Assembly (NCBI GenBank): GCA_008501735.1 | Contig: QQUF01000032.1 | Coordinates: 4,742-68,741, forward strand | Direction of reading: 5' to 3' | Source: Calditrichota bacterium | GTDB taxonomy: Bacteria; CLD3 | DNA length: 64,000 nt | Shown: one piece after another, positions 1 through 64,000 of the stretch | Layout of the letters: each line of letters starts with the position of its first letter | Position numbering within the stretch: position 1 is the first letter of the stretch | The notes under the pieces: generated by a model | The model's database searches: none | What the model saw: the letters and a program-made list of their open reading frames with translations, nothing else | What the model was told of the DNA's origin: nothing | Program-made: the position numbers and the translations under genes

Positions 1-911
1 TCCTTCTCTGCTTCCTTTCGCTCAGTGATGTCAGCCAAACGAATTAGGATTACACTTTTTTCTCTTAATTTTATTTCTTTAAGTTCAATGTCACCCCAAA
101 AAATTTCGCCTTCAAAATCAACGTATTTCGATTCTTTTTTCCAATGATTTTCTTTAATCAAATCTTTTAATGTTGATTCCTCAAAATTTCCTGATTTACC
201 AGAAGGGTGAAGTTCTTGAATTCTCAAATCAATAATTTCTTCTCGGCTTTTTGCCTGGAAAAGATTCAGAGCTTGTTCGTTACAGTTTAAGATTTTATTA
301 GTTTCAAGTGCAACCAAGAACAACGCATCTGCTGAATCTTCAAAAATTGAGCTCATCAACCTTTCACTGTCAGAAAGTGCCGTTTGGATTTTGATTCTTG
401 AAGAAAGGACAAAATATGAAATCAAACCAATCGCAAAAATTACACTGACGAGCATTAAAGGTTTTATGGCAGGTTCGGAAATAAAAGTTGAAGTTGTGAA
501 AGTACCAATTGTTGCAAAAAAAACGTAAGCAGCAAGAGATTTGCGTTTCTTAAAAGCTAATGTTGAACCAAAAATTAAAAGTAAAAATGCAAAAGAAAAA
601 CCAACTGAAACGCTGTTTGCATACATCAATGCAAACTGCCAAAGAGTTAAACAGTAAAGCACGAAGTAGAAAAAAGGAACAGCATATTTTTTTGCTAAAG
701 CATTTTTTGCCGTTAGAAAAAAATAGCTCAAACAGACAGCAGAAATGATTAATCTTAATGACATCCAATCAACAGCATTTGGGTCTGTGATTTTTTTTAT
801 AACACCAAAAAGAGGAATCAAGACCGCCGCAAGAATTGCTAAAGTTCTATAAAAAATCAAACTTTGGTCAAAGTTCTTATTAGATTTTTCTTTTTGAAAT
901 CTTTTAAACAT
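1..911 (-). CDS. Membrane-bound PAS sensor protein, 3' end beyond the window
   Basis: Reading the minus strand from an ATG at 909-911 gives 303 uninterrupted residues to the window edge. Residues about 18-170 are strongly hydrophobic, with several predicted membrane segments. Residues about 185-300 form a PAS domain that begins '[15 protein letters not shown]' and ends in the classic linker '[12 protein letters not shown]'. Proteins of this design are usually histidine kinases or diguanylate cyclases; the output domain lies outside the window, so the signalling type cannot be told. It is divergent from thyA, with 129 bp between the two starts. The reading frame and PAS call are clear; the family of the whole protein is not. 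Confidence 0.85.
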
Positions 912-984
912 TATTTTAAAATCCATAAAAATGTGGCGAAGGAATCGGATAGAAACTTAAATCTAAAACTTAGAGTTTCCAAAT

Positions 985-1040
985 TAAATTCCTATATTTC
1001 AAGCCATATTATTATTAGAAAAAAGATTCGGAGAATTTCG
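985..1040 (+). promoter_or_regulatory. Possible thyA promoter and ribosome binding site
   Basis: A TATATTTC box at 993-1000 resembles the Bacteroidota -7 element (TAnnTTTG) and sits about 40 bases before thyA. CGGAGAA at 1030-1036 is a good Shine-Dalgarno match 4-5 bases before the ATG at 1041. The binding site fixes the thyA start; the promoter box is only a weak match. Confidence 0.35.
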
Positions 1041-1835
1041 ATGAAGCAATACTTAGATTTGCTTAAGTTTGTTCTTGAAAACGGTACATTCAAAGAAGAC
1101 AGAACAGGAACAGGAACGAAAAGTGTTTTCGGTTACCAAATGCGTTTTGCCCTTTCAAAAGGTTTTCCTTTAGTTACGACCAAAAAGACTCACTTAAAGT
1201 CAATAATTTACGAACTTCTTTGGTTTCTTAAAGGCGACACAAATATTCGTTTTTTGAAAGAAAATGGAGTTTCGATTTGGGACGAATGGGCTGATGAGAA
1301 CGGAAATTTAGGTCCTGTTTACGGCTCTCAGTGGAGAAGTTGGGCAACACAAAACGGTGAAACAATTGACCAAATTTCACAACTTGTTGACCAGATTAAA
1401 AACAATCCTGATTCGAGAAGAATGATTGTTTCAGCTTGGAATGTTGGTGAAATTTCTGAAATGAAACTTCCACCTTGTCATTGCCTTTTTCAATTTTACG
1501 TCGCAAACGGAAAACTTTCGTGTCAACTCTACCAAAGAAGTGCAGATATTTTTCTTGGCGTTCCTTTTAATATCGCTTCTTACGCACTTCTGACGATGAT
1601 GCTTGCACAAGTTTGCGGACTTGAAGCAGGCGATTTTGTGCACACTTTTGGGGACGCACATATTTATTCAAATCATTTTGAGCAAGTAAATTTACAGTTG
1701 AGTCGTGAACCTTTTCCTTTGCCAAAAATGAAAATTAATCCAGATGTAAAATCTATTTTTGATTTCAACTACGAAGACTTTACACTCGAAAATTACCAAT
1801 CACATTCAAGAATTAAAGCAGCAGTTGCAGTATGA
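1041..1835 (+). CDS. thyA: Thymidylate synthase
   Basis: Converts dUMP to dTMP using 5,10-methylenetetrahydrofolate, which leaves dihydrofolate. The 264 residues match the length of the E. coli enzyme. The nucleophile lies in 'PPCHC' at Cys146, the same position as in E. coli; the folate/dUMP motifs '[18 protein letters not shown]' and 'GDAHIYSNH' are intact. An upstream in-frame start at 864 would add 59 poorly structured residues and run through the divergent promoter region, so the ATG at 1041 behind a GGAGA site is chosen. Its TGA stop overlaps the folA start (ATGA), so the two genes, whose products recycle folate together, are translationally coupled. Confidence 0.97.
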
Positions 1836-2317
1836 GAATTTCATTAATTTTTGCAAAATCTTCCAACGGAGTAATTGGAAAAGAAAATACTCTTCCTTGG
1901 CATCTCTCAGCTGACTTAAAAAGGTTTAAGAAAATCACGTCTGGAAATTCGATTCTGATGGGAAGAAAAACTTACGAGTCAATCGGCAGACCTTTACCAA
2001 ACCGTAAAAATGTTGTCATAACTCGTCAAAAAGACTTTGAAGCAAAAGGTTGTGTAGTTGCAAATTCACTTGAAGAAGCAATCGAAGGTTGTAAAGATGA
2101 AGCCGAAATTTTTGTAATTGGCGGTTCTGAAATTTATAAACAAGCAATGAAATTTGCTGACAGAATCCACCTTACAGAAATTCACGAAGATTTTGAAGGC
2201 GATGCTTTTGCACCTGAATTTGATTTGAAAGATTGGCAAGAAACTTCTCGTGAAGATTTTGAACCTAATGAAAAAAATAAGTACTCTTACAGTTTTATAA
2301 TTTTAGACAAAAATTAA
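1832..2317 (+). CDS. folA: Dihydrofolate reductase
   Basis: Reduces dihydrofolate, the by-product of ThyA, to tetrahydrofolate with NADPH. The 161-residue length is typical. Recognisable motifs are the Met20-loop region '[18 protein letters not shown]' with the catalytic acid at Asp28, '[17 protein letters not shown]' for cofactor binding, and '[13 protein letters not shown]'. It overlaps thyA by four bases, the standard thymidylate-cycle pair. The channel gene starts only 15 bases downstream, so all three may share one transcript. Confidence 0.97.
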
Positions 2318-2332
2318 ATTCCCTTATTAGAA

Positions 2333-3397
2333 ATGCAAAAACAAACTCAGTTCTACATTTTAATTCTTTTGACTTTTTTCGCCAATTTGAGTTTCTCTCA
2401 GGAGAAACATTTGGTCGTTGGAACAAAAATCTCTCCGCCTTTTGTGATGGAAAATTACGACGGAACTTTGACAGGAATCAGCATTGATTTGTGGAAAGAA
2501 ATCGCTGATGACTTAGAAGTTACTTACGAGTTCAAAAAATCTAACCTTCAAGAAATGCTTGAAAATGTCGAAACAGGAAAAGTTGACTTAGCAATTTCGG
2601 CAATTACGGTAAATGCCGAAAGAGAAGAATTTTTGGACTTTTCGCACTCTTACTATGCAACAGGACTTGGAATTGCAGTTTTACCAAAGCAAAAAAAAAG
2701 TTGGTTTAGTCTTTTTGAGAGCTTTCTTTCGATTGAGTTTTTAAAAGTTCTTTTCGGGCTTTCAATGTTAATTTTGGTTTTTGGTTTTTTACTTTGGCTT
2801 TTTGAACGCAAACGAAATCCCGGACAGTTTGGCGAAAGTGCCTTAAAAGGAATCGGTTCAGGTTTTTGGTGGTCAGCTGTAACGATGACAACTGTTGGTT
2901 ACGGAGATAAATCGCCAATAACTTTTGGTGGAAGACTTGTCGCTTTGGTTTGGATGTTTGTCGGAATAATCACGATTTCAGGTTTTACGGCAGCAATTAC
3001 AAGTTCATTGACTTTGAGCCAATTTGAAACAGTTGTCGCAGGACCAGAAGACTTGTCAAAAGTTAGAGTAACAACTGTTGAAGGCTCTTCAAGTGAAATT
3101 TATTTGAAGTCAAAAAGAATAAATTACAATTCTTACCCAAGTCTTAATGAAGCACTTTTAGCACTTTCAAAAGGCGAACAAGACGCAGTTGTTTTCGATT
3201 TCCCGATTTTGAAATTCACTTCAAACAATGATTTTAATGGGAAAATTAAAGTCTTAGCTAATTCCTTTGAAAGCCAAGAATACGCAATCGCACTTCCGAC
3301 CAACAGTCCTTTAAGAGAGGAAGTCAACTTAGCACTTCTGCGAAAAATACATTCTTCCACCAAAAAAGAAATCATTACAAAATATTTTGGACAATAA
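2333..3397 (+). CDS. GluR0-like ligand-gated potassium channel
   Basis: A 354-residue protein with the layout of prokaryotic ionotropic glutamate receptors. It has a signal peptide (1-22), an S1 ligand-binding lobe (about 27-118), transmembrane M1 (about 137-157), a pore loop with the potassium selectivity filter 'TTVGYGD' (186-192), transmembrane M2 (about 202-224) and an S2 lobe (about 233-354). Arg97 in 'ITVNAEREEFLDFS' and Asp289 in 'AVVFDFPIL' occupy the positions that bind the amino-acid carboxylate and amine in this family. It probably opens a K+ pore in the inner membrane when an amino acid binds on the periplasmic side. The ligand is unknown. It follows folA by 15 bases and is closed by a strong terminator. 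Confidence 0.92.
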   Translation: MQKQTQFYILILLTFFANLSFSQEKHLVVGTKISPPFVMENYDGTLTGISIDLWKEIADDLEVTYEFKKSNLQEMLENVETGKVDLAISAITVNAEREEFLDFSHSYYATGLGIAVLPKQKKSWFSLFESFLSIEFLKVLFGLSMLILVFGFLLWLFERKRNPGQFGESALKGIGSGFWWSAVTMTTVGYGDKSPITFGGRLVALVWMFVGIITISGFTAAITSSLTLSQFETVVAGPEDLSKVRVTTVEGSSSEIYLKSKRINYNSYPSLNEALLALSKGEQDAVVFDFPILKFTSNNDFNGKIKVLANSFESQEYAIALPTNSPLREEVNLALLRKIHSSTKKEIITKYFGQ

Positions 3398-3440
3398 AAA
3401 AAGGTCTAACAGTTAGACTGCAAGACCTTTTTTGTTTTTT
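3396..3440 (+). terminator. Rho-independent terminator after the channel gene
   Basis: The stem AAAAAAGGTCT (3397-3407) pairs with AGACCTTTTTT (3423-3433) and is followed by more T. A second, mutually exclusive hairpin, GTCTAA (3404-3409) with TTAGAC (3413-3418), shares bases with the left arm. Confidence 0.85.
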
Positions 3441-3474
3441 GTACACTCTAGATTGGGCTAGAATAGTTAAGAAT

Positions 3475-3642
3475 TCAATTCTTGAGGGGGAGTAGATTTG
3501 ATTTCTTTAGTTGAGTTTTGATTTCTTTAGTTGAGTTTTGATTACTTTCTTCAATTACTTCTAAAACTTTGTTATTACTTACTGTTGAGAAGTCATCATC
3601 ATCTAAAATTAAAAAACCGTTTGTGCAAAGTAGAAGTGACAT
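3475..3642 (-). CDS. Small 55-residue ORF with a duplicated 20-bp segment
   Basis: The ATG at 3640-3642 is preceded by GAGG nine to ten bases upstream. The peptide starts 'MSLLLCTNGFLILDDDDF' and continues with an acidic stretch; no family is recognised. A 20-bp direct repeat (3501-3520 and 3521-3540) lies in its 3' third. Because 20 is not a multiple of three, the second copy shifts the frame. Removing one copy would give the alternative end 'EIKSTPPQELNS', so the current C-terminus is probably a recent change. It may be the real partner of the 25-residue peptide just upstream on the same strand, or a decaying gene. Confidence 0.5.
   Translation of the reverse strand: MSLLLCTNGFLILDDDDFSTVSNNKVLEVIEESNQNSTKEIKTQLKKSNLLPLKN
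3501..3540. repeat. 20-bp tandem direct repeat, two copies
   Basis: The unit ATTTCTTTAGTTGAGTTTTG occurs twice without a gap, inside the 55-residue minus-strand ORF, where it changes the reading frame. Confidence 0.9.
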
Positions 3643-3665
3643 TTTATACCTCTATCAAAGACTAA

Positions 3666-3743
3666 TTAAAAGTTAGTGGTTAAGCCTGACAATACTGAAA
3701 TTACAAGTATTGCAAGTAGAAAAAACATTTGATTTCTTTTCAT
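3666..3743 (-). CDS. Very small hydrophobic peptide (25 residues)
   Basis: The ATG at 3741-3743 follows a TAGGAACTAAAGAA site with AGGA about ten bases before the start. The product is a short charged N-terminus (MKRNQ) followed by one hydrophobic helix ('MFFLLAILVISVLSGL') and a TAA stop. It could be a one-helix membrane peptide, a type I toxin-like peptide, or the leader of the 55-residue ORF that begins 23 bases downstream. No family is recognised. The good binding site and its place after a secreted lipoprotein argue that it is translated. Confidence 0.45.
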   Translation of the reverse strand: MKRNQMFFLLAILVISVLSGLTTNF

Positions 3744-3762
3744 TTCTTTAGTTCCTAAGGTA

Positions 3763-3793
3763 AACCTGAAAGGTTTTTAAAACCTTTCAGGTT
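3763..3793. repeat. Palindromic repeat, AACCTGAAAGG family
   Basis: Perfect inverted repeat with 15-base arms (AACCTGAAAGGTTTT and its complement) and a one-base centre, placed just after the lipoprotein stop codon, where it can also act as a transcript end. Related to the copies at 4934-4967 and 13693-13723. Confidence 0.85.
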
Positions 3794-3802
3794 CGAGAAA
3801 AA

Positions 3803-4723
3803 TTATTGGCTAACGACTTTGTAAGGGAAATTCCAAGTAACAGAATTGTAAGCGGCATTTTCGTCTTCGATTGTGTCTTTATCAATGAAGTCAATTATTA
3901 AAAGATGTTTGCCGTATCTTTGTTTAACAGTCCAAGTTCCTGAGTAAATTCCGTCTCCTGCAACTAAGTCTGGAGCAATTCCTTCATCGTTGAATTTCGT
4001 TCTTGCTCTGTGTTTGTGTCTTTTGTTTACGCCGTAGTGTAAAAGTCCAACGAGTTCTTCGCCAAGGTTGTTAGTTTCAACAAAAATGTTTATTTCTTCA
4101 TCTTTTACAACTTCAATTAACTCGTCTTTTTTGATTACAAAAGTGTGCGGGTCGGTAATTTCAATTGATTCTGCAAAGGAAGGTGCGTCAATTGTAACTT
4201 TTGTAAAATCAAAAGTGTTGTTTGGAACTTCTGCTTCGCTTGAGTAACCAACTCCAACGTAAGAGTTTTCCCATTCCCAAATTTCATCTCCAGCAGAGTT
4301 TGTTGAAGCAGTGAAGTCAACATTTCTTTGAACTTTGTGTTGGTAATTTTTTTCGTAAAGCAAACCGTCTTCTCTTGTTCCAACTTTGAAAGTTCCATCA
4401 AAAATATGAGTTACAACACTTGTAGCACTTGTTCCGTCAATTTCAAAAGAAAAATATTTTGTTTTGTCAGTCATTTTTCTTCCGAATTTCAAATCTGTTG
4501 CGTTTGAATCTTCAATCGAAGTTCCTGAGTCAAAATTGTTGTACTCAGCGTCTTTCATTCCCTCGTCGTTTCCGCCTTCTGTGTAGAATGTTTCATCAGA
4601 TTCTACGACTGCTTGAATTTGTTCTTCGCTTGTTTGGGCATTTTCGGATTCTTGTGAACAGCCGATTAAAGCGATTCCAAGACTCAATCCTAAAGCCGTT
4701 GCGAAAAAAGTGTTAGCTTTCAT
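3803..4723 (-). CDS. Secreted lipoprotein with a C-terminal Ig-like domain
   Basis: 306 residues. Residues 1-22 are a lipoprotein signal peptide ending in the lipobox 'ALIGC'. An acidic linker follows ('TSEEQIQAVVESDE'), then a beta-rich middle region. The C-terminal 100 residues carry the 'LVAGDGIYSGTWTV' motif seen in the 'choice-of-anchor X' type of extracellular domain; that assignment is from memory of the pattern. It is probably anchored in a membrane facing the periplasm or outside. AAAGGAG lies seven bases before the start. It is divergent from the amylase gene and followed by a palindrome. The function is unknown. Confidence 0.85.
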   Translation of the reverse strand: MKANTFFATALGLSLGIALIGCSQESENAQTSEEQIQAVVESDETFYTEGGNDEGMKDAEYNNFDSGTSIEDSNATDLKFGRKMTDKTKYFSFEIDGTSATSVVTHIFDGTFKVGTREDGLLYEKNYQHKVQRNVDFTASTNSAGDEIWEWENSYVGVGYSSEAEVPNNTFDFTKVTIDAPSFAESIEITDPHTFVIKKDELIEVVKDEEINIFVETNNLGEELVGLLHYGVNKRHKHRARTKFNDEGIAPDLVAGDGIYSGTWTVKQRYGKHLLIIDFIDKDTIEDENAAYNSVTWNFPYKVVSQ

Positions 4724-4906
4724 TTTGATTCTCCTTTGAGAATTTAGTTGTTTAAATTATTTGTTAGCTCCTGACTAACTTTCTTTCAAGACTTGTGCCA
4801 AATTCTAAAATTTGCCATTAAAGGTCTGAAATGAAGTTTTTAATTCAAACTCATCAGTTTTGCACACTTTAAAAAGTTAAAAGTGTACGATTCGGTACAA
4901 ACGAAA

Positions 4907-6514
4907 ATGGTAAAAATGCTCGAATGCACCAAAAGACCTGACAGGTTTTCGAAAACCTGTCAGGTCTTAAACAAGGTCTTAACTCTAATACTTTTCTCAA
5001 CATTTCTAAATTGTTCGCAACAAAAAATGTACAAACCGAAAACTTACTTTCCCTCTCCCCAGACTTGGCAAGACAAAACATTTTACTTCGCAGTTACTGA
5101 CAGATTCATTGACGGAGATTCTACAAACAACAATTTGAGTGGAAATTTCGACCCAAAGAATCCGTACAAAGTTCACGGTGGAGATTTCAAAGGAGTTACA
5201 AAAGCAATTCCTTACCTAAAAAGTCTTGGTGTTGATGTTCTTTGGCTGACACCAATTCAAAAACAGGCTTATGGAGAATATCACGGTTACGCAATCTCAG
5301 ATTTTTATTCAGTAAATCCAACTCTCGGAACTTTCGGAGAATTTAGAGAACTTGTCAAAACTGCACACGAATACGGAATTTATGTTTGCCTTGACGTTAT
5401 TGTGAACCACTCTGGCGATTTGCTCAACGCAAAAAGTGGGAAGTGGAAATGGAACCCCGAAGGTTACGAACTCGCTTACAAAGACAAAAAGAAGAAGCAT
5501 TTTCCAAAGATTTTCCAAAATCCTGAACTTTTTCACAACTACGGAAACGTCGCGGATTGGAACGACCCGAAGCAAGTTCTTTACGGAGAATTTCCGGGCG
5601 GACTTGACGACTTTAAAACCGAAAATCCAATTGTGCGTGAAGAAATGCTGAAAATTTGGTCTTGGTGGATTGAACACACTGACGTTGATGCTTTTAGAAT
5701 TGACACTGCAAAGCACGTTGAAATTTCATTTTGGAATGATTTTATCAAAGGAATTAAAACCAAAGCCAAAGAACTTGGCAAAGACAACTTTTGGATTTTT
5801 GCAGAAAGCTACGAATTTGAGGACCATAAAAGTCAACGTTTCTTAAATCCTGACTCAATCGGCGAAAATACTTTTGACTCGGTTTTGAACTACACACTTT
5901 GGGGAACACAAAAAGAAGTTTTTGGAAAAAATGGAAGCGTTCGCAAACTTGCTGAAATTTGGGAGGAAAATAAAAAATCCTTCGGTGAAACAACTTGCAA
6001 CAAATTAATGACTTTTGTCGAAAACCACGACCAACCACGACTTTTGAGTTACCAAGAAAATGCGAATCCGAATTTGTTGAAACTTGCTTTAGTTTACAAT
6101 TTCACTGCTCCCGGAATTCCAATTGTTTACTACGGAGCGGAAATTCCTTTTAAAGGTGGAAATGACCCTGAAAACCGCGAGGATTTTTTCAAAACTGAAA
6201 ACCCACTTTCGACGGAAAAGGAAAATTTCAAACTGATTTCTTATCTTGCTTCGATTCGTAAAAAATTCAGAGGAATTTCTGAAGGCTCTTTTGAAATTTA
6301 TTTTGTTGATGACAAAAGTATTCTTTTCAAACGTTCTTTTGGACCTGAAAAGCCAATTTGGGTTGCAATCAATTTGAGTAACGAAAAAGTCAAACTTGAT
6401 TTGCCGAAAAGGGGAATTTACTACCAAAATACTTACAACCAAATTGCAATGCTTTTGAGTTCGAGTGTTTTTGTTGAGCCATACGGTTTTGAAATTTTAA
6501 CTCAGGAAAGATAA
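4907..6514 (+). CDS. Lipoprotein alpha-amylase, GH13 family
   Basis: Hydrolyses alpha-1,4-glucans outside the cytoplasm. About 535 residues. The four GH13 regions are present: 'DVIVNH' (163-168), 'DAFRID' with nucleophile Asp266, 'FAES' with acid/base Glu300, and 'ENHD' with Asp375. The hydrophobic segment ending in 'FSTFLNC' is a lipobox with Cys36. The start is uncertain: GTG at 4883, ATG at 4907 and ATG at 4916 are all possible and none has a strong ribosome binding site. A 34-bp palindrome (4934-4967) is read in frame between the start and the signal core, giving an unusually long N-region. asnB follows two bases later. Confidence 0.93.
   Translation: MVKMLECTKRPDRFSKTCQVLNKVLTLILFSTFLNCSQQKMYKPKTYFPSPQTWQDKTFYFAVTDRFIDGDSTNNNLSGNFDPKNPYKVHGGDFKGVTKAIPYLKSLGVDVLWLTPIQKQAYGEYHGYAISDFYSVNPTLGTFGEFRELVKTAHEYGIYVCLDVIVNHSGDLLNAKSGKWKWNPEGYELAYKDKKKKHFPKIFQNPELFHNYGNVADWNDPKQVLYGEFPGGLDDFKTENPIVREEMLKIWSWWIEHTDVDAFRIDTAKHVEISFWNDFIKGIKTKAKELGKDNFWIFAESYEFEDHKSQRFLNPDSIGENTFDSVLNYTLWGTQKEVFGKNGSVRKLAEIWEENKKSFGETTCNKLMTFVENHDQPRLLSYQENANPNLLKLALVYNFTAPGIPIVYYGAEIPFKGGNDPENREDFFKTENPLSTEKENFKLISYLASIRKKFRGISEGSFEIYFVDDKSILFKRSFGPEKPIWVAINLSNEKVKLDLPKRGIYYQNTYNQIAMLLSSSVFVEPYGFEILTQER
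4934..4967. repeat. Palindromic repeat inside the amylase signal-peptide region
   Basis: Perfect palindrome with 17-base arms AGACCTGACAGGTTTTC and its complement. In frame it encodes 'RPDRFSKTCQV' within the amylase N-region. It belongs to the same family as 3763-3793. Confidence 0.9.
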
Positions 6515-6516
6515 AA

Positions 6517-8418
6517 ATGTGCGGAATTACAGGAGTTTACTTTTTCGATAAAAATAGGCAAGTTGAGTTCCAAACTCTTGCAAGAATGAACCACAAAATT
6601 TTTCACAGAGGTCCGGACGATGCAGGTTTTTTCTTAAAAGATAACGTCGGTTTGGCGATGCGAAGACTTTCGATAATCGACCTTGCAGGCGGAACTCAGC
6701 CGATTCAAGACGAAGAGGAAAAGTTCACGATTGTTTTTAACGGTGAAATTTACAACTACAAAGACCTTCGCAAAGATTTAAAAAAACAAGGACACAGATT
6801 TAAAACTCATTCGGACACAGAAAGCATTTTGCGTGGTTTTATGTCTTACGGAGACAAGGTTTTTTCCAAGTTAAACGGAATGTTTGGACTCGCACTTTAC
6901 GAAGCAGAAAACCGAACTTTGACAGTTACAAGAGACCGAATCGGAATCAAACCGATTTACTACTACGAAGACCACGAAAAATTAATTTTCGGCTCGGAAA
7001 TCAAATCAATTTTGGAATTTGGCAATCTCAAAAATTCCCTCGACAAAGAAGCACTTTACGAATACTTGACTTACCTTTACATTCCTGCTCCGAAGACGAT
7101 TTTCTCAAACATCAAAAAGCTAAAACCCGGACATTTTTTGAAAATAAATCCTGACGGAGTTCACGTTGAAAAATTTTGGGATTTAAAATATGAGCCAATC
7201 GAAAACCTAACACTACAAGACGCAACGGACAAATTTGGTGAGCTTGTCGAAGATGCCGTGAAAATCCGAATGATGAGTGAAGTTCCGCTTGGAGCTTTCC
7301 TTTCGGGTGGAATTGACTCGGGAACAATTGCTGCTTTGATGCAAAAAAACTCAAGCCAAAAAATTAACACTTTCTCAATCGGTTTTCCTGTCGAAACAGA
7401 ATTTAACGAACTTCCCGATTCAATCGAAACAGCAAAAAAACTCGGCACAAATCACCACACTTTAGTAGTTGAACCTGACTCAATTTCTCTGCTCGAAAAA
7501 ATAATTTATCACCTTGATGAACCGATGGCAGATTCTTCTGTGATTCCAACATTTTTACTTTCAGAATTCACGAAGACAAAAGTTACAGTTTCACTTTCAG
7601 GCGATGGAGGAGACGAACTTTTTGCAGGTTACTTGAGGCACAAACTTGTGAAAGGAGCAATTCTTTACAACAAAATCCCAAGTTTTATTCGCAAAGAAGT
7701 TTTAGGAAATTTGCTTAAAACTCAAAAAGTCAGAGAACAAACTCCGGGAAAATTTGAGTCATTAAAAAGAGTTTGGCGAGATTTTGACGGCGGAAGTGAA
7801 TTTACTTTTTTACGTTGGATTACAAACTTCAACCAAGATTTTCTAAAAGAAATTTGTACCGAAAAAATCCTAAACGATTTTGCAAAATTCGATTTTCATA
7901 AAGTTGCGAAACATTACTTGAGCGATGGTTTTAACGGTCAAGGTGAGTTGAACAGAATTTTAAATTTTGAAACAAAAGTTTACGAACCAGACGATTTGCT
8001 TATGAAAGTTGATAAAATGAGTATGGCGAATTCTTTGGAAGTTCGAGTTCCATTTCTTGACCACAGACTTGTAGAGTTTGCGGCAGTTTTACCTGAATCA
8101 ATGAAACTCAAAGGTTTCGATTCTAAGTTTTTACTGAAAAATTTTAGTAAAAGCCTTTTGCCTGAACAAGTTGTGCGGAAGAAAAAACAAGGCTTTGTCC
8201 CACCACTTCGCGAGTGGTTCAGAAGTGATTTGAAAGATTTTGCAAAAGAAAACCTTCTTTCCTCGAATGCTTTCACGAGAGAATTTTTCACAAAAGACAA
8301 AGTCTCAAAAATTTTAGACGAGCATATAAAAGGCGAAAGAAATTACGAATACCAAATTTGGGTAATTCTAACTCTCGAACTTTGGGCAAAACAATTTGGG
8401 AGAATGATAAATGACTAA
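6517..8418 (+). CDS. asnB: Asparagine synthetase, glutamine-hydrolysing
   Basis: Makes asparagine from aspartate, ATP and glutamine. The 633 residues have the two expected domains. An N-terminal glutamine amidotransferase has catalytic Cys2 after Met removal ('MCGITG') with 'RGPDD' and 'FNGEIYN'. The C-terminal synthetase has the PP-loop 'SGGIDS' at 263-268 and 'SLSGDGGDELFAGY'. It starts two bases after the amylase stop and is probably cotranscribed with it. No clear terminator follows. Confidence 0.96.
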   Translation: MCGITGVYFFDKNRQVEFQTLARMNHKIFHRGPDDAGFFLKDNVGLAMRRLSIIDLAGGTQPIQDEEEKFTIVFNGEIYNYKDLRKDLKKQGHRFKTHSDTESILRGFMSYGDKVFSKLNGMFGLALYEAENRTLTVTRDRIGIKPIYYYEDHEKLIFGSEIKSILEFGNLKNSLDKEALYEYLTYLYIPAPKTIFSNIKKLKPGHFLKINPDGVHVEKFWDLKYEPIENLTLQDATDKFGELVEDAVKIRMMSEVPLGAFLSGGIDSGTIAALMQKNSSQKINTFSIGFPVETEFNELPDSIETAKKLGTNHHTLVVEPDSISLLEKIIYHLDEPMADSSVIPTFLLSEFTKTKVTVSLSGDGGDELFAGYLRHKLVKGAILYNKIPSFIRKEVLGNLLKTQKVREQTPGKFESLKRVWRDFDGGSEFTFLRWITNFNQDFLKEICTEKILNDFAKFDFHKVAKHYLSDGFNGQGELNRILNFETKVYEPDDLLMKVDKMSMANSLEVRVPFLDHRLVEFAAVLPESMKLKGFDSKFLLKNFSKSLLPEQVVRKKKQGFVPPLREWFRSDLKDFAKENLLSSNAFTREFFTKDKVSKILDEHIKGERNYEYQIWVILTLELWAKQFGRMIND

Positions 8419-8489
8419 TGAATAATGAATAATATTTTGAGAGGTTTCGCTTTCAGTGAGCTTCTTAATTTTTTAAAAGGCAAAGTAAA

Positions 8490-11400
8490 ATGGTAAATGA
8501 AAAAAAGTATAATTGGAAAAGATATTTCATTAAAAGAGGTGAACAATTACCTCTAACTCAAGAAGGTTTTCTACAAGATATTTCATTTCTTGATATTTAC
8601 AATATCGGTAAAAATTTGAAATCAACTGAAGAGATTCAAGAGTTTCATTCACTTATAATTTTAGGCGAACCCGGAATTGGAAAATCTACAATCTTAAAAG
8701 AAATGTATTCTAAACTTGGTGAAAAGAATAAGTTACTAGTTGATTTAAATGGAATTAGTGAGAAGAGCGAGTTAAAAGAAGAACTTTTTGAAAGCTCTTC
8801 TTTTAAGGATTTTCTTGTAAGTGATTACAAATTACATATTTTTTTAGATAGTTTTGACGAGTGTCTTTTAGAGATAAAGACTTTAGTTAATTTTGTAAAA
8901 AAGCAACTTGATAAATTAGATTCGGCATTAAGTAATAAAATTTTTTTCAGAATTGCTTGTCGTACCTTTGATTGGGAAAAACAGTGTCAGTCATTAGAAG
9001 AGAAAATAGAAAATTTTTTTGGAAGTGTTGATGTTTTTGAATTAGCTCCTCTGAGAGTGAAAGATGTTAACGAAGCAGCGAGTTCCAAAGGATTGAATTC
9101 AGCTAAATTTATTGAAGAAGTGTATCAAAAAGAAGTTGGAGCATTTGCTTCCAAGCCCGTAACATTTGAATTTTTAATTGAGAGTTTTAGTGAGGACCAA
9201 AAATTACCAAAATCTAAGGTAGAAATTTATGAAGTTGGTTGTGAAAGGCTCTGTGAGGTACTGAATGAAAGTAGAATTGAAACTAATAGAGGAATGAGTT
9301 TTCCAATCAGCGAAAGAGTTGAAAATGCGAAATTCTTAGCATTCATTTTTATCTTTTCAAACAAAGATTCCGTTTATTTGGGTAATTTGATGAAAGAAAA
9401 TAAGTTTCTAAAGCTTTCCGATTTGGAAGGCAGGAAAGTTTATGGAGTAGAAACAAAATCTGATTTACTCAGAGAAACTTTAGATACAGGTTTGTTTACT
9501 GGACGAGGAAACCAAAGAATTGGTTTTGCTCATAAGAGTTATGCCGAATTTCTTGCTTCAAAGTTTTTAATAGAAAAAAAACTTCCTATAGAACAAATCT
9601 TAAATCTATTAATTAATAACTCTCAAGTCGTTCCCCAACTTGAAGAAGTGGCTTCTTGGTTAGCTTCAATGAGTAAAGAGTTTGCTAGAAAACTTTTAGA
9701 AATTGAACCTGAATTACTTCTTAGAGGAGATTCAATTCAACTTGAAGATTCTTTAAAAGAAAAATTAGTTTTAGAACTTATGAAAAAATTGGATAAAGGG
9801 TTGTTACCTTTTTTCTTTCGAGATTACATTCAATTCTTTGATAAACTAAATCATAGAAATTTATCAAAACAAATAGCTAAACTTTTACCTAAGCCAGTTA
9901 AATTCACAAAAGCTAAGAAGTTTTTGATTAACCTGATTGAATATTGTGAACTTTCGGAATTTAAACAAGAGTTGTTAGAAATTGCACTTACAAAAGATGA
10001 TAAAAGTAGAGTAGAAGCCGTTCACGCTCTAACTTTTGTCGGAGATAAAAAAACAAATTTAAATCTTAAGTCTATTCTTAATGAAAATAATGAAGATGAT
10101 TACGAAAGATTAAGAGGTTGTACCTTTGAGGCAATTTGGAAATTTAAGTCCATTCCAATTAACGAAATTTTAGAGATTATCACCCCTCGAAAACGTGATA
10201 ATTATTTTGGCTCATACGCACATTTTTTGAGTTACAGCTTGATTGAGTATTCTGACTTAAAAGATTTAAAAATCGCCTTAAATTGGGCTTTGTGTTTATT
10301 AGTAAAACGAAATACGATGGCTAATTCAAATTCTCAATACTGCCAAATTAATTTTATTCAAGATAACGAGTGGTTGAAAAAGATATTCAATGAATCTGAT
10401 GTAGATTATTTTCACAAATTTTCATCTTTAATAGATAAAATCATACTTAAATCTTGGAAAGAAATTGAAAATGATAGTGAAATATTTGAGAAATTTTCTT
10501 TGTTAATTTTCTATAAACTCAAATATGAATATGGGAAAATGCTTAATATTGATTTGCACCATAAATTTGAAAATGAATGGAAAAATAATGATAGTAAAAG
10601 AAGGTCTGTGCTTAAAAGGGTAATTGAATTGTTCAAAGAAAAAAAAGGTGATATTTATGATATTTCTCATCTTAGATTTTTGTGTGAAGAAAATGATATA
10701 GAGTATTTTATTAATTGGATTGGGAACGAAAGGTCAGAATGTATTCAAAAATATTTAGCTGAACTTATTAGGAACTTTCATACACAAATTTATGATTTTA
10801 GTTCCTTGTTATTAGACTTGTGTTGGAAAAAAGAAATTCTCAAAAAAACTCTTAGTAGAAATATTGAGGCTTGGGAAATAGAGTCTGAATCGGCAAAAAG
10901 CGTGAAGGAAGGATTTATTAGAAATAAAAAGAATGAATTGATTTTAAGCAATAAATTAAGTGAAATAGAAATTGGGTTAACAAGATGTGAAAAAGATAAT
11001 AGTTTTTGGTGGAAATTCTCTCAGGATTTAATAGGAAGAGGATTTGATTTAGACTTGACTAGATTGACTATCAGTAACGGAAATGTCTTTGGAAGAAATC
11101 AAATAAATGTATGGGAATCTATTCAAAAGAATGAAAAAAAGAGATTTCTTGAGATAGCTAAAAAATATTTACTAGAACAAAGTGCAAATAATGATAATTG
11201 GTTTGGAAAAGATGTTATTCACTTACCAGCACTTGCAGGATTGCGTTCTTTAATTCTTCTATTAAATGAAAGTAAGAATACACTTAATAAGTTTGATAAA
11301 TTAATTTGGGAAAAATGGATACTCTTTATCCTGTTTTTTGTAAAATATTCAAGTTATGAAGAAACAAAATTGATTAATGAGTTGATTGAAATAGCTTATT

Positions 11401-12782
11401 CTAAAAGCCCTAATGTGGTTATTAATGCCTTTGAATCATTATTAAACAAAAGCAAAGATTCTTCTAAGTTAATTAGAGCTTTTAGTAAACTTAGGAACCA
11501 AGAAGTTTTAAATATCCTAATTGATAAACTTAATGAGGAAAATGAGCTTTCAGAAACTAAAGAAGTAATTTTAGAAGAGTTACTTAAACAAAATGATCTA
11601 CAAGCTCAAGAATTTGTAAAAAAACAAATTTCTAAAACCATTTCAAATGAAGAAATACACAGAGAAAAACAACTAAGAATTATGAATTTAGCATATATTT
11701 TTCTAGATAAAGAAATTTGGGTAAGAGTTTGGGAAGTTTTAAATAATGAAGTTGAATTTGGGAAAAAATTAATTCATAAAATTGCTTCCGATTATCGGCA
11801 TCAAAGCTCTAACTTATTTGAAATACTCACAACTGAGCAACTCGGAAAATTATACTCTTTTTTGTTAACAAACTTTCCAAAGGAAAAAGACCTTATAATA
11901 GATGGAAGTCCTGTAGGTTCTAGGTTTGAAGTAGAGCGATTCAGAGATTCAATTCTCGACTACATTTGCAAAATAGGAACTAAAAAATCATATAACGAAG
12001 TACTTAGGATCAAAGAAGAGTTTCCGCAGTATGAATGGTTGAAGTACCAAGTTGAAGAAGCAAGGAAAGAGTTTTTAAAAAATAGCTGGCTCCCAAAAAA
12101 TCCTGATGATTTAATCAGGTTCATTTCAGATAAAAATCTTCGTTTCGTTGAAAATAGTGAGCAGTTGCTAAGTGTTGTTATTTCTTCTTTGAAAAAATTC
12201 GAGGAAAAATTGCAAGGGGATAATTCTTTGATTAACAATTTGTGGAATGAATTCAAATTTCCAAATCCAGCAAAAAGAGTAGAAAAGAAAAAAGTTAAAC
12301 AAGTTGTCAGGTTTAGTCCTAAAGATGAAAATCACTTATCTGATAATTTAGTAAGTCATTTAGTAGATAATTTAGAGTTGAATGGAATAGTCGTGAATCG
12401 TGAGGTAGAGATAAGAAAAGGTGAAAAAGTGGATATTTTTGTAGTAGCAAAACCAAATGATGAGAAAAATTTTGATAGTCTCTCGCTCATTATTGAAGTA
12501 AAAGGTTGTTGGCACGATGAAGTCAAAACAGCAATGAGAACCCAACTTTTGAATAGGTATTTAAAAGATAATAAAATTGATTGTGGAATATACTTAGTTG
12601 GCTGTTTCTCTTGTGAGAAATGGGATAGTGAAGATTTAAAATCGGGAAAACCAGTTTCAAAATGGAGTTTAGAAAAGTCAAAAGTTTTTTTTGAAAAACA
12701 AGCTAATGATTTAAGCACAGAAGAAAAGCCAATTAAAGCATTTGTTTTAAATACAGCGTTAAGGGTAAAGAATAAAAAATGA
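8490..12782 (+). CDS. NACHT-like STAND NTPase with C-terminal PD-(D/E)XK nuclease
   Basis: A 1430-residue protein not assignable to a named system. The N-terminal NTPase has Walker A 'GEPGIGKST' (59-67), a Walker B of NACHT style, 'LDSFDE' (119-124), and a sensor-like 'RIACRTFDW'. Residues about 400-1250 are helical and repeat-like, such as HEAT-type solenoids that sense or bind partners. The C-terminal 130 residues look like a PD-(D/E)XK nuclease with Asp1315 in 'VDIFVV', Glu1336 and Lys1338 in 'IIEVKG', and Gln1352. This suggests an ATP-gated nuclease, most simply an anti-phage sensor-effector resembling Avs/bNACHT proteins but with the nuclease at the C-terminus. Its last bases overlap the DUF2087 gene (ATGA). 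It appears more A+T-rich than the genes on either side. Confidence 0.85.
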   Translation: MVNEKKYNWKRYFIKRGEQLPLTQEGFLQDISFLDIYNIGKNLKSTEEIQEFHSLIILGEPGIGKSTILKEMYSKLGEKNKLLVDLNGISEKSELKEELFESSSFKDFLVSDYKLHIFLDSFDECLLEIKTLVNFVKKQLDKLDSALSNKIFFRIACRTFDWEKQCQSLEEKIENFFGSVDVFELAPLRVKDVNEAASSKGLNSAKFIEEVYQKEVGAFASKPVTFEFLIESFSEDQKLPKSKVEIYEVGCERLCEVLNESRIETNRGMSFPISERVENAKFLAFIFIFSNKDSVYLGNLMKENKFLKLSDLEGRKVYGVETKSDLLRETLDTGLFTGRGNQRIGFAHKSYAEFLASKFLIEKKLPIEQILNLLINNSQVVPQLEEVASWLASMSKEFARKLLEIEPELLLRGDSIQLEDSLKEKLVLELMKKLDKGLLPFFFRDYIQFFDKLNHRNLSKQIAKLLPKPVKFTKAKKFLINLIEYCELSEFKQELLEIALTKDDKSRVEAVHALTFVGDKKTNLNLKSILNENNEDDYERLRGCTFEAIWKFKSIPINEILEIITPRKRDNYFGSYAHFLSYSLIEYSDLKDLKIALNWALCLLVKRNTMANSNSQYCQINFIQDNEWLKKIFNESDVDYFHKFSSLIDKIILKSWKEIENDSEIFEKFSLLIFYKLKYEYGKMLNIDLHHKFENEWKNNDSKRRSVLKRVIELFKEKKGDIYDISHLRFLCEENDIEYFINWIGNERSECIQKYLAELIRNFHTQIYDFSSLLLDLCWKKEILKKTLSRNIEAWEIESESAKSVKEGFIRNKKNELILSNKLSEIEIGLTRCEKDNSFWWKFSQDLIGRGFDLDLTRLTISNGNVFGRNQINVWESIQKNEKKRFLEIAKKYLLEQSANNDNWFGKDVIHLPALAGLRSLILLLNESKNTLNKFDKLIWEKWILFILFFVKYSSYEETKLINELIEIAYSKSPNVVINAFESLLNKSKDSSKLIRAFSKLRNQEVLNILIDKLNEENELSETKEVILEELLKQNDLQAQEFVKKQISKTISNEEIHREKQLRIMNLAYIFLDKEIWVRVWEVLNNEVEFGKKLIHKIASDYRHQSSNLFEILTTEQLGKLYSFLLTNFPKEKDLIIDGSPVGSRFEVERFRDSILDYICKIGTKKSYNEVLRIKEEFPQYEWLKYQVEEARKEFLKNSWLPKNPDDLIRFISDKNLRFVENSEQLLSVVISSLKKFEEKLQGDNSLINNLWNEFKFPNPAKRVEKKKVKQVVRFSPKDENHLSDNLVSHLVDNLELNGIVVNREVEIRKGEKVDIFVVAKPNDEKNFDSLSLIIEVKGCWHDEVKTAMRTQLLNRYLKDNKIDCGIYLVGCFSCEKWDSEDLKSGKPVSKWSLEKSKVFFEKQANDLSTEEKPIKAFVLNTALRVKNKK

Positions 12783-13048
12783 GTAAACTTAAAAATTTTA
12801 TGGACGAGAATGGGAAGCTGAAACAGTGGTCTTCTAAGTCTAAGAACCAAAAGCCAATGCTTGAATTTTTAGCTGAAAAATTTGAATTTGGAATTGATTA
12901 CACCGAAAAAGAAGTGAACGAAATCTTGAACAATTTTCACACTTTCAAAGATTCAGCCTTGTTGAGGCGAGAACTTTTTGAACAGAAATTTTTAGATCGC
13001 ACTGAAAATGGAAGTCGTTACTGGAAAATCAAGAAAAATGCTGATTGA
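12779..13048 (+). CDS. DUF2087 small protein coupled to the NTPase-nuclease
   Basis: 89 residues. 'FGIDYTEKEVNEILNNFH', 'ALLRRELFEQKFLDR' and 'GSRYWKI' reproduce the DUF2087 pattern, a small winged-helix-like domain often attached to or next to transcription regulators. The ATG overlaps the stop of the nuclease gene (ATGA), so the two are translated together. It could be a repressor or a regulatory or inhibitory partner of the nuclease; this is inference from the overlap only. The next gene overlaps its 3' end by 11 bases. Confidence 0.8.
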   Translation: MSKLKNFMDENGKLKQWSSKSKNQKPMLEFLAEKFEFGIDYTEKEVNEILNNFHTFKDSALLRRELFEQKFLDRTENGSRYWKIKKNAD

Positions 13049-13550
13049 CAAATTTTTACCGAATTTCACCTTCAATGAAATTCACAAAACTAAAGTTAAT
13101 TCTACTCCTGAAAAGATTTACCCAATTCTTCCAAGTTTAGATTTTTCTGATTCTTGGATTTCTAAAATTTTGTTTAGGCTTCGAGGCTTGCCTGTAGAAG
13201 AATTCAATTTTAAATCAATGTTTGAAGGAATGAAATTTTCGATTTTGGAAGAAAATCAACCAAATGAAATTCTAATCGGTTTACTCGTCAATTCTAAACC
13301 TGAAACTGTTAAAATCCCAAATTCTGATTTCTTTGTGAAGTTTAATGAAAACAATTCTCTTAAGATTGCTTGGAATTTTACCTTAGAAAAATTATCAGAC
13401 TCACAAACTTTAGTGCAAACGGAAACAAGAATTCTTTGTTCAGGCAAAAAGATGAAAAACAGATTTTCGATTTACTGGTTTTTTGTGAGACCTTTTAGCG
13501 GGTTAATTAGAATGGAAATGTTGAAGATTGTTAAGAAAAAGTGTGAGTAA
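13038..13550 (+). CDS. SRPBCC/START-fold-like protein
   Basis: 170 residues from the ATG at 13038; an in-frame ATG at 13008 lies deeper inside the preceding gene and is less likely. The N-terminal 'KVNSTPEKIYPILPSLDF' and the C-terminal 'RFSIYWFFVRPFSGLIRMEML' match the general pattern of small SRPBCC-fold (polyketide-cyclase-like) proteins of unknown ligand. No catalytic residues can be named. It overlaps the DUF2087 gene, so it may be part of the same transcript, or the ordinary chromosomal gene into which the defence pair was inserted. Confidence 0.55.
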   Translation: MLIDKFLPNFTFNEIHKTKVNSTPEKIYPILPSLDFSDSWISKILFRLRGLPVEEFNFKSMFEGMKFSILEENQPNEILIGLLVNSKPETVKIPNSDFFVKFNENNSLKIAWNFTLEKLSDSQTLVQTETRILCSGKKMKNRFSIYWFFVRPFSGLIRMEMLKIVKKKCE

Positions 13551-13566
13551 AAAATGTAGAGACAAA

Positions 13567-13684
13567 CCTGTTCTTTGCGTTTTGCCCACAGGAAGCGTTC
13601 AACCCGCTTGAGAAGGATATTTTTTACAAGTAAAAAAGTTCAAATTTAGCGGGTCGAATGCGAATGCAGGCGAAACGCAACAGG
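13567..13684. repeat. Long imperfect inverted repeat, possible MITE-like element
   Basis: The left arm (CCTGTTCTTTGCGTTTTGCC, then AACCCGCT at 13601-13608) is mirrored by AGCGGGTC (13648-13655) and GGCGAAACGCAACAGG (13669-13684), with a 39-base A+T-rich centre. It is clearly more G+C-rich than its surroundings. No ORF was found in it. It may be a non-autonomous element or a folded RNA. Confidence 0.5.
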
Positions 13685-13692
13685 CCCCAAAA

Positions 13693-13723
13693 AGCACTGA
13701 CAAGTTTTAAACCTGTCAGGGCT
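13693..13723. repeat. Decayed palindromic repeat
   Basis: 31 bases with arms AGCACTGACAAGTTT and AAACCTGTCAGGGCT, two mismatches from a perfect palindrome. It has the same length and core as 3763-3793. It lies downstream of both convergent genes. Confidence 0.7.
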
Positions 13724-13742
13724 AAAAAGGTCTAAACCAAAT

Positions 13743-15293
13743 CTAAATTATTCCAGCCAACTCTTGTAAAAGATGCCAGTTTTTGAGTCTGTCTTCTTGT
13801 GCTAAATTGAGTTCCTTGCTTGGATTCCCATCTCTGTCGAATTGTTTACGGAATCTTCCTTCTGTTTTTGCAAAGTGAATAAAATCAATTTGCTCTTTTG
13901 TCTTAGGGTGAACATACCAATCATCTTTGAGAGCAGGATTTCCTTTCAAATCAATTCTGTCTCGTAATCGTTCACCACCTTCAGGGTCGTGTATGAAAAG
14001 TGGAAAAGCTCTTGAGTTTACAGCGTGCCTACTTTGTTGAGCTGAAACATCGTCGCCGATTCCGTGTTCAGGCTGACAAGGAGTGTAAACATTAACAATC
14101 GAAGGTCCTTCGTACTCATTAGCTCTTAAAATTGCTTTGTAAAAATGATTAATGTGTGCACAAGTCGTTTGAGCTACAAATATGTCGGGATGCATTGTTG
14201 CAATTTGTGCGATTTCTTTTCTTCGCTCAATTTTTCCGTGAAGAGATTTACCGTGTGCAGACATCTTTGATTCTTGACTTGTAAATGAAGCTGTTGAAGC
14301 TTGTCCGCCAGTGTTTGAGTAAACTTGCGTGTCAAGAACCATTACATTAATATTCATTCCCGAGGCAAGCATTCTTGAAAGTGCCTGGAATCCGATGTCA
14401 AACATTGCTCCGTCTCCGCCAAGAAGCCAAAGTTTTTTGTCTGCATCGCCTTTTTGATTCCATCTTGAACGAATTCCCATTCCGAAAGTGGCTACGTTTT
14501 CAAAAAGTGAATTTGACCAAGGAATTGTGTAAGGATTGTAAGGGTAAGTTGAACCGTAAACTGTGTTGCAACCTGTTGCTGCTGCAATTCCAACACTGTC
14601 TTTTCCGTAAACAAAACCTGTTGCAGCAAGCATCATTCGGATTGCTGTTGCTTCTCCACAACCCATACAAGAGCCTGCTCCTCCGACAAAAAGTAAAGAA
14701 TCTCCTGCAAGCATCATATCAGCTAAAACTTTTTCGTTGATGAATTCTTTTGGAGTATCGGGAAGGTCGTCGAAAAATTCAAATGTCTTTTGGAAAATAG
14801 GTAAATTTTCATCGTCTTTATGAACCATTTTTAAAGCATTGTGGTCACCGCAAACGTCAACACATTCTGCACAACCTTTACACTTAGTTGGGTCAATGAA
14901 AATTCCGAATCTTCCGCCTTCATTTCCTTTTTTCTTCGGGTTTTCGTAGTATTTTTTCGTTTTGTTAAAACTGCTGTTAATTAATTCCCGCACCGGTTCA
15001 TTCTCTACTTTTGAGATTTTGGTTTCTAAGTAATCTTCACCAAAGACTTTTGCTAAAATAGCAGTGTCAGGACACTCTGTAACACATTCCATACAACCGA
15101 CACAGTTTTCACCAATGAGAACAGGAATATCGGGAGCAATGTAAGAAAAATCCCTCAAAGAACCTGTTCCGGGAGGAATTAAACTTCTTGAAACAGTTTG
15201 TTCGGCAGGCAAACAAGCTTCGGCAGTTCCGTTGTTGTAAGCACCTACAATTTCTTCATTAAAAAATTCAAAATCTAAAATTTGCTTATCCAT
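13743..15293 (-). CDS. Pyruvate:ferredoxin oxidoreductase, beta subunit with ferredoxin domain
   Basis: The second half of a two-gene 2-oxoacid:ferredoxin oxidoreductase, probably pyruvate to acetyl-CoA plus CO2. 516 residues. An N-terminal bacterial ferredoxin domain has two 4Fe-4S motifs, 'CVGCMECVTECP' and 'CKGCAECVDVCG'. A thiamine-diphosphate domain follows with 'GAGSCMGCGEAT', 'GATGCNTVYGSTYPYNPY'-like residues and the TPP motif 'GGDGAMFDIGFQAL', then 'VMVLDTQVYSNTGGQAS'. AAAGG lies eight bases before the ATG. It follows the alpha-gamma gene by 17 bases, so the two form one operon. Closely similar to the C-terminal half of single-chain PFOR. Confidence 0.93.
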   Translation of the reverse strand: MDKQILDFEFFNEEIVGAYNNGTAEACLPAEQTVSRSLIPPGTGSLRDFSYIAPDIPVLIGENCVGCMECVTECPDTAILAKVFGEDYLETKISKVENEPVRELINSSFNKTKKYYENPKKKGNEGGRFGIFIDPTKCKGCAECVDVCGDHNALKMVHKDDENLPIFQKTFEFFDDLPDTPKEFINEKVLADMMLAGDSLLFVGGAGSCMGCGEATAIRMMLAATGFVYGKDSVGIAAATGCNTVYGSTYPYNPYTIPWSNSLFENVATFGMGIRSRWNQKGDADKKLWLLGGDGAMFDIGFQALSRMLASGMNINVMVLDTQVYSNTGGQASTASFTSQESKMSAHGKSLHGKIERRKEIAQIATMHPDIFVAQTTCAHINHFYKAILRANEYEGPSIVNVYTPCQPEHGIGDDVSAQQSRHAVNSRAFPLFIHDPEGGERLRDRIDLKGNPALKDDWYVHPKTKEQIDFIHFAKTEGRFRKQFDRDGNPSKELNLAQEDRLKNWHLLQELAGII

Positions 15294-15310
15294 TTTTTTA
15301 CCTTTCTTTT

Positions 15311-17254
15311 TTAAGAGCTTTCACCCGAAATGATTTCTTGTGGAATTTCAAAAACTTCATTAAAACCTTTTTCAACGCATTTCAAATTATCTTGGACGAC
15401 TCGTTCACCTCGTTTTCCAAAATATTTACGAATTGACTTTTCAACTCCACTAATCAAGTGTTCGTAGTCCAAATTGTCTCTTTCCATAAAAGGAGTAACT
15501 TTTAAGAAAATACCGAGTAACACAATTCCTTGCATTCTTTGGATAAGTTCGGGAGTACTTGCAACCTCACGTGCAATCTTTTTTGTGTCAAGTGCAAAGA
15601 TTCTTGCATTTTGTTCCCAAATTATTTTTTTACCAAAACCGGGAATCCTGTCCCAAATTACTTTCGGGTCTGTTTGACTTGTTTGTAAGAAAACCATTCC
15701 ATTTTTTGAAAGTCCTGTGAGCGGATTTCCGACATTAAAAGCATTAATGTCGTTCAGTGGAATGAATTCGACTCTGTTAAGCTCACAGTGAGTCATAATT
15801 TGACCGTGAGCGATTGTTAGGTAGTAAGTTGTAGGAAGTCCTTTTTTTTCAGAACCGTATTTTGGGTAAGCTTGAACATTCAAATCAAAAACATCAGCTG
15901 CAATTGTTGCGATTACTTTGTTTGTCGTTACCGAACCGAAACCACCAACTGAATGACCTCTCATCGAAAAAGCTCCTTTTGGTCTTACGTCAGGGTCTTC
16001 TTTCATCTTCAAAGAAGTTTCGTGGTCAATTCCGACTGAGAAGTAATCCTTTCTTTCAGCTTCCTTACAAATCATATTTTTAAAAATGCTAACAATGTCT
16101 CCAGGACGAACATCTCGCGAGCCAAGTCCTCCTGAACCAGAAAGAACCAAAGGAACTCTTGAAATTGGGTGATGTCCTTTAACGCCGTTTAAAGCATCAA
16201 TGAACGATGACTTAATTTCAGTTGTCAAAGGATTTGATTCTGCCAAGGGATTGTCCATTCTTTCGAGAACAGAAAAGCCTTTGAGGTGTTTTAATGCATC
16301 CACAACTTCGTTTGCAGGAAATGGACGGAAACATTTGACGTGCAGAACACCAGCTTTTATTCCTTGTTCACGAAGGTAATCAGCTGTAACCATTGCAGTT
16401 TCCATAAAAGAACCCATTCCAACAACTGCGTATTCTGCATCTTCAAGTTTATAAGATTCAACAACAGAATGTTTCCTTCCAGTTAGTTCGTAAAATTCTT
16501 GCATTGTGTCTTTTATCTCTTGCAAAATTTTATCGGTAAACATTCTTTGAGCGATTTTGCCTTTCATATAAGAGTCTTGGTTCTGAACAACTCCACTCAT
16601 AATTGGCTTTGAAGTAGTCATCAAATCCCAAATGTGGTCTTCGGGTTTGCCTACAAATTCTTTCATAAATTCTTTTTCGGGAAGAAGAACATTTTCGACA
16701 GTGTGAGTTGTAAGAAATCCGTCAGTAACACTCATAAAAGGCGTTTCGCATTTCTCAGCAACTTTTCTTGAAATTAGAGAGAGGTCGCAAGCATCTTGTG
16801 CATTTTTGCCAAAAACCATTCCCCAACCTGTGTCAGCAACAGCCATTACGTCGTCGTGTCCAGCGTGAACATTCAAAGAATGCGAAGTCAAAGCTCTTGC
16901 ACCGATGTTAAAAACAACAGGAAGCCTTTTCCCAGCGATTGTGTAGAGAACTTCTTTCATCAGAACCAAACCTTGTCCCGAAGTGAAATTCGCGATTCTA
17001 CCGCCTGCAAGTGCAAAACCTTCACAAGCCGAAGCAGAACTGTGTTCAGATTCAGGTTCAATAAAAGCTAATTCGTCTCCCCACAAATTTGTTTGACCGT
17101 TTGCCACTGATCTTTGGAATCCAACTCCCATTTCTGTTGAAGGAGTAATTGGGTAAGCACAAGCACCTTGAGTAATGTTTGTTTCTACCCAAACAATTGC
17201 TCCTGTTCCGTCAGAGGTCGTTGGAATTCCAGGATATTTAAACTTTTTTTCCAT
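15311..17254 (-). CDS. Pyruvate:ferredoxin oxidoreductase, fused alpha-gamma subunit
   Basis: 647 residues from the ATG at 17252-17254, which has an AAAGG site at a better distance than the upstream TTG at 17272. The N-terminal alpha part has 'YPITPSTEMG', 'SEHSSASACEGFALAGGR' and 'TSGQGLVLM'. The C-terminal gamma part starts near 'FSMRGHSVGGFGSVTTNKV'. Together with the downstream beta gene it makes a complete oxidoreductase that feeds ferredoxin in anaerobic or reductive carbon metabolism. The split into alpha-gamma and ferredoxin-beta genes is less common than a single-chain PFOR. Confidence 0.93.
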   Translation of the reverse strand: MEKKFKYPGIPTTSDGTGAIVWVETNITQGACAYPITPSTEMGVGFQRSVANGQTNLWGDELAFIEPESEHSSASACEGFALAGGRIANFTSGQGLVLMKEVLYTIAGKRLPVVFNIGARALTSHSLNVHAGHDDVMAVADTGWGMVFGKNAQDACDLSLISRKVAEKCETPFMSVTDGFLTTHTVENVLLPEKEFMKEFVGKPEDHIWDLMTTSKPIMSGVVQNQDSYMKGKIAQRMFTDKILQEIKDTMQEFYELTGRKHSVVESYKLEDAEYAVVGMGSFMETAMVTADYLREQGIKAGVLHVKCFRPFPANEVVDALKHLKGFSVLERMDNPLAESNPLTTEIKSSFIDALNGVKGHHPISRVPLVLSGSGGLGSRDVRPGDIVSIFKNMICKEAERKDYFSVGIDHETSLKMKEDPDVRPKGAFSMRGHSVGGFGSVTTNKVIATIAADVFDLNVQAYPKYGSEKKGLPTTYYLTIAHGQIMTHCELNRVEFIPLNDINAFNVGNPLTGLSKNGMVFLQTSQTDPKVIWDRIPGFGKKIIWEQNARIFALDTKKIAREVASTPELIQRMQGIVLLGIFLKVTPFMERDNLDYEHLISGVEKSIRKYFGKRGERVVQDNLKCVEKGFNEVFEIPQEIISGESS

Positions 17255-17477
17255 TTCTTTACCTTTAGACAAATTGAATTTAAAATTCTTAAATTATCAA
17301 ATATTGAATAGGAGTTAAGTCAAATTAAATGCCACAACTTTGAGAGGATTCTAAGCGGATTTTGCCCTAAAATATTCTCTCAATTCTAAGACTAAGTTTC
17401 TAATTCTCTTAAATTTGCAAAAAAAGTATTTTGGTTACAGAAAGGAACTTTGTGAGGAAGGTTTTGTTAGAAAAAAG

Positions 17478-17504
17478 GTAGAGACGTAAAAATTACGCCT
17501 CTAC
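17478..17504. repeat. GTAGAG palindromic repeat
   Basis: Inverted repeat GTAGAGACGTAA / TTACGCCTCTAC with a short A centre and one mismatch. It lies just after the stop of the T9SS gene on the minus strand and may double as a transcript end. The rest of 17273-17477 holds no gene that I can see. Confidence 0.75.
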
Positions 17505-17511
17505 AAAATTT

Positions 17512-20445
17512 TTATTTTAAGAAAAGCATTTTGCGGGTTTGTGAGAATTTTCCTGCTTCAAGTCGGTAAAAATAAACGCCACTCGAAACTTGCATTCCAT
17601 TTGAATTTGTTCCATTCCAAACGATTGTGCTTTTAGGGGTTACTAATTCAAACTCGTTTACTTTTTCACCCAAAATATTAAAAATCGTGATTTTTCCGAT
17701 TTCGTTGTTACCTAAATCATAACTGATTTTTGTGCTTGGATTAAAAGGGTTTGGGAAGTTTTGTGATAGTGAAAACTCCTTAGGCACATTTTGTTCTTCT
17801 TCTGTACTAACAAAAGTAATGTCTGCTTCGAGTGAAACTTGTATAGGAGTTCCCTGAGCATCGTGTTGAATTTCAAGGGTTGCTAAGAATGTATCAATTG
17901 TATTTACATCAAGTTCTACAAAAACTTTTTCAGATTGTCCGGGTTCGATTGTAAAAGTTGTTGGGCTTGTAATAGCAAAATCTGAAGCATTCGCTCCTGC
18001 AAGAGTAATTCCTGTAACATTAATTATTTGCCCGCCAACATTGTAAACTGTTACTGAATCACTTCCGACAATGTTCGGTGCTGTTGTGTAGTTTGAATTA
18101 TAAAAATTGAGGACATCGCTGTCAGAGAAAATTAATGAAGGTCCTGTTCCTGTACCAACGAAAACTTGTGTAGCGTTGCTTCCGTCAGTTTCGTAAAGAC
18201 TGCCATTGATGTCGTAAACAACGGTTGTGGCGTATGAGTAAATATTTCCTTGGGTTACTCCTGTATCAACAAAACTTAAGTCAGTTCCATTATAAACCAC
18301 ATTTCCACCTTGAAGTACCCAATTTCCATTTTGGAAATTACCGTCTCTTCGGTAGAGTTTGTATTCTGAAGCAGGATAAGAAGATTGAAGTTGTTCAGTA
18401 TCGCTTGCATAACAACGAATCATTGGAATTACTTGACCGTAAAGAGGAACTAATGCTTCGAGTAAAGACCAATTTGAAGTTCCAATTTGAAGGTAAAAAT
18501 GGTTGTTTTTGAATAAATTCGGAAGATTTAAACTTGTGTCTCCTCCAAGTGAAATTCTGTCAATCCCAACTTGTTCAACTGCGACAAAGAAGTCTCCATT
18601 TCCAACTTCAACACCTAAGCCAGTAGCTTGGTCAACGAAATCAATGTTTACGAATCCACCAAAAGGTGAAGTCTGTTGTAAAATATCAGTTTCTGCAATA
18701 AGGTTATTTGGTAATCCATTTTGTGTTGCTGAAAGGATTTTGACTTTGTATTCAGAAGTTGCAATTGCTCCTGTTGGAATAAAAATCTTAACTGAGTCAA
18801 TCAAACCATTACCTGTAAAACCAACTTCTGAAAGATTAAATTTACTTGCAAAAGTTGAGTTATTTGGGTTGTTGAGTCCTGGAGGAGAGCCGGGAAGAAT
18901 TGATTGAAATTCACTTGTTCCGTCGTCGTATTTAAGTTCTAAGCTGTTTACACCAGGTTGACCCCAATTATGACTTACGCTGTTAGTGTCAGCATTTGAA
19001 ATTAGTGAACCTGATCTCACAAGTTGAGTTGTGAACTTGTAAACATTATTTGCAGGGTCTTGAAGAAGGTTTTGTGGAGAGTAGCTGAAATTACCCAAAG
19101 AGTCTTTTGCAGAAAAATAATAGTAAGCATTTGTAGTTTGAACATTTGGAATCATCGGGATTGGAGCATTGTAATAATTTTCCTGAACTTCTGTCATTGG
19201 GACTTCTGTAAAACTTCCAAAGTCTCCAAACCTGTAATGCATTTTTGCAAATTCAACACCAGCGTTGTCAAAAATTAAAGCAGAAGTTGAAAAATCACTT
19301 ACAAAATTGTCATTGCTTTCAATTTGTGTTGGAAAGAAAATATTAGGTCCAGCAACGTCAAATTGTGAGAAAATGTGAAAATCATCAATGTACCAAACGT
19401 CAAAGTATTCTGTTTGGCTTGTGGTTGCGTGGTTTCTAAATCTAAGTTGAAAATTCGGATGGTAAGCGTTTTGTGGTAAAGTAAAATATTGGAAATCGAA
19501 ATTGCTTTGTGATTGTCCTCCTGGAAGTTGCACAATAGATTCCCAAAAGCCACCACTACCCCAAAACTCACAAATGAGAGAATCATTTTCTTCAGGAGTA
19601 TTTCCATTTCCTCCTCTTTGTGTACGAAATTCAACTATAACATTAGATTCAAAACTCAAGTCAAGTACACAAGTTTTAACAACATCAACTCCGTCAGGAT
19701 TTCCATTAAGTTCTAAAGCTCTTGTTCCAGAAGGTGGATTTATTACATCAGGGCTATTTACCCAATTATTTCCATCATTGTCAGAAGGAATCCAAAAAGC
19801 AGGATTTAAAGAACTTGCTTCAAAATCATCAAAGATTGGTAAGTAACAAGGAAGAGGTGGTGGAGGTTCTTCACCAATGTAAAAATCATCAATGAACCAA
19901 GTATCGTTGTGAGCATTCGGGTTAATTACTGCTGTTGCATAATTTCTGAATCTAATTTTAAAATTCGGGTGGAAAGCACCACCGGGCAGAACAAAAGAAT
20001 AATCTGTAAAATTTGTTTCCGCAACAGTGCCACCTGGTAAAGCAAGAATTGGAACCCAATTGTTTGTGAAATTGTAGTATTCACAAATTAAAGAATCTTG
20101 AGGCTCAGGGATATTTCCATTTCCAGCCATTTGGACACTAAATTGTAAAAGAGTTTGTGCAGGAGCAGTTGAAAGGTCAATCGTACAAGTTACAACAGTA
20201 TCGGAAGTGCTTGGGTTTCCGTCAAGTTGCAAAGCATTTGGAAAAGATGGTGGATTTAAAACATTTGGGCTATTAATCCAATTGTTCCCATCACTTGCAC
20301 TTGTTTCTACCCAAATGCTTGTGTCAAGGCTTGTTCCGTCAAAATTATCAGAAACAGGAATTGTACACTGTGAATGAGTTAAGTTTGAGAAGTAAAGAAC
20401 TAAACTAAATGAGAGAATGAGTTTTGTTAGTAAAAGATTTTTCAT
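17512..20445 (-). CDS. Large secreted T9SS surface protein with duplicated N-terminal domain
   Basis: 977 residues. A signal peptide of about 25 residues is followed by two tandem copies of a MAM/LamG-like jelly-roll module; compare 'DGNNWINSPNVLNPP' with 'DGNNWVNSPDVINPP'. Fibronectin-like beta regions follow, then a choice-of-anchor D-type domain ('NASDFAITSPTTFTIEPGQS'). The T9SS type A sorting domain comprises the last 85 residues: 'LSQNFPNPFNPSTKISYDL' and 'NGMQVSSGVYFYRLEAG'. It should be exported across the outer membrane and attached to the surface or released. Binding target unknown. Confidence 0.88.
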   Translation of the reverse strand: MKNLLLTKLILSFSLVLYFSNLTHSQCTIPVSDNFDGTSLDTSIWVETSASDGNNWINSPNVLNPPSFPNALQLDGNPSTSDTVVTCTIDLSTAPAQTLLQFSVQMAGNGNIPEPQDSLICEYYNFTNNWVPILALPGGTVAETNFTDYSFVLPGGAFHPNFKIRFRNYATAVINPNAHNDTWFIDDFYIGEEPPPPLPCYLPIFDDFEASSLNPAFWIPSDNDGNNWVNSPDVINPPSGTRALELNGNPDGVDVVKTCVLDLSFESNVIVEFRTQRGGNGNTPEENDSLICEFWGSGGFWESIVQLPGGQSQSNFDFQYFTLPQNAYHPNFQLRFRNHATTSQTEYFDVWYIDDFHIFSQFDVAGPNIFFPTQIESNDNFVSDFSTSALIFDNAGVEFAKMHYRFGDFGSFTEVPMTEVQENYYNAPIPMIPNVQTTNAYYYFSAKDSLGNFSYSPQNLLQDPANNVYKFTTQLVRSGSLISNADTNSVSHNWGQPGVNSLELKYDDGTSEFQSILPGSPPGLNNPNNSTFASKFNLSEVGFTGNGLIDSVKIFIPTGAIATSEYKVKILSATQNGLPNNLIAETDILQQTSPFGGFVNIDFVDQATGLGVEVGNGDFFVAVEQVGIDRISLGGDTSLNLPNLFKNNHFYLQIGTSNWSLLEALVPLYGQVIPMIRCYASDTEQLQSSYPASEYKLYRRDGNFQNGNWVLQGGNVVYNGTDLSFVDTGVTQGNIYSYATTVVYDINGSLYETDGSNATQVFVGTGTGPSLIFSDSDVLNFYNSNYTTAPNIVGSDSVTVYNVGGQIINVTGITLAGANASDFAITSPTTFTIEPGQSEKVFVELDVNTIDTFLATLEIQHDAQGTPIQVSLEADITFVSTEEEQNVPKEFSLSQNFPNPFNPSTKISYDLGNNEIGKITIFNILGEKVNEFELVTPKSTIVWNGTNSNGMQVSSGVYFYRLEAGKFSQTRKMLFLK

Positions 20446-20543
20446 CTTTGATTTCCTCTTGGTTAAAGTCTTGTGAGCGAGAAGTGCGGTAATTTAAATC
20501 ACAACTTCACAATTCCAAAAGATAAATTCAAAGAACACAAAAG

Positions 20544-22748
20544 TTAAGGGCTAATTTTGAAATTTTTTAATCTCAAAGAATTTGAGACAACTGAAACAGA
20601 ACTTAATGCCATTGCTGCTCCTGCGAAAATTGGGTTGAGGAATCCAAAAACTGCCAAAGGAATTCCGATTACGTTGTAAATGAAAGCCCAAAAGAGATTT
20701 TGGTGAATTATTTTTACGGTTGATTTTGCAAGATTAATAGCGGTTACAATTTTGGAAATATCGCCACCAAGAATTGTGATTGAAGCTGTTTCCATTGCGA
20801 TGTCTGTTCCTGTTGCCATTGCAATTCCTACGTCAGATTGAGCTAAAGCTGGAGCGTCATTGATTCCGTCTCCAACCATTGCGACAACTTTTTTCTCGTT
20901 CTGTAAATCGCTAATAATTTTGAATTTATCGTTTGGCAAGACTTCTGAATAAAATTTTGAAATGCCAAGTTTTTGAGAAATAATTTCCGCAGTTTTGCTC
21001 GTGTCTCCTGTAATTAAAACTGACTCAATGGAATTTTCTTTAAGGTCTGAAATCATCTTGGAAGCGTTTGGCTTCGCAGAATCACTGACGGCAATTATTC
21101 CGATAATTTCTTTGTCTTTTGCTACTAAAATATTTGTGAAACCATTTTCTGAAAACTCTTCAAATTGTGTCTGTAAGTCTCCAAGAGAAATTTCATTTTG
21201 CTCCAAAAGTTTCTTGTTGCCAATTAAAATTTCTGAGCCTTTGATTTTACCTTTTATTCCAAAACCAGTAATTGCTTCAAAACTTTCGGCTCTTTCAGAA
21301 GCAATTCCTTTTTCTTTTGCAAAGTCCAAAATTGCTTTTGAAATCGGGTGTTCAGAATCTCTTTCGAGTGAGCTTGCAAAACTTAAAAGTTGGCTTTCAG
21401 AGTGGTTCTGTGAAACTGCGATTTTGGTAACTTTTGGCTTTCCTTCTGTGAGAGTTCCTGTCTTGTCGAAAGCGACGATGTTTACCTCTTTCAGCTTTTC
21501 GAGACTTTCGGCATTTTTTATTAAAATTCCAAGTTCTGCACCTTTTCCTGTTCCTGTGATAATTGCAGTTGGAGTTGCAAGTCCCATTGCACAAGGGCAA
21601 GCAATTACGAGAACCGAAACCGAATTAATCAAAGCAGTTGTAAAATCTCCATCAAAAATCATCCAACCTGCGAAGCCTATAATTGCTATTAAAATTACAA
21701 CGGGTGCAAAGATTGAAGCGATTTTATCTGTTAGCTGTTGGATTGGAGCTTTGGAACTTTGGGCTGTTTGGACAGTTTGAATTATTTTTGCCAAAAAAGT
21801 GTCCTGCCCGATTTGAGTAGTTTCAAGCGTGAAAGATTTTGAAGTGTTTAAAGAACCTCCGATGACTTTTTGTCCTTTTGCTCTGTCGGCTGGAATACTT
21901 TCGCCTGTAATCATTGATTCGTCAATCGAAGGATTTCCGTCGAAAATTATTCCGTCAGTTGGAATTATTTCGCCAGGTTTGACAAGTAAAAGGTCGCCGA
22001 TTTTTACATTTTTTAGTTCAACTTCCTCAACACCATTTTCAGTTAGTTTGTGAGCAATCTTTGGAGTAAGATTCATCAGCTTTTTAATTGCACTTGAGGT
22101 GTTAGACTTTGCTCTTGTCTCAAGCCATTTTCCGAGTAGAATCAAACAAATTACTGTCGAAGCGGAGTCAAAGTAAATGTTGTTCATTTGGTCAGTGATT
22201 CCCAAAAGTTCAGGCGAAAAAGTTACAACTGTGGAAAAAAGAAAAGCTGCTCCTGTTCCAACTGAAACGAGAGTGTTCATATCGGCAGAAAATTGAGTTG
22301 CTCCTTTAAAAGCGTGAATGAAAAAATCTTTCCCTGAGTAAAAAAGGACAATGAAAGTGCTGATGAATTGCAAAAAATTGGAAATTTGCATTCGATTTCC
22401 TTCCATCAGCCAATGTTCAAAAGGAGGAAAAATCATTGGAAACATTGAAAGGAAAAGAACAAGGAATGAGAAGGGTAAAGCTACGAAAAATTTGAGTCTT
22501 GATTTTTCGACTTCTTCGGAATCGTCTGTTGTTTCACCTTGTTGGATTTCGGTTGCAGTGAATCCCATTTTATTGACTTTAACTACCAATTCTTCTTCGG
22601 GAATTTTTTGTTCGGTTGTTACGACTGCGGAGTTTGTTGCAAGATTGACTTTTGCGTCAAGGACGCCTTCAATTTTGCGGAATCCTTTCTCGACTCGCAT
22701 CACACAAGAAGCACAAGTCATTCCGTCAATTTTGAAAAATCTTTCCAT
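20544..22748 (-). CDS. copA: Copper-translocating P-type ATPase
   Basis: A P1B-type ATPase that exports Cu(I) from the cytoplasm. 734 residues. A single N-terminal heavy-metal-associated domain has 'GMTCASC' (Cys12, Cys15). Eight membrane helices include the metal-binding 'CPCAMGLATPTA'. The actuator has 'TGES', the phosphorylation site 'DKTGTLTEG', the nucleotide domain 'SEHPIS', and the hinge 'GDGINDAPALAQSDVG'. The CPC motif and the GMTCASC domain support copper (or silver). It lies 61 bases after the reductase-subunit gene on the same strand, with a palindrome in the gap. The long plus-strand frame across it (20995-21780) is a shadow. Confidence 0.95.
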   Translation of the reverse strand: MERFFKIDGMTCASCVMRVEKGFRKIEGVLDAKVNLATNSAVVTTEQKIPEEELVVKVNKMGFTATEIQQGETTDDSEEVEKSRLKFFVALPFSFLVLFLSMFPMIFPPFEHWLMEGNRMQISNFLQFISTFIVLFYSGKDFFIHAFKGATQFSADMNTLVSVGTGAAFLFSTVVTFSPELLGITDQMNNIYFDSASTVICLILLGKWLETRAKSNTSSAIKKLMNLTPKIAHKLTENGVEEVELKNVKIGDLLLVKPGEIIPTDGIIFDGNPSIDESMITGESIPADRAKGQKVIGGSLNTSKSFTLETTQIGQDTFLAKIIQTVQTAQSSKAPIQQLTDKIASIFAPVVILIAIIGFAGWMIFDGDFTTALINSVSVLVIACPCAMGLATPTAIITGTGKGAELGILIKNAESLEKLKEVNIVAFDKTGTLTEGKPKVTKIAVSQNHSESQLLSFASSLERDSEHPISKAILDFAKEKGIASERAESFEAITGFGIKGKIKGSEILIGNKKLLEQNEISLGDLQTQFEEFSENGFTNILVAKDKEIIGIIAVSDSAKPNASKMISDLKENSIESVLITGDTSKTAEIISQKLGISKFYSEVLPNDKFKIISDLQNEKKVVAMVGDGINDAPALAQSDVGIAMATGTDIAMETASITILGGDISKIVTAINLAKSTVKIIHQNLFWAFIYNVIGIPLAVFGFLNPIFAGAAMALSSVSVVSNSLRLKNFKISP

Positions 22749-22765
22749 TGGTGGGGGCTTTCAGG

Positions 22766-22796
22766 GTAGAAAAGACGCACATTCGTGCGTCTCTAC
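22766..22796. repeat. GTAGA...GACGCAC palindromic repeat
   Basis: Inverted repeat with arms AGACGCAC and GTGCGTCT inside flanking GTAGA/TCTAC, between the stop of the reductase subunit gene and the start of copA. It belongs to the same general family as 17478-17504. Confidence 0.8.
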
Positions 22797-22809
22797 GGAA
22801 AATAAAAAT

Positions 22810-23799
22810 TTAAAAACCTGCTAATTCTTCCAAAGCTCTTTTGACAAAAACTCTGACCATTTTCTTTCTGTAAAGTGGAGGAGCATTAGTTAAGTCCAAA
22901 GGTTTAGCGATTTTGTAAGCGAGTTCTGAGGCTTGAGCGATTAATTCTTGAGTCGGTTTTTTCCCTTCAAGAAGTTTTGAGGCTTCGGGAACTTCCATTG
23001 GTGAAGATTGAATTGCTGTCATCACGATTCTTGGGTTTTCCATTTCTCCATTTGCATTTTCTACGTAACTAACTGCAACTCCAAGCATTGGATAATCAAT
23101 TGTTTCGCGTCTGCGGAGTTTGTGATAAGTTGCTTTGAAACCTTTTGGTGAATTTGGAATGTTTACTGAAACTAAAATTTCGTTAGGCTGAATTCTTCGC
23201 CATTCCATTCCGTCTTCGTTGTAAAATTCGTCTAATGGAATTGTTCTTTCACCACTGTTCGAAAGAAAAGTTACGGTCGCATTTAAAGTTATGAGAGCAG
23301 GAACGATGTCAGTTGAAATTATTGCACGACAACTTGAACTTCCAGGAGCAACGTGGCAAATTGTTCCGTCTTTTTTCATACAGTAACCGAGAGATTTTCT
23401 CCAGAAAAAAGATTGGTTGTAGTAGTAGCAACGAGTGTCAAGCAAGACATTTCCGCCGATTGTTCCTTTGTTACGGAGTGTTACAGTTGCAACTTTTCCT
23501 GCTGCAAGTGCTAAGACGGGAAACTTTTCTTGAATCTTTTTATTTGAAGTAATTTCGGCAATTGTAACTGCTGCACCAAGTTTTAAGCCTTCTGAGTCTG
23601 AAAACTCAGTTGATTTAAGTTCTTTTAATTTGTCAAGACCAATGAGATAATTTGGAGTGAAAAGCTTTTGCTTCATACTGACAAGTAAGTCAGTTCCACC
23701 AGCAATAACTTTTGCCTCATCTGAGTGCTTATCTAAAAGTTCTACAGCTTCTTTGAGTGTTTCAGGTGCTAAAAACTGAAACTTAGGTAAAGTCATCAT
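22810..23799 (-). CDS. Molybdenum hydroxylase FAD subunit, 4-hydroxybenzoyl-CoA reductase beta-like
   Basis: 329 residues of the xanthine-dehydrogenase-family FAD-binding fold: 'VIAGGTDLLVSMKQKL' near residue 31, 'TLRNKGTIGGNVLLDTR' near 107, and a C-terminal CO-dehydrogenase flavoprotein domain. Between them is an extra loop with Cys124, Cys140, Cys148 and Cys157. The spacing (16, 8, 9) equals that of the four cysteines that hold the additional 4Fe-4S cluster in the Thauera 4-hydroxybenzoyl-CoA reductase beta subunit, as I recall them. The molybdenum and 2Fe-2S subunits are not next to it, so it stands alone here. Substrate not determined. Confidence 0.85.
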   Translation of the reverse strand: MMTLPKFQFLAPETLKEAVELLDKHSDEAKVIAGGTDLLVSMKQKLFTPNYLIGLDKLKELKSTEFSDSEGLKLGAAVTIAEITSNKKIQEKFPVLALAAGKVATVTLRNKGTIGGNVLLDTRCYYYNQSFFWRKSLGYCMKKDGTICHVAPGSSSCRAIISTDIVPALITLNATVTFLSNSGERTIPLDEFYNEDGMEWRRIQPNEILVSVNIPNSPKGFKATYHKLRRRETIDYPMLGVAVSYVENANGEMENPRIVMTAIQSSPMEVPEASKLLEGKKPTQELIAQASELAYKIAKPLDLTNAPPLYRKKMVRVFVKRALEELAGF

Positions 23800-23946
23800 T
23801 TTGCAAAACTTTCCTTAATTTATTCTAATTTATTTTTAAGTTCATTTTAATCGCCTCGCAATTTAACCAAAATTTTATCAAAAATTTATAATTTCATTCA
23901 GATTTTTAACAAAACATTTTTAGATTTTCCTCAAACGTCTTAACGA

Positions 23947-25287
23947 ATGGGTTTGATAATGAAAAATATCTTAGCTTTGACTTGTCTTTTTATAGTTTTG
24001 AGTTCTGTAAATGCACAATTCTGTCCAATCAATTTAAATCTAACTGGCAATTTCCTTGAGATTGAGGAGTCAACAGAATTCCAAAATAATGACGTGAATA
24101 TGGGAAATGCGGTAAATAATTGTCTTGAAGGTTTTAATTCAAATGGCTCAGATTACTTAGTTTCATTTGTTCCACCAACAAGTGGCAAATACGATTTTGT
24201 CTTGGAAAATTATAACTTTGACGCACAACTTTATGTCTTGAGTCAGTGCAATCCTTTGGTTTGTGTTCAAGGTGCAAATGTTTCAGGATTTTCTTCTTCA
24301 CCTCTTAATACTTTAGCTTTACCTGATGTGAATTTACAAGCAGGAGTGAATTACATTGTTGCTGTCGACGGGTGGCAAAGCAATGATTATGGTGATTTTA
24401 AATTAAGTATTGGTGAGAATTTAGTGACTTTTGGAACACATTTTTCAGATCCACAAAATGATTTTGTTGATGGAACAATTGGAGACGATTTGAAAAAAAT
24501 TAGCACTAACTTCACTTCGAGCGGAGTAGTTTTTGAATTAGAATTTTATGGGAATGTAAAAAAACCATCACTCTTTGGAAATTTAGGAACTTTTGCTTCG
24601 ATTTCAATTGATTTAGATAAAAATGAATTTACAGGAAACCCAATTTCCTATTCAGACCAAATGGCATTTTTTTCGGATAAAAACCATTTAGGCTGTGAAC
24701 TTTTTCTTGATATTGGAACTTACCTTAAATTTAATGGAAGTTTCCCTAGTCTTGAAAATTCAAACATTAGCGATGAAGTATCTATTTGGGATGAAAATTG
24801 GTCTAAGATTGCCACTGAAAACAATGTTGTTTACTCGCAGAATAAAATTACAGTAACTCTAGGTAATAATTTTTTGAATGGAGTTTCGGATTTTAACTTT
24901 GCCGTCGGAGCAGAAACTTTTGCAGGAACGAAAGATATCGTACCAGAATTTGGAAGGTTAAACACAGCACTTCCAACAGATTTGAATGAGACTCCAAATC
25001 AAACTTTACCTACAAACTTTCATCTTTCTAACTTCCCAAACCCTTTTAATCCAACAACTACGATTAATTACGAATTACGAATTACAAATTACAAATTTGG
25101 TAAATTGGTAATTTGTAATGTTATAGGACAAAAGGTAAAAGAATTTGTTTTGGAAAATGCAAAAGGTTCAGTTATTTGGAATGGAATTGATTATTTAGGC
25201 AATCAAGTAGCGAGTGGAATTTATTTCTATCGAATTGAGACAGGATTTGAGAATTCAAAAATTCATAAAATGGTATTGATAAAATAA
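23947..25287 (+). CDS. Secreted T9SS type A protein
   Basis: 446 residues. A signal peptide ending near 'SSVNAQF' follows one of two possible starts (ATG at 23947 or 23959). The first 150 residues include a pre-peptidase-like beta domain ('YLVSFVPPTSGKYDFVL'); the middle is unassigned. The last 90 residues are a T9SS sorting domain ('NFPNPFNPTTTINYEL', 'QVASGIYFYRIETG'). Four copies of the heptamer AATTACG/AATTACA (25066-25093) encode the 'NYELRITNYK' stretch inside the sorting domain. The 3' end closely resembles that of the M30-like protease gene at 30851. Function unknown. Confidence 0.85.
   Translation: MGLIMKNILALTCLFIVLSSVNAQFCPINLNLTGNFLEIEESTEFQNNDVNMGNAVNNCLEGFNSNGSDYLVSFVPPTSGKYDFVLENYNFDAQLYVLSQCNPLVCVQGANVSGFSSSPLNTLALPDVNLQAGVNYIVAVDGWQSNDYGDFKLSIGENLVTFGTHFSDPQNDFVDGTIGDDLKKISTNFTSSGVVFELEFYGNVKKPSLFGNLGTFASISIDLDKNEFTGNPISYSDQMAFFSDKNHLGCELFLDIGTYLKFNGSFPSLENSNISDEVSIWDENWSKIATENNVVYSQNKITVTLGNNFLNGVSDFNFAVGAETFAGTKDIVPEFGRLNTALPTDLNETPNQTLPTNFHLSNFPNPFNPTTTINYELRITNYKFGKLVICNVIGQKVKEFVLENAKGSVIWNGIDYLGNQVASGIYFYRIETGFENSKIHKMVLIK
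25066..25093 (+). repeat. Heptamer tandem repeat within a T9SS sorting domain
   Basis: Four head-to-tail copies of the 7-mer AATTACG (the last two AATTACA). Three copies equal 21 bp or seven residues, so one reading frame yields the repeated peptide NYELRIT. The same 7-mer array occurs at 31041-31068. Confidence 0.9.
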
Positions 25288-25368
25288 TTCAAAAACACGC
25301 CTCAGAATTATTTCTTTCCACTAAAAATAAATTAAAGGAATGGACTTTTTTTACTTAAATTTAGAAGT

Positions 25369-25400
25369 AATTTTTAGGTAATTAGGTTCACAAAATTTCG
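25369..25400 (+). promoter_or_regulatory. Possible gdhA promoter box
   Basis: TAATTTTTAGGTAAT lies about 30 bases before the gdhA start and is nearly identical to AATTTTTAGGTAAC before lysC (27641). A shared promoter or binding site for amino-acid genes is possible. The separate ribosome binding site is GAGGAAAG at 25399-25406. Confidence 0.3.
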
Positions 25401-25412
25401 AGGAAAGTTTCT

Positions 25413-26828
25413 ATGTCAGCTATTAGTTTTTTCGACCAAGTCAATCGTAACTTTGACCGAGCAGCTTCTCTTATGAGTTATGATTCAGGTTTACTACACC
25501 AAATTAAAGTTTGTAACAGTGTTTATTATACAACTTTTCCACTTCGCAGAGATGATGGTTCAATTGAAACAATTGAGGCTTGGAGAGCAGAACATAGTCA
25601 ACATAAACTTCCCACAAAAGGTGGAATTCGTTACAGTATGGCTGTAAATGAAGATGAAGTTAAAGCACTTTCAGCTCTTATGACTTATAAATGTGCAATT
25701 GTTGACGTGCCTTTCGGAGGTGCAAAAGGTGGAATCAAAATTAGTCGTCCTCGTTACTCACAAAATGAACTTGAGAGACTAACAAGACGTTATACTTTTG
25801 AACTTGTAAGAAAAAACTTTATTGGACCTGGAGTTGATGTTCCAGCTCCTGATTACGGCTCTGGTGCTGCGGAAATGGCTTGGATTGCTGATACTTACGC
25901 TGCAATTACTCCTTCACAAATTGACAGCCTTGCTTGTGTAACAGGAAAACCAATTGGGCAAGGTGGAGTTCGTGGAAGAACAGAAGCAACTGGGCGTGGA
26001 GTATTTTTTGGAATTAGACAACTTTGTGACTACCCTGAAGATATGAAAAAATTAGGTTTGGAAACGGGAATTAAAGGCAAAAGAGTAATCGTTCAAGGAC
26101 TCGGAAACGTTGGTTATCACGCTGCTAAGTTTATTCAAGAAGGTGGCGGAATTATCATTGGACTTTCAGAATACGAAGGCGGAGTTTATGACAAAAATGG
26201 AATAGATGTTGAAGACCTTGTCAAGCACCGAAAAGAAACTGGTTCAATTCTTCACTACAAAAATGCTCAAAATTTTGAACGTGGAAATGATGTTCTTGAG
26301 CAAGAGTGTGATATTTTAGTTCCTGCTGCATTAGAAAATCAAATTACAATGGAAAATGCTCCAAGAATTAAAGCCAAAATTATCGCAGAAGCAGCAAACG
26401 GACCAGTAACTTCCGATGCAAGTGAATATTTCACAAATTCAGGAAAGAAAATGGTAATACCAGATGCTTACTTAAATGCTGGTGGAGTTGTGGTTTCTTA
26501 TTTTGAATGGCTCAAAAACCTTTCTCACATTCGTTTTGGTAGAATGGAAAAAAGATTTGAGGAAGGTGCTTTTACGAGGCTTCTTGCAGCAGTTGAAAAT
26601 GCTTCTAATACGAAGTTTTCGGATTTGGAAATTAAAGAACTTACTCACGGTGCAGATGAAGAAGATTTGGTAAACTCTGGACTTGAGGAAACTATGATTG
26701 AAGCTTACAACCAAATTAGAGAAGTTAGGGCAAGACACAATAATAATATTGACTTGAGAACTGCTTCATTTATTAGTGCGATTGACAAAATTGCAAGTGC
26801 TTACTTATCTCTTGGCGTTTTTCCTTAA
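25413..26828 (+). CDS. gdhA: Glutamate dehydrogenase
   Basis: Interconverts glutamate with 2-oxoglutarate and ammonia using NAD(P)H. 471 residues. 'LPTKGGIRYS', the catalytic region 'TYKCAIVDVPFGGAKGGIK' (Lys93, Lys105), 'GPGVDVPAPD' and the Rossmann motif 'VQGLGNVGYHAA' identify the Glu/Leu/Phe/Val dehydrogenase family. GAGGAAAG lies upstream of the ATG. Cofactor preference cannot be told. A bidirectional terminator separates it from the convergent DinB gene. Confidence 0.95.
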   Translation: MSAISFFDQVNRNFDRAASLMSYDSGLLHQIKVCNSVYYTTFPLRRDDGSIETIEAWRAEHSQHKLPTKGGIRYSMAVNEDEVKALSALMTYKCAIVDVPFGGAKGGIKISRPRYSQNELERLTRRYTFELVRKNFIGPGVDVPAPDYGSGAAEMAWIADTYAAITPSQIDSLACVTGKPIGQGGVRGRTEATGRGVFFGIRQLCDYPEDMKKLGLETGIKGKRVIVQGLGNVGYHAAKFIQEGGGIIIGLSEYEGGVYDKNGIDVEDLVKHRKETGSILHYKNAQNFERGNDVLEQECDILVPAALENQITMENAPRIKAKIIAEAANGPVTSDASEYFTNSGKKMVIPDAYLNAGGVVVSYFEWLKNLSHIRFGRMEKRFEEGAFTRLLAAVENASNTKFSDLEIKELTHGADEEDLVNSGLEETMIEAYNQIREVRARHNNNIDLRTASFISAIDKIASAYLSLGVFP

Positions 26829-26851
26829 ACGATAAAAATTATTTCTATTGT

Positions 26852-26890
26852 TGGTAGCATTTCTCAAAGTAGAGATGCTACCATTTTTTT
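26852..26890. terminator. Bidirectional terminator between gdhA and the DinB gene
   Basis: The stem TGGTAGCATTTCT pairs with AGAGATGCTACCA (one G-T pair) and is followed by a run of T; the A-rich left side serves the opposite strand. Confidence 0.8.
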
Positions 26891-27434
26891 ACTTGAGTTT
26901 TCCTTTGCGAATCAAAGTAAACATTTGTCCACGATGATGAGCTTCGTGTTCAATTAAGTGATATAGAATCCACTTAATTGAAATTTCCCAAGGCTCTTCT
27001 GCGTTTTTTAGAGTTTTTTTCAAAAGAACGAACCTTTCCAAATCTGAATCTTTTAATCCAAAAATAAAATCTTTGAGTCTGTTTCTAACTTTCTGTAAAC
27101 CATTAAGGTACTCTTCGACTTTTAAAGGTTTTGTAGGAGGTTTCGGATTCTTCTCAGAAGGGTCGAACCAATGATTTTCATAAATTTCTTGTTTTAGTTC
27201 TTTAGGTTGTTCTGTCTCAGAAGCGACTCCAAGCCAAAAGAGTTCTGCTTCTGCAAAGTGAAACAAATAAGCTCCAATTGGATATTCTCCTTCAATTGGT
27301 TCTTGAAAAAGTTGCTCTTTTGTTAAGCCTTCAATTCCTTTGAGTGAAATTTTTCTGACATCTTCGAGCATTCCCCAAATCAAACCAACTTGAGGCTCTA
27401 AAGTTTTTTCGGTTTTTAAATCTTTTTTAGGCAT
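26889..27434 (-). CDS. DinB-family protein
   Basis: 181 residues. Four-helix DinB/YfiT-like fold with the metal-binding histidines suggested by 'YLFHFAEAELFWLG' near residue 60 and 'LIEHEAHHRGQM' near the C-terminus. Members bind a divalent metal and some transfer small thiols; the substrate here is unknown. Isolated gene, convergent with gdhA and divergent from lysC. Confidence 0.85.
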   Translation of the reverse strand: MPKKDLKTEKTLEPQVGLIWGMLEDVRKISLKGIEGLTKEQLFQEPIEGEYPIGAYLFHFAEAELFWLGVASETEQPKELKQEIYENHWFDPSEKNPKPPTKPLKVEEYLNGLQKVRNRLKDFIFGLKDSDLERFVLLKKTLKNAEEPWEISIKWILYHLIEHEAHHRGQMFTLIRKGKLK

Positions 27435-27475
27435 TTTTCCCCATTTTGAATGAAAATTAGACTTGGAATGTAGCG

Positions 27476-27500
27476 AATTTCTTTTTGGTAAAAAGAAATT
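27476..27500. repeat. Short inverted repeat in the DinB-lysC intergenic region
   Basis: AATTTCTTTTT / AAAAAGAAATT with a 3-base centre, followed by TTT. The remainder of 27435-27659 shows no gene and no recognisable lysine riboswitch. Confidence 0.5.
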
Positions 27501-27659
27501 TTTGGTGACAAAAAAATATTTGATAAATAGTTATTTTAATTTAAGTTCCGAATCCGTTTGAGTTATGAAAGTAGAAAAACTTAAGCAATTTTACAAGTAA
27601 TCTACTTTTTCTAGACTACGTATAAAAATCATTTACTCATAATTTTTAGGTAACTCGGA

Positions 27660-29009
27660 ATGAGAGTTCTCAAGTTTGGCGGAACTTCTGTAAAAGATGC
27701 AGAAGCTATGCAAAGGGTTGAAAATATTTTAGAACAGTTTACAGGTAAATTAATTGTTGTTCTTTCTGCGACTTCAGGAACAACAAATATTCTTTTAGAA
27801 ATGTTGACTTTTGCTTCAAAAGGAATTTTGGAAGAAGCACAAAAGTTGAAAAATGAGAGCAAGAAAAGGCATTTTGAGATTATTGAAAAACTTGGATTAA
27901 TGAGTTCTAACTCGTTAATTGAAGAAATAGAGGGAGTCTTTCAAAACCTTGAAAGCCTTTTAAAGGGTGTTTATTACTTACGTGAAACTACTGAAAGAGC
28001 TTCTGATGTTGCAATCTCATTTGGTGAAATAATTTCAACTAAAATATTTACTGAATACTTAAAAGCTAAGAATAAAAAATGTGTTTGGTTTGATGCAAGA
28101 GAGGTAATTATTACTTCAAAGGATTCACAAAATTCACCGAGTTTGGTAAGAATCAAAAATGCTTCTCAATTAAAAATATCGCCTCTTTTTCATGAAAATG
28201 ATTTGATTATCACTCAAGGATTTATTGCAAAAGATGAAAATGAAATCCCAACAACACTTGGAAGAGGTGGAAGCGATTTAACAGCTTCATTACTTGGAAA
28301 TGCACTTGAGGCAGAAGCGATTGAAATTTGGACTGATGTTAGTGGAGTAATGACAGTTGACCCGAGAACCGTTGAGACAGCTTTTGCACAAAAGGAACTT
28401 TCTTTCAAAGAAGCGGCAGAGTTGGCTTACTTTGGTGCAAGAGTTTTGCACCCGAGAACGATTCAACCTGCAATGGATAAAAATATTCCTGTTTGGGTAA
28501 AAAACACTCTTTTGCCGAATGATTTTGGGACTTTGATAACAAATGAAAGCAAAAATATAAAAACCGTTAAAGCAATTGCTTTTAGAAAAAACATTACTGT
28601 TATCACTGTTCAATCAACAGGAATGTTTATGGCTCACGGGTTTCTAGAAAAACTTTTTCAGATATTTTCTAAATATGAAATAGCGATAGATTTAATTTCG
28701 ACATCGGAAATAACAGTTTCACTGACGATTGATGACACTAAAAATCTTGAAAAAGCAAAAATTGAACTTGAAGAACTTGCAAAAGTTAGAGTTATGGAAA
28801 ATCTTTCGATAATTGCACTTGTTGGAGAAGAAATAAAAAATAGCGAAGGTTTTTTGAAAAAAGTTTTTACAGCTTTAGACAAAATTCCTATCGAAATGAT
28901 TAGTTTTGGAGCTTCAAATGTAAACTTGAGCCTTGTTCTTCCAAATGTAAATTTGAATGAAGCAGTGAGAAAACTACATAAAGAATTATTTGAAAAAGAG
29001 GATTTATAA
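27660..29009 (+). CDS. lysC: Aspartate kinase, lysine-sensitive type
   Basis: Phosphorylates aspartate, the first step to lysine, threonine, methionine and meso-diaminopimelate. 449 residues. 'LKFGGTSVKD' at the N-terminus, 'LGRGGSDLTASLLG' in the kinase fold, then two C-terminal ACT domains starting near 'KNITVITVQSTGM' that usually bind lysine. It is one base from lysA, so the pair forms a lysine/cell-wall operon. TTAGGTAACTCGG precedes the start. Confidence 0.95.
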   Translation: MRVLKFGGTSVKDAEAMQRVENILEQFTGKLIVVLSATSGTTNILLEMLTFASKGILEEAQKLKNESKKRHFEIIEKLGLMSSNSLIEEIEGVFQNLESLLKGVYYLRETTERASDVAISFGEIISTKIFTEYLKAKNKKCVWFDAREVIITSKDSQNSPSLVRIKNASQLKISPLFHENDLIITQGFIAKDENEIPTTLGRGGSDLTASLLGNALEAEAIEIWTDVSGVMTVDPRTVETAFAQKELSFKEAAELAYFGARVLHPRTIQPAMDKNIPVWVKNTLLPNDFGTLITNESKNIKTVKAIAFRKNITVITVQSTGMFMAHGFLEKLFQIFSKYEIAIDLISTSEITVSLTIDDTKNLEKAKIELEELAKVRVMENLSIIALVGEEIKNSEGFLKKVFTALDKIPIEMISFGASNVNLSLVLPNVNLNEAVRKLHKELFEKEDL

Positions 29010-29010
29010 A

Positions 29011-30258
29011 ATGATTTTAAGAGATAAAAACAAAAATTTGTTGATTGAAGAAACTCAAATTAGTGAACTTGCAAAGCAATTTGGAACACCGATTTATGCT
29101 TACTCAGAAAAGCAAATTCGCAAAAATATTCAAAGTTTAAAAACTTCACTTTCAAAACATTTTGAGAAATTTCAAATTCTTTATGCTATCAAGGCAAATA
29201 GTAATCCACATATTTTAAGAATTTTTCAAGAAGAAGGTCTAGGAGCTGATTGCAGTTGTGAAGGTGAAATTTTTATTGCTGAAAAACTTGGTTTCTCAAT
29301 GAAAGATTCAATTTACACAGCAAATTATCAACTCGAAGAAGATTTGGCAAGAGCTTCGCAAAAAGGAATTATCTTAAATCTTGATGACTACAACCAACTT
29401 GACGAACTTTGTAAAATCTCAAAACCTGAAATTATTTCTTTTCGGATTAACCCTGGAATAGGAAGAGGTGGTTTTGAAGGAATTGTAACAGGTGGAACAG
29501 ATGCAAAATTTGGTTTCCCGTACGAAGAAACGGAAAAAGCCTACCGTAAAGCCTTAGATTTAGGAATCAAAAGATTTGGAATTCATATGATGACAGGTTC
29601 TAATAATTTAGAACCTTTTTACTTTGCGGAAATCACACAAAAGATTATGACAATTGCAGGAGAATCTCTGTCAAAACTTGGTATTCAACTTGAATTTGTT
29701 GATATCGGAGGTGGCTTTGGAATTCCTTACACAGAAAATGAATCGGAGATTGACTTAGATTTAACTTTCAAACTTACTTCTGACGCTTTTTATGAAGGAG
29801 TGAAAAAATACAGCCTTGGAAATCCAAAGTTGATTGTAGAGCCTGGTAGGTTTTTAGTCGGAAATGCTGGAGTTTTGATTAGTCAAGTAACTCACGTAAA
29901 ACAGACTTACAAAAGATTTGCAGGTTTAGATGCAGGAATGAGTACTTTGCTCAGACCTTCACTTTATGAAGCGTATCATAAAATTTTAATCGACAGAAAA
30001 AGCGAGCAGAATGAGAAGTATTTTCTCACTGGACAAATTTGTGAAAACTCGGATATTCACCCGCAAGAAAGAGAAATGCCAAATTTAGAGCAAGGAGATT
30101 TGGCAGTGATTACAGATGTTGGTGCTTACGGTTTTGTGATGAGTTCTCATTACAACCACAGACCAAAACCTGCTGAAATTTTAGTTTCGGGAAAAAATGT
30201 AAAATTGATTCGTCGTGCTGAAACTCTCGAAGATATTTGGCAGAAAATAGAAGCCTAA
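29011..30258 (+). CDS. lysA: Diaminopimelate decarboxylase
   Basis: Last step of lysine synthesis, PLP-dependent. 415 residues. PLP lysine Lys61 in 'YAIKANSN', 'DIGGGFGIPY', 'EPGRFLVGNAG', and 'CENSDIH' contributing the dimer-active-site cysteine. The chosen ATG has GAGGA at good distance and starts one base after lysC; an earlier in-frame start at 28990 would overlap lysC. Its stop overlaps the convergent RNase HI gene by four bases. Confidence 0.95.
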   Translation: MILRDKNKNLLIEETQISELAKQFGTPIYAYSEKQIRKNIQSLKTSLSKHFEKFQILYAIKANSNPHILRIFQEEGLGADCSCEGEIFIAEKLGFSMKDSIYTANYQLEEDLARASQKGIILNLDDYNQLDELCKISKPEIISFRINPGIGRGGFEGIVTGGTDAKFGFPYEETEKAYRKALDLGIKRFGIHMMTGSNNLEPFYFAEITQKIMTIAGESLSKLGIQLEFVDIGGGFGIPYTENESEIDLDLTFKLTSDAFYEGVKKYSLGNPKLIVEPGRFLVGNAGVLISQVTHVKQTYKRFAGLDAGMSTLLRPSLYEAYHKILIDRKSEQNEKYFLTGQICENSDIHPQEREMPNLEQGDLAVITDVGAYGFVMSSHYNHRPKPAEILVSGKNVKLIRRAETLEDIWQKIEA

Positions 30259-30830
30259 TTTTTATTTGCACCTTCTTTGGAAAGTTTGTCTGCAATAGTG
30301 TTGTATTCTCTTCTCACGTGGCTAACTTTCCAATTGCTAATTTTTGAAAGTTCTGCTTGGATTCGTTTGTTCAAATCCCTCAAATCAGGATTTTTTATTT
30401 TGTAAACTCCGTTAATTTGCTTGACAACAAGCTCGCTGTCTAACTTAAAGTGGCAGTATTTTTCTTTTAAATCCGTTTGAGTCAAGAACTGACAAGCAAT
30501 CAATAAAGCAGAGTACTCTGCAACATTATTCGTTGCCACTCCAAGTGGTTCGGCAATTGAGAAAATCTCTTCTTTGTCAGCAGTTTGTACAAAAACTCCA
30601 GCTCCAGCTTTTCCAGGATTTCCAAGTGAGGCTCCATCAGTGTAAATTTCGATTAAACCCGATTTAGGTACTTCAATGTCAAAATCTGTCTGAATTGGTT
30701 TTGTGCTTGGAAATTTTGCCATAACTCTACTTTTGAGAATTTGCAAATCAGCTTTGTCAATTCCTTGAGCCTCAATTTTGTCCAAATCGACGGCATCAAA
30801 AATTATCTTTAGTTTTTCTTGTGTGTCCAT
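30255..30830 (-). CDS. RNase HI family protein
   Basis: 191 residues, longer than E. coli RNase HI owing to a 55-residue N-terminal extension. The C-terminal RNase H fold keeps the catalytic acids Asp65 ('YTDGASLGNPG'), Glu105 ('NNVAEYSALL'), Asp131 ('FKLDSELV') and Asp181 ('NTIADKL'). It probably cleaves RNA in RNA-DNA hybrids. Read from upstream it follows no close gene, and it lies just before the protease gene's 3' end on the same strand (20 bases). Confidence 0.9.
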   Translation of the reverse strand: MDTQEKLKIIFDAVDLDKIEAQGIDKADLQILKSRVMAKFPSTKPIQTDFDIEVPKSGLIEIYTDGASLGNPGKAGAGVFVQTADKEEIFSIAEPLGVATNNVAEYSALLIACQFLTQTDLKEKYCHFKLDSELVVKQINGVYKIKNPDLRDLNKRIQAELSKISNWKVSHVRREYNTIADKLSKEGANKN

Positions 30831-30850
30831 TTTTGCTTTCTAATTTTGTT

Positions 30851-33712
30851 TTACTTTAATAAAACCATTTTTTGCATTTTGCCGATTTGCGTGTCTGTTT
30901 CAATTCTGTAAAAATAAATTCCGCTTGAAACTTGTTTACCAAAGTCATTAGTTCCATTCCAAATAACAGAGCCTTTTGAATTTACCAACTGAAATTCTTT
31001 CACTTTTTGTCCAAGAACATTAAAAATTAGCAACTTGCCAAATTCGTAATTCGTAATTCGTAATTCGTAATTTATCGTAGTCGTTGGGTTGAATGGGTTT
31101 GGGAAATTTTGACTTAAAATAAAAGTTTCAGGAAGTGCTTCCGATTCTTCGACAAGTCCAAAAATCCCCACTGAATTAGCTTGAGTGATAACTTTTCCAT
31201 TTTCTGCTCGGTAATTTAATTTTAACCAAATTCCATTTCGGAAAATTGCAGGAACAAAGTTTGGCTTTTGCTCAAACATAATCTCTAAGTCATTGACTTC
31301 TTTTGTTGTGGAAACTTCAAAACCTTTTGTGTTTCCAATTTCTCGTTCAAACAAAAATGCTTTTGTGTTCTTCTCGGCTTCAAAATTTGCACTAAAAGTT
31401 TTTGCTTGGTTTGAAACGCTCAAGTTCCCTTTTGACAAAGCGATGTTGTAATTGAATTGAACTGAATCTTGGAATTGTGTCGGAGTTGTTGAGTAGAGTT
31501 CTGTTGCACTTGCTGTTAGTGTGTAAAATCCAGAGGTTGCAAAATTTACGCTTCCAACGTAAGAATTGAGGCTTAATTTATTCCCATTTTCAAAAACGAT
31601 AGGGAAATTTTGATTTTCAGTTTTCAAAGTTCCACTTAGTTCAGAAATTGGATTGTCAGCATAGGCAATTATTTTTAATCCTGTTTGGTCGAATGGATCT
31701 AAAAAAGCATTTACGTTAAAGGCAGTTACAAGGTGTTCGCCGAAAATTTCTGCTGAAACAGAAAAAACCAAATCTCCTTCAAGAGCTTCACCATCAACTT
31801 GAAAATTCTGAATTGGTTGTAATTGTGAATTTGGAATTGCAACCCAACTTTTTCCCTCAAGTGGTAAAGTTCTGTCAACAGCAAAAGACATTGTATTAGT
31901 AACTTGAGACTCAAAAACTGCAAAAAATGGATTGTCAGTTGTAAGGTTCAAAGCTGTTAAATCGAAAGTGTTAAGACCACTTCCAAGATTCACAGAAACA
32001 GATTTAAAAGAACTTCCAACTACAAAATCTCCACTTTGTGTTGGAATTGCATTGTAAAATTTAAGTGTAACATTCGAAGCACTTCCACCCAGAGCCGTTA
32101 TTTTTTTTATTTGAATTGGGTAAGTCGGGTAGTCAACAATAATTCCAGCTTTTGTCATTCCTGCAATCGAAGAACCTTCCGAAGTTCCGTCAGAGGAAGT
32201 GAAAACTAAGTTTGTTGAACCGCCACTTCCGTTAGCGGAGTAAGTAAAATTCCCATCTGAAAAGTTTGTGTTTGTAACTACAATTTTTGTAATGTCGTTC
32301 CCATTTTGGTTGTGGAAGGAAGAAGCGTCATAATCGAAATTCCCGTTTGAAGTTGGGATTTCAACGACTTGCAAATTTGCTCCTGTATGAATTGCAAAAG
32401 CACGTGAGCCATTTTCCCCGTTAAAAATAACGTTCAAATTTTCACCTCCGAGGAATTCAAAACTTTTAGAAGCAAGTGAAGAAAATTGTGAGGTTTTATC
32501 AGAAACTGGTAACCTGTCGTGAGAAGCAAAAGAAACCGAAGAACTTACACTCATTTTGGCATCAGAAACGTCAAGTTTGTAACCAAGTGAATTTGAACTT
32601 TGTCCAATTGCATTTGCCAGACCGAAAAAATTTACTAAATCTGCTAAATCTCCAATTTGTTTTGTGCCTCTCGAAAAGTTGTTGTTTTTGACCAAATTGT
32701 CAAGGGCAGTGATTCCCGAATCTTGAGAAGTTGTTACTTCGATGAATTTTGTTCTGTTGTCGTAACCAATTGTTTCGTAAAGGTAAACACCAAACAAAAG
32801 AACTTTTTCGTAATCAGCAAAATCGTCAAGGTCAAGTCTAAATCTTGTGAGGTTAATGTCATTATTATTTTGAAATTTTGTAACAGTCCTTACAGGATAA
32901 CCACAAATGTAATTACTCAATTCAGAAAAAGATTCATTAAGCCAAAGAGCTTGATTTTTATTTCCATTAAAATTCAAAAGGTGTTGGTATTCGTGAGCAG
33001 CAGTTCCAAGGAAAACATCAAGATTTGAACTTGTGAGTCCTGGGTCAGAATCAAGATAAAGAATATCAGCAAAATTTCCATTTTGTGAAACAAATTGGTC
33101 TGTTGGGGAAAAGTAACCTGCGACAAAACCGTTGTTCCCTGTTGAAGGGTCGAAGGAATCGCGAATGTCGTAAATCAACAAAATCACTTTCCCGTTTCCA
33201 TCAATGTCAGAAGGTGAACCGAAAAATCCTTCTGTGATTTCACGAATTCCTTGAGATGGAAATTCTGGAGTTGAATTCTCAAAAGCATTTTCAACGATAT
33301 TTAATTCCGATTGTGAAATCGAGCCACTTTCTGCATTGTCCACATAAATCAAAAAATGGTCTGTTTCTGCTCTTAAAGTCGCAGTGATTGTCTCAACACC
33401 TGCGTTAGTGTTGAGAACGTTTTTAAAAACTTTAAAGTCCTTTTCCTCTAAGATTACAGAATTTTTTAAGTTTGCTTTTGAAATTGGGATTCGAGGGTTT
33501 GCCAAAGAAAAATGACTTGCATTTGGGTGTCCACAAATCGGAACAGGATTTTCTGCTTTTAGGAAGGTGAAAAAGAGTAGTAGAAAAAAAGTTGTAAGAA
33601 TGGATTCCTGCCTTCTCAAGAATGACAAGCAATTTTTTCTTTCTTTTTCTTTGAGTGTCTTTAGTGTGTTTCGTGGGCTAAAAAAATAACTTCTAAGTTT
33701 CAACGTTTTCAT
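30851..33712 (-). CDS. Secreted M30-like zinc metalloprotease with T9SS sorting domain
   Basis: 953 residues from the ATG at 33712, which overlaps the ftsW end; the longer frame from 33754 is less likely. Zinc-binding 'HEYQH' (240-244) and 'NESFSE' (259-264) fit the M30 (hyicolysin-like) pattern, after 'ADILYLDSDPG'. Beta-rich domains follow, and the last 85 residues are a T9SS sorting domain. The N-region before the hydrophobic signal core is unusually long and contains 'CLSFLRRQES' encoded by a dispersed repeat (33598-33626). The sorting domain carries four heptamer copies. Secreted protein degradation is the likely role. Confidence 0.85.
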   Translation of the reverse strand: MKTLKLRSYFFSPRNTLKTLKEKERKNCLSFLRRQESILTTFFLLLFFTFLKAENPVPICGHPNASHFSLANPRIPISKANLKNSVILEEKDFKVFKNVLNTNAGVETITATLRAETDHFLIYVDNAESGSISQSELNIVENAFENSTPEFPSQGIREITEGFFGSPSDIDGNGKVILLIYDIRDSFDPSTGNNGFVAGYFSPTDQFVSQNGNFADILYLDSDPGLTSSNLDVFLGTAAHEYQHLLNFNGNKNQALWLNESFSELSNYICGYPVRTVTKFQNNNDINLTRFRLDLDDFADYEKVLLFGVYLYETIGYDNRTKFIEVTTSQDSGITALDNLVKNNNFSRGTKQIGDLADLVNFFGLANAIGQSSNSLGYKLDVSDAKMSVSSSVSFASHDRLPVSDKTSQFSSLASKSFEFLGGENLNVIFNGENGSRAFAIHTGANLQVVEIPTSNGNFDYDASSFHNQNGNDITKIVVTNTNFSDGNFTYSANGSGGSTNLVFTSSDGTSEGSSIAGMTKAGIIVDYPTYPIQIKKITALGGSASNVTLKFYNAIPTQSGDFVVGSSFKSVSVNLGSGLNTFDLTALNLTTDNPFFAVFESQVTNTMSFAVDRTLPLEGKSWVAIPNSQLQPIQNFQVDGEALEGDLVFSVSAEIFGEHLVTAFNVNAFLDPFDQTGLKIIAYADNPISELSGTLKTENQNFPIVFENGNKLSLNSYVGSVNFATSGFYTLTASATELYSTTPTQFQDSVQFNYNIALSKGNLSVSNQAKTFSANFEAEKNTKAFLFEREIGNTKGFEVSTTKEVNDLEIMFEQKPNFVPAIFRNGIWLKLNYRAENGKVITQANSVGIFGLVEESEALPETFILSQNFPNPFNPTTTINYELRITNYEFGKLLIFNVLGQKVKEFQLVNSKGSVIWNGTNDFGKQVSSGIYFYRIETDTQIGKMQKMVLLK
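31041..31068 (-). repeat. Heptamer tandem repeat within a second T9SS sorting domain
   Basis: Four exact copies of AATTCGT (complement ACGAATT), encoding 'NYELRITNYE' in the protease sorting domain at the same place as the array in 25066-25093. Confidence 0.92.
33598..33626. repeat. Dispersed repeat encoding the FLRRQES peptide
   Basis: GATTCCTGCCTTCTCAAGAA is a decayed form of the widespread stem-loop element known from many genomes as GTCATTCCTGCGAAGGCAGG. It is read in frame in the signal-peptide region of the protease. Confidence 0.7.
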
Positions 33713-34847
33713 TTTCAAACTCTCTTTCTGTAAGATTTTGCAATTCGAGTGCATTTCCTTGCCTTGAAATATTTAGTAGAATTCCGACTGACCACAGAGT
33801 TAAAACTACTGAAGTTCCACCGTAACTAATAAAAGGTAAAGGAAGTCCTGTCGTTGGTACAAGTCCTGTAACGACCGAAATATTCAAAAAAGCATAAATT
33901 ACAACAGCAACTGTAATTCCTGCTGCTAAGAACTGACCAAAACTGTCAGGGCTTCTTTTTGCGGTTCTCAAACCTCGTGCAAGGAAAATTAGAAATAATA
34001 AAATAACTAAAAATTCACCAATTAAACCAAGTTCCTCTCCAAGAATTGCAAAAATAAAATCTGTGTATTGCTCAGGAAGAAACATTAATTTTTGTTTTGA
34101 CTCACCGATTCCGACTCCTGAGATTCCACCACTTCCAAGTCCGATGTAAGCCTGTTTCATTTGGTAACTCATATTTTCAAAGTCGCTTGCGATGAAATTC
34201 ATTACTCTTTGTTTTCGGTAAGCACTTGTAAAAACTGCTGCAATTCCTGTTGGAATTACAACTGCTGCAAGTGCTAAAAAATGAGTGATTTTGGCTCCAC
34301 CCATATAAAGCATTGTGAAAATTATTAGCCCGATTACTGCTGCCGTTGAAAAATCAGGTTGTAAAAAGATTAGGAATGCAAAAAGTCCGACAACTCCCAG
34401 AGCTGTTCCAAAGCCTTTTTTAATGTCTCTTACTAAAGCTCCTTTTCGGGAAAGAAAATCGGCGAAGTAAATTACCAAAACAAATTTTGCGAGTTCAGAA
34501 GGCATAAAAGAAAAGCCAAAAATGCTAAACCAACGCGAAGCACCTTTGATTTTTAAACCAACAAAAGGAACTAAGATTAAAAGGATTAAACTGAAAATTA
34601 GGAGCAGGACGACGTAGTCTTGATATTTTTTGTAGTCAATTCTCGCAATGATTAACATTCCGACAATCCCGAGGACAATTCTCAAAAAATGTTTTGTAAG
34701 GAATGCGTGGCTTGAACCGAATTTCTCAAAAGCAACAGCACTACTTGCACTAAAAATCATAATTACGCCAATTCCAGAAAGTGCTAAAACTGTCGCAATT
34801 AGCATATTGTCCATTCTACCAACAGGACTTTTGATTAAATCATCCAT
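33693..34847 (-). CDS. ftsW: Cell-division SEDS protein FtsW
   Basis: Septal peptidoglycan glycan polymerase. 384 residues with about ten membrane helices; 'IKGASRWFSIFGFSFMPSEL' and 'ISYGGTSVVLTLWSVGILLNI' are SEDS-family hallmarks. RodA is the alternative, but the position directly after murD in a dcw-type cluster favours FtsW. It overlaps murD by eight bases. Confidence 0.92.
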   Translation of the reverse strand: MDDLIKSPVGRMDNMLIATVLALSGIGVIMIFSASSAVAFEKFGSSHAFLTKHFLRIVLGIVGMLIIARIDYKKYQDYVVLLLIFSLILLILVPFVGLKIKGASRWFSIFGFSFMPSELAKFVLVIYFADFLSRKGALVRDIKKGFGTALGVVGLFAFLIFLQPDFSTAAVIGLIIFTMLYMGGAKITHFLALAAVVIPTGIAAVFTSAYRKQRVMNFIASDFENMSYQMKQAYIGLGSGGISGVGIGESKQKLMFLPEQYTDFIFAILGEELGLIGEFLVILLFLIFLARGLRTAKRSPDSFGQFLAAGITVAVVIYAFLNISVVTGLVPTTGLPLPFISYGGTSVVLTLWSVGILLNISRQGNALELQNLTEREFENENVET

Positions 34848-36216
34848 TTTTTCCGAATTCTTTTACAAGCAATTGAACTTCGTTTTTGAAATCTTTTCCA
34901 CGCATCTCAAAATTTTCATACATATCGAAACTAGAACAAGCTGGTGAGAGCAAAACAATTTCATCTTCACTCGCTAACTCAAATGCTTTTCTGACAGCTT
35001 CGTGCATAGTTTCAACTTTTAAAACTTCGCCTTTTACGTAGCTTCCCAAATCTTTCTTGAGTTTATTAGCGGTTTCACCAAGTAGAATTAAATTTTTTAC
35101 ACGTTTGTTAACGACTTCCTTGAGTCGTTCAAAGTCAACGCCTTTGTCTTTTCCGCCTGCAATCAAGGTTAAAGGTTTGTCGAAACTTCCCAAAGCCCAC
35201 CAAACCGAATCAACATTTGTGGCTTTTGAGTCGTTAATAAATTCGATTCCGTTGATTGTTGCAACACCTTCAAGTCTGTGTTCAACTCCTTTAAATTCTT
35301 TTAGTCCTTCAACTATTTTTTCTTCAGGAATTTCAAAAATTTTTGCGACACTAATCGCTGCTAAAGCATTTAGCAAATTGTGTTCGCCTTTGATTCCGAT
35401 TTCGTTTTTGTTGCAGAAAAGTCTTTTTTGATTGTCAGTACTGATTGCAACGTTGTCCTCAACAACCATCAAACCATCAACGAGATTTTGCCTTGAAGAA
35501 AATGGAACTTTTTTTGCAACGGTTTCCAAAGCAGCTTGTGCGACAATTGAGTCGTCAAAATTGTAAATGAAAAAGTCGTCTTCGTCCAAATTTTTGAAAA
35601 TCTGTTTTTTAGCTTTTACGTAATCGATAAAACTTGCGTAACGATCTAAGTGGTCAGGAGTCAAATTTAAAAGCATTGCGACTTTTGGTTTAAACTTAGC
35701 AATTCTTTCAAGTTGGAAAGAGCTTACTTCGATTATTGCAACACCTTTACGGCGGACTTTGTGAACAACTTCTGAAAATGCCAAACCGATGTTGCCTGCG
35801 ACAACACAAGGGATTTCCGCTTTTTCGAAGATTTTACCAAGCATTGAAGTTGTAGTTGTTTTTCCGTTTGAACCTGTAATTGCGACAATTGGTGCTTCAC
35901 AAAATTGAGAAGCAATTTCAATTTCACTGTAAAGAGGAATTCCCTTTTTTAAGGCTTTTTGTAGGATTTGAATTTTGTCTGGAATCCCTGGACTAACAAC
36001 GATAAAATCCGATTCAAGAACTTTGTCAGTGTGTCCACCAAACTCGTAATTTATTCCTTCAATTTCAAAAACTCTTTTTTCGCCTTCGAAATTTTTATCA
36101 GATTGTAACTCGCTGACAAGCACTTCTGCATTAGCATTTCTTAGCAATTTTGCAACAGCGATTCCGCTTCTTGCACAACCGAGAACAGTAATTTTTTTAT
36201 CTGTAAAATCTTGCAT
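34840..36216 (-). CDS. murD: UDP-N-acetylmuramoyl-L-alanine--D-glutamate ligase
   Basis: Adds D-glutamate to UDP-MurNAc-L-Ala in the cytoplasm. 458 residues. Rossmann N-terminus 'VLGCARSGIAVAKLL', Mur ligase ATP loop 'ITGSNGKTTTTSMLG', and 'NDSKATN' in the centre. GAGGA seven bases before the start. Sits between mraY (18 bases upstream) and ftsW (overlapping). Confidence 0.96.
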   Translation of the reverse strand: MQDFTDKKITVLGCARSGIAVAKLLRNANAEVLVSELQSDKNFEGEKRVFEIEGINYEFGGHTDKVLESDFIVVSPGIPDKIQILQKALKKGIPLYSEIEIASQFCEAPIVAITGSNGKTTTTSMLGKIFEKAEIPCVVAGNIGLAFSEVVHKVRRKGVAIIEVSSFQLERIAKFKPKVAMLLNLTPDHLDRYASFIDYVKAKKQIFKNLDEDDFFIYNFDDSIVAQAALETVAKKVPFSSRQNLVDGLMVVEDNVAISTDNQKRLFCNKNEIGIKGEHNLLNALAAISVAKIFEIPEEKIVEGLKEFKGVEHRLEGVATINGIEFINDSKATNVDSVWWALGSFDKPLTLIAGGKDKGVDFERLKEVVNKRVKNLILLGETANKLKKDLGSYVKGEVLKVETMHEAVRKAFELASEDEIVLLSPACSSFDMYENFEMRGKDFKNEVQLLVKEFGKNG

Positions 36217-36234
36217 TTATTCCTCTAAAATTTT

Positions 36235-37338
36235 TTATCGAATTTTGAAAGTTGAGAGAGTGAGAAGGGCAAAAAGAACTCCAATAATCCAAAAACGAAT
36301 TACAATTTTTGCTTCGTGCCAACCTTCTTTTTCAAAGTGATGATGAATTGGAGCCATTTTGAAAACTCTTCGACCTTCGCCGTATTTTTTCTTTGTGTAT
36401 TTGAAGTATCTTCTTTGGATAATGACTGAAAGTGTTTCGCCAACAAAAACTCCACCGAGAATTAAAAGGTAAAGTTCTTTTTTGAGCAAAACTGCGAGAA
36501 TTCCTAAAGCTCCTCCAAGAGCAAGTGAACCTGTGTCGCCCATAAAAATTTGTGCTGGATGAGTGTTGTACCAAAGGAATCCCAAACTTGCACCAACAAT
36601 TGCTGCACAGAAAACTGTGAGTTCGCCAGAACCTGGAATGAAATTAATATTCAAGTATTGGCTAAAGTTTATGTGTCCTGAAACGTAAGCGATTCCTGCA
36701 AAAGTTAGGAAACAAATTCCCGAAAGTCCGATTGCAAGTCCGTCAAGTCCGTCTGAAAGGTTCACTGCATTAGTAGTTCCTGCAACAACAAAAACGACAA
36801 ATGGAATGTAAAAATAACCGATGTCAATTGTATAACTTTTTGCGAACGGAATAGCGATTGTCGTTGCTTCGGAAGGAAGTGCAGGAAAAAAATAAAGAAA
36901 GCAGCCGACTAAAATTCCGATAGAAATTTGACCAAAAAGTTTGGTTTTTTCTTGTAGTCCACTTTTATCTTTTTTTACAACTTTAATGTAATCGTCAGCT
37001 AAACCAATAACTCCCATCCAAATTGTCCCAAATAAAATCATTAAGACAAAACCATTCCGGAGGTTTCCCCACAAAAGCATTGGGACGACAACAGAAATTA
37101 GGACTATTATTCCTCCCATTGTGGGAGTTCCTGCTTTTACAAAATGAGTTTCAGGTCCATCTTTTCTGATTTCCTCTTTAATTTGATTTTTGCCGAGAGC
37201 TTTTATTACAAGAGGTCCAACAATGAAACTTACGAGTAAAGCAGTAATTGCTGCAAAAGCTGAACGAAAAGTGATGTAACGGACAACGTTAAAACCAGAA
37301 TCAATTGTGAGTAAAAAATCTAGAAATTCGTAAAACAT
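36235..37338 (-). CDS. mraY: Phospho-N-acetylmuramoyl-pentapeptide transferase
   Basis: Makes lipid I on the inner membrane. 367 residues, about ten helices. 'GTPTMGGIIVLIS' near residue 75, 'NAVNLSDGLDGLAIG' with the magnesium-binding aspartates, and 'MAPIHHHFEKEGWHE' are the family signatures. First gene of mraY-murD-ftsW; murG and murC do not follow, so the cluster is short. Confidence 0.96.
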   Translation of the reverse strand: MFYEFLDFLLTIDSGFNVVRYITFRSAFAAITALLVSFIVGPLVIKALGKNQIKEEIRKDGPETHFVKAGTPTMGGIIVLISVVVPMLLWGNLRNGFVLMILFGTIWMGVIGLADDYIKVVKKDKSGLQEKTKLFGQISIGILVGCFLYFFPALPSEATTIAIPFAKSYTIDIGYFYIPFVVFVVAGTTNAVNLSDGLDGLAIGLSGICFLTFAGIAYVSGHINFSQYLNINFIPGSGELTVFCAAIVGASLGFLWYNTHPAQIFMGDTGSLALGGALGILAVLLKKELYLLILGGVFVGETLSVIIQRRYFKYTKKKYGEGRRVFKMAPIHHHFEKEGWHEAKIVIRFWIIGVLFALLTLSTFKIR

Positions 37339-37478
37339 AGGTGATTATTTTTTATAGAATTTTGTGGAAAAATTGAATGAAAAAGTTAAGAATAAATTTT
37401 CCTTGTTGCTAAGCATTTTTATTTTTTAATTAGGCGAGTTAAAAATTAATCAAAACTCAAAACTTTCGTGGAGAAAAA

Positions 37479-37955
37479 ATGAAACTCACCATTCTAATTG
37501 CACTGCTTTTGACAGTTAATTTGGCTTTGGGACAAGCCAAAGACTACAAACTTAATGGAGAAGTTAGAAAAGTCTTTCGTGAAGAAATGTCAAAAATTGA
37601 TAGCACTTTTCAAGAAATGAATCATCACCTTGTGCGAGGAAATCTGATTTCTTACAGAAATTGTGTGAGAAAAATTAAAGAAGGATTTGTTTTAAAATCT
37701 AAATTAACAATTGAACAGCACAAAGAAATTGATTCAAAACTTTCCAAACGTTACAAAAGTTATGCTTCAAAATTTGAAAGACACTTGAGAAAACTCTCTT
37801 CTGCTGCGAAAAAACGAGATTTGGAATTAATTAATTTTTATCACGGTAAAGTTCTTGAAGACTGCACAAGTTGTCATAAAAATGTAGTTTCAGAGAAGTT
37901 TCCGAATTTTAAAAGTAAAAAGAAAAGCACTTCTAAGAAAAAAGGTCAAAAATGA
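37479..37955 (+). CDS. Small periplasmic c-type cytochrome
   Basis: 158 residues. Signal peptide (about 1-19, ending 'NLALGQA'), a helical body, and one haem-binding 'CTSCH' (Cys129, Cys132, His133) near the end, then a lysine-rich tail. A C-terminal haem site after helices resembles class II (c'/c556-like) cytochromes, though identity is too low to be sure. Its stop overlaps the SelW start (ATGA), so a redox selenoprotein is made together with a haem protein. GTGGAG lies just before the ATG. Confidence 0.8.
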   Translation: MKLTILIALLLTVNLALGQAKDYKLNGEVRKVFREEMSKIDSTFQEMNHHLVRGNLISYRNCVRKIKEGFVLKSKLTIEQHKEIDSKLSKRYKSYASKFERHLRKLSSAAKKRDLELINFYHGKVLEDCTSCHKNVVSEKFPNFKSKKKSTSKKKGQK

Positions 37956-38173
37956 AAAACATCTCAATTGAATACTGTGTAGTTTGAAATTACGAACCAC
38001 GTGCGGTCAGTTTGGCAGCAGAAGTTAAAGAGAATTTTGGAGTTGAAGTGAAAATGATTCCTTCAAGCGGTGGAGTCTTTGAAGTCGTTGTTGATGGCGA
38101 TTTAATCTTCTCAAAAAAAGAACTCAAACGACACGCCGAAGAAGGCGAAATTCTTGGAATCTTAAAAAAGTAA
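37952..38173 (+). CDS. selW: SelW-family selenoprotein with in-frame TGA as selenocysteine
   Basis: 73 residues when the TGA at 37985-37987 is read as selenocysteine (U12). The N-terminal redox motif is then C9-V-V-U12 in 'IEYCVVUNYEPRA', and the rest ('SSGGVFEVVVDGDLIFSKKE') matches the SelW/SelT/SelH thioredoxin-like fold (Rdx family), whose cysteine forms read CxxC at this place. The ATG overlaps the cytochrome stop. A short hairpin follows the TGA. The frame runs cleanly to TAA at 38171-38173. A redox role, such as glutathione-linked, is inferred. The genome must also encode SelA, SelB, SelC and SelD. Confidence 0.9.
37985..38010 (+). promoter_or_regulatory. Selenocysteine codon and candidate SECIS hairpin
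   Basis: TGA is followed seven bases later by a short stem G-A-ACC / GGTC (37994-38008) around the loop ACGTGC. Bacterial SECIS elements lie at this place, but the stem is short, so the structure is only a candidate. Confidence 0.35.
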
Positions 38174-38191
38174 GTGTGAATTGATTTTATT

Positions 38192-38227
38192 TTATGTCGA
38201 TACGCAATGCATTGCGTATCGACATAA
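38192..38227. repeat. 36-bp perfect palindrome between selW and trkA
   Basis: Arms TTATGTCGATACGCAATG and its complement meet at the centre. It lies after both convergent genes and can serve as a terminator for each. The core GATACGCAAT is another dispersed palindrome type. Confidence 0.9.
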
Positions 38228-38238
38228 TTTGTTTAGCT

Positions 38239-39591
38239 TTAAGCAAAAAATTGGTTCACTTCTTTGATGGCTTTTGGTAAAGTAAAAACTACAACTCTGT
38301 CATAAGGGTGAATTTGTGTCGCACCAGTTGGAACAATAATTTCGTGTGAAGAATCCGACTCAACAGAGCCAATAATCGCATCTTTTGGGAATTTGAGTTT
38401 ATTAATTGTTTTTTTTGTAATTTTAGAATTTGGTTGTGCAATGAATTCAATTGCCTCAGTTTCGATTCCTTTCAAAGTTGCAACTGAAACTACTTCACCT
38501 TTCAAAATAAATTTCAAAATTGCATTTACAGTTGCCATTTTATTGCTTACCGTAACATCAACGCCAATTGTTGAGATGATTGGCAAGTAATCTGTTTTGT
38601 CAACTAATGCGATAGTTTTGGGAACTTTTAAGTGTTTTGCCAAAAGTGTCGAAATGATATTCTTTTCTTGGTCATTACTCACTGCAAGAAAAACATCTGC
38701 GTCAGTAATTCCTTCGTTTGCCAAAAAATCCATATCAGTTGCATCGGCATTTAAAACTAAAGTTTTTCTAAGTTGTTCGGCAATCTTGAATGACTTCTCA
38801 GAATCGGGCTCAATAATTTTGATGTTCATTTCGGACTTCTTTTCGAGTTCTTTTGCTACAAGTTTTCCTATTCTACCACCACCAAATATCATTACGTTTT
38901 CGATTCTCGTTTCAGTTTTGCCTGTTAATTTCAAAACTTCTGGAACAGATTCGGCTTTGGCAATTACAAAAACTTGGTCATTTGGCATAAAAACGTCTTC
39001 ACTTCCTGGAGCAATTGTTCTTCCTTTGCGGTCAATTGCAACTGTACGAAAAGTTAGTGACTCATAATCTTTTCCAACTTCACGTAAAGTTTTGTAAACT
39101 ATTGGAGCATTTTGGTCAATCTTTACACCGAGAAGTTGAATTTGCCCGTCTGAAAATTCAATTACATCGTTTGCCGCAGACCTTTCGATTAAGCGGATAA
39201 TTTCGTCGGCTGCTTCTTTCTCAGGGTGAATCATCAAGTCAATTCCGAGTTGGTCAGCAGTAAGAATTGCATTGTTTGCACTGTATTCGTAATTTCTTAC
39301 TCTTGCAACTTTTTTGCCGTCGAAAAGTTTTGCAGCCATCATACAAGAGACAATGTTAATTTCATCAATGCTTGAAACAGCAACCAAAAGGTCAGCTTTT
39401 TTGATTCCTGCCTCGACGAGTGTTTGAGCACTTGCTCCGTTACCTTCAATAACCATTACGTCAAGGTTATTTTGAGCTCTTGAAACAGATTCGTGTTTTG
39501 ACTCAATAATTGTGATTTCGTGGTCATCTTCTGAGAGTAATTTTGCCAAATGAAACCCAACTTCACCACCGCCAATAATTACAATTTTCAT
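38239..39591 (-). CDS. trkA: Trk potassium uptake regulator TrkA
   Basis: 450 residues. Two RCK modules, each with a Rossmann NAD-binding part ('IIGGGEVGFHLAKLL', 'IFGGGRIGKLVAKEL') followed by a TrkA-C domain. It binds the cytoplasmic side of a Trk/Ktr potassium channel and gates it by nucleotide. TrkH is not in the window. AGGATAGG precedes the start. Overlapping frames on the plus strand are shadows. Confidence 0.94.
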   Translation of the reverse strand: MKIVIIGGGEVGFHLAKLLSEDDHEITIIESKHESVSRAQNNLDVMVIEGNGASAQTLVEAGIKKADLLVAVSSIDEINIVSCMMAAKLFDGKKVARVRNYEYSANNAILTADQLGIDLMIHPEKEAADEIIRLIERSAANDVIEFSDGQIQLLGVKIDQNAPIVYKTLREVGKDYESLTFRTVAIDRKGRTIAPGSEDVFMPNDQVFVIAKAESVPEVLKLTGKTETRIENVMIFGGGRIGKLVAKELEKKSEMNIKIIEPDSEKSFKIAEQLRKTLVLNADATDMDFLANEGITDADVFLAVSNDQEKNIISTLLAKHLKVPKTIALVDKTDYLPIISTIGVDVTVSNKMATVNAILKFILKGEVVSVATLKGIETEAIEFIAQPNSKITKKTINKLKFPKDAIIGSVESDSSHEIIVPTGATQIHPYDRVVVFTLPKAIKEVNQFFA

Positions 39592-39606
39592 TTCCTATCC
39601 TAAAAG

Positions 39607-41532
39607 TTAATCGGAAATTAGCTTTGAAACTATTTCCTCTAAATTTTTAATTTTACTAAACTTTTTCTTAACAGTCTCGATTTCCATTCCTAAATCCAAA
39701 AATTTCTTTTCAATTTCTTTTTCTGAACGACTGTTAATCCAAATTTCGTGAATACTTTTTTCAAAACTTTTCTTCTCTTCCATAATTCCTAGAATCAAAT
39801 CAAGTTCACCAATTACGATTTCAAACATTCTGATTTTATGAATTAGAAGTTCAAGAACTCTTGCTTCAATTGTTCCTGCAACTGCGTAATTGAAAATGTT
39901 GACTTCGTGTTTTTGCCCAAGTCTGTGAACTCTTCCGATTCGTTGTTCAACTTTCATCGGATTCCAAGGCAAGTCATAATTTATTAACCTATGGCAAAAT
40001 TGTAAATTCAAACCTTCTCCGCCAGCTTGAGTACAAATCATTACGTCTTGATTTTCACGGAACTCTTCAATTGCATTTCGTCTTGCTGTAACTCCTGAAA
40101 GTCCTCCATAAAACTTTCCAACTTTATATCCTTCTTTTTCAAGTTCATTTTTTAAGACTTCCATTGTGTGCAAATACTCTGTAAAAATCAAGTACTTACC
40201 AGGAAATTTTTTGAGAATCTCTACTGTTGCTGTAATTTTTCTGACTCTTCTAATTCGGTTACAAAGTTTGACAAATTCTTTAAGTTTGAGTCTGACTTTA
40301 TCTGAATAATCTTCACGGGCAATCATTTTCAAAAGCGTTGACTTTACTGCTTGAGGCGAACTACAAACTGAGCGTTGGAGTGTAATTAATGAGAGAATTC
40401 TGAATTGGTCATTTGAATCTCTGTCGAGTTCCCAACGAATATACTCGCTAATTTCATTGTAAAGTTTTTGCTCAGCAGGAAAGAAATTTAAGTGATAAAT
40501 CCCACCTCGTCTTTGCGGAAGCCTGATTCCAACTTTGTCCCTTCTGTTACGAATCATAATTTCTTTGAGTAAACGTTTTAGTTGTGCAGGATTCGATGGC
40601 TTTCTTGGGTCAACTTTTGAGACGTAGTTCTTTTTAAAATTACGAATTGTTCCAAGTAGTCCAGGTTTTAGAATTGTAACAAGGCTGTAAAGCTCGGTCA
40701 AATCATTGTGAACAGGAGTCGCTGTGAGCATCAAAACGTATTTCTTCTTGACTTGATTAATGAATTTGAAAAGAATTGTTGAGCGATTTTTGAGTCTGTG
40801 TGCTTCGTCAATTATTAACAAATCGAAATTTTGTTCTAAGACGTATTTGCCTTGGCTTTTGCTTTTTGCAAAATCCAAAGAAGCTACAATTTTATCTGCT
40901 TGCCAATCTTCGGGTTTGTTTGGAATTGTAAATTTTTCGCCAAATTTTACAAGAAGTTCATCTTGCCACTGACCAACAATTGAAGCTGGAGTAAGAATCA
41001 AAATCCTTCTTACAAGATTTCTTTCGACTAGTTCTTTGAGAATTAAACCTGCTTCGATTGTTTTACCAAGCCCAACTTCGTCTGCAAGCAAAACTTGTCC
41101 ACGCATTTTGGAAAGTGCTTTCAGAGCAGTTCGGATTTGGTAGTCGTAATGATTAATGTCTAAGTCGGGAAGAGTGATGAGTCTGTCAAAGCCAAAACTC
41201 AAGTTTGCCTTTTCGGCTTCAAGTCTTAGTTTGTAATTTTCAAAGGAGTCATATTTTTTTTTGCGGAGAACGTGTTTGTAATCGCCAACAAGTGAAATTT
41301 CAGTTTCAGGAATTTTGATTCCTTCTTTGGCAAAAAAGTTGAGTTGAATTGGTGCAACTTCAAAGTTAAAACCACATCGAAAACATTCAGAGATGTCTTC
41401 TTGGTCAAGCCAACCACATTGCGGACAACGTTTTGAGGCTTTAGATTCGTTTTCTTGGTCATCAGAGTTAGAATCACTTTCAGCAGTCGGAACTTGAATC
41501 CATTCAAACTGTTCTTCAAAAGAATCGGGCAT
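39607..41532 (-). CDS. SNF2-family helicase with N-terminal zinc ribbon
   Basis: 641 residues. Residues about 35-60 form a zinc ribbon ('RCPQCGWLDQEDISECFRCG', two Cys pairs). The SNF2 ATPase motifs are clear: 'LADEVGLGKTIEAGL', 'IIDEAHRL', 'LTATPVHN', and the second-half motifs 'QAGGEGLNLQ' and 'EQRIGRVHRLGQ'. RapA/HepA-like translocases of this type act on RNA polymerase or on DNA in defence systems; neither is shown here. Starts 75 bases upstream of trkA's end region on the same strand, so cotranscription is possible. Confidence 0.9.
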   Translation of the reverse strand: MPDSFEEQFEWIQVPTAESDSNSDDQENESKASKRCPQCGWLDQEDISECFRCGFNFEVAPIQLNFFAKEGIKIPETEISLVGDYKHVLRKKKYDSFENYKLRLEAEKANLSFGFDRLITLPDLDINHYDYQIRTALKALSKMRGQVLLADEVGLGKTIEAGLILKELVERNLVRRILILTPASIVGQWQDELLVKFGEKFTIPNKPEDWQADKIVASLDFAKSKSQGKYVLEQNFDLLIIDEAHRLKNRSTILFKFINQVKKKYVLMLTATPVHNDLTELYSLVTILKPGLLGTIRNFKKNYVSKVDPRKPSNPAQLKRLLKEIMIRNRRDKVGIRLPQRRGGIYHLNFFPAEQKLYNEISEYIRWELDRDSNDQFRILSLITLQRSVCSSPQAVKSTLLKMIAREDYSDKVRLKLKEFVKLCNRIRRVRKITATVEILKKFPGKYLIFTEYLHTMEVLKNELEKEGYKVGKFYGGLSGVTARRNAIEEFRENQDVMICTQAGGEGLNLQFCHRLINYDLPWNPMKVEQRIGRVHRLGQKHEVNIFNYAVAGTIEARVLELLIHKIRMFEIVIGELDLILGIMEEKKSFEKSIHEIWINSRSEKEIEKKFLDLGMEIETVKKKFSKIKNLEEIVSKLISD

Positions 41533-41626
41533 TTACAAATCTCGCTTTTCAAAATTGAACTCGAAATTTAATTTTTTGTCCGTTCTTTTGCACTAAAAAT
41601 AAAAATTAGTATTTAGTTTTGTACAT

Positions 41627-41661
41627 AAAAAAAGCGGTGAAGAAAAACTCCACCGCTTTTT
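41627..41661 (-). terminator. Terminator after the CHRD protein gene
   Basis: AAAAAGCGGTG pairs with CACCGCTTTTT around an 11-base loop; poly-T on each side suits either direction, and the minus gene ends at 41680. Confidence 0.85.
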
Positions 41662-41679
41662 AAAAATCCCAAAAGAAAG

Positions 41680-42771
41680 CTATTTAAGGAAAACAGCTTT
41701 TTTAATGTCTGTGAAATCATTTGCTTTTAATTTGTAAAAATAAACCCCTGAAGAAACAGATTTTCCATTTGAATCAGTTCCATTCCAGTTCACATTGTAT
41801 TCATTTCCACCTGCATATTTTTCATTACTAACTAAAGTATTGATTAACTGACCTTTAGTATTGTAAATATCCAAAGAAACATTTGCATCATTTGTAAGTG
41901 AGAATGAAATTGTTGTAGAAGGATTGAATGGGTTTGGATAATTTTGTTTTAGTTTGTAACGTAAGTTTTTAGAACCTTCATTTATAACGCTTGCTCTTAC
42001 TAAAACACTTTCATCATAAATTGTTGTAACATTATCAAAGTCAACATCTGCTACCCAATAGTAATAATCTTTGTCAGCAGGAAAACTAATTGAATAGTTT
42101 TGTTCAGAAGCTGAATTTGAGTTTTGACTTCTGAGAGCAGGGAAGTTTTTATAACTCATAAAAACATTTTCAGTTTTAGGCATTTCATTGGTTTTGGTTC
42201 TGTAAATGTTGAAACCTGTATTGTTGTCTTCAGAAGAAGTTATCCAATTAAGGTTCACATTTCCGTCTCTGTAGTTTCCAGCAAATTCAGACATCGAAAC
42301 AGAAAGAGGAGCGTCAGCAATCAAATGAACTCTAATTTCTCCACCACCATGAGCTGATGTATGAATGTTTAGGTAAACTAAACCACCAAGCAAATGTGCT
42401 TCGTTTGCACCAGAAAAATCATCAGCTTCAGGTCCTGCTGAGCCAGAAGTTGTTCCTGCTCCTGTTGGGATTGGAGGAGAAGTTCCGACTAAAACTCCAC
42501 CATTTGCACCTTGAACTGCTGGTCCGTGGAAATGTGAGGTCGTAATTGTTCCTTCTAAGTTATTCCAAGTGGCAGACCAAGTTAATAAACCTGTTGCATC
42601 GTCATAAGAACCATTAAAAACTCCTGTTGCAGCAGAGCCTGTTCCATTGTCAGCTGAACTGATAACAAGGTTTGTAAAAGTTGTTACTGCACCGAAAGCA
42701 AATCCACTCATTGCAACAATTCCTGTTGCTGCTAAAAGTGAAGTCATTAGTTTTTTGGCTGTTTTTTTCAT
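41680..42771 (-). CDS. Secreted CHRD-domain protein with T9SS sorting domain
   Basis: 363 residues. A signal peptide (about 1-27) is followed by a CHRD domain ('TTSHFHGPAVQG', 'LNIHTSAHGGGEIRVHL') at about 28-153, a fibronectin-like segment with 'FNIYRTKTNEMP', and a T9SS sorting domain ('LKQNYPNPFNPSTTISFSL'). Nearly the same fibronectin and sorting segments occur in the DUF4331 protein at 44283. AAAGGA precedes the start. Surface or secreted; function unknown. Confidence 0.87.
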   Translation of the reverse strand: MKKTAKKLMTSLLAATGIVAMSGFAFGAVTTFTNLVISSADNGTGSAATGVFNGSYDDATGLLTWSATWNNLEGTITTSHFHGPAVQGANGGVLVGTSPPIPTGAGTTSGSAGPEADDFSGANEAHLLGGLVYLNIHTSAHGGGEIRVHLIADAPLSVSMSEFAGNYRDGNVNLNWITSSEDNNTGFNIYRTKTNEMPKTENVFMSYKNFPALRSQNSNSASEQNYSISFPADKDYYYWVADVDFDNVTTIYDESVLVRASVINEGSKNLRYKLKQNYPNPFNPSTTISFSLTNDANVSLDIYNTKGQLINTLVSNEKYAGGNEYNVNWNGTDSNGKSVSSGVYFYKLKANDFTDIKKAVFLK

Positions 42772-42810
42772 AACAAAATCCTTTGGTAAAAGTTAAAGTG
42801 ATTGTTTGTT

Positions 42811-42827
42811 GTAACAAATATAGTTAC
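42811..42827 (-). promoter_or_regulatory. Candidate Bacteroidota-type -7 promoter box for the CHRD gene
   Basis: On the minus strand TATATTTG (42815-42822) fits TAnnTTTG exactly and is framed by GTAAC / GTTAC, 44 bases before the start. No convincing -33 TTTG element is seen at standard spacing. Confidence 0.4.
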
Positions 42828-42863
42828 AAAAAATTATAACTGTAAAGTAATTTTTTAAAATTT

Positions 42864-44180
42864 TTAATTTTGACACTTGTCGATTTGTTGTTGGATTTCT
42901 TCAACTTCACTAAAAGTCAATTCATACGCTTCTTCGAAAGCCATTTGCCATTTCTCGCAAGATTTTGCTTCATTTAATTTTGAAGAAATCATCGCTGAGT
43001 GAAGTAAAACGCTTGGTTCTTTGCTAAGCTTTAGAGCCTTTTCTGAAAACTCTTTTGCTAATTTTAAATCACCTTTTTGTAAGTAAACATAACTTAAGCA
43101 GTCAAAAGATTCTCTTGTTGGTCTGCGTTCGAAATCTCTTTTTGCCAATTTTAAAGCTAAGTTGATTTTGTTAGAGTCTTCAGAGTAGATTAAAGCTAAA
43201 GGTCTGTCAAACCAACCATTTAATTTCTCATCTGAGTTTTCGGCAATAAAGATAAAATTTTCTTCTGATTTCTTTGAGTCTTCCAATTTTCCCAAATTTC
43301 TTTGAATTTCAGAGAGCATCAAATAAGTTTCTGGTTCTGCTCCCCAAAGTAAAGAAGTTTCATAAATTTTGTGTGCAAGTTCAAGATTCTTGTCTTCTTT
43401 GTAAACAATCCAACCGATTGCATCTAACAAACCTGCATTTACTTCAATTGCCAAACCTTTGAAAAGAAATTCAACTGCAAGTTTTGGATTTCCAGTGTGT
43501 CCGCTCAAGTCCGCTAAGCGAAAGTAACACCAAGCTAAATTTGATTTCGGGTAAATTTTGTGCTTGTCATTCAAAAGAATTTTCTCAGCTTTAAGCATAG
43601 TTTCAAAAGCTTTTCCGCCGCTTCCCTCAAAATCTTGCAAAGCTGCTAATCTTGTTAGGTAAAAGAAATCTTCTTTTGCTTCTACTTTTGCCAAATGTTT
43701 TTTTGCTATTTCAATTTCACCAAGTTCACGAAATGCGTCGAATGCGTAAGCGTGAAGATAATTTTTACCTCTCAAACGAATTTCATTTTCAATTGCTTCG
43801 GAGGCTCCCTTAAAATTGTGAATGTTTGAATTGTAAAAGTATAGGTTTAAGTAAATTCTATTAAACGAAGGTTCTTTCTGCCGAATCTCTTCTAAAAGTT
43901 TACCTGCTTTGAGTAAGTCTTTTGGGTCGTTTTTTTCTTTAAATTTTGCTAAAAAACTTCCTGCAAGTGCATTTGTTGTAAAAGCATCAAATTTCTCTTT
44001 TTTGACTTTTTGCTGAAAAAGTTTGTCTTCAAGAAATTGAATTTCATTGTCTTGTGATGAGGTAATTGAAGCGGGAGTTTCTAAAATTTTTAATATTTTT
44101 TCTGCTTGAACTAAAGGTTCTTTAGAAAAACTGAGTTGTAAAGAAATTAGAATTAGTAAAATTGATAAATATTTTTTCAT
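42864..44180 (-). CDS. Exported tetratricopeptide-repeat protein
   Basis: 438 residues. Signal peptide without a lipid-attachment cysteine ('ILISLQLSFSKEP'), then a helical body with TPR-like repeats: 'RIYLNLYFYNSNIHNFKGAS', 'KLAVEFLFKGLAIE' and 'DLKLAKEFSEKALKLSKEPS'. Probably a periplasmic protein-protein interaction scaffold. It lies between the DUF4331 gene and the CHRD gene on the same strand, so it may help assemble or export them. Confidence 0.8.
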   Translation of the reverse strand: MKKYLSILLILISLQLSFSKEPLVQAEKILKILETPASITSSQDNEIQFLEDKLFQQKVKKEKFDAFTTNALAGSFLAKFKEKNDPKDLLKAGKLLEEIRQKEPSFNRIYLNLYFYNSNIHNFKGASEAIENEIRLRGKNYLHAYAFDAFRELGEIEIAKKHLAKVEAKEDFFYLTRLAALQDFEGSGGKAFETMLKAEKILLNDKHKIYPKSNLAWCYFRLADLSGHTGNPKLAVEFLFKGLAIEVNAGLLDAIGWIVYKEDKNLELAHKIYETSLLWGAEPETYLMLSEIQRNLGKLEDSKKSEENFIFIAENSDEKLNGWFDRPLALIYSEDSNKINLALKLAKRDFERRPTRESFDCLSYVYLQKGDLKLAKEFSEKALKLSKEPSVLLHSAMISSKLNEAKSCEKWQMAFEEAYELTFSEVEEIQQQIDKCQN

Positions 44181-44200
44181 TTTTTGTCCTAAAAATAATA

Positions 44201-44230
44201 GTAAGGAATAGAATTAAATCTATTCCTTAC
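44201..44230 (-). promoter_or_regulatory. Intercistronic stem-loop upstream of the TPR gene
   Basis: Perfect arms GTAAGGAATAGA / TCTATTCCTTAC, followed on the minus strand by TATTATTTTTAGGAC and the TPR start. It could be a weak terminator or attenuator separating DUF4331 expression from the TPR gene. Confidence 0.5.
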
Positions 44231-44282
44231 AATAAAAGCCATAAGAGAAGGGGATTAAATTCCTACTAAAGAATTCTATTTT

Positions 44283-46073
44283 TTACTTAATGAAAGTAGC
44301 TTTTTTGATTTCTGAGTAACCTAAAGATTTGATTTGGTAGAGGTAAGTTCCGCTACTTACTAAATTTCCTTGGTTGTCAGTTCCGTCCCAAGCAACTTCG
44401 TGCAATTGTGCTTCTTCGTAATCCACATTGTTTACTAAAGTTTTGACAAGTTGTCCTTTGAAGTTGAATACTTGGATGTTAACAGGTGCAGTTCTTGCAA
44501 TTGAGAACTGAATTGTGGTTGAAGGGTTGAAAGGGTTCGGGAAGTTTTGGTTCAATCTGTAACTACGAGTAATTGGACCTTCTTCGTGTTCGACTTTTAC
44601 AAGAATATTTTCTTCAAAAAGAGTTACAATGTTTCCTTCTTCAACGTCAGCTATCCAGTAGTAGTAAGAATCATCAGTTTTGAAAGTGAAGTTGTAAAAT
44701 TGTTCTGAAGCTGAGTTTGGGTTTTGACTTCTAAGTTCAGCAAATTTTTCATAAGAAAAAGTTGGTGTATCTAAGTTAGGAATTTCATTGTTTTTAGTTC
44801 TGTAAATGTTGAAACCTAAGTTTTTGTTTTCAGAAGAAGTTGACCAATTAAGAGTTACTTTTCCGTTTGAGTAATTTCCGTTAAAAGAAGTAAGTTCAAC
44901 AGAAAGAGGAGTGTCAGCAGCTAAGTAAGGAAAACTTCCTGAAAATGCTTTGTCGTTTGCACCAACTCCGTCAGAGGCAAAGTTTGTCGGAGCAGTTCCG
45001 AGGACTGCGAATAAAGAAAGGTCAATTACGTCATCAGCTAAAGCTCTTCCACCAGAATTTCCTGCACCAAGTTCGATTCCTAAGTAACTACTTCCAGCTA
45101 AAGTTGGATTGTACTGAATTACGTCAGGTAAAAGCACGCTTGTCAAAGTTGCAGGTGGAAAAGGTTGTGCAGAGTGAGTAACGTTGTTTGCGTGAAAAGA
45201 TCCTGTTGTTCCGTCGCTAAGAGCAGTAAGAATTGAAGTCATTTTAGTTGAAGCATTTCCTCCATCAGTTGAAGGAGCTGAACTGTTGAAAGTGTCTCCG
45301 TCAGGAGCTCCAAAAAGTCCAACGTAACCGGCAGGTTTGTAGAAAACTGTGTTAAGAGCAGGTTTTCCCATTCTGTCAAATTGGTCGAAATTTCCACCAC
45401 CACCATCAGTAGCACTTGTTGCCCAAACTCCGAATTGTCCAGCAGGAAGAGCAGAGTCGTTCACTTCAACTACAATTGCAGTTACGTTTGAGCCAGCGAA
45501 AGAATCTGTTCCACTGATTGTCCCGTCAACTGTTCCGTCTGCTTCATCAAAGTCAACGTTGTAAACACTTGCTTCAACAGTTGTAAAAGCTCCGAAGTCG
45601 AAGAAAAACGGATCGTCAGCGAGTGCAATACTTGCATCAACAATATCACCACTTGAACCTGTTGGAGTTCCCAAAACTGCAGTTGCAGAAGTTGCTCCAA
45701 CTGTGTTAGAAGAAGTTCCTGTTGTATAACCTGCGATTGAACCAACTGCCAAAACATCACTTACAGAATAATTTGCACCGGAAGGTGTAACTTGAATTAC
45801 AAAATCTTCAACGTTGTCGCCATTGCTGTCAATTTTAAATTGGTAAAGAGCTCCGTCAGCAACATTTAACGGATTTCCTGGAGCAGTAAAACCACTTACT
45901 GTCATTATGAAAACTGTTTGTGAGGCACTTGCACCTTCAAAGACGTAAACGTCAGCGATGTCAAGATTTGGAGTTCCTGCGACTGCTGGAGAATCAACGT
46001 GATCAGCTGCGAGAACCGAACTTGCTAATCCTAAAGCAAGAATCGAGGATAAGGTTTTTTGCATTGGCTTCAT
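44283..46073 (-). CDS. Secreted DUF4331-like protein with T9SS sorting domain
   Basis: 596 residues. Signal peptide (about 1-22), then 'ADHVDSPAVAGTPNLDIADVYVF', the start signature of DUF4331 (SSHREAP...DVYAF-like), through about residue 380. A fibronectin-like part and a T9SS sorting domain follow. These closely match the CHRD protein ('FNIYRTKNNEIP', 'LNQNFPNPFNPSTTIQFSI'). GAAAGGGA precedes the start. Divergent from an AraC regulator. Surface or secreted; enzymatic activity not evident. Confidence 0.85.
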   Translation of the reverse strand: MKPMQKTLSSILALGLASSVLAADHVDSPAVAGTPNLDIADVYVFEGASASQTVFIMTVSGFTAPGNPLNVADGALYQFKIDSNGDNVEDFVIQVTPSGANYSVSDVLAVGSIAGYTTGTSSNTVGATSATAVLGTPTGSSGDIVDASIALADDPFFFDFGAFTTVEASVYNVDFDEADGTVDGTISGTDSFAGSNVTAIVVEVNDSALPAGQFGVWATSATDGGGGNFDQFDRMGKPALNTVFYKPAGYVGLFGAPDGDTFNSSAPSTDGGNASTKMTSILTALSDGTTGSFHANNVTHSAQPFPPATLTSVLLPDVIQYNPTLAGSSYLGIELGAGNSGGRALADDVIDLSLFAVLGTAPTNFASDGVGANDKAFSGSFPYLAADTPLSVELTSFNGNYSNGKVTLNWSTSSENKNLGFNIYRTKNNEIPNLDTPTFSYEKFAELRSQNPNSASEQFYNFTFKTDDSYYYWIADVEEGNIVTLFEENILVKVEHEEGPITRSYRLNQNFPNPFNPSTTIQFSIARTAPVNIQVFNFKGQLVKTLVNNVDYEEAQLHEVAWDGTDNQGNLVSSGTYLYQIKSLGYSEIKKATFIK

Positions 46074-46257
46074 TTAAGAATCCCTTTCGATTGTAGTTAG
46101 TGTGAAATTGTTTAGGTCTAATCTAAGGGAAATGAAAGTGAGTCTCTACGTGATTAATGGGAAAGTATGTGTGAAAATTGCGAAAGAGCAATTTTGTTGG
46201 CTTTTGCAAAATTTTGGTATTAATTTGTGCCAAACAAAAAGCTATAAAGATTGCCAA

Positions 46258-47067
46258 ATGGAAGAAGTTTCCAAAAAACAAAATCAAATTTTGAATTTCA
46301 AAAACTACGTTATTCAACTTTATTACAATGATAAAGTTATTGAACGAGGAGAGCATTCTCACGACGAAATTGAGCTAATTATTCCTCTTAATTTGAAGAA
46401 TGAGAACCTCACAATGCCGAACCTTTACCGAGTTGTGAACGCCACGAATCCACACAGTTTTTCCTCTAAAGAATTGCCTTGTGACCAATATTTGTTAATT
46501 TTTATTCCGCCTGAAAAAATCGAAGAACACTCTTACGAGCTTGAGGGGAAAAATAAGAAAATCGAATTTCAGGATTTCACAAGATTACAACCCTTAGAGT
46601 TTAACATAATTTGTAAATCATTTAGAAGAGAGCTGATTTCTAATTCTTATGGCAAGAACCTTTTGATTGATTTGTTTCTTAACCAAATTGAGATTCACTT
46701 GATTCGAGAAGTTTTTAACCTTACAAATGAAGACAAAACTCCAAAACTTGGTTCAAGAACTGGAATTCAGAGGTCTATTGATTTTATAAAGGAAAATTAC
46801 AAAGAAGAAATGACAGTCGATGATTTGGCAGAAATTAGTGCAATGTCTAAGTATCACTTTATTTATACCTTCAAGAATTTCACTGGTGAAACTCCTTACC
46901 AATTTATTTTGAAAACAAGAATTGACGAATCAGTAAAACTTCTCAAAAAAGACTTACCAATTATTGATATTGCTTACAATGTTGGCTTCGGAGATGTTAG
47001 CCAATTCAACCGAGCTTTCAAAAAAGTAATGCTTACTTCTCCAACTCAGTTGAGGAAAGAACTTTAA
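46258..47067 (+). CDS. AraC-family transcription regulator
   Basis: 269 residues from the ATG at 46258. The open frame reaches back to 46102, but that stretch looks non-coding and neither start has a strong ribosome binding site. N-terminal cupin-like sensor ('GEHSHDEIELIIPL'), C-terminal AraC DNA-binding domain with two helix-turn-helix units ('MTVDDLAEISAMSKYHF', 'IIDIAYNVGFGDVSQFNRAF'). It is divergent from the DUF4331/TPR/CHRD group and may regulate it; this is inference. Its end overlaps the convergent DUF559 gene by 35 bases. Confidence 0.88.
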   Translation: MEEVSKKQNQILNFKNYVIQLYYNDKVIERGEHSHDEIELIIPLNLKNENLTMPNLYRVVNATNPHSFSSKELPCDQYLLIFIPPEKIEEHSYELEGKNKKIEFQDFTRLQPLEFNIICKSFRRELISNSYGKNLLIDLFLNQIEIHLIREVFNLTNEDKTPKLGSRTGIQRSIDFIKENYKEEMTVDDLAEISAMSKYHFIYTFKNFTGETPYQFILKTRIDESVKLLKKDLPIIDIAYNVGFGDVSQFNRAFKKVMLTSPTQLRKEL

Positions 47068-47419
47068 AATTCATTTTAATTTTCTCTAATACTCCTTGTA
47101 GATTTTCAAAAATCATTTTGTTTTCAAATCTTAAAACTTTTATGCCGTAGGAATTTAAGATTTTCGTTCTTTGTTGGTCGTAAGTAAAATTTTCTTCATT
47201 AAAGTGAATTTTGCCGTCTAACTCAATTGCAAGTTTTTCACTTGGACAGTAAAAATCTAAAATAAAACTTCCGAAACTGTGTTGTCGCCTAAATTTTCTT
47301 CCTTCTAACTGAGAATTTTTCAGATAAATCCAAAGTCTTTTTTCTGCTTGAGTTGAGTTATTCCTTAGTTCTCTTCGAGCTTCTTTAAGGTATTTTTTGT
47401 TGTTTAATTTGTTAGTCAT
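47033..47419 (-). CDS. DUF559 endonuclease-like protein
   Basis: 128 residues. 'RRELRNNSTQAEKRLW', 'RQHSFGSFILDFYCPSEKLAIELDG' and 'KVLRFENKMI' fit DUF559, a small relative of very-short-patch-repair nucleases. Such genes are often carried next to repeats like those just upstream. Activity not shown. Confidence 0.88.
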   Translation of the reverse strand: MTNKLNNKKYLKEARRELRNNSTQAEKRLWIYLKNSQLEGRKFRRQHSFGSFILDFYCPSEKLAIELDGKIHFNEENFTYDQQRTKILNSYGIKVLRFENKMIFENLQGVLEKIKMNFKVLSSTELEK

Positions 47420-47457
47420 TTTAGCTTTCTCAATTTGATTCTAAATTTAACCATTTT

Positions 47458-47749
47458 TCTAACCACCTCTGAAAAAAATTCTCAACGCTTCGCTTGAATT
47501 TTATTCTGTCTCATCCTTTAAAAGTAGGAGAGATTTTGGTTGTGCGAAAGATAAAATTTTCTCCCCGCCTTTTTAAGGAGGGGAATTTATTCGTTTCAAA
47601 CTTTAGTTTGCGAAAACGAATAAATGGGGGTGGTTAGACACACTTTAAATTTCAGTGCTATTTTTAACAAGTGTCTAACCACCTCTGAAAAAAATTCTCA
47701 ACGCTTCGCTTGAATTTTATTCTGTCTCCTCCTTTAAAAGTAGGAGAGA
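47458..47749. repeat. Left repeat array, units A-B-A, beside the restriction gene
   Basis: Unit A is about 76 bp (47458-47533 and 47674-47749, one mismatch): it begins TCTAACCACCTCTGAAAAAA and ends in CTCCT...AGGAG. Unit B between (about 47554-47640) includes CTCCCCGCC...GGAGGGG and AAACGAATAAAT. The 336 bases 47420-47755 hold no gene. Confidence 0.92.
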
Positions 47750-47755
47750 AAATTT

Positions 47756-50700
47756 TCACTCTACTTCAATTTTATCAATTTCTTTCATTAATCTGTCTGT
47801 TTCGGTTAGTGCTACGATAATTTTTTGGTAGTGTAAAATATCTTCAAAATTCAATTTTCTGCCTTCTTCTCTACCTTTTGGTGAACGGTCTTTGAGCCAT
47901 TTTTGTGCTGGTTGGTAACCTCCGATGTAAAATTCCCAAGCTACTAAAGGAACTTTGTCAAAATATTGTTGCTCGTTAATCCAGACTTTACCGAGTTTGT
48001 TTTGTTCATCTGTTAGTTGGAAACCCGGACTTTTGGCAGTGAGTTTGCGAGTAATTACGTTGTCGCCGTCTTGTGGGTAAGTTGTGATGAATTCTTCTAC
48101 TTTTGAGGATTCTAACAAATGAATTTGTCTGAGTTCTCCGCCTAATTTTACTAATTCCCAAAAAATCTTTGTGGATTTTGGAAACGGGATTCTTGGGAAA
48201 TCAATCTTTAAAAACTCTTTGTATTTTTCTCGGTAAGTTGGTGAGTGCAAAACGGCGTAAATGTAATCAAGAATGTCAATCGGTGCAAAAGTGTCTTCCG
48301 TTTCCTCTTTTTCGTTGGTGAATTTCAAGCCTACTTTTTTAGCAATTTTCGTTACAAGTTTCAAATCCAAATTCGGCTTTCTTACCTCTTCTGAAAATAA
48401 ATCTTCTTTGTCAGAGTAAAGGTAAAGTGGGAAAGTATTTCCTCCACCTCTTCTATAAATATTTAAATCTGTCATAAATTTAGTAATAAAACCTAGATTC
48501 CAAGTCATTTGTCCAACAGCTAAACCTTGTCTTCCAAGCACTAATCCTAAGTTGTCTTTTTTAAAAAAGTGTTTCATAACATCACCTCTTGGCATACAAT
48601 GAAAACCTTTTGATTTTCCTGTGAAGTATGTTTTTTTATTTTCAAAAGGACGGTAAGAAATAGTTGTAATGTTGTTGAAATCGCAATTACTTTTAATTAA
48701 ATCTGCTTTTGCAAATTCAATTTTCCAATCTCTTACATCATTTCCAAGTTTAAATTTTTCTCTTGCAACTTCATTCTCCAATTCTAAAAAACTTTGAATG
48801 GTTGATATTACTTCTTCTTTAGTTTCGTGAATTGTAAAATGGTCTCTTGATGTTGCTACTCCAACTGAGTTGATTTGAAATAAATCAATTATTGAAATAA
48901 ATTCGTCATAATTTTTCTTTACATCAAAATCTTTTGGAACGAAGTAAAAATTAGGTTTTACGTTTTGTAATTCATTCCAAGCAATTGTTTTAAGAGAATT
49001 TTTATTCAGAAATTCATATTTTTTATTTCGCTTTCCATAAAGGTCAAAATGAAAAACTTGAGCGAGTGTTTTACTTTTGGTTTCCTTCACAAAAATATTA
49101 ATGCTTACGCCTTGCATAATGTCAAAAACATTTTGGTCAATACTTCCGTCAGGCGAAACTTCTTTTTTCTTAGAATTTCCGTGCAAATCAATTGTGTAAA
49201 TTTTGTCAAAAGCTCTTAGCAGATTCCAACGCATTCCTCTAAAAGTTGGATTGTCAAGAAAACCGTGAGGATTGATGAAAGCCAAAATTCCTTCACCATT
49301 TTTTTCGATGTAAAACTGTGCGAAACGCATAAATTTTACGTAGTCGTCATTAATCCATTTAGGATTTCGTTCTTGCAATTTTTGTTTTCCACCCGGTTCT
49401 TTTTTGTAATCTTCCATTATTTTCATAATCCAATCACCTTTGTTTTTACTTTCTCCCAAATATGGTGGATTTCCAATAATACACATTACAGGATTGTCTC
49501 TTTTAATGTGATTCGCTTCGTTAGCTTCATTGCTAAGCCAACTTGCAAAAATAGTTCCTGTGTCAGGGTGATTTTCTTCCAAAGAATTTGTTAGGTAAAT
49601 ATTTAGTCTTTGGTTTTTCTTTGGCTTGTAACCTGTTTCGGTCAAAAGCATATCCAATTTTAAATGAGCCATTGAGTAAGAAGCCATAAGAAGTTCAAAA
49701 CCGTTCAAACGTGGAATTAAATGTTCCTCAACGTAACCGTTCCAAGCACCTTGCATTTTTTTGAAATTTTGGTGGTAAATATTTTTTATGACTTCTGCAA
49801 GAAAAGTTCCTGTTCCAGTTGCAGGGTCAAGAATTTGGACTTTGTGAACTTCCTTTGTCTGCATTTTATTTTTACTACTGCCTTGAATTGGAACTTTGAT
49901 TTTTGTTTTAGAAATGTCTGCCAAACCTTGTTTTAGCTCAAACTCCGTTTTAAGAATTTCGTCAACAGCACGAACAATAAAATTCACAACAGGTTCAGGC
50001 GTGTACCAAACTCCTCTTGATTTCCGAAGTTTTGGGTCGTACTCTGCCAAAAATGTTTCGTAAAAATGAATCATTGGGTCGTTTGTTTGGGTACTTTTTC
50101 CAAAGCTTTTCAGAAGTTCTTCAACATTTGTTGCTCTGAAAACTTCGGCGAGATTGTCAACAGTTCGTTTAATTCTTTCATCAATATCAGGACCTGCGAC
50201 GTAACCAAAAAGTTTTCTCAAAAATGGATTGGATTTCGGAATGAGTTCAGCGGCTTCTTGGCGACTAAAGTCATTTAAAGAAGTGTCGTGCAAACGAGCG
50301 GCAAACATTCCGTAAGCAAGAGTTTGAGCGTAAATATCTGCGAATTCTTTTGTCTTTAAATCGTGAATTAGGAATGCTTTGAAAGTGTTGAATTGTTCTT
50401 TAAGCGAAGAATTTTCTTGAGATTTTTCATCAGAATTCAAAGCTCTTTCCAAAATGTCTTTTAGCAAACGAGCTTTTGCCGCCATCATTTCGGCGAGTTT
50501 TTTGGAGGATTTTATAGATTGCCCAAGAAATGAGCAAAAGTTTTGCAAAAGGTGTTTGAATTCCTCAAAATTTTCAGGAATCGGTTTAACCAACTCTTCT
50601 TCAATTTCTCCGATTTTTATTTCGTGAACCAAGTCGCCGTTTTGGAAAAACTGAAATTTCAAATAGTCGGTGATGATTAAATTATCAAGGGCTTTTCGGT

Positions 50701-50965
50701 AACGAGTAAACTGTTCTTTGTATTGTTTCGACTTTAGGTCTTTTCCAATGTCTTTTGCTTCGATGTAACCAATAGGAATTTTTCCTTTTGTGATTACGTA
50801 GTCAGGATTCCCACAATCTGTAACATTTGAAGGCTCATTTGTAATTTCAATTCCTTTAATCAATTCACGAATCAAAATTTCCAAATCGCTTCGATAAGAA
50901 TGTTCCCTTGAAATTCCAGATTTGAAACGTGTATTAATTTTCTCAAGGTAATTTTGAATAGGCAT
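47756..50965 (-). CDS. Type IIG / Type ISP-like restriction-modification enzyme
   Basis: 1069 residues in one chain. N-terminal PD-(D/E)XK nuclease (Asp55 in 'NPDYVI', Glu69 and Lys71 in 'IEAKD'), a helical linker, an N6-adenine methyltransferase with 'DPATGTGTFLAEVI' (about 376) and 'IIGNPPYLG' (about 501), and a C-terminal target-recognition domain ('YIYAVLHSPTYREKYKEFLK', 'DFPRIPFP') of the Type ISP C-terminal kind. No helicase domain is seen, unlike true Type ISP. It should both methylate and cut DNA at one site. Flanked on both sides by the same repeat array. Confidence 0.92.
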   Translation of the reverse strand: MPIQNYLEKINTRFKSGISREHSYRSDLEILIRELIKGIEITNEPSNVTDCGNPDYVITKGKIPIGYIEAKDIGKDLKSKQYKEQFTRYRKALDNLIITDYLKFQFFQNGDLVHEIKIGEIEEELVKPIPENFEEFKHLLQNFCSFLGQSIKSSKKLAEMMAAKARLLKDILERALNSDEKSQENSSLKEQFNTFKAFLIHDLKTKEFADIYAQTLAYGMFAARLHDTSLNDFSRQEAAELIPKSNPFLRKLFGYVAGPDIDERIKRTVDNLAEVFRATNVEELLKSFGKSTQTNDPMIHFYETFLAEYDPKLRKSRGVWYTPEPVVNFIVRAVDEILKTEFELKQGLADISKTKIKVPIQGSSKNKMQTKEVHKVQILDPATGTGTFLAEVIKNIYHQNFKKMQGAWNGYVEEHLIPRLNGFELLMASYSMAHLKLDMLLTETGYKPKKNQRLNIYLTNSLEENHPDTGTIFASWLSNEANEANHIKRDNPVMCIIGNPPYLGESKNKGDWIMKIMEDYKKEPGGKQKLQERNPKWINDDYVKFMRFAQFYIEKNGEGILAFINPHGFLDNPTFRGMRWNLLRAFDKIYTIDLHGNSKKKEVSPDGSIDQNVFDIMQGVSINIFVKETKSKTLAQVFHFDLYGKRNKKYEFLNKNSLKTIAWNELQNVKPNFYFVPKDFDVKKNYDEFISIIDLFQINSVGVATSRDHFTIHETKEEVISTIQSFLELENEVAREKFKLGNDVRDWKIEFAKADLIKSNCDFNNITTISYRPFENKKTYFTGKSKGFHCMPRGDVMKHFFKKDNLGLVLGRQGLAVGQMTWNLGFITKFMTDLNIYRRGGGNTFPLYLYSDKEDLFSEEVRKPNLDLKLVTKIAKKVGLKFTNEKEETEDTFAPIDILDYIYAVLHSPTYREKYKEFLKIDFPRIPFPKSTKIFWELVKLGGELRQIHLLESSKVEEFITTYPQDGDNVITRKLTAKSPGFQLTDEQNKLGKVWINEQQYFDKVPLVAWEFYIGGYQPAQKWLKDRSPKGREEGRKLNFEDILHYQKIIVALTETDRLMKEIDKIEVE

Positions 50966-51032
50966 TTACACTTCCTCTTCTAATTTTTTGGCTTTTGCGT
51001 AAATAAAGTTTAGTACCAAACTTAACGCTTTT

Positions 51033-51273
51033 TAACCACCCCCGAAAATAGAATTTCCCAAACTTCGTTTGTAAATCCTATTTTCTCCCCTCTTTAATCA
51101 AGGAGGGGATTTTTTCCGTTTCAAACTTTAGGTTGCGAAAACGAAAAAATGGGGTGGTTTCGCAGAACTTTAAATTTATTTCCAATTTAACCGTGTGTCT
51201 AACCACCTCTGAAAAAAATTACGAACCGCTTCGCTTGAATTTTTTTCTGTCTCCTCCTTTAAAAGGTGGAGAG
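51033..51273. repeat. Right repeat array, units A'-B-A, beside the restriction gene
   Basis: A variant of A (about 51033-51092, AACCACCCCCGAAAATAG), then B (about 51080-51160, GGAGGGGATTTTTTCCGTTT), then A (51198-51273). It lies in the same orientation as the left array, so the restriction gene sits between direct repeats. The 394 bases 50966-51359 hold no gene. Confidence 0.88.
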
Positions 51274-51359
51274 TTTTAGTTTGTGAAAAGCACGACAATT
51301 TTTCTCTCCTTTTGAAGTCTTCAAAGTTTTCCTACCTAAAACTTTGAAAATTAACAAAA

Positions 51360-52397
51360 TTAAAAAACTTCAATTCCTAAATAGGTATATGAGTCAGTGT
51401 TTCTCGCAATTTTTTTCTTTTTGGCTCTTCTCTTTCCTTTTCTCCACCATTTTTTTATGTCGTAATAGCCTTCAAAGTAATCTTCCAATTCAGCAAAAGA
51501 ATTTTTGTCAATCATTTTTCTGACATTCTCATCTGTAATTTCGATTTCTTCGATTTCTTCCTCAGAAAGATTTTCCCAATCCTCATCTAAGTTTGCACGG
51601 TAAAAAGCAAAGCTGAAATTAAATTCTTTCTCTTCGAACCTTTCCGCCACTTCGCCTTCTTTCAAATTTTTAGCAATATTAAAATAATACCTTAATGCTT
51701 TTTTGGTGATTTTCCGAGAGTAACCATTTCCCCACCAATTTCTAATTTCACCAGAATATCTGTTTTCAAAATCTGTCAGAAGTTTTTCATTGAAAGTTCC
51801 TGCGAGGTCTCTGTCTATTTTTTCCAATTCGATTTTCTGTTTTTTAGTTAATTTCATTTCACCTAAAGCTGAACGCAAATTTACGAGTTTATCAGAATCT
51901 CCTTCAACAAGAGATTCCCTTAACCCGAATCTGTCGGTCAAATAGACAAAATATCTGTATGTGAAAAACCCGTCGCCGAATTCATTGTTGTATCTTAATT
52001 TCTCATTTTCAAGGTATCTAACATAACCTTTCCATTTGTCTCTGTATTTTGGGATTGTCCCAGCGTAAGCTCTTTTATGGGTTTTAAGAAAAACTTCTCC
52101 AACCGATAAATTTTTCAATTTCCATTTAGGAATATCGTAAAGTCCGCCAACTATTTTATCAATTCCAAGTTCCAAAGACCAAAAAATATCGGCATCAAGA
52201 AGGTCTTCAAAGTAAAGAAAGACCATTTCATTTTTGACGATTTTTATAAAATCAGTACGACCTGAAAGTGATTTTTCAAGTTTCAGACTTCTCGGTCTTT
52301 GTGGGCGATTTGTAGCTTCTAACGTGCATTCATAGTAATCATCAGAAAATGACACTACTTTTAAAATCACGTTATCTTTTTTTTCAACTTTTTTCAT
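51360..52397 (-). CDS. Protein of unknown function
   Basis: 345 residues, no family recognised. Many charged residues, several aromatic-rich stretches ('WKGYVRYLENEKL', 'GDGFFTYRYFVYLTDRFG'), and a strongly basic tail ('KKWWRKGKRRAKKKKI'). No signal peptide or membrane segment. It starts 53 bases downstream of the hydrolase gene on the same strand and ends next to the repeat array. It may be part of the accessory island. Confidence 0.75.
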   Translation of the reverse strand: MKKVEKKDNVILKVVSFSDDYYECTLEATNRPQRPRSLKLEKSLSGRTDFIKIVKNEMVFLYFEDLLDADIFWSLELGIDKIVGGLYDIPKWKLKNLSVGEVFLKTHKRAYAGTIPKYRDKWKGYVRYLENEKLRYNNEFGDGFFTYRYFVYLTDRFGLRESLVEGDSDKLVNLRSALGEMKLTKKQKIELEKIDRDLAGTFNEKLLTDFENRYSGEIRNWWGNGYSRKITKKALRYYFNIAKNLKEGEVAERFEEKEFNFSFAFYRANLDEDWENLSEEEIEEIEITDENVRKMIDKNSFAELEDYFEGYYDIKKWWRKGKRRAKKKKIARNTDSYTYLGIEVF

Positions 52398-52450
52398 AGT
52401 TTTAGTAAAAATAATTTATTGTTTGTGTGAACTAAAATTCTATTGTTTTC

Positions 52451-53596
52451 TCATTTAAACAATTCCCACCACTTACTTTCGGGAAAATTTTCTTCACCTA
52501 AAACAAGTGGCTCTCCGATTTGTGGTGTGGAAATTGGCATTTTCATTTCGTGTGCTTTTGCAGTTACTCTTTCGATTGGGTCAGTCCAACTATGAGTTGC
52601 AAGTGTAAAAGCTCCCCAATGAATCGGTAAAATTAATTCTGCTTTTACATCAAATCCTGCTTGAACAGTTTCTTCGGGCATCAAATGAACATCTTTCCAC
52701 AAAAGGTTGTACTGACCGCATTCCATAAGTCCAATGTCAAAAGGTCCGTACTTTTCGCCGATTTTCTTAAAATGTTCTCCGTAACCCCCGTCTCCACTAA
52801 AATAAATTTTATCATTTTTTCCAAGCAGAACCCAAGAACCCCATAAAGTGCAAGATTGGTCGTTCAAACCTCTTCCTGACATATGTCTTGAAGGAGTAAA
52901 AGCAATTTTAATTGAACCTAATTCGGCTTCATTCCACCAATCCATTTCGTGGATATTTTCAGATTTTATGCCCCAAACTCTCAAATGATTTCCGACTCCA
53001 AGCGGAGCAAAAAATTCTTTAGTTTTAGATTTTAATTTTTCAATCGAAGGATAATCCAAGTGGTCGTAATGGTCGTGAGAAATGAAAATTGCATCAATTT
53101 CTGGGAGTTCTTCAATTTCGATTGGCATTTCACTGTTGTATCTTTTTCTTCCCAAAAGTGAATGAGGTGCTGCGTAATCACTAAAAATTGGGTCGATTAA
53201 AATGATTTTCCCGTCTAACTCAATTAAAAATGTGGAATGTCCAAACCAAGTAATTCTTGCAAGTGAGTCGGGTTTACTGATTAAACTTTGTTGGTCAATT
53301 TTCTGAACTTTTATGTCGCTTTTTGGTGCAAGGTTAGGAACAGGTTGCAAAAATTCTTTGAGCATTTGACTAATGCTGTGGCAATCAACCAACATTTCTA
53401 TTTCTTCAAAGTTTATAAATTTACCTTCTTCAAAATGACCAGTTTTTGCAAATTCAATTTTCTGTTTTTCTGTTAGGCTTCCACCAAATTGCGGACTCAA
53501 GTTGAGAAACAGAATTCCAATAATTAAAATTAATCCTAAAAATGAACCAATTGTAATTCCTAACCACTTTAAAAATTTCAAAATTTTACTTCTCAA
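52451..53596 (-). CDS. Metallo-beta-lactamase-fold hydrolase (UlaG/NAPE-PLD-like)
   Basis: 381 residues. An N-terminal membrane helix (about 13-32), then a metallo-beta-lactamase fold with 'HSTFLIELDGKIILIDP', the metal site 'SHDHYDHLD', 'FSGDGGYGEHF', 'DIGLMECGQYN' and a final 'LPIHWGAFTLATHSW'. These match the NAPE-PLD-like zinc hydrolases of lipid or phosphodiester substrates. It overlaps the MscS gene by 11 bases. Substrate not determined. Confidence 0.88.
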   Translation of the reverse strand: MRSKILKFLKWLGITIGSFLGLILIIGILFLNLSPQFGGSLTEKQKIEFAKTGHFEEGKFINFEEIEMLVDCHSISQMLKEFLQPVPNLAPKSDIKVQKIDQQSLISKPDSLARITWFGHSTFLIELDGKIILIDPIFSDYAAPHSLLGRKRYNSEMPIEIEELPEIDAIFISHDHYDHLDYPSIEKLKSKTKEFFAPLGVGNHLRVWGIKSENIHEMDWWNEAELGSIKIAFTPSRHMSGRGLNDQSCTLWGSWVLLGKNDKIYFSGDGGYGEHFKKIGEKYGPFDIGLMECGQYNLLWKDVHLMPEETVQAGFDVKAELILPIHWGAFTLATHSWTDPIERVTAKAHEMKMPISTPQIGEPLVLGEENFPESKWWELFK

Positions 53597-54437
53597 TTTC
53601 TGCTTTCTTGTCCAAAATTACGTTGATTGTTTCAAAAGGCATTTTTACGTCAGCTTTTACTAAAGTATCTAAAATCTGTTCTCTAAGTTTGAATCTGATT
53701 GGAATGTGTTTTTTCTCATCTTTAATCCAAACCCTAAAAATGAGTTCAATGTTAAAATCTTTAATGTCATTCAGAACGATTTCAGGAGCAGGTTCTGCTA
53801 AATAAATTTCTTTGTCTTGCACAATTTCAAACAACTTTTCTCTAATGTTTTCAAGGTTTTCAGAAACGTCAACTGTAAATTTGATGTCAATTCTTAGATT
53901 GGGGAAATTCGTGTAAGAGGCAACCATTGAGTTGACAATTTGAGTGTTTGGGATTGCAATCATTTTTCCGTCAATTGTGCTAACTCTTGTTGACCTCATT
54001 GTAATTTGCTCGACTTTTCCGTACTGACCATTGATTTCAATCAAATCGCCGATTACAAAAGGTCTGTCCCAAAAGATGAACAATCCTGAAATTATGTTTG
54101 AAAGTGCATCTTTTGCAGCAAAACCGATTGTCAGACCTGCGACTCCAAGACTTGCCAAAATCGAACCTGTGTTAATTCCGACTTGAGACAAAGCCGTAAT
54201 TATTGCTATTAAAAAAATTACATTTTTGGTAATCTGAATTATGAAACTCTGAATTGTTGTGTCTAAGTCAATTCTTTTAAATGAAACTTTAAGCAGTTTG
54301 TCAATGATTTTCCAGAAAATTACAAAAAACAAAATCACAAAAAATGATGCAACTAAACTTGGGAAAAAATCCACAAATTTCGCAGTCATTTGTTCGTAAG
54401 AAAATAAGTGAAGTAGTTTTTCCGAAATTGTATCCAT
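53586..54437 (-). CDS. Small-conductance mechanosensitive channel (MscS family)
   Basis: 283 residues, close to E. coli MscS length. Three helices at the N-terminus, pore helix 'SILASLGVAGLTIGFAAKDA' with 'NIISGLFIFWDRPF', then the beta and alpha/beta C-terminal domains. Opens on membrane tension to release solutes. A GGAGG ribosome binding site stands near its ATG. Overlaps the hydrolase start. Confidence 0.93.
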   Translation of the reverse strand: MDTISEKLLHLFSYEQMTAKFVDFFPSLVASFFVILFFVIFWKIIDKLLKVSFKRIDLDTTIQSFIIQITKNVIFLIAIITALSQVGINTGSILASLGVAGLTIGFAAKDALSNIISGLFIFWDRPFVIGDLIEINGQYGKVEQITMRSTRVSTIDGKMIAIPNTQIVNSMVASYTNFPNLRIDIKFTVDVSENLENIREKLFEIVQDKEIYLAEPAPEIVLNDIKDFNIELIFRVWIKDEKKHIPIRFKLREQILDTLVKADVKMPFETINVILDKKAEIEK

Positions 54438-54469
54438 TAAATGAAACCTCCAAATGAGTTTTTAAAGTA

Positions 54470-55144
54470 TTAGTTCTTTGCTAAAATATTTATGTCTTTG
54501 CTTTCGATGACTCTTTGCTCGTATCCATTTAGAACCACGTTAATCATTGCCTTTCCGATTGCTTGTGAAGTCGTGGTATGATTTGGGAAAATGACTTTTA
54601 GAATTGGATACAAATGTTTGGCAATTTGAATTCCAAAATCGTAAAGTCTGGTTTTTGATTTAACTTCGCCAATTGGTTGAATGTAAGCAGGTCGGAAAGC
54701 AAACGAGTTTTTGAATGGCATTGCAAGAATTGCATTTTCAGTTTTTCCTTTAACTCTTGCCCACATTGTTTTGCCTTTTTCCGAGCTGTCAGTTCCTGCT
54801 CCAGAAACGTAACAGAAAGTCATTTCTTTATTTTTTTCAAGTAAGGTTTTAGCAAAATTTATCGCTAAGTCGTAAGTAATTTTGGTGTAGTCTTCTTCCG
54901 ACATTCCAATCGAAGAAATTCCCAAACTAAAGTAACAAGCGTTGTAATCTTCAAGTTCATTTTCGATTTCTTCTAAATTGTAAAAATCCTTGTGAATGAT
55001 TTCTTTGAGTTTCTCGTGTTTTGTTCCGATAGTCTTGCGGTTGACTACAAGAACGGTTTCGACGTTCGGATTTTCTAAGCACTCAAGTAAAATCCCTTTT
55101 CCTACCATTCCTGTTGAGCCAGTGATAATTGCTTTAATTTTCAT
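54470..55144 (-). CDS. NAD(P)-dependent SDR, NAD-epimerase-like
   Basis: 224 residues. Rossmann 'ITGSTGMVGKGILLECLENP' at the N-terminus, 'FSLGISSIGMSEEDY' and 'YVSGAGTDSSEKGKTMWAR' in the middle. Matches small atypical SDRs (HTATIP2-like); the YxxxK pair is not clear. It overlaps the FGE-like lipoprotein gene by one base, TAATG, so the two are translated together. Substrate unknown. Confidence 0.85.
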   Translation of the reverse strand: MKIKAIITGSTGMVGKGILLECLENPNVETVLVVNRKTIGTKHEKLKEIIHKDFYNLEEIENELEDYNACYFSLGISSIGMSEEDYTKITYDLAINFAKTLLEKNKEMTFCYVSGAGTDSSEKGKTMWARVKGKTENAILAMPFKNSFAFRPAYIQPIGEVKSKTRLYDFGIQIAKHLYPILKVIFPNHTTTSQAIGKAMINVVLNGYEQRVIESKDINILAKN

Positions 55145-56127
55145 TAATTTTTTACGACTCTAAATCCAAAATGGTTGTTTCCTCTGTTCTCAAAATCAGA
55201 AGCTCTTGCATAAGTCAACAAAGTTGAAGAATGGTAATTCCAAGAACCGCCTCTTCTAACTCTTTTTGATTCTGTTCCAGAACTTGAATTGATTGGGTCA
55301 GTTACTCCTTCAGTGTAAAAACTTGCGTCGTAGTAGTCCAAACACCATTCCCAAACATTTCCGCCTAAATCGTAAAGCCCAAATGGATTTGGCGAGTAAG
55401 AACCAACTGCGATTGAATGTCCATTTGGATTGTAAACTCCAGGAGTGTCTCCGTTGTAATTTGCTTTGCCAGAATTCAAAGTTCCGTCATCAGTTGGATA
55501 TTCGAGTTGTTGCCCACCTTTTGCTGCAAATTCCCATTGAGCTTCTGTTGGCAAACTAATTTCGTAAAATTCTGTGAAAGCAAAAGCTCCGTACCACTTT
55601 ACCCAATTTACAGGAAAATCTGATTTCCCTGAATCTAAAAGTTCAAATTTATTTGTTGATGAATTGTAAGAAATCCAACTTTTGTTGTCGATGTGTTCTT
55701 CTTCTCCACCACTTGTGCAGCCGCCTGTTTCTCCTAATTGCAAAAATATTTGTCCACTATTCGGAGCGTCGCCGTTTCCGATTACCATATTTTCTGTGTA
55801 AACTCCACAAGGGTCGGCTGTTTGTTGTGCTTCAATTTTTATCCACCCTTTGTCATTTGCAGAATTTAGAAATTCTACGTACTCGGCATTCGTAATTTCT
55901 TTCTCTGAAATTTTAAAAGAAGAAACAGTTACACTAACTTCGGGAGCATCATTGCTCATAGTTGTTCCTCCCATCGTAAAAGTTCCACCTGAAATGTCTT
56001 TGAAAACAATGCTTGTTGGCAAAGTTGTGGTTGTTTCTGTTGGTTCTGTGTTTGAATCGTTATCACTACAACCGAATGATAAAATTCCACTGAAAAGAAT
56101 TGCAAAAGCTATTTTTTGATTTTTCAT
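55144..56127 (-). CDS. Formylglycine-generating-enzyme-like lipoprotein
   Basis: 327 residues. Lipoprotein signal ending 'FGCSD', then the SUMF1/FGE-sulfatase fold: 'GGTFTMGGTTMSNDAPEVSV', 'LPTEAQWEFAAKGG', 'YDLGGNVWEWCLDYY', 'RVRRGGSWNYH', 'NHFGFRVVKN'. Members bind or modify other proteins; true FGEs activate sulfatases, but most lipoprotein forms are of unknown use, and no sulfatase is in the window. It overlaps the downstream SDR gene. Confidence 0.9.
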   Translation of the reverse strand: MKNQKIAFAILFSGILSFGCSDNDSNTEPTETTTTLPTSIVFKDISGGTFTMGGTTMSNDAPEVSVTVSSFKISEKEITNAEYVEFLNSANDKGWIKIEAQQTADPCGVYTENMVIGNGDAPNSGQIFLQLGETGGCTSGGEEEHIDNKSWISYNSSTNKFELLDSGKSDFPVNWVKWYGAFAFTEFYEISLPTEAQWEFAAKGGQQLEYPTDDGTLNSGKANYNGDTPGVYNPNGHSIAVGSYSPNPFGLYDLGGNVWEWCLDYYDASFYTEGVTDPINSSSGTESKRVRRGGSWNYHSSTLLTYARASDFENRGNNHFGFRVVKN

Positions 56128-56328
56128 TTTTCTTGAAAATTTAGTTGTTAGTTAAAAGTTGTTCAGAAATTACACATAAAGATTTAATTAAACAAAATTT
56201 AATTCTACCAAGCCATAAATCCATTTAATCTTACACTCTAAAATAAACGTATTCATTGAGTTAGAAAAAAAATTGAAAAACGATTGTTTTTACCTTACAT
56301 TTCGCAAAAATTTTACGAAAGAACTTTA

Positions 56329-56640
56329 ATGTCAAAATATGGAAAACACGTTTTTATTTGCACAAACGAAAGACCTGAAGGAAGTCCAAGAGGTTGTTGT
56401 GCAAACCAAGATTCTGCTGAAATTCAAATCAAAATGAAAGCAGAGCTTAAAAAACGTGGAATGAGTAAACAAATCCGTGCAAACAAAGCAGGTTGTTTGA
56501 ACTTTTGTGAACAAGGTCCTGTTGTAGTTGTTTATCCTGAAGGAACTTGGTACAAAGGAGTTTCAGCAGAGGACGTTGAAGAAATTGTAGAATCTCATTT
56601 AATAAATGACGAGCCTGTCGAAAGATTAATTTTTAAATAA
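56329..56640 (+). CDS. Thioredoxin-like [2Fe-2S] ferredoxin
   Basis: 103 residues from the ATG at 56329; an earlier in-frame ATG at 56284 adds a short unlikely segment. Four cysteines in 'VFICTNERPEG...GCC' and 'AGCLNFCEQGP' fit the thioredoxin-fold 2Fe-2S ferredoxin pattern. An electron carrier. mqnD follows after 16 bases with its own AGGAAA site. Confidence 0.85.
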   Translation: MSKYGKHVFICTNERPEGSPRGCCANQDSAEIQIKMKAELKKRGMSKQIRANKAGCLNFCEQGPVVVVYPEGTWYKGVSAEDVEEIVESHLINDEPVERLIFK

Positions 56641-56656
56641 AAACTTAGGAAATAAA

Positions 56657-57502
56657 ATGTCTGAAAAAATCGAAATCAAAGTTGCACACAGTCCTGATTC
56701 TGACGATGCATTTATGTTTTATGCTTTGGCGAATGATAAATTGGATACCGGAAATTTAGAGTTCACTCACAAGTTAGTTGACATAGAATCGCTTAACCAA
56801 ATGGCTTTAGATAATCCACATTACGAAGTTACAGCTCTTTCTTTTCACGCTTATGCTTACTTGTCTGATAAATACGCAGTTTTACCAAGTGGCGGTTCAA
56901 TGGGTGAAAATTACGGTCCAATGATTGTTGCAAAAAAAGACCTTACAATTGAAGATTTAAAAGGAATGACAATCGCAATTCCAGGTGAAATGACAAGTGC
57001 TTACTTAGCTCTCAAATTATTTTTGCCTGATTGTAAAACCGTAACTTACGACTTTAATAAAATTATGGATGCAATCGAAAAAGGTGAAGTCGAAGCTGGT
57101 TTAATCATTCACGAAGGACAAGTTCTTTACGAATCAATGGGATTCAAAAAAATTGTTGACCTTGGAGAATGGTGGCACGAAAGAACTAACGGTTTACCAC
57201 TTCCACTTGGCTGTAATGGAATTAGAAAAGACTTAGGAATGGACACGATGAAAGAAGTTTCAAGACTTCTTAAAGCAAGCATTCAACACGCTCTTGACAA
57301 TCGCGAAGATGCTTTGAATTACGCTTTGACTTTTGCTCGTGGAATGGATCCGAAAATGGCAGACAAATTTGTTGGAATGTACGTCAATAACTTAACTCTT
57401 GATTACGGAGCAGATGGAAGAAAAGCTATCCAACTTTTACTCGATGAAGGTTACGAAAAAGGAATAATTCCTAACAAAGTAACTGTCGAGTTTATCGATT
57501 AA
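56657..57502 (+). CDS. mqnD: 1,4-dihydroxy-6-naphthoate synthase (futalosine pathway)
   Basis: Converts cyclic de-hypoxanthine futalosine to dihydroxynaphthoate in menaquinone synthesis. 281 residues. 'VAHSPDSDDAFMFYALAN' and 'NGLPLPLGCNGIRKDLG' are MqnD motifs; the related MqnA is somewhat different in the first. MqnA, MqnB and MqnC are not in the window. AGGAAATAAA precedes the start. Confidence 0.9.
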   Translation: MSEKIEIKVAHSPDSDDAFMFYALANDKLDTGNLEFTHKLVDIESLNQMALDNPHYEVTALSFHAYAYLSDKYAVLPSGGSMGENYGPMIVAKKDLTIEDLKGMTIAIPGEMTSAYLALKLFLPDCKTVTYDFNKIMDAIEKGEVEAGLIIHEGQVLYESMGFKKIVDLGEWWHERTNGLPLPLGCNGIRKDLGMDTMKEVSRLLKASIQHALDNREDALNYALTFARGMDPKMADKFVGMYVNNLTLDYGADGRKAIQLLLDEGYEKGIIPNKVTVEFID

Positions 57503-57521
57503 GCTAAAGAATTTACTCCAA

Positions 57522-58031
57522 GTGAATTTTTTAATTGAAACAGAAAGGCTTCGGCTCAGAAAGTTTTTACCAAAAGATTCACTTGGCTTTTTTCATCTTA
57601 ACAATGACCCGAAAGTTTTAGAATTTACGGGTGATTCTCCTTTCGCATCAGAAAACAAAGCACTAAAATTTATCCAAAATTATGATCATTACCAAAAATT
57701 TAGATTTGGTAGATGGAGTGTAATTTTAAAGGAAAACCAAAAGTCCATCGGCTTTTGTGGGCTAAAGTTCACAGAAGAATTAAATGAAATTGATTTAGGT
57801 TTTAGATTTTTCCAAGAACATTGGAACAAAGGTTTTGCAACAGAATCCTCAAAGGCTGTTTTAGATTTTGCATTTTTAGAACTAAAATTAGAAAGAATCG
57901 TAGCAAGAGCAATGCCCGAAAACAAAGCATCAATTCGAGTTATCGAAAAACTCGGAATGAACTTTGTCGAAGAACGAATTTCTGAAAATGCGAAATGGTT
58001 AATTTTTGAGAAGTTAAATGAAAACCTTTAG
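57522..58031 (+). CDS. GNAT-family N-acetyltransferase, RimJ/RimL-like
   Basis: 169 residues from a GTG start. 'ETERLRLRKFLPKDSLGF', 'LGFRFFQEHWNKGFATESSKAV' (acetyl-CoA loop) and 'AMPENKASIRVIEKLGM' place it in the RimJ/RimL type that acetylates protein N-termini or small molecules. Substrate unknown. It overlaps the propeller gene by 14 bases. Confidence 0.9.
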   Translation: MNFLIETERLRLRKFLPKDSLGFFHLNNDPKVLEFTGDSPFASENKALKFIQNYDHYQKFRFGRWSVILKENQKSIGFCGLKFTEELNEIDLGFRFFQEHWNKGFATESSKAVLDFAFLELKLERIVARAMPENKASIRVIEKLGMNFVEERISENAKWLIFEKLNENL

Positions 58032-58902
58032 TCTATTTTTTTTACTTTTGTTGTTCTGTTTTGAAGTTTTTGCACATCAAGGTTTTGGAATTTTGGTTGA
58101 CGAGTCTGAAAATATTTTTTTCACAGACATCTCACGGCAAACAATTTGGAAAATTGATAAAAACAAGAATCTCATTCCTTTAGCAAAGGAATTTTGGTCG
58201 CATCAAATTTGTTTTGATAAAAGCCAAAATCTTTACTTCACAAACGAAGAGGTTGTAAAGGGAAAAAACGGACACAGTCTGTGGAAACTTTCAAAAAGCG
58301 GCAACTTAAAGCAAGTTATTCCACCGACTTCAAGAGACAAATTTATTTCGGATATTTTTTTAGTCTCCGAAAATGAAGAATTGGTTTTGGCGACTAATTC
58401 TAAACTATTTTTTGCACCAAATCTAGAAAACTTAGAGTCACTTTCTATTTTAAAAGAAGGTTTTGAAAGTATCCGCTCAATTTTCAATTTTGGCGATAAA
58501 ATTTATGTCGTTGATGGAGATAAAATTAAAATCCTTAGTAATGAGAAAGTCGTTACTTTAGCTGAGAATTTAGTTGAAAAAGATGTGTCTAATATTTCAA
58601 TGAATTTTATTCCAAACCCTAAAACCATAAATCGGTTGTTTGGGTTAGCGGTTGACGAAAGTGAAAATGTTTTTGTCGCTTACTTTGGAAACTCTCAAAT
58701 CTTAAAAATAGATTCAAAAGGTGAAAAGAGTGTTTTTTATCAATCAAAAGACTCTTGGTCGCCTGTTGGAATTGCAATTTCAGAGAATGGATTAGTTGTC
58801 AAAGAGTCAAAATTTGTTGAAAAGGTTGGTTGGCTTGGACCAAAAATCATAAAAGTTTCTTGGGATAAAAAAGTAGAAGAAATTTTGAAACTTAAAGATT
58901 AA
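58018..58902 (+). CDS. Secreted NHL-type beta-propeller protein
   Basis: 294 residues. Signal peptide (about 1-19, 'LFCFEVFAH'), then repeated propeller strands such as 'GILVDESENIFFTDISRQT' and 'GLAVDESENVFVAYFGNSQ'. No catalytic motif. Probably a periplasmic binding protein. It overlaps the acetyltransferase gene. Confidence 0.8.
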   Translation: MKTFSLFFLLLLFCFEVFAHQGFGILVDESENIFFTDISRQTIWKIDKNKNLIPLAKEFWSHQICFDKSQNLYFTNEEVVKGKNGHSLWKLSKSGNLKQVIPPTSRDKFISDIFLVSENEELVLATNSKLFFAPNLENLESLSILKEGFESIRSIFNFGDKIYVVDGDKIKILSNEKVVTLAENLVEKDVSNISMNFIPNPKTINRLFGLAVDESENVFVAYFGNSQILKIDSKGEKSVFYQSKDSWSPVGIAISENGLVVKESKFVEKVGWLGPKIIKVSWDKKVEEILKLKD

Positions 58903-58956
58903 GTTAGACTTGCAATTTGGGCAAAAATAAAAATGAAAACAAACTGAGAGAGTTTG

Positions 58957-60078
58957 ATGAAAAAATTACGCATTGGAATTGATGCAACTGCTTTACCACC
59001 GAATCTTTCAGGAGCAGGAAAATATATTTTTCAACTAATTTTAAACCTTTCAAAGATTGACACCGAAAATGAATATTTCATTTTTACAAATTCCCGAATT
59101 TTTTTTTCTAAAATTAAAAATCCGAATTTCAGATTTCAAGAATTCAACTTTACAAGTAGATTAAAAAGAATTTTGTGGGAGCAAAACTCCTTACCAAAAT
59201 TTACAAAAGAGCTCAAACTTGACATTCTCCATTCACCTCACTACACTTTTCCACTTAAAAAATTGTCTTGCAAAAAAGTAGTTACAATTCACGACTTGAC
59301 TTTTTTCCTTTTTCCCACACTTCACTTAAAAAGTAAAAGAATCTTTTTTCAGAAATTCACAGAACTTGCCACCAAAAAAGCAGATAAAATTCTAACTGTT
59401 TCAGAAAATACCAAAAAAGATTTAGTAAGATTTTTCCCAAAAAGTGCAAGTAAAACTGTTTCAACTTCACTTGGAATTGGTGAACATTTTAAAATCGGTT
59501 CAAAGAATTTAGAATTCTTGAAAAAAAATGATTTGAGTGAAAATTATTTACTTTGTGTTGGAACGATTGAACCTCGTAAAAATGTGGAGACTTTACTTCT
59601 AGCTTACAAAAATTTACTTGAGCAAAAGAAGATTTATGAAAAGTTGGTTTTGGTGGGTCAATTCGGTTGGAAATATGAAAAAGTAAAATCACTCTTGAAA
59701 GAACCTTTACTCACTAAAAATGTCAAACATTTTGGTTTCGTGAATGAAACTGATTTGGTGAAATTTTACCAAAATGCAAAAGCTGTTATTTACCCTTCAA
59801 TTTACGAAGGTTTTGGATTTCCACCCTTGGAAGCTCTTGCTTGTGGAAAACCTGTTTTTAGTGGAAATAATTCTGCAATTGAAGAAAATGTTAGGGATTT
59901 AGCTTTGCTTTTAGATTGTGGAAAAGTAGCAGAAGTTGAAAATGGGATTATTGAAATTTTGCAAAATGAAAATTGGAAGCAGATTGCCGAAGATTCTGCT
60001 GAAAGAATTGACAAAGATTTTTCTTGGCAAAGAACGGCTGAAAAGACTTTAGAAGTTTACCGAAGTGTTACTTTGTAA
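58957..60078 (+). CDS. Glycosyltransferase, GT4 family
   Basis: 373 residues. N-terminal 'DATALPPNLSGAGKYIFQL', middle 'CVGTIEPRKNVETLLLAY', and the GT4 donor-binding 'YPSIYEGFGFPPLEALACG' with its conserved acid. The ATG at 58957 is preceded by a GAGAG site; the TTG one codon earlier is less likely. Transfers a sugar from a nucleotide donor, perhaps to surface polysaccharide; the substrate is unknown. Confidence 0.92.
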   Translation: MKKLRIGIDATALPPNLSGAGKYIFQLILNLSKIDTENEYFIFTNSRIFFSKIKNPNFRFQEFNFTSRLKRILWEQNSLPKFTKELKLDILHSPHYTFPLKKLSCKKVVTIHDLTFFLFPTLHLKSKRIFFQKFTELATKKADKILTVSENTKKDLVRFFPKSASKTVSTSLGIGEHFKIGSKNLEFLKKNDLSENYLLCVGTIEPRKNVETLLLAYKNLLEQKKIYEKLVLVGQFGWKYEKVKSLLKEPLLTKNVKHFGFVNETDLVKFYQNAKAVIYPSIYEGFGFPPLEALACGKPVFSGNNSAIEENVRDLALLLDCGKVAEVENGIIEILQNENWKQIAEDSAERIDKDFSWQRTAEKTLEVYRSVTL

Positions 60079-60168
60079 ATTCACAGAAATTTTTAACTTT
60101 TCTTTTTCGGTTTAGCTAACTAAAATGATTACTTAAATAAAGAATGTAAAAAACTTAGGAATTTCCTT

Positions 60169-63100
60169 ATGGAATGGGAGAAACTCCAAGAAATAGCAAG
60201 CGGAACGTTTGGTACAGTTTACAAAGTGCAAAATGTAAAAACAGAAGAAATCGCTGCTTTAAAAATAATTCACCAAAATTTCAGAAATGTCAAAGACAAG
60301 AAACGCATAAAACGTGGTTTTGAGTCAGCCTCAAAAGTAACTCACACAAATTGTGTCCGAATGTTAGATTGGGTAGAAACTGATTCGGAAGTAGGTTTCT
60401 TGATGGAGTTCGTTGAAGGAAAACCAATTTTTCTTGTAGGGAACAAAAATTTTTGTTCCCTACAAGAGACAATCACCAAAATAATTCAAATTTGCAATGG
60501 TCTTGAAGCTCTTCATTCACAAGGAATTACTCACAGAGACCTCAAACCTGAAAATATTCTCGTTACTTCAGAAGGCAAAATAAAAATCACAGATTTTGAC
60601 TTGCTGAAACTTGATGATGCATCGGCATTAACAATGACAGGAGCATTTATCGGGACAGCAAAATATGCTTCACCTGAGCAATGCAAAGATGCAGGCAGAA
60701 TAGATTTTCGTAGCGACCTTTACTCGTTAGGTGTAATTTTTTACGAACTTGTAACAGGTCGCCTTCCTTTCAATGGTAAAAATTTTATGGAGATTGCACT
60801 TGGACACATTCGTTCACCTTTGATTTCTCCAAGACAGTATTCGCCTGAACTTCCGAGTGAGGTTGAAAAAATCATTCTTAAACTTTTGGAAAAAGAACCT
60901 GCAAATAGATTTCAGACAGCAAGAGAAGTTGCAAGAGCTTTAGACAAATTTTTAAATCAAAGTGAGGTTTTTGAAACGGAGAGTTCGACAGATTACTTGC
61001 TTTCACCGACATTTGTAGGACGCGAGAAACAACTTCACCAACTTGAGAATTCTTTTACGAAAGTAACAAACAAGGAAGGGCAGTCAGTTATTCTTCTCGG
61101 AGAATCAGGAATTGGAAAGTCAAGATTGGTTGAAGAGTTTAAAATTGGCTTGAATCTTCACAAAACCATAAATTTTTCTACAAAATTTAGAATTGAAGGA
61201 AGTGTCTTTGAAGGCTTACAAAAGCTAATTCTTGAAATGCTCGACTCTTTGAGGAAAATTTCACCAGAAGAACAAGCAGAAATTTTGGGTCGGCTTGGTT
61301 ACGATTTATTAAAGATTGCACCACAAATTTCAGAATTTAGTGTTAGCTCATATTTGAAAGAACTTACTGAACTTAGTGGAAATGGAGCAGAGTTTAGGCT
61401 TTTTGATGCTTTTAAAACTTTTTTACAGAATTATTCAGAATTTCAAAAAAGCTCTTTGGTAATCATTCTTGAAGATTTGCAATGGGCAGACGAAATTAGC
61501 TCCCGTTTTTTTCAATATGCTTCGAGGAATTTAAAAGATTCAAAAATTATGCTACTTGGAACTTGTCGAAAAGAGGAGTTAGAAAAATCCTATTTTTCAA
61601 GTGTCTTTTCTCAATTAAATACTCAAAGAATCTTACAAGTTATAGAACTCAAAAGTTTGGAAGTCGAATCAATAAGCGAAATGCTTACTTCGATGTTAGG
61701 AAAAGCCGATAACGTAAATACGAAAATTTCAGAAGAGATTCTCAAGCAAACAAATGGGAACCCACTTTTTGTACAAGAAGTGATGTACCATCTTTTGAGC
61801 AATGAAAAATTGAGTAAGAAAAATGGTGCTTGGGATTTTAGTGAAGAAGCATTCAAAGATTTGCTTTTGCCTGAAACAGTGCAAAAAGTGATTTCTGAGA
61901 GGCTCCAAAATATTGGGCAAGAAATAAGAGAAGTGCTTCAAGTTGGAGCAGTTTTGGGAAGAAGTTTTAGTTCAGAAACTTTAGCGGAAATCTCACCAAA
62001 ACATAAATTAAATCTCAATTTTTACCTCAGAGAAGCTAAAAGTAAAAGGCTAATCGAAGAAACTCAAAGCAAAAATTTTAGCTTTTTTCACGATGCTGTT
62101 AAGGAAACTTTAGAAAGCGATTTAGAAAAGGAAAAATTTCGTGAATTACACAGAAAAATTGGTGAAAAATTAGAAGCAAATTCTAAAAATATTGAATTTC
62201 GGTTGGAAGAACTGGCGAACCACTTTTACAAAGCTGAAGTTTTGGACAAAGCTTCTTTTTATTGTGAAAAGGCAGGTGAAGAGTCTTTCAAAAAATTTGC
62301 TTTTAGAGAAGCTCTAAATTTTTATGAAAAACTTTTTGAAGTCGCACAGAAATCTCAAAACACAGATTTAATTTTAAAAGGCTTAAGGAATAAAGCCGCA
62401 GTTTTGGAAAGATTTGGTAATTACACTCAATCTAAAGAAATTTTGGAAGAACTTTTGATTCTCTTGAAATACTCAGGGGATAAAGAAAAGTTAGGTGAAA
62501 CTTACAAAAATCTTGGAGTTCTTGAGTGGCGACAAAACAACAACGAAGAAGCACTTGAACTTTACGAAAAAGCATTTGAACTTTTGCAAGACTCTAAAGA
62601 TTTAAAATTGCTTGGTGGACTTTATGGGAATTTTGGTTTGGTTCATTTTAATTTGAGTGAATTTGAAAAAGCGATGGAATTTTATAGCAAACAATTAAAA
62701 ATGTGTGAAATTCTAAACGATAAACACGGTTTTTCAAAAGTTCTCGGTAAAATTGCAGAAGTCCATAGACAGAAAAGCGAGTTTGAAAAAGCGATTGAAG
62801 TTTCTGAAAAATCACTAAGTATTTGTGAAGAAATTAACAACAAAATCGAGTTTGCAGTCATTAAAGGAAATTTGAGCATAATTTATTTCCAACGTGGAGA
62901 TTTGGCAAAGGCTCGTGAACTTTCATTAGAACAATTAAAAATAGACGAAGAATTAGGAAACAAAGAAGGAATTGCAAGAGCGAGTAGTTATCTCGGAAAT
63001 ATTTTTTGGAAAGAAGGGGATTTTGATTCGGCTGTTGATTCTTACAAAAAATGTGAGTCAATCGGAAATGAAATTGGAATGAAGTCTGCCTTAAACGTTG

Positions 63101-64000
63101 CTTACTCGAACTTGGGCATAATTTTTATGGAAAAAGGTGATTATGAAAATTCAATTCTTCATTATCAAAAAGCTCTTGAACATTCCAAATTAATTGGACT
63201 CAAAGACGTTCAAACAATCGCTTACGGAAATTTGGCAGAAGTTTATAGAAAAAAAGGTGAGTTTGAAAAATCTTTAGAACACTGCGAAAAGGCAATCGAA
63301 ATTTCAGAAGAAATTGGAAACAAATACACTTTAGCTTATTGGTTTTTAGAAAAAGCACAAAATTTTTATCTGTTAGAAAATTACAAAAAAGCTAAAGAGT
63401 TTTGCACGAAAGCAAAGGATTTGGCAACAAGTCTCAAAGTCAAAGAATTAGAAATTTCCACTAAAATTCTTAAAGCAAAAGTTGAATTTGTTTCAGGAAT
63501 TCAAAAGGAAGCAATTCAAGACCTTTACTCACTTCAGAGTGAAGTTAAGGACGAAGAAACACTTGCTGAAATTCACTACGAAATTTTTATTTTAGTACAA
63601 AAAGGGCAGTCTTCAGGAGAGTTTTTACAAACTGAAATTCCTCTTCGGACTCACCAAACTAAAGCTCTTACAACTTTCAAAAAAATCTACGAACAGAACA
63701 AAAAATTTGATTTAAAACTAAAGATTGAAGAATTAGAATCTAATTCTATTGCTTCCTTTGAACTTCACTCCGAGTTGCTTACGAATTTAGTACAATTTAT
63801 GAGCCCAGAAAGTGCGTTTAGTGAATTACTTCGATTTCTGACAGTAAAGTGCCAAGCAAACACTTGTGAAATAATTTTGAAAAATGAGGAAACAGGGGAA
63901 CTTGAAGTAAGTGCCGTTTCGCCAAACTTACGAGAAGAAGATGCAGAATTCAGCTACACAATTCTTACAAGTTCAATCGAAAATAACAAAGCACTTTGCA
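60169..64000 (+). CDS. Giant Ser/Thr protein kinase-ATPase-TPR-GAF signalling protein, 3' end beyond the window
   Basis: 1277 residues are visible. Eukaryotic-like kinase domain (about 4-270): 'IASGTFGTVYKV', Lys in 'ALKII', 'HRDLKPEN' (122-129), 'DFD', 'GTAKYASPEQ'. AAA-type ATPase of the PknK/AfsR-like kind (about 280-620): Walker A 'GESGIGKS' (about 310-317), 'LEDLQWADE'. About a dozen TPRs (about 660-1130) and the start of a GAF domain. Members sense signals through TPR/GAF and often end in a histidine kinase or other output. The ATG has AGGA eight bases upstream. A 36-bp palindrome adds about 12 residues between the kinase lobes. Confidence 0.93.
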   Translation, partial: MEWEKLQEIASGTFGTVYKVQNVKTEEIAALKIIHQNFRNVKDKKRIKRGFESASKVTHTNCVRMLDWVETDSEVGFLMEFVEGKPIFLVGNKNFCSLQETITKIIQICNGLEALHSQGITHRDLKPENILVTSEGKIKITDFDLLKLDDASALTMTGAFIGTAKYASPEQCKDAGRIDFRSDLYSLGVIFYELVTGRLPFNGKNFMEIALGHIRSPLISPRQYSPELPSEVEKIILKLLEKEPANRFQTAREVARALDKFLNQSEVFETESSTDYLLSPTFVGREKQLHQLENSFTKVTNKEGQSVILLGESGIGKSRLVEEFKIGLNLHKTINFSTKFRIEGSVFEGLQKLILEMLDSLRKISPEEQAEILGRLGYDLLKIAPQISEFSVSSYLKELTELSGNGAEFRLFDAFKTFLQNYSEFQKSSLVIILEDLQWADEISSRFFQYASRNLKDSKIMLLGTCRKEELEKSYFSSVFSQLNTQRILQVIELKSLEVESISEMLTSMLGKADNVNTKISEEILKQTNGNPLFVQEVMYHLLSNEKLSKKNGAWDFSEEAFKDLLLPETVQKVISERLQNIGQEIREVLQVGAVLGRSFSSETLAEISPKHKLNLNFYLREAKSKRLIEETQSKNFSFFHDAVKETLESDLEKEKFRELHRKIGEKLEANSKNIEFRLEELANHFYKAEVLDKASFYCEKAGEESFKKFAFREALNFYEKLFEVAQKSQNTDLILKGLRNKAAVLERFGNYTQSKEILEELLILLKYSGDKEKLGETYKNLGVLEWRQNNNEEALELYEKAFELLQDSKDLKLLGGLYGNFGLVHFNLSEFEKAMEFYSKQLKMCEILNDKHGFSKVLGKIAEVHRQKSEFEKAIEVSEKSLSICEEINNKIEFAVIKGNLSIIYFQRGDLAKARELSLEQLKIDEELGNKEGIARASSYLGNIFWKEGDFDSAVDSYKKCESIGNEIGMKSALNVAYSNLGIIFMEKGDYENSILHYQKALEHSKLIGLKDVQTIAYGNLAEVYRKKGEFEKSLEHCEKAIEISEEIGNKYTLAYWFLEKAQNFYLLENYKKAKEFCTKAKDLATSLKVKELEISTKILKAKVEFVSGIQKEAIQDLYSLQSEVKDEETLAEIHYEIFILVQKGQSSGEFLQTEIPLRTHQTKALTTFKKIYEQNKKFDLKLKIEELESNSIASFELHSELLTNLVQFMSPESAFSELLRFLTVKCQANTCEIILKNEETGELEVSAVSPNLREEDAEFSYTILTSSIENNKALC
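60432..60467. repeat. In-frame 36-bp palindrome inside the kinase domain
   Basis: Perfect arms TCTTGTAGGGAACAAAAA and its complement, exactly 12 codons, reading 'LVGNKNFCSLQE' between 'MEFVEGKPIF' and 'TITKIIQICNGLEALH'. It is likely an inserted palindromic element, as in Rickettsia. Confidence 0.9.

Follow-up and report, generated by a model that had tools for sequence, protein, structure and literature searches.

The 64,000-nucleotide stretch analysed here (the window) almost certainly carries, at positions 37952-38173 of its forward strand, a bacterial SelW-like (Rdx) selenoprotein gene, in which an in-frame UGA would be read as selenocysteine (Sec) by means of SelB, Sec-tRNA-Sec and a downstream hairpin. 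A preliminary description made from the letters alone had put forward a SelW selenoprotein with a recoded TGA, and this reading is now supported by the Sec machinery of the genome, curated family cut-offs, a TGA conserved across phyla and a covarying SECIS-type hairpin. Sec insertion in the source organism is what we infer from these sequence data. The features referred to below are as follows.

37479-37955, plus strand: upstream overlapping gene, cytochrome c'-like, with an apparent signal peptide (open reading frame, Pfam match, sister-genus orthologue)
37952-38173, plus strand: selW-like selenoprotein gene, 73 codons with one Sec codon (translation and profile matches)
37985-37987, plus strand: UGA predicted to be read as Sec, U12 of the CxxU motif (same-codon TGA in homologous loci)
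38002-38020, plus strand: bacterial SECIS hairpin (conserved pairing and covariation in 60 non-redundant homologues)
38192-38227, no strand assigned: perfect 36-nt palindromic hairpin (from sequence; -23.2 kcal/mol, z = -6)

A SelW-like protein encoded across an internal TGA

Translation of 37952-38173 gives the protein MKNISIEYCVVUNYEPRAVSLAAEVKENFGVEVKMIPSSGGVFEVVVDGDLIFSKKELKRHAEEGEILGILKK, with one internal TGA and a TAA stop. This agrees with the preliminary description in all its particulars, namely, the 73-codon frame, its single TGA at 37985-37987, the ATGA overlap at the start, the C9-V-V-U12 motif and the pattern GGVFEVVVDG..IFSKK. The overlap is formed by the selW ATG (37952-37954) and the TGA (37953-37955) that closes the 158-aa ORF at 37479-37955.

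Membership of the read-through protein in the SelW/Rdx family is indicated by three profiles, whose curated cut-offs are passed over the full domain. First, Pfam Rdx (PF10262) gave 69.8 bits (cut-off 22.6, E=2.3e-19). Second, the NCBIfam equivalog SelTWH_Campy gave 101.3 bits (cut-off 88, E=2.6e-29). Third, NCBIfam CXXU_selWTH (TIGR02174) gave 58.8 bits, with a cut-off of 34.2. The AlphaFold2 model of the protein (pLDDT 94.8) is consistent with this assignment, as it places the CxxU motif after strand 4-9 of a predicted thioredoxin-like fold, which is the arrangement of SelW/Rdx proteins. When the model was compared with PDB structures, the best matches all belonged to the SelW/Rdx family (TM up to 0.90), and included SelW-related proteins of Agrobacterium, Pseudomonas, Vibrio, Bordetella and Streptomyces, as well as mouse SelW, with thioredoxins ranking behind. 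The Rdx structures 2FA8 (Agrobacterium Atu0228), 2OJL, 2OBK and 2P0G, and that of mouse SelW (2NPB), resemble the model with TM scores of 0.72-0.90; a PDB sequence search returned the same bacterial proteins, and those of known structure share 27-38% identity with the window protein. Atu0228 has Cys at the site where the window protein would have Sec. Since no signal peptide is evident, the product is probably a small cytosolic CxxU oxidoreductase, for which the motif and the modelled fold would suggest a thiol/selenol or peroxide-related redox role.

Conservation of the TGA among homologues

A TGA occupies the Sec codon in 89 of 90 SelW loci, the exception (L030) having TGT, for Cys; as the loci were chosen by similarity to the query, the scarcity of Cys forms is partly a matter of ascertainment. 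One of the 90 is the window gene itself and another a duplicate, leaving about 88 homologous loci, which, by their record titles, span Gemmatimonadota, Planctomycetota, Desulfobulbaceae and other deltaproteobacteria, Chloroflexota, Acidobacteria, Actinomycetota, Marinimicrobia and others. The alignment with Cys homologues that the preliminary description had called for places the UGA opposite the Cys of both Atu0228 and L030, so that the window gene shows the mark of a selenoprotein gene, an in-frame UGA at a codon where homologues have Cys or Sec. Relative to the SelW of a sister genus (68% identity), dN/dS is about 0.06 upstream of the TGA, a segment of only 11 codons, and 0.23 downstream; by this measure, the codons flanking the TGA on both sides are under purifying selection.

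These observations bear on two alternatives. A single in-frame stop is generally the commonest sign of a pseudogene, and the TGA could have arisen by error in sequencing or assembly, or be a genuine nonsense mutation in a Cys-form gene undergoing decay. However, a chance TGA is excluded by the same-codon TGA in independent genomes of many phyla together with the purifying selection on both its flanks, and the genome has Sec machinery (see below), which leaves this explanation with hardly any probability. Equally improbable is that translation starts downstream of the TGA, dispensing with recoding: a TTG-started ORF (38012-38173, 53 aa) does exist, and a gene caller could pick it, but the upstream ISIEYC, including the motif Cys, is kept as protein in nearly all homologues, and the 53-aa form would, on the model, have lost strand one together with the active site.

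Among relatives, a selA match accompanies the TGA form in seven of eight genomes, the match in G008 being a contig-end fragment below the cut-off. No selA was found in G039, which has the TGA form and whose genome is 86% complete, possibly because of that incompleteness, nor in G057, the one Cys-form genome.

Selenocysteine machinery and further in-frame TGAs

The preliminary description had proposed searching the genome for selA, selB, selD and tRNA-Sec, and all four were found, selA as a profile match above the cut-off and the tRNA-Sec with anticodon TCA (UCA). The genome therefore holds the complete set, SelA, SelB, SelD and tRNA-Sec(UCA), that goes with bacterial selenoproteins. Its selD itself has an in-frame TGA (KCAGUAS), and so do genes for the formate dehydrogenase alpha subunit FdhA (CAATUHAP), a peroxiredoxin (TPGUT) and two AhpC/TSA-domain UxSC proteins (GYSUPSC and GYNUSSC). 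In these five loci (FdhA, L111; the TPGU peroxiredoxin, L115; the AhpC/TSA UxSC pair, L116 and L117; SelD, L010) the TGAs lie at known Sec-type sites. Selenoprotein genes were sampled by family, which yielded at least six candidates including selW, that is, at least five besides it. Judging from the machinery genes and from the further TGAs at redox-active positions, the source organism looks like an active user of Sec.

The same data speak to the reading of UGA as Trp or Cys, either through a reassigned code, as is known from some bacterial lineages, or through near-cognate suppression. As the preliminary description had held, the rest of the window uses TGA as a normal stop, six of the 40 non-overlapping ORFs of at least 150 aa ending in it, and Trp is served by TGG, used 207 times; a reassigned code is thus not the explanation. 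With a UCA-anticodon tRNA-Sec present and the other in-frame TGAs at Sec-type sites, we give this reading almost no credence.

A conserved SECIS hairpin downstream of the UGA

Sec would most likely be inserted as worked out for SelB in E. coli (summarised in PMC1794560): SelB, with GTP and Sec-tRNA-Sec (anticodon UCA), would bind a hairpin just 3' of the UGA and deliver Sec to it, so that the 73-aa product, of thioredoxin fold, would have selenocysteine at residue 12 as the U of its C-x-x-U redox motif. The hairpin has arms at 38002-38009 and 38013-38020, that is, +17 to +24 and +28 to +35 (first TGA base = 0), with eight positions per arm. The first arm begins 14 nt after the UGA, and the apical loop GUU (38010-38012) lies 22 nt after it. 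The window's own copy keeps seven of the eight pairs, the remaining one being a G.A mismatch (38005/38017).

Across 60 non-redundant homologues, aligned in codon register, a mean of 6.8 of the eight positions are paired, as against 4.9 +/- 0.13 in synonymous randomisations with matched third-position G+C (n=2000, none reaching the observed mean), and 1.9-4.1 when the partner arm is slid. The covariation score was 0.424, compared with 0.207 after shuffling (0/500), and both partners of a pair vary, as in GC/UG/UA and CG/UG/UA. The loop is likewise conserved, with its G kept in 59 of the 60 homologues and its U in 55. Of 37 genes with a high third-position G+C, 33 have T as the last base of codon +8, which holds this U, while T makes up 9% elsewhere in the gene, which indicates that the wobble base in the loop is under selection. 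In the selW of the sister genus (L022/L031) the first loop base is A, from an AAT codon that makes the loop AUU, instead of the near-invariant G, and the stem has compensatory changes.

Folding the 40 bases after the TGA, another check suggested beforehand, yielded no signal for the window by itself. When folded alone, the window hairpin was as stable as its shuffles (z about 0), and in the free-energy test against synonymous randomisation z averaged -0.9 for the 60 homologues and was +0.4 for the window; the Rfam scan of the window returned no match. The evidence for the SECIS element is therefore comparative: what characterises the window gene is a conserved, covarying GUU-loop hairpin downstream of its UGA, whose own copy is not unusually stable.

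Gene neighbourhood

The gene that overlaps selW by 4 nt encodes what is apparently an exported cytochrome c'-like protein, with one haem motif, C-T-S-C-H, close to its C-terminus and a match to Pfam Cytochrom_C_2 (E=2.3e-5) whose 25.8 bits fall just below the cut-off of 26.5. Given the ATGA overlap, both genes are probably co-transcribed and translationally coupled. In the sister genus, a cytochrome c'-like orthologue (48% identity) abuts selW (L031, 1501-2001 and 2001-2222). Beyond the window, the cytochrome gene adjoins selW only there; most other lineages lack this arrangement, and isolated CxxCH ORFs occur elsewhere.

In ten distant selW loci there was no general conserved neighbour that would hint at SelW function, the genes found nearby encoding a CHAT protein, acetyl-CoA hydrolase, an exonuclease, an alpha/beta hydrolase and phosphofructokinase. 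A phosphofructokinase gene is directly downstream of selW in two Gemmatimonadota contigs (L037 and L056). In the window, selW converges on a 450-aa minus-strand ORF, and the palindrome at 38192-38227 sits between them as a likely (bidirectional) terminator. Further along, 41680-42771 encodes an exported protein with a typical sorting-type C-terminal domain (NYPNPFNPSTTISFSL...), which suggests type IX secretion in the source organism.

Relation to known SelW-like selenoproteins and implications

Knowledge of bacterial SelW-like selenoproteins goes back to the mid-2000s. Among the selenoprotein families already known at the time, they were the most abundant in the Sargasso Sea set (PMC1088965); they are also among 25 bacterial selenoprotein families (PMC1794560), and have been entered as pfam10262 with the motif CxxU (PMC9312934). 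With those of the Sargasso Sea set, Geobacter sulfurreducens and Desulfotalea psychrophila (PMC1088965, PMC1794560, PMC9312934), the window gene shares the family, a CxxU motif with Sec at its second position and a SECIS element immediately downstream, and it differs from them only in its host lineage and in the overlapping upstream cytochrome c'-like gene. SelW of Campylobacter jejuni (CJnc60; PMC11955535, PMC4607533) is likewise a small Rdx selenoprotein, with a UGA decoded by tRNA-Sec, that was missed in annotation, as has been reported for SelW genes of Epsilonproteobacteria (PMC4607533). What the preliminary description called overlooked is accordingly a general problem of annotation, with an earlier record for just this family. 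The window protein passes the SelTWH_Campy cut-off; however, full-length translation past the UGA has been demonstrated in C. jejuni by ribosome profiling (Ribo-seq) and proteomics (PMC11955535), whereas for the window gene it is inferred. In view of these precedents, the window gene is not a new kind of thing, but an ordinary and well-supported member of its family, and what is locally new is confined to the overlap with the cytochrome c' gene, an arrangement that the sister genus has as well.

Functional coupling of SelW to the cytochrome c'-like protein of the overlapping gene, in this family-level lineage, seems to us unlikely. If true, it would provide the first physiological partner for a bacterial SelW, with a role, for example, in the nitric oxide response or in haem-thiol redox stress. 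The overlap is in this sense one lineage-specific lead on the function of SelW, one of the most abundant selenoprotein families in bacteria. More broadly, the present case illustrates that a true recoded gene can be spotted by reading sequence with no tools at hand, and it places a SelW selenoprotein, as one of at least six selenoprotein genes, in a lineage that has been little sampled.
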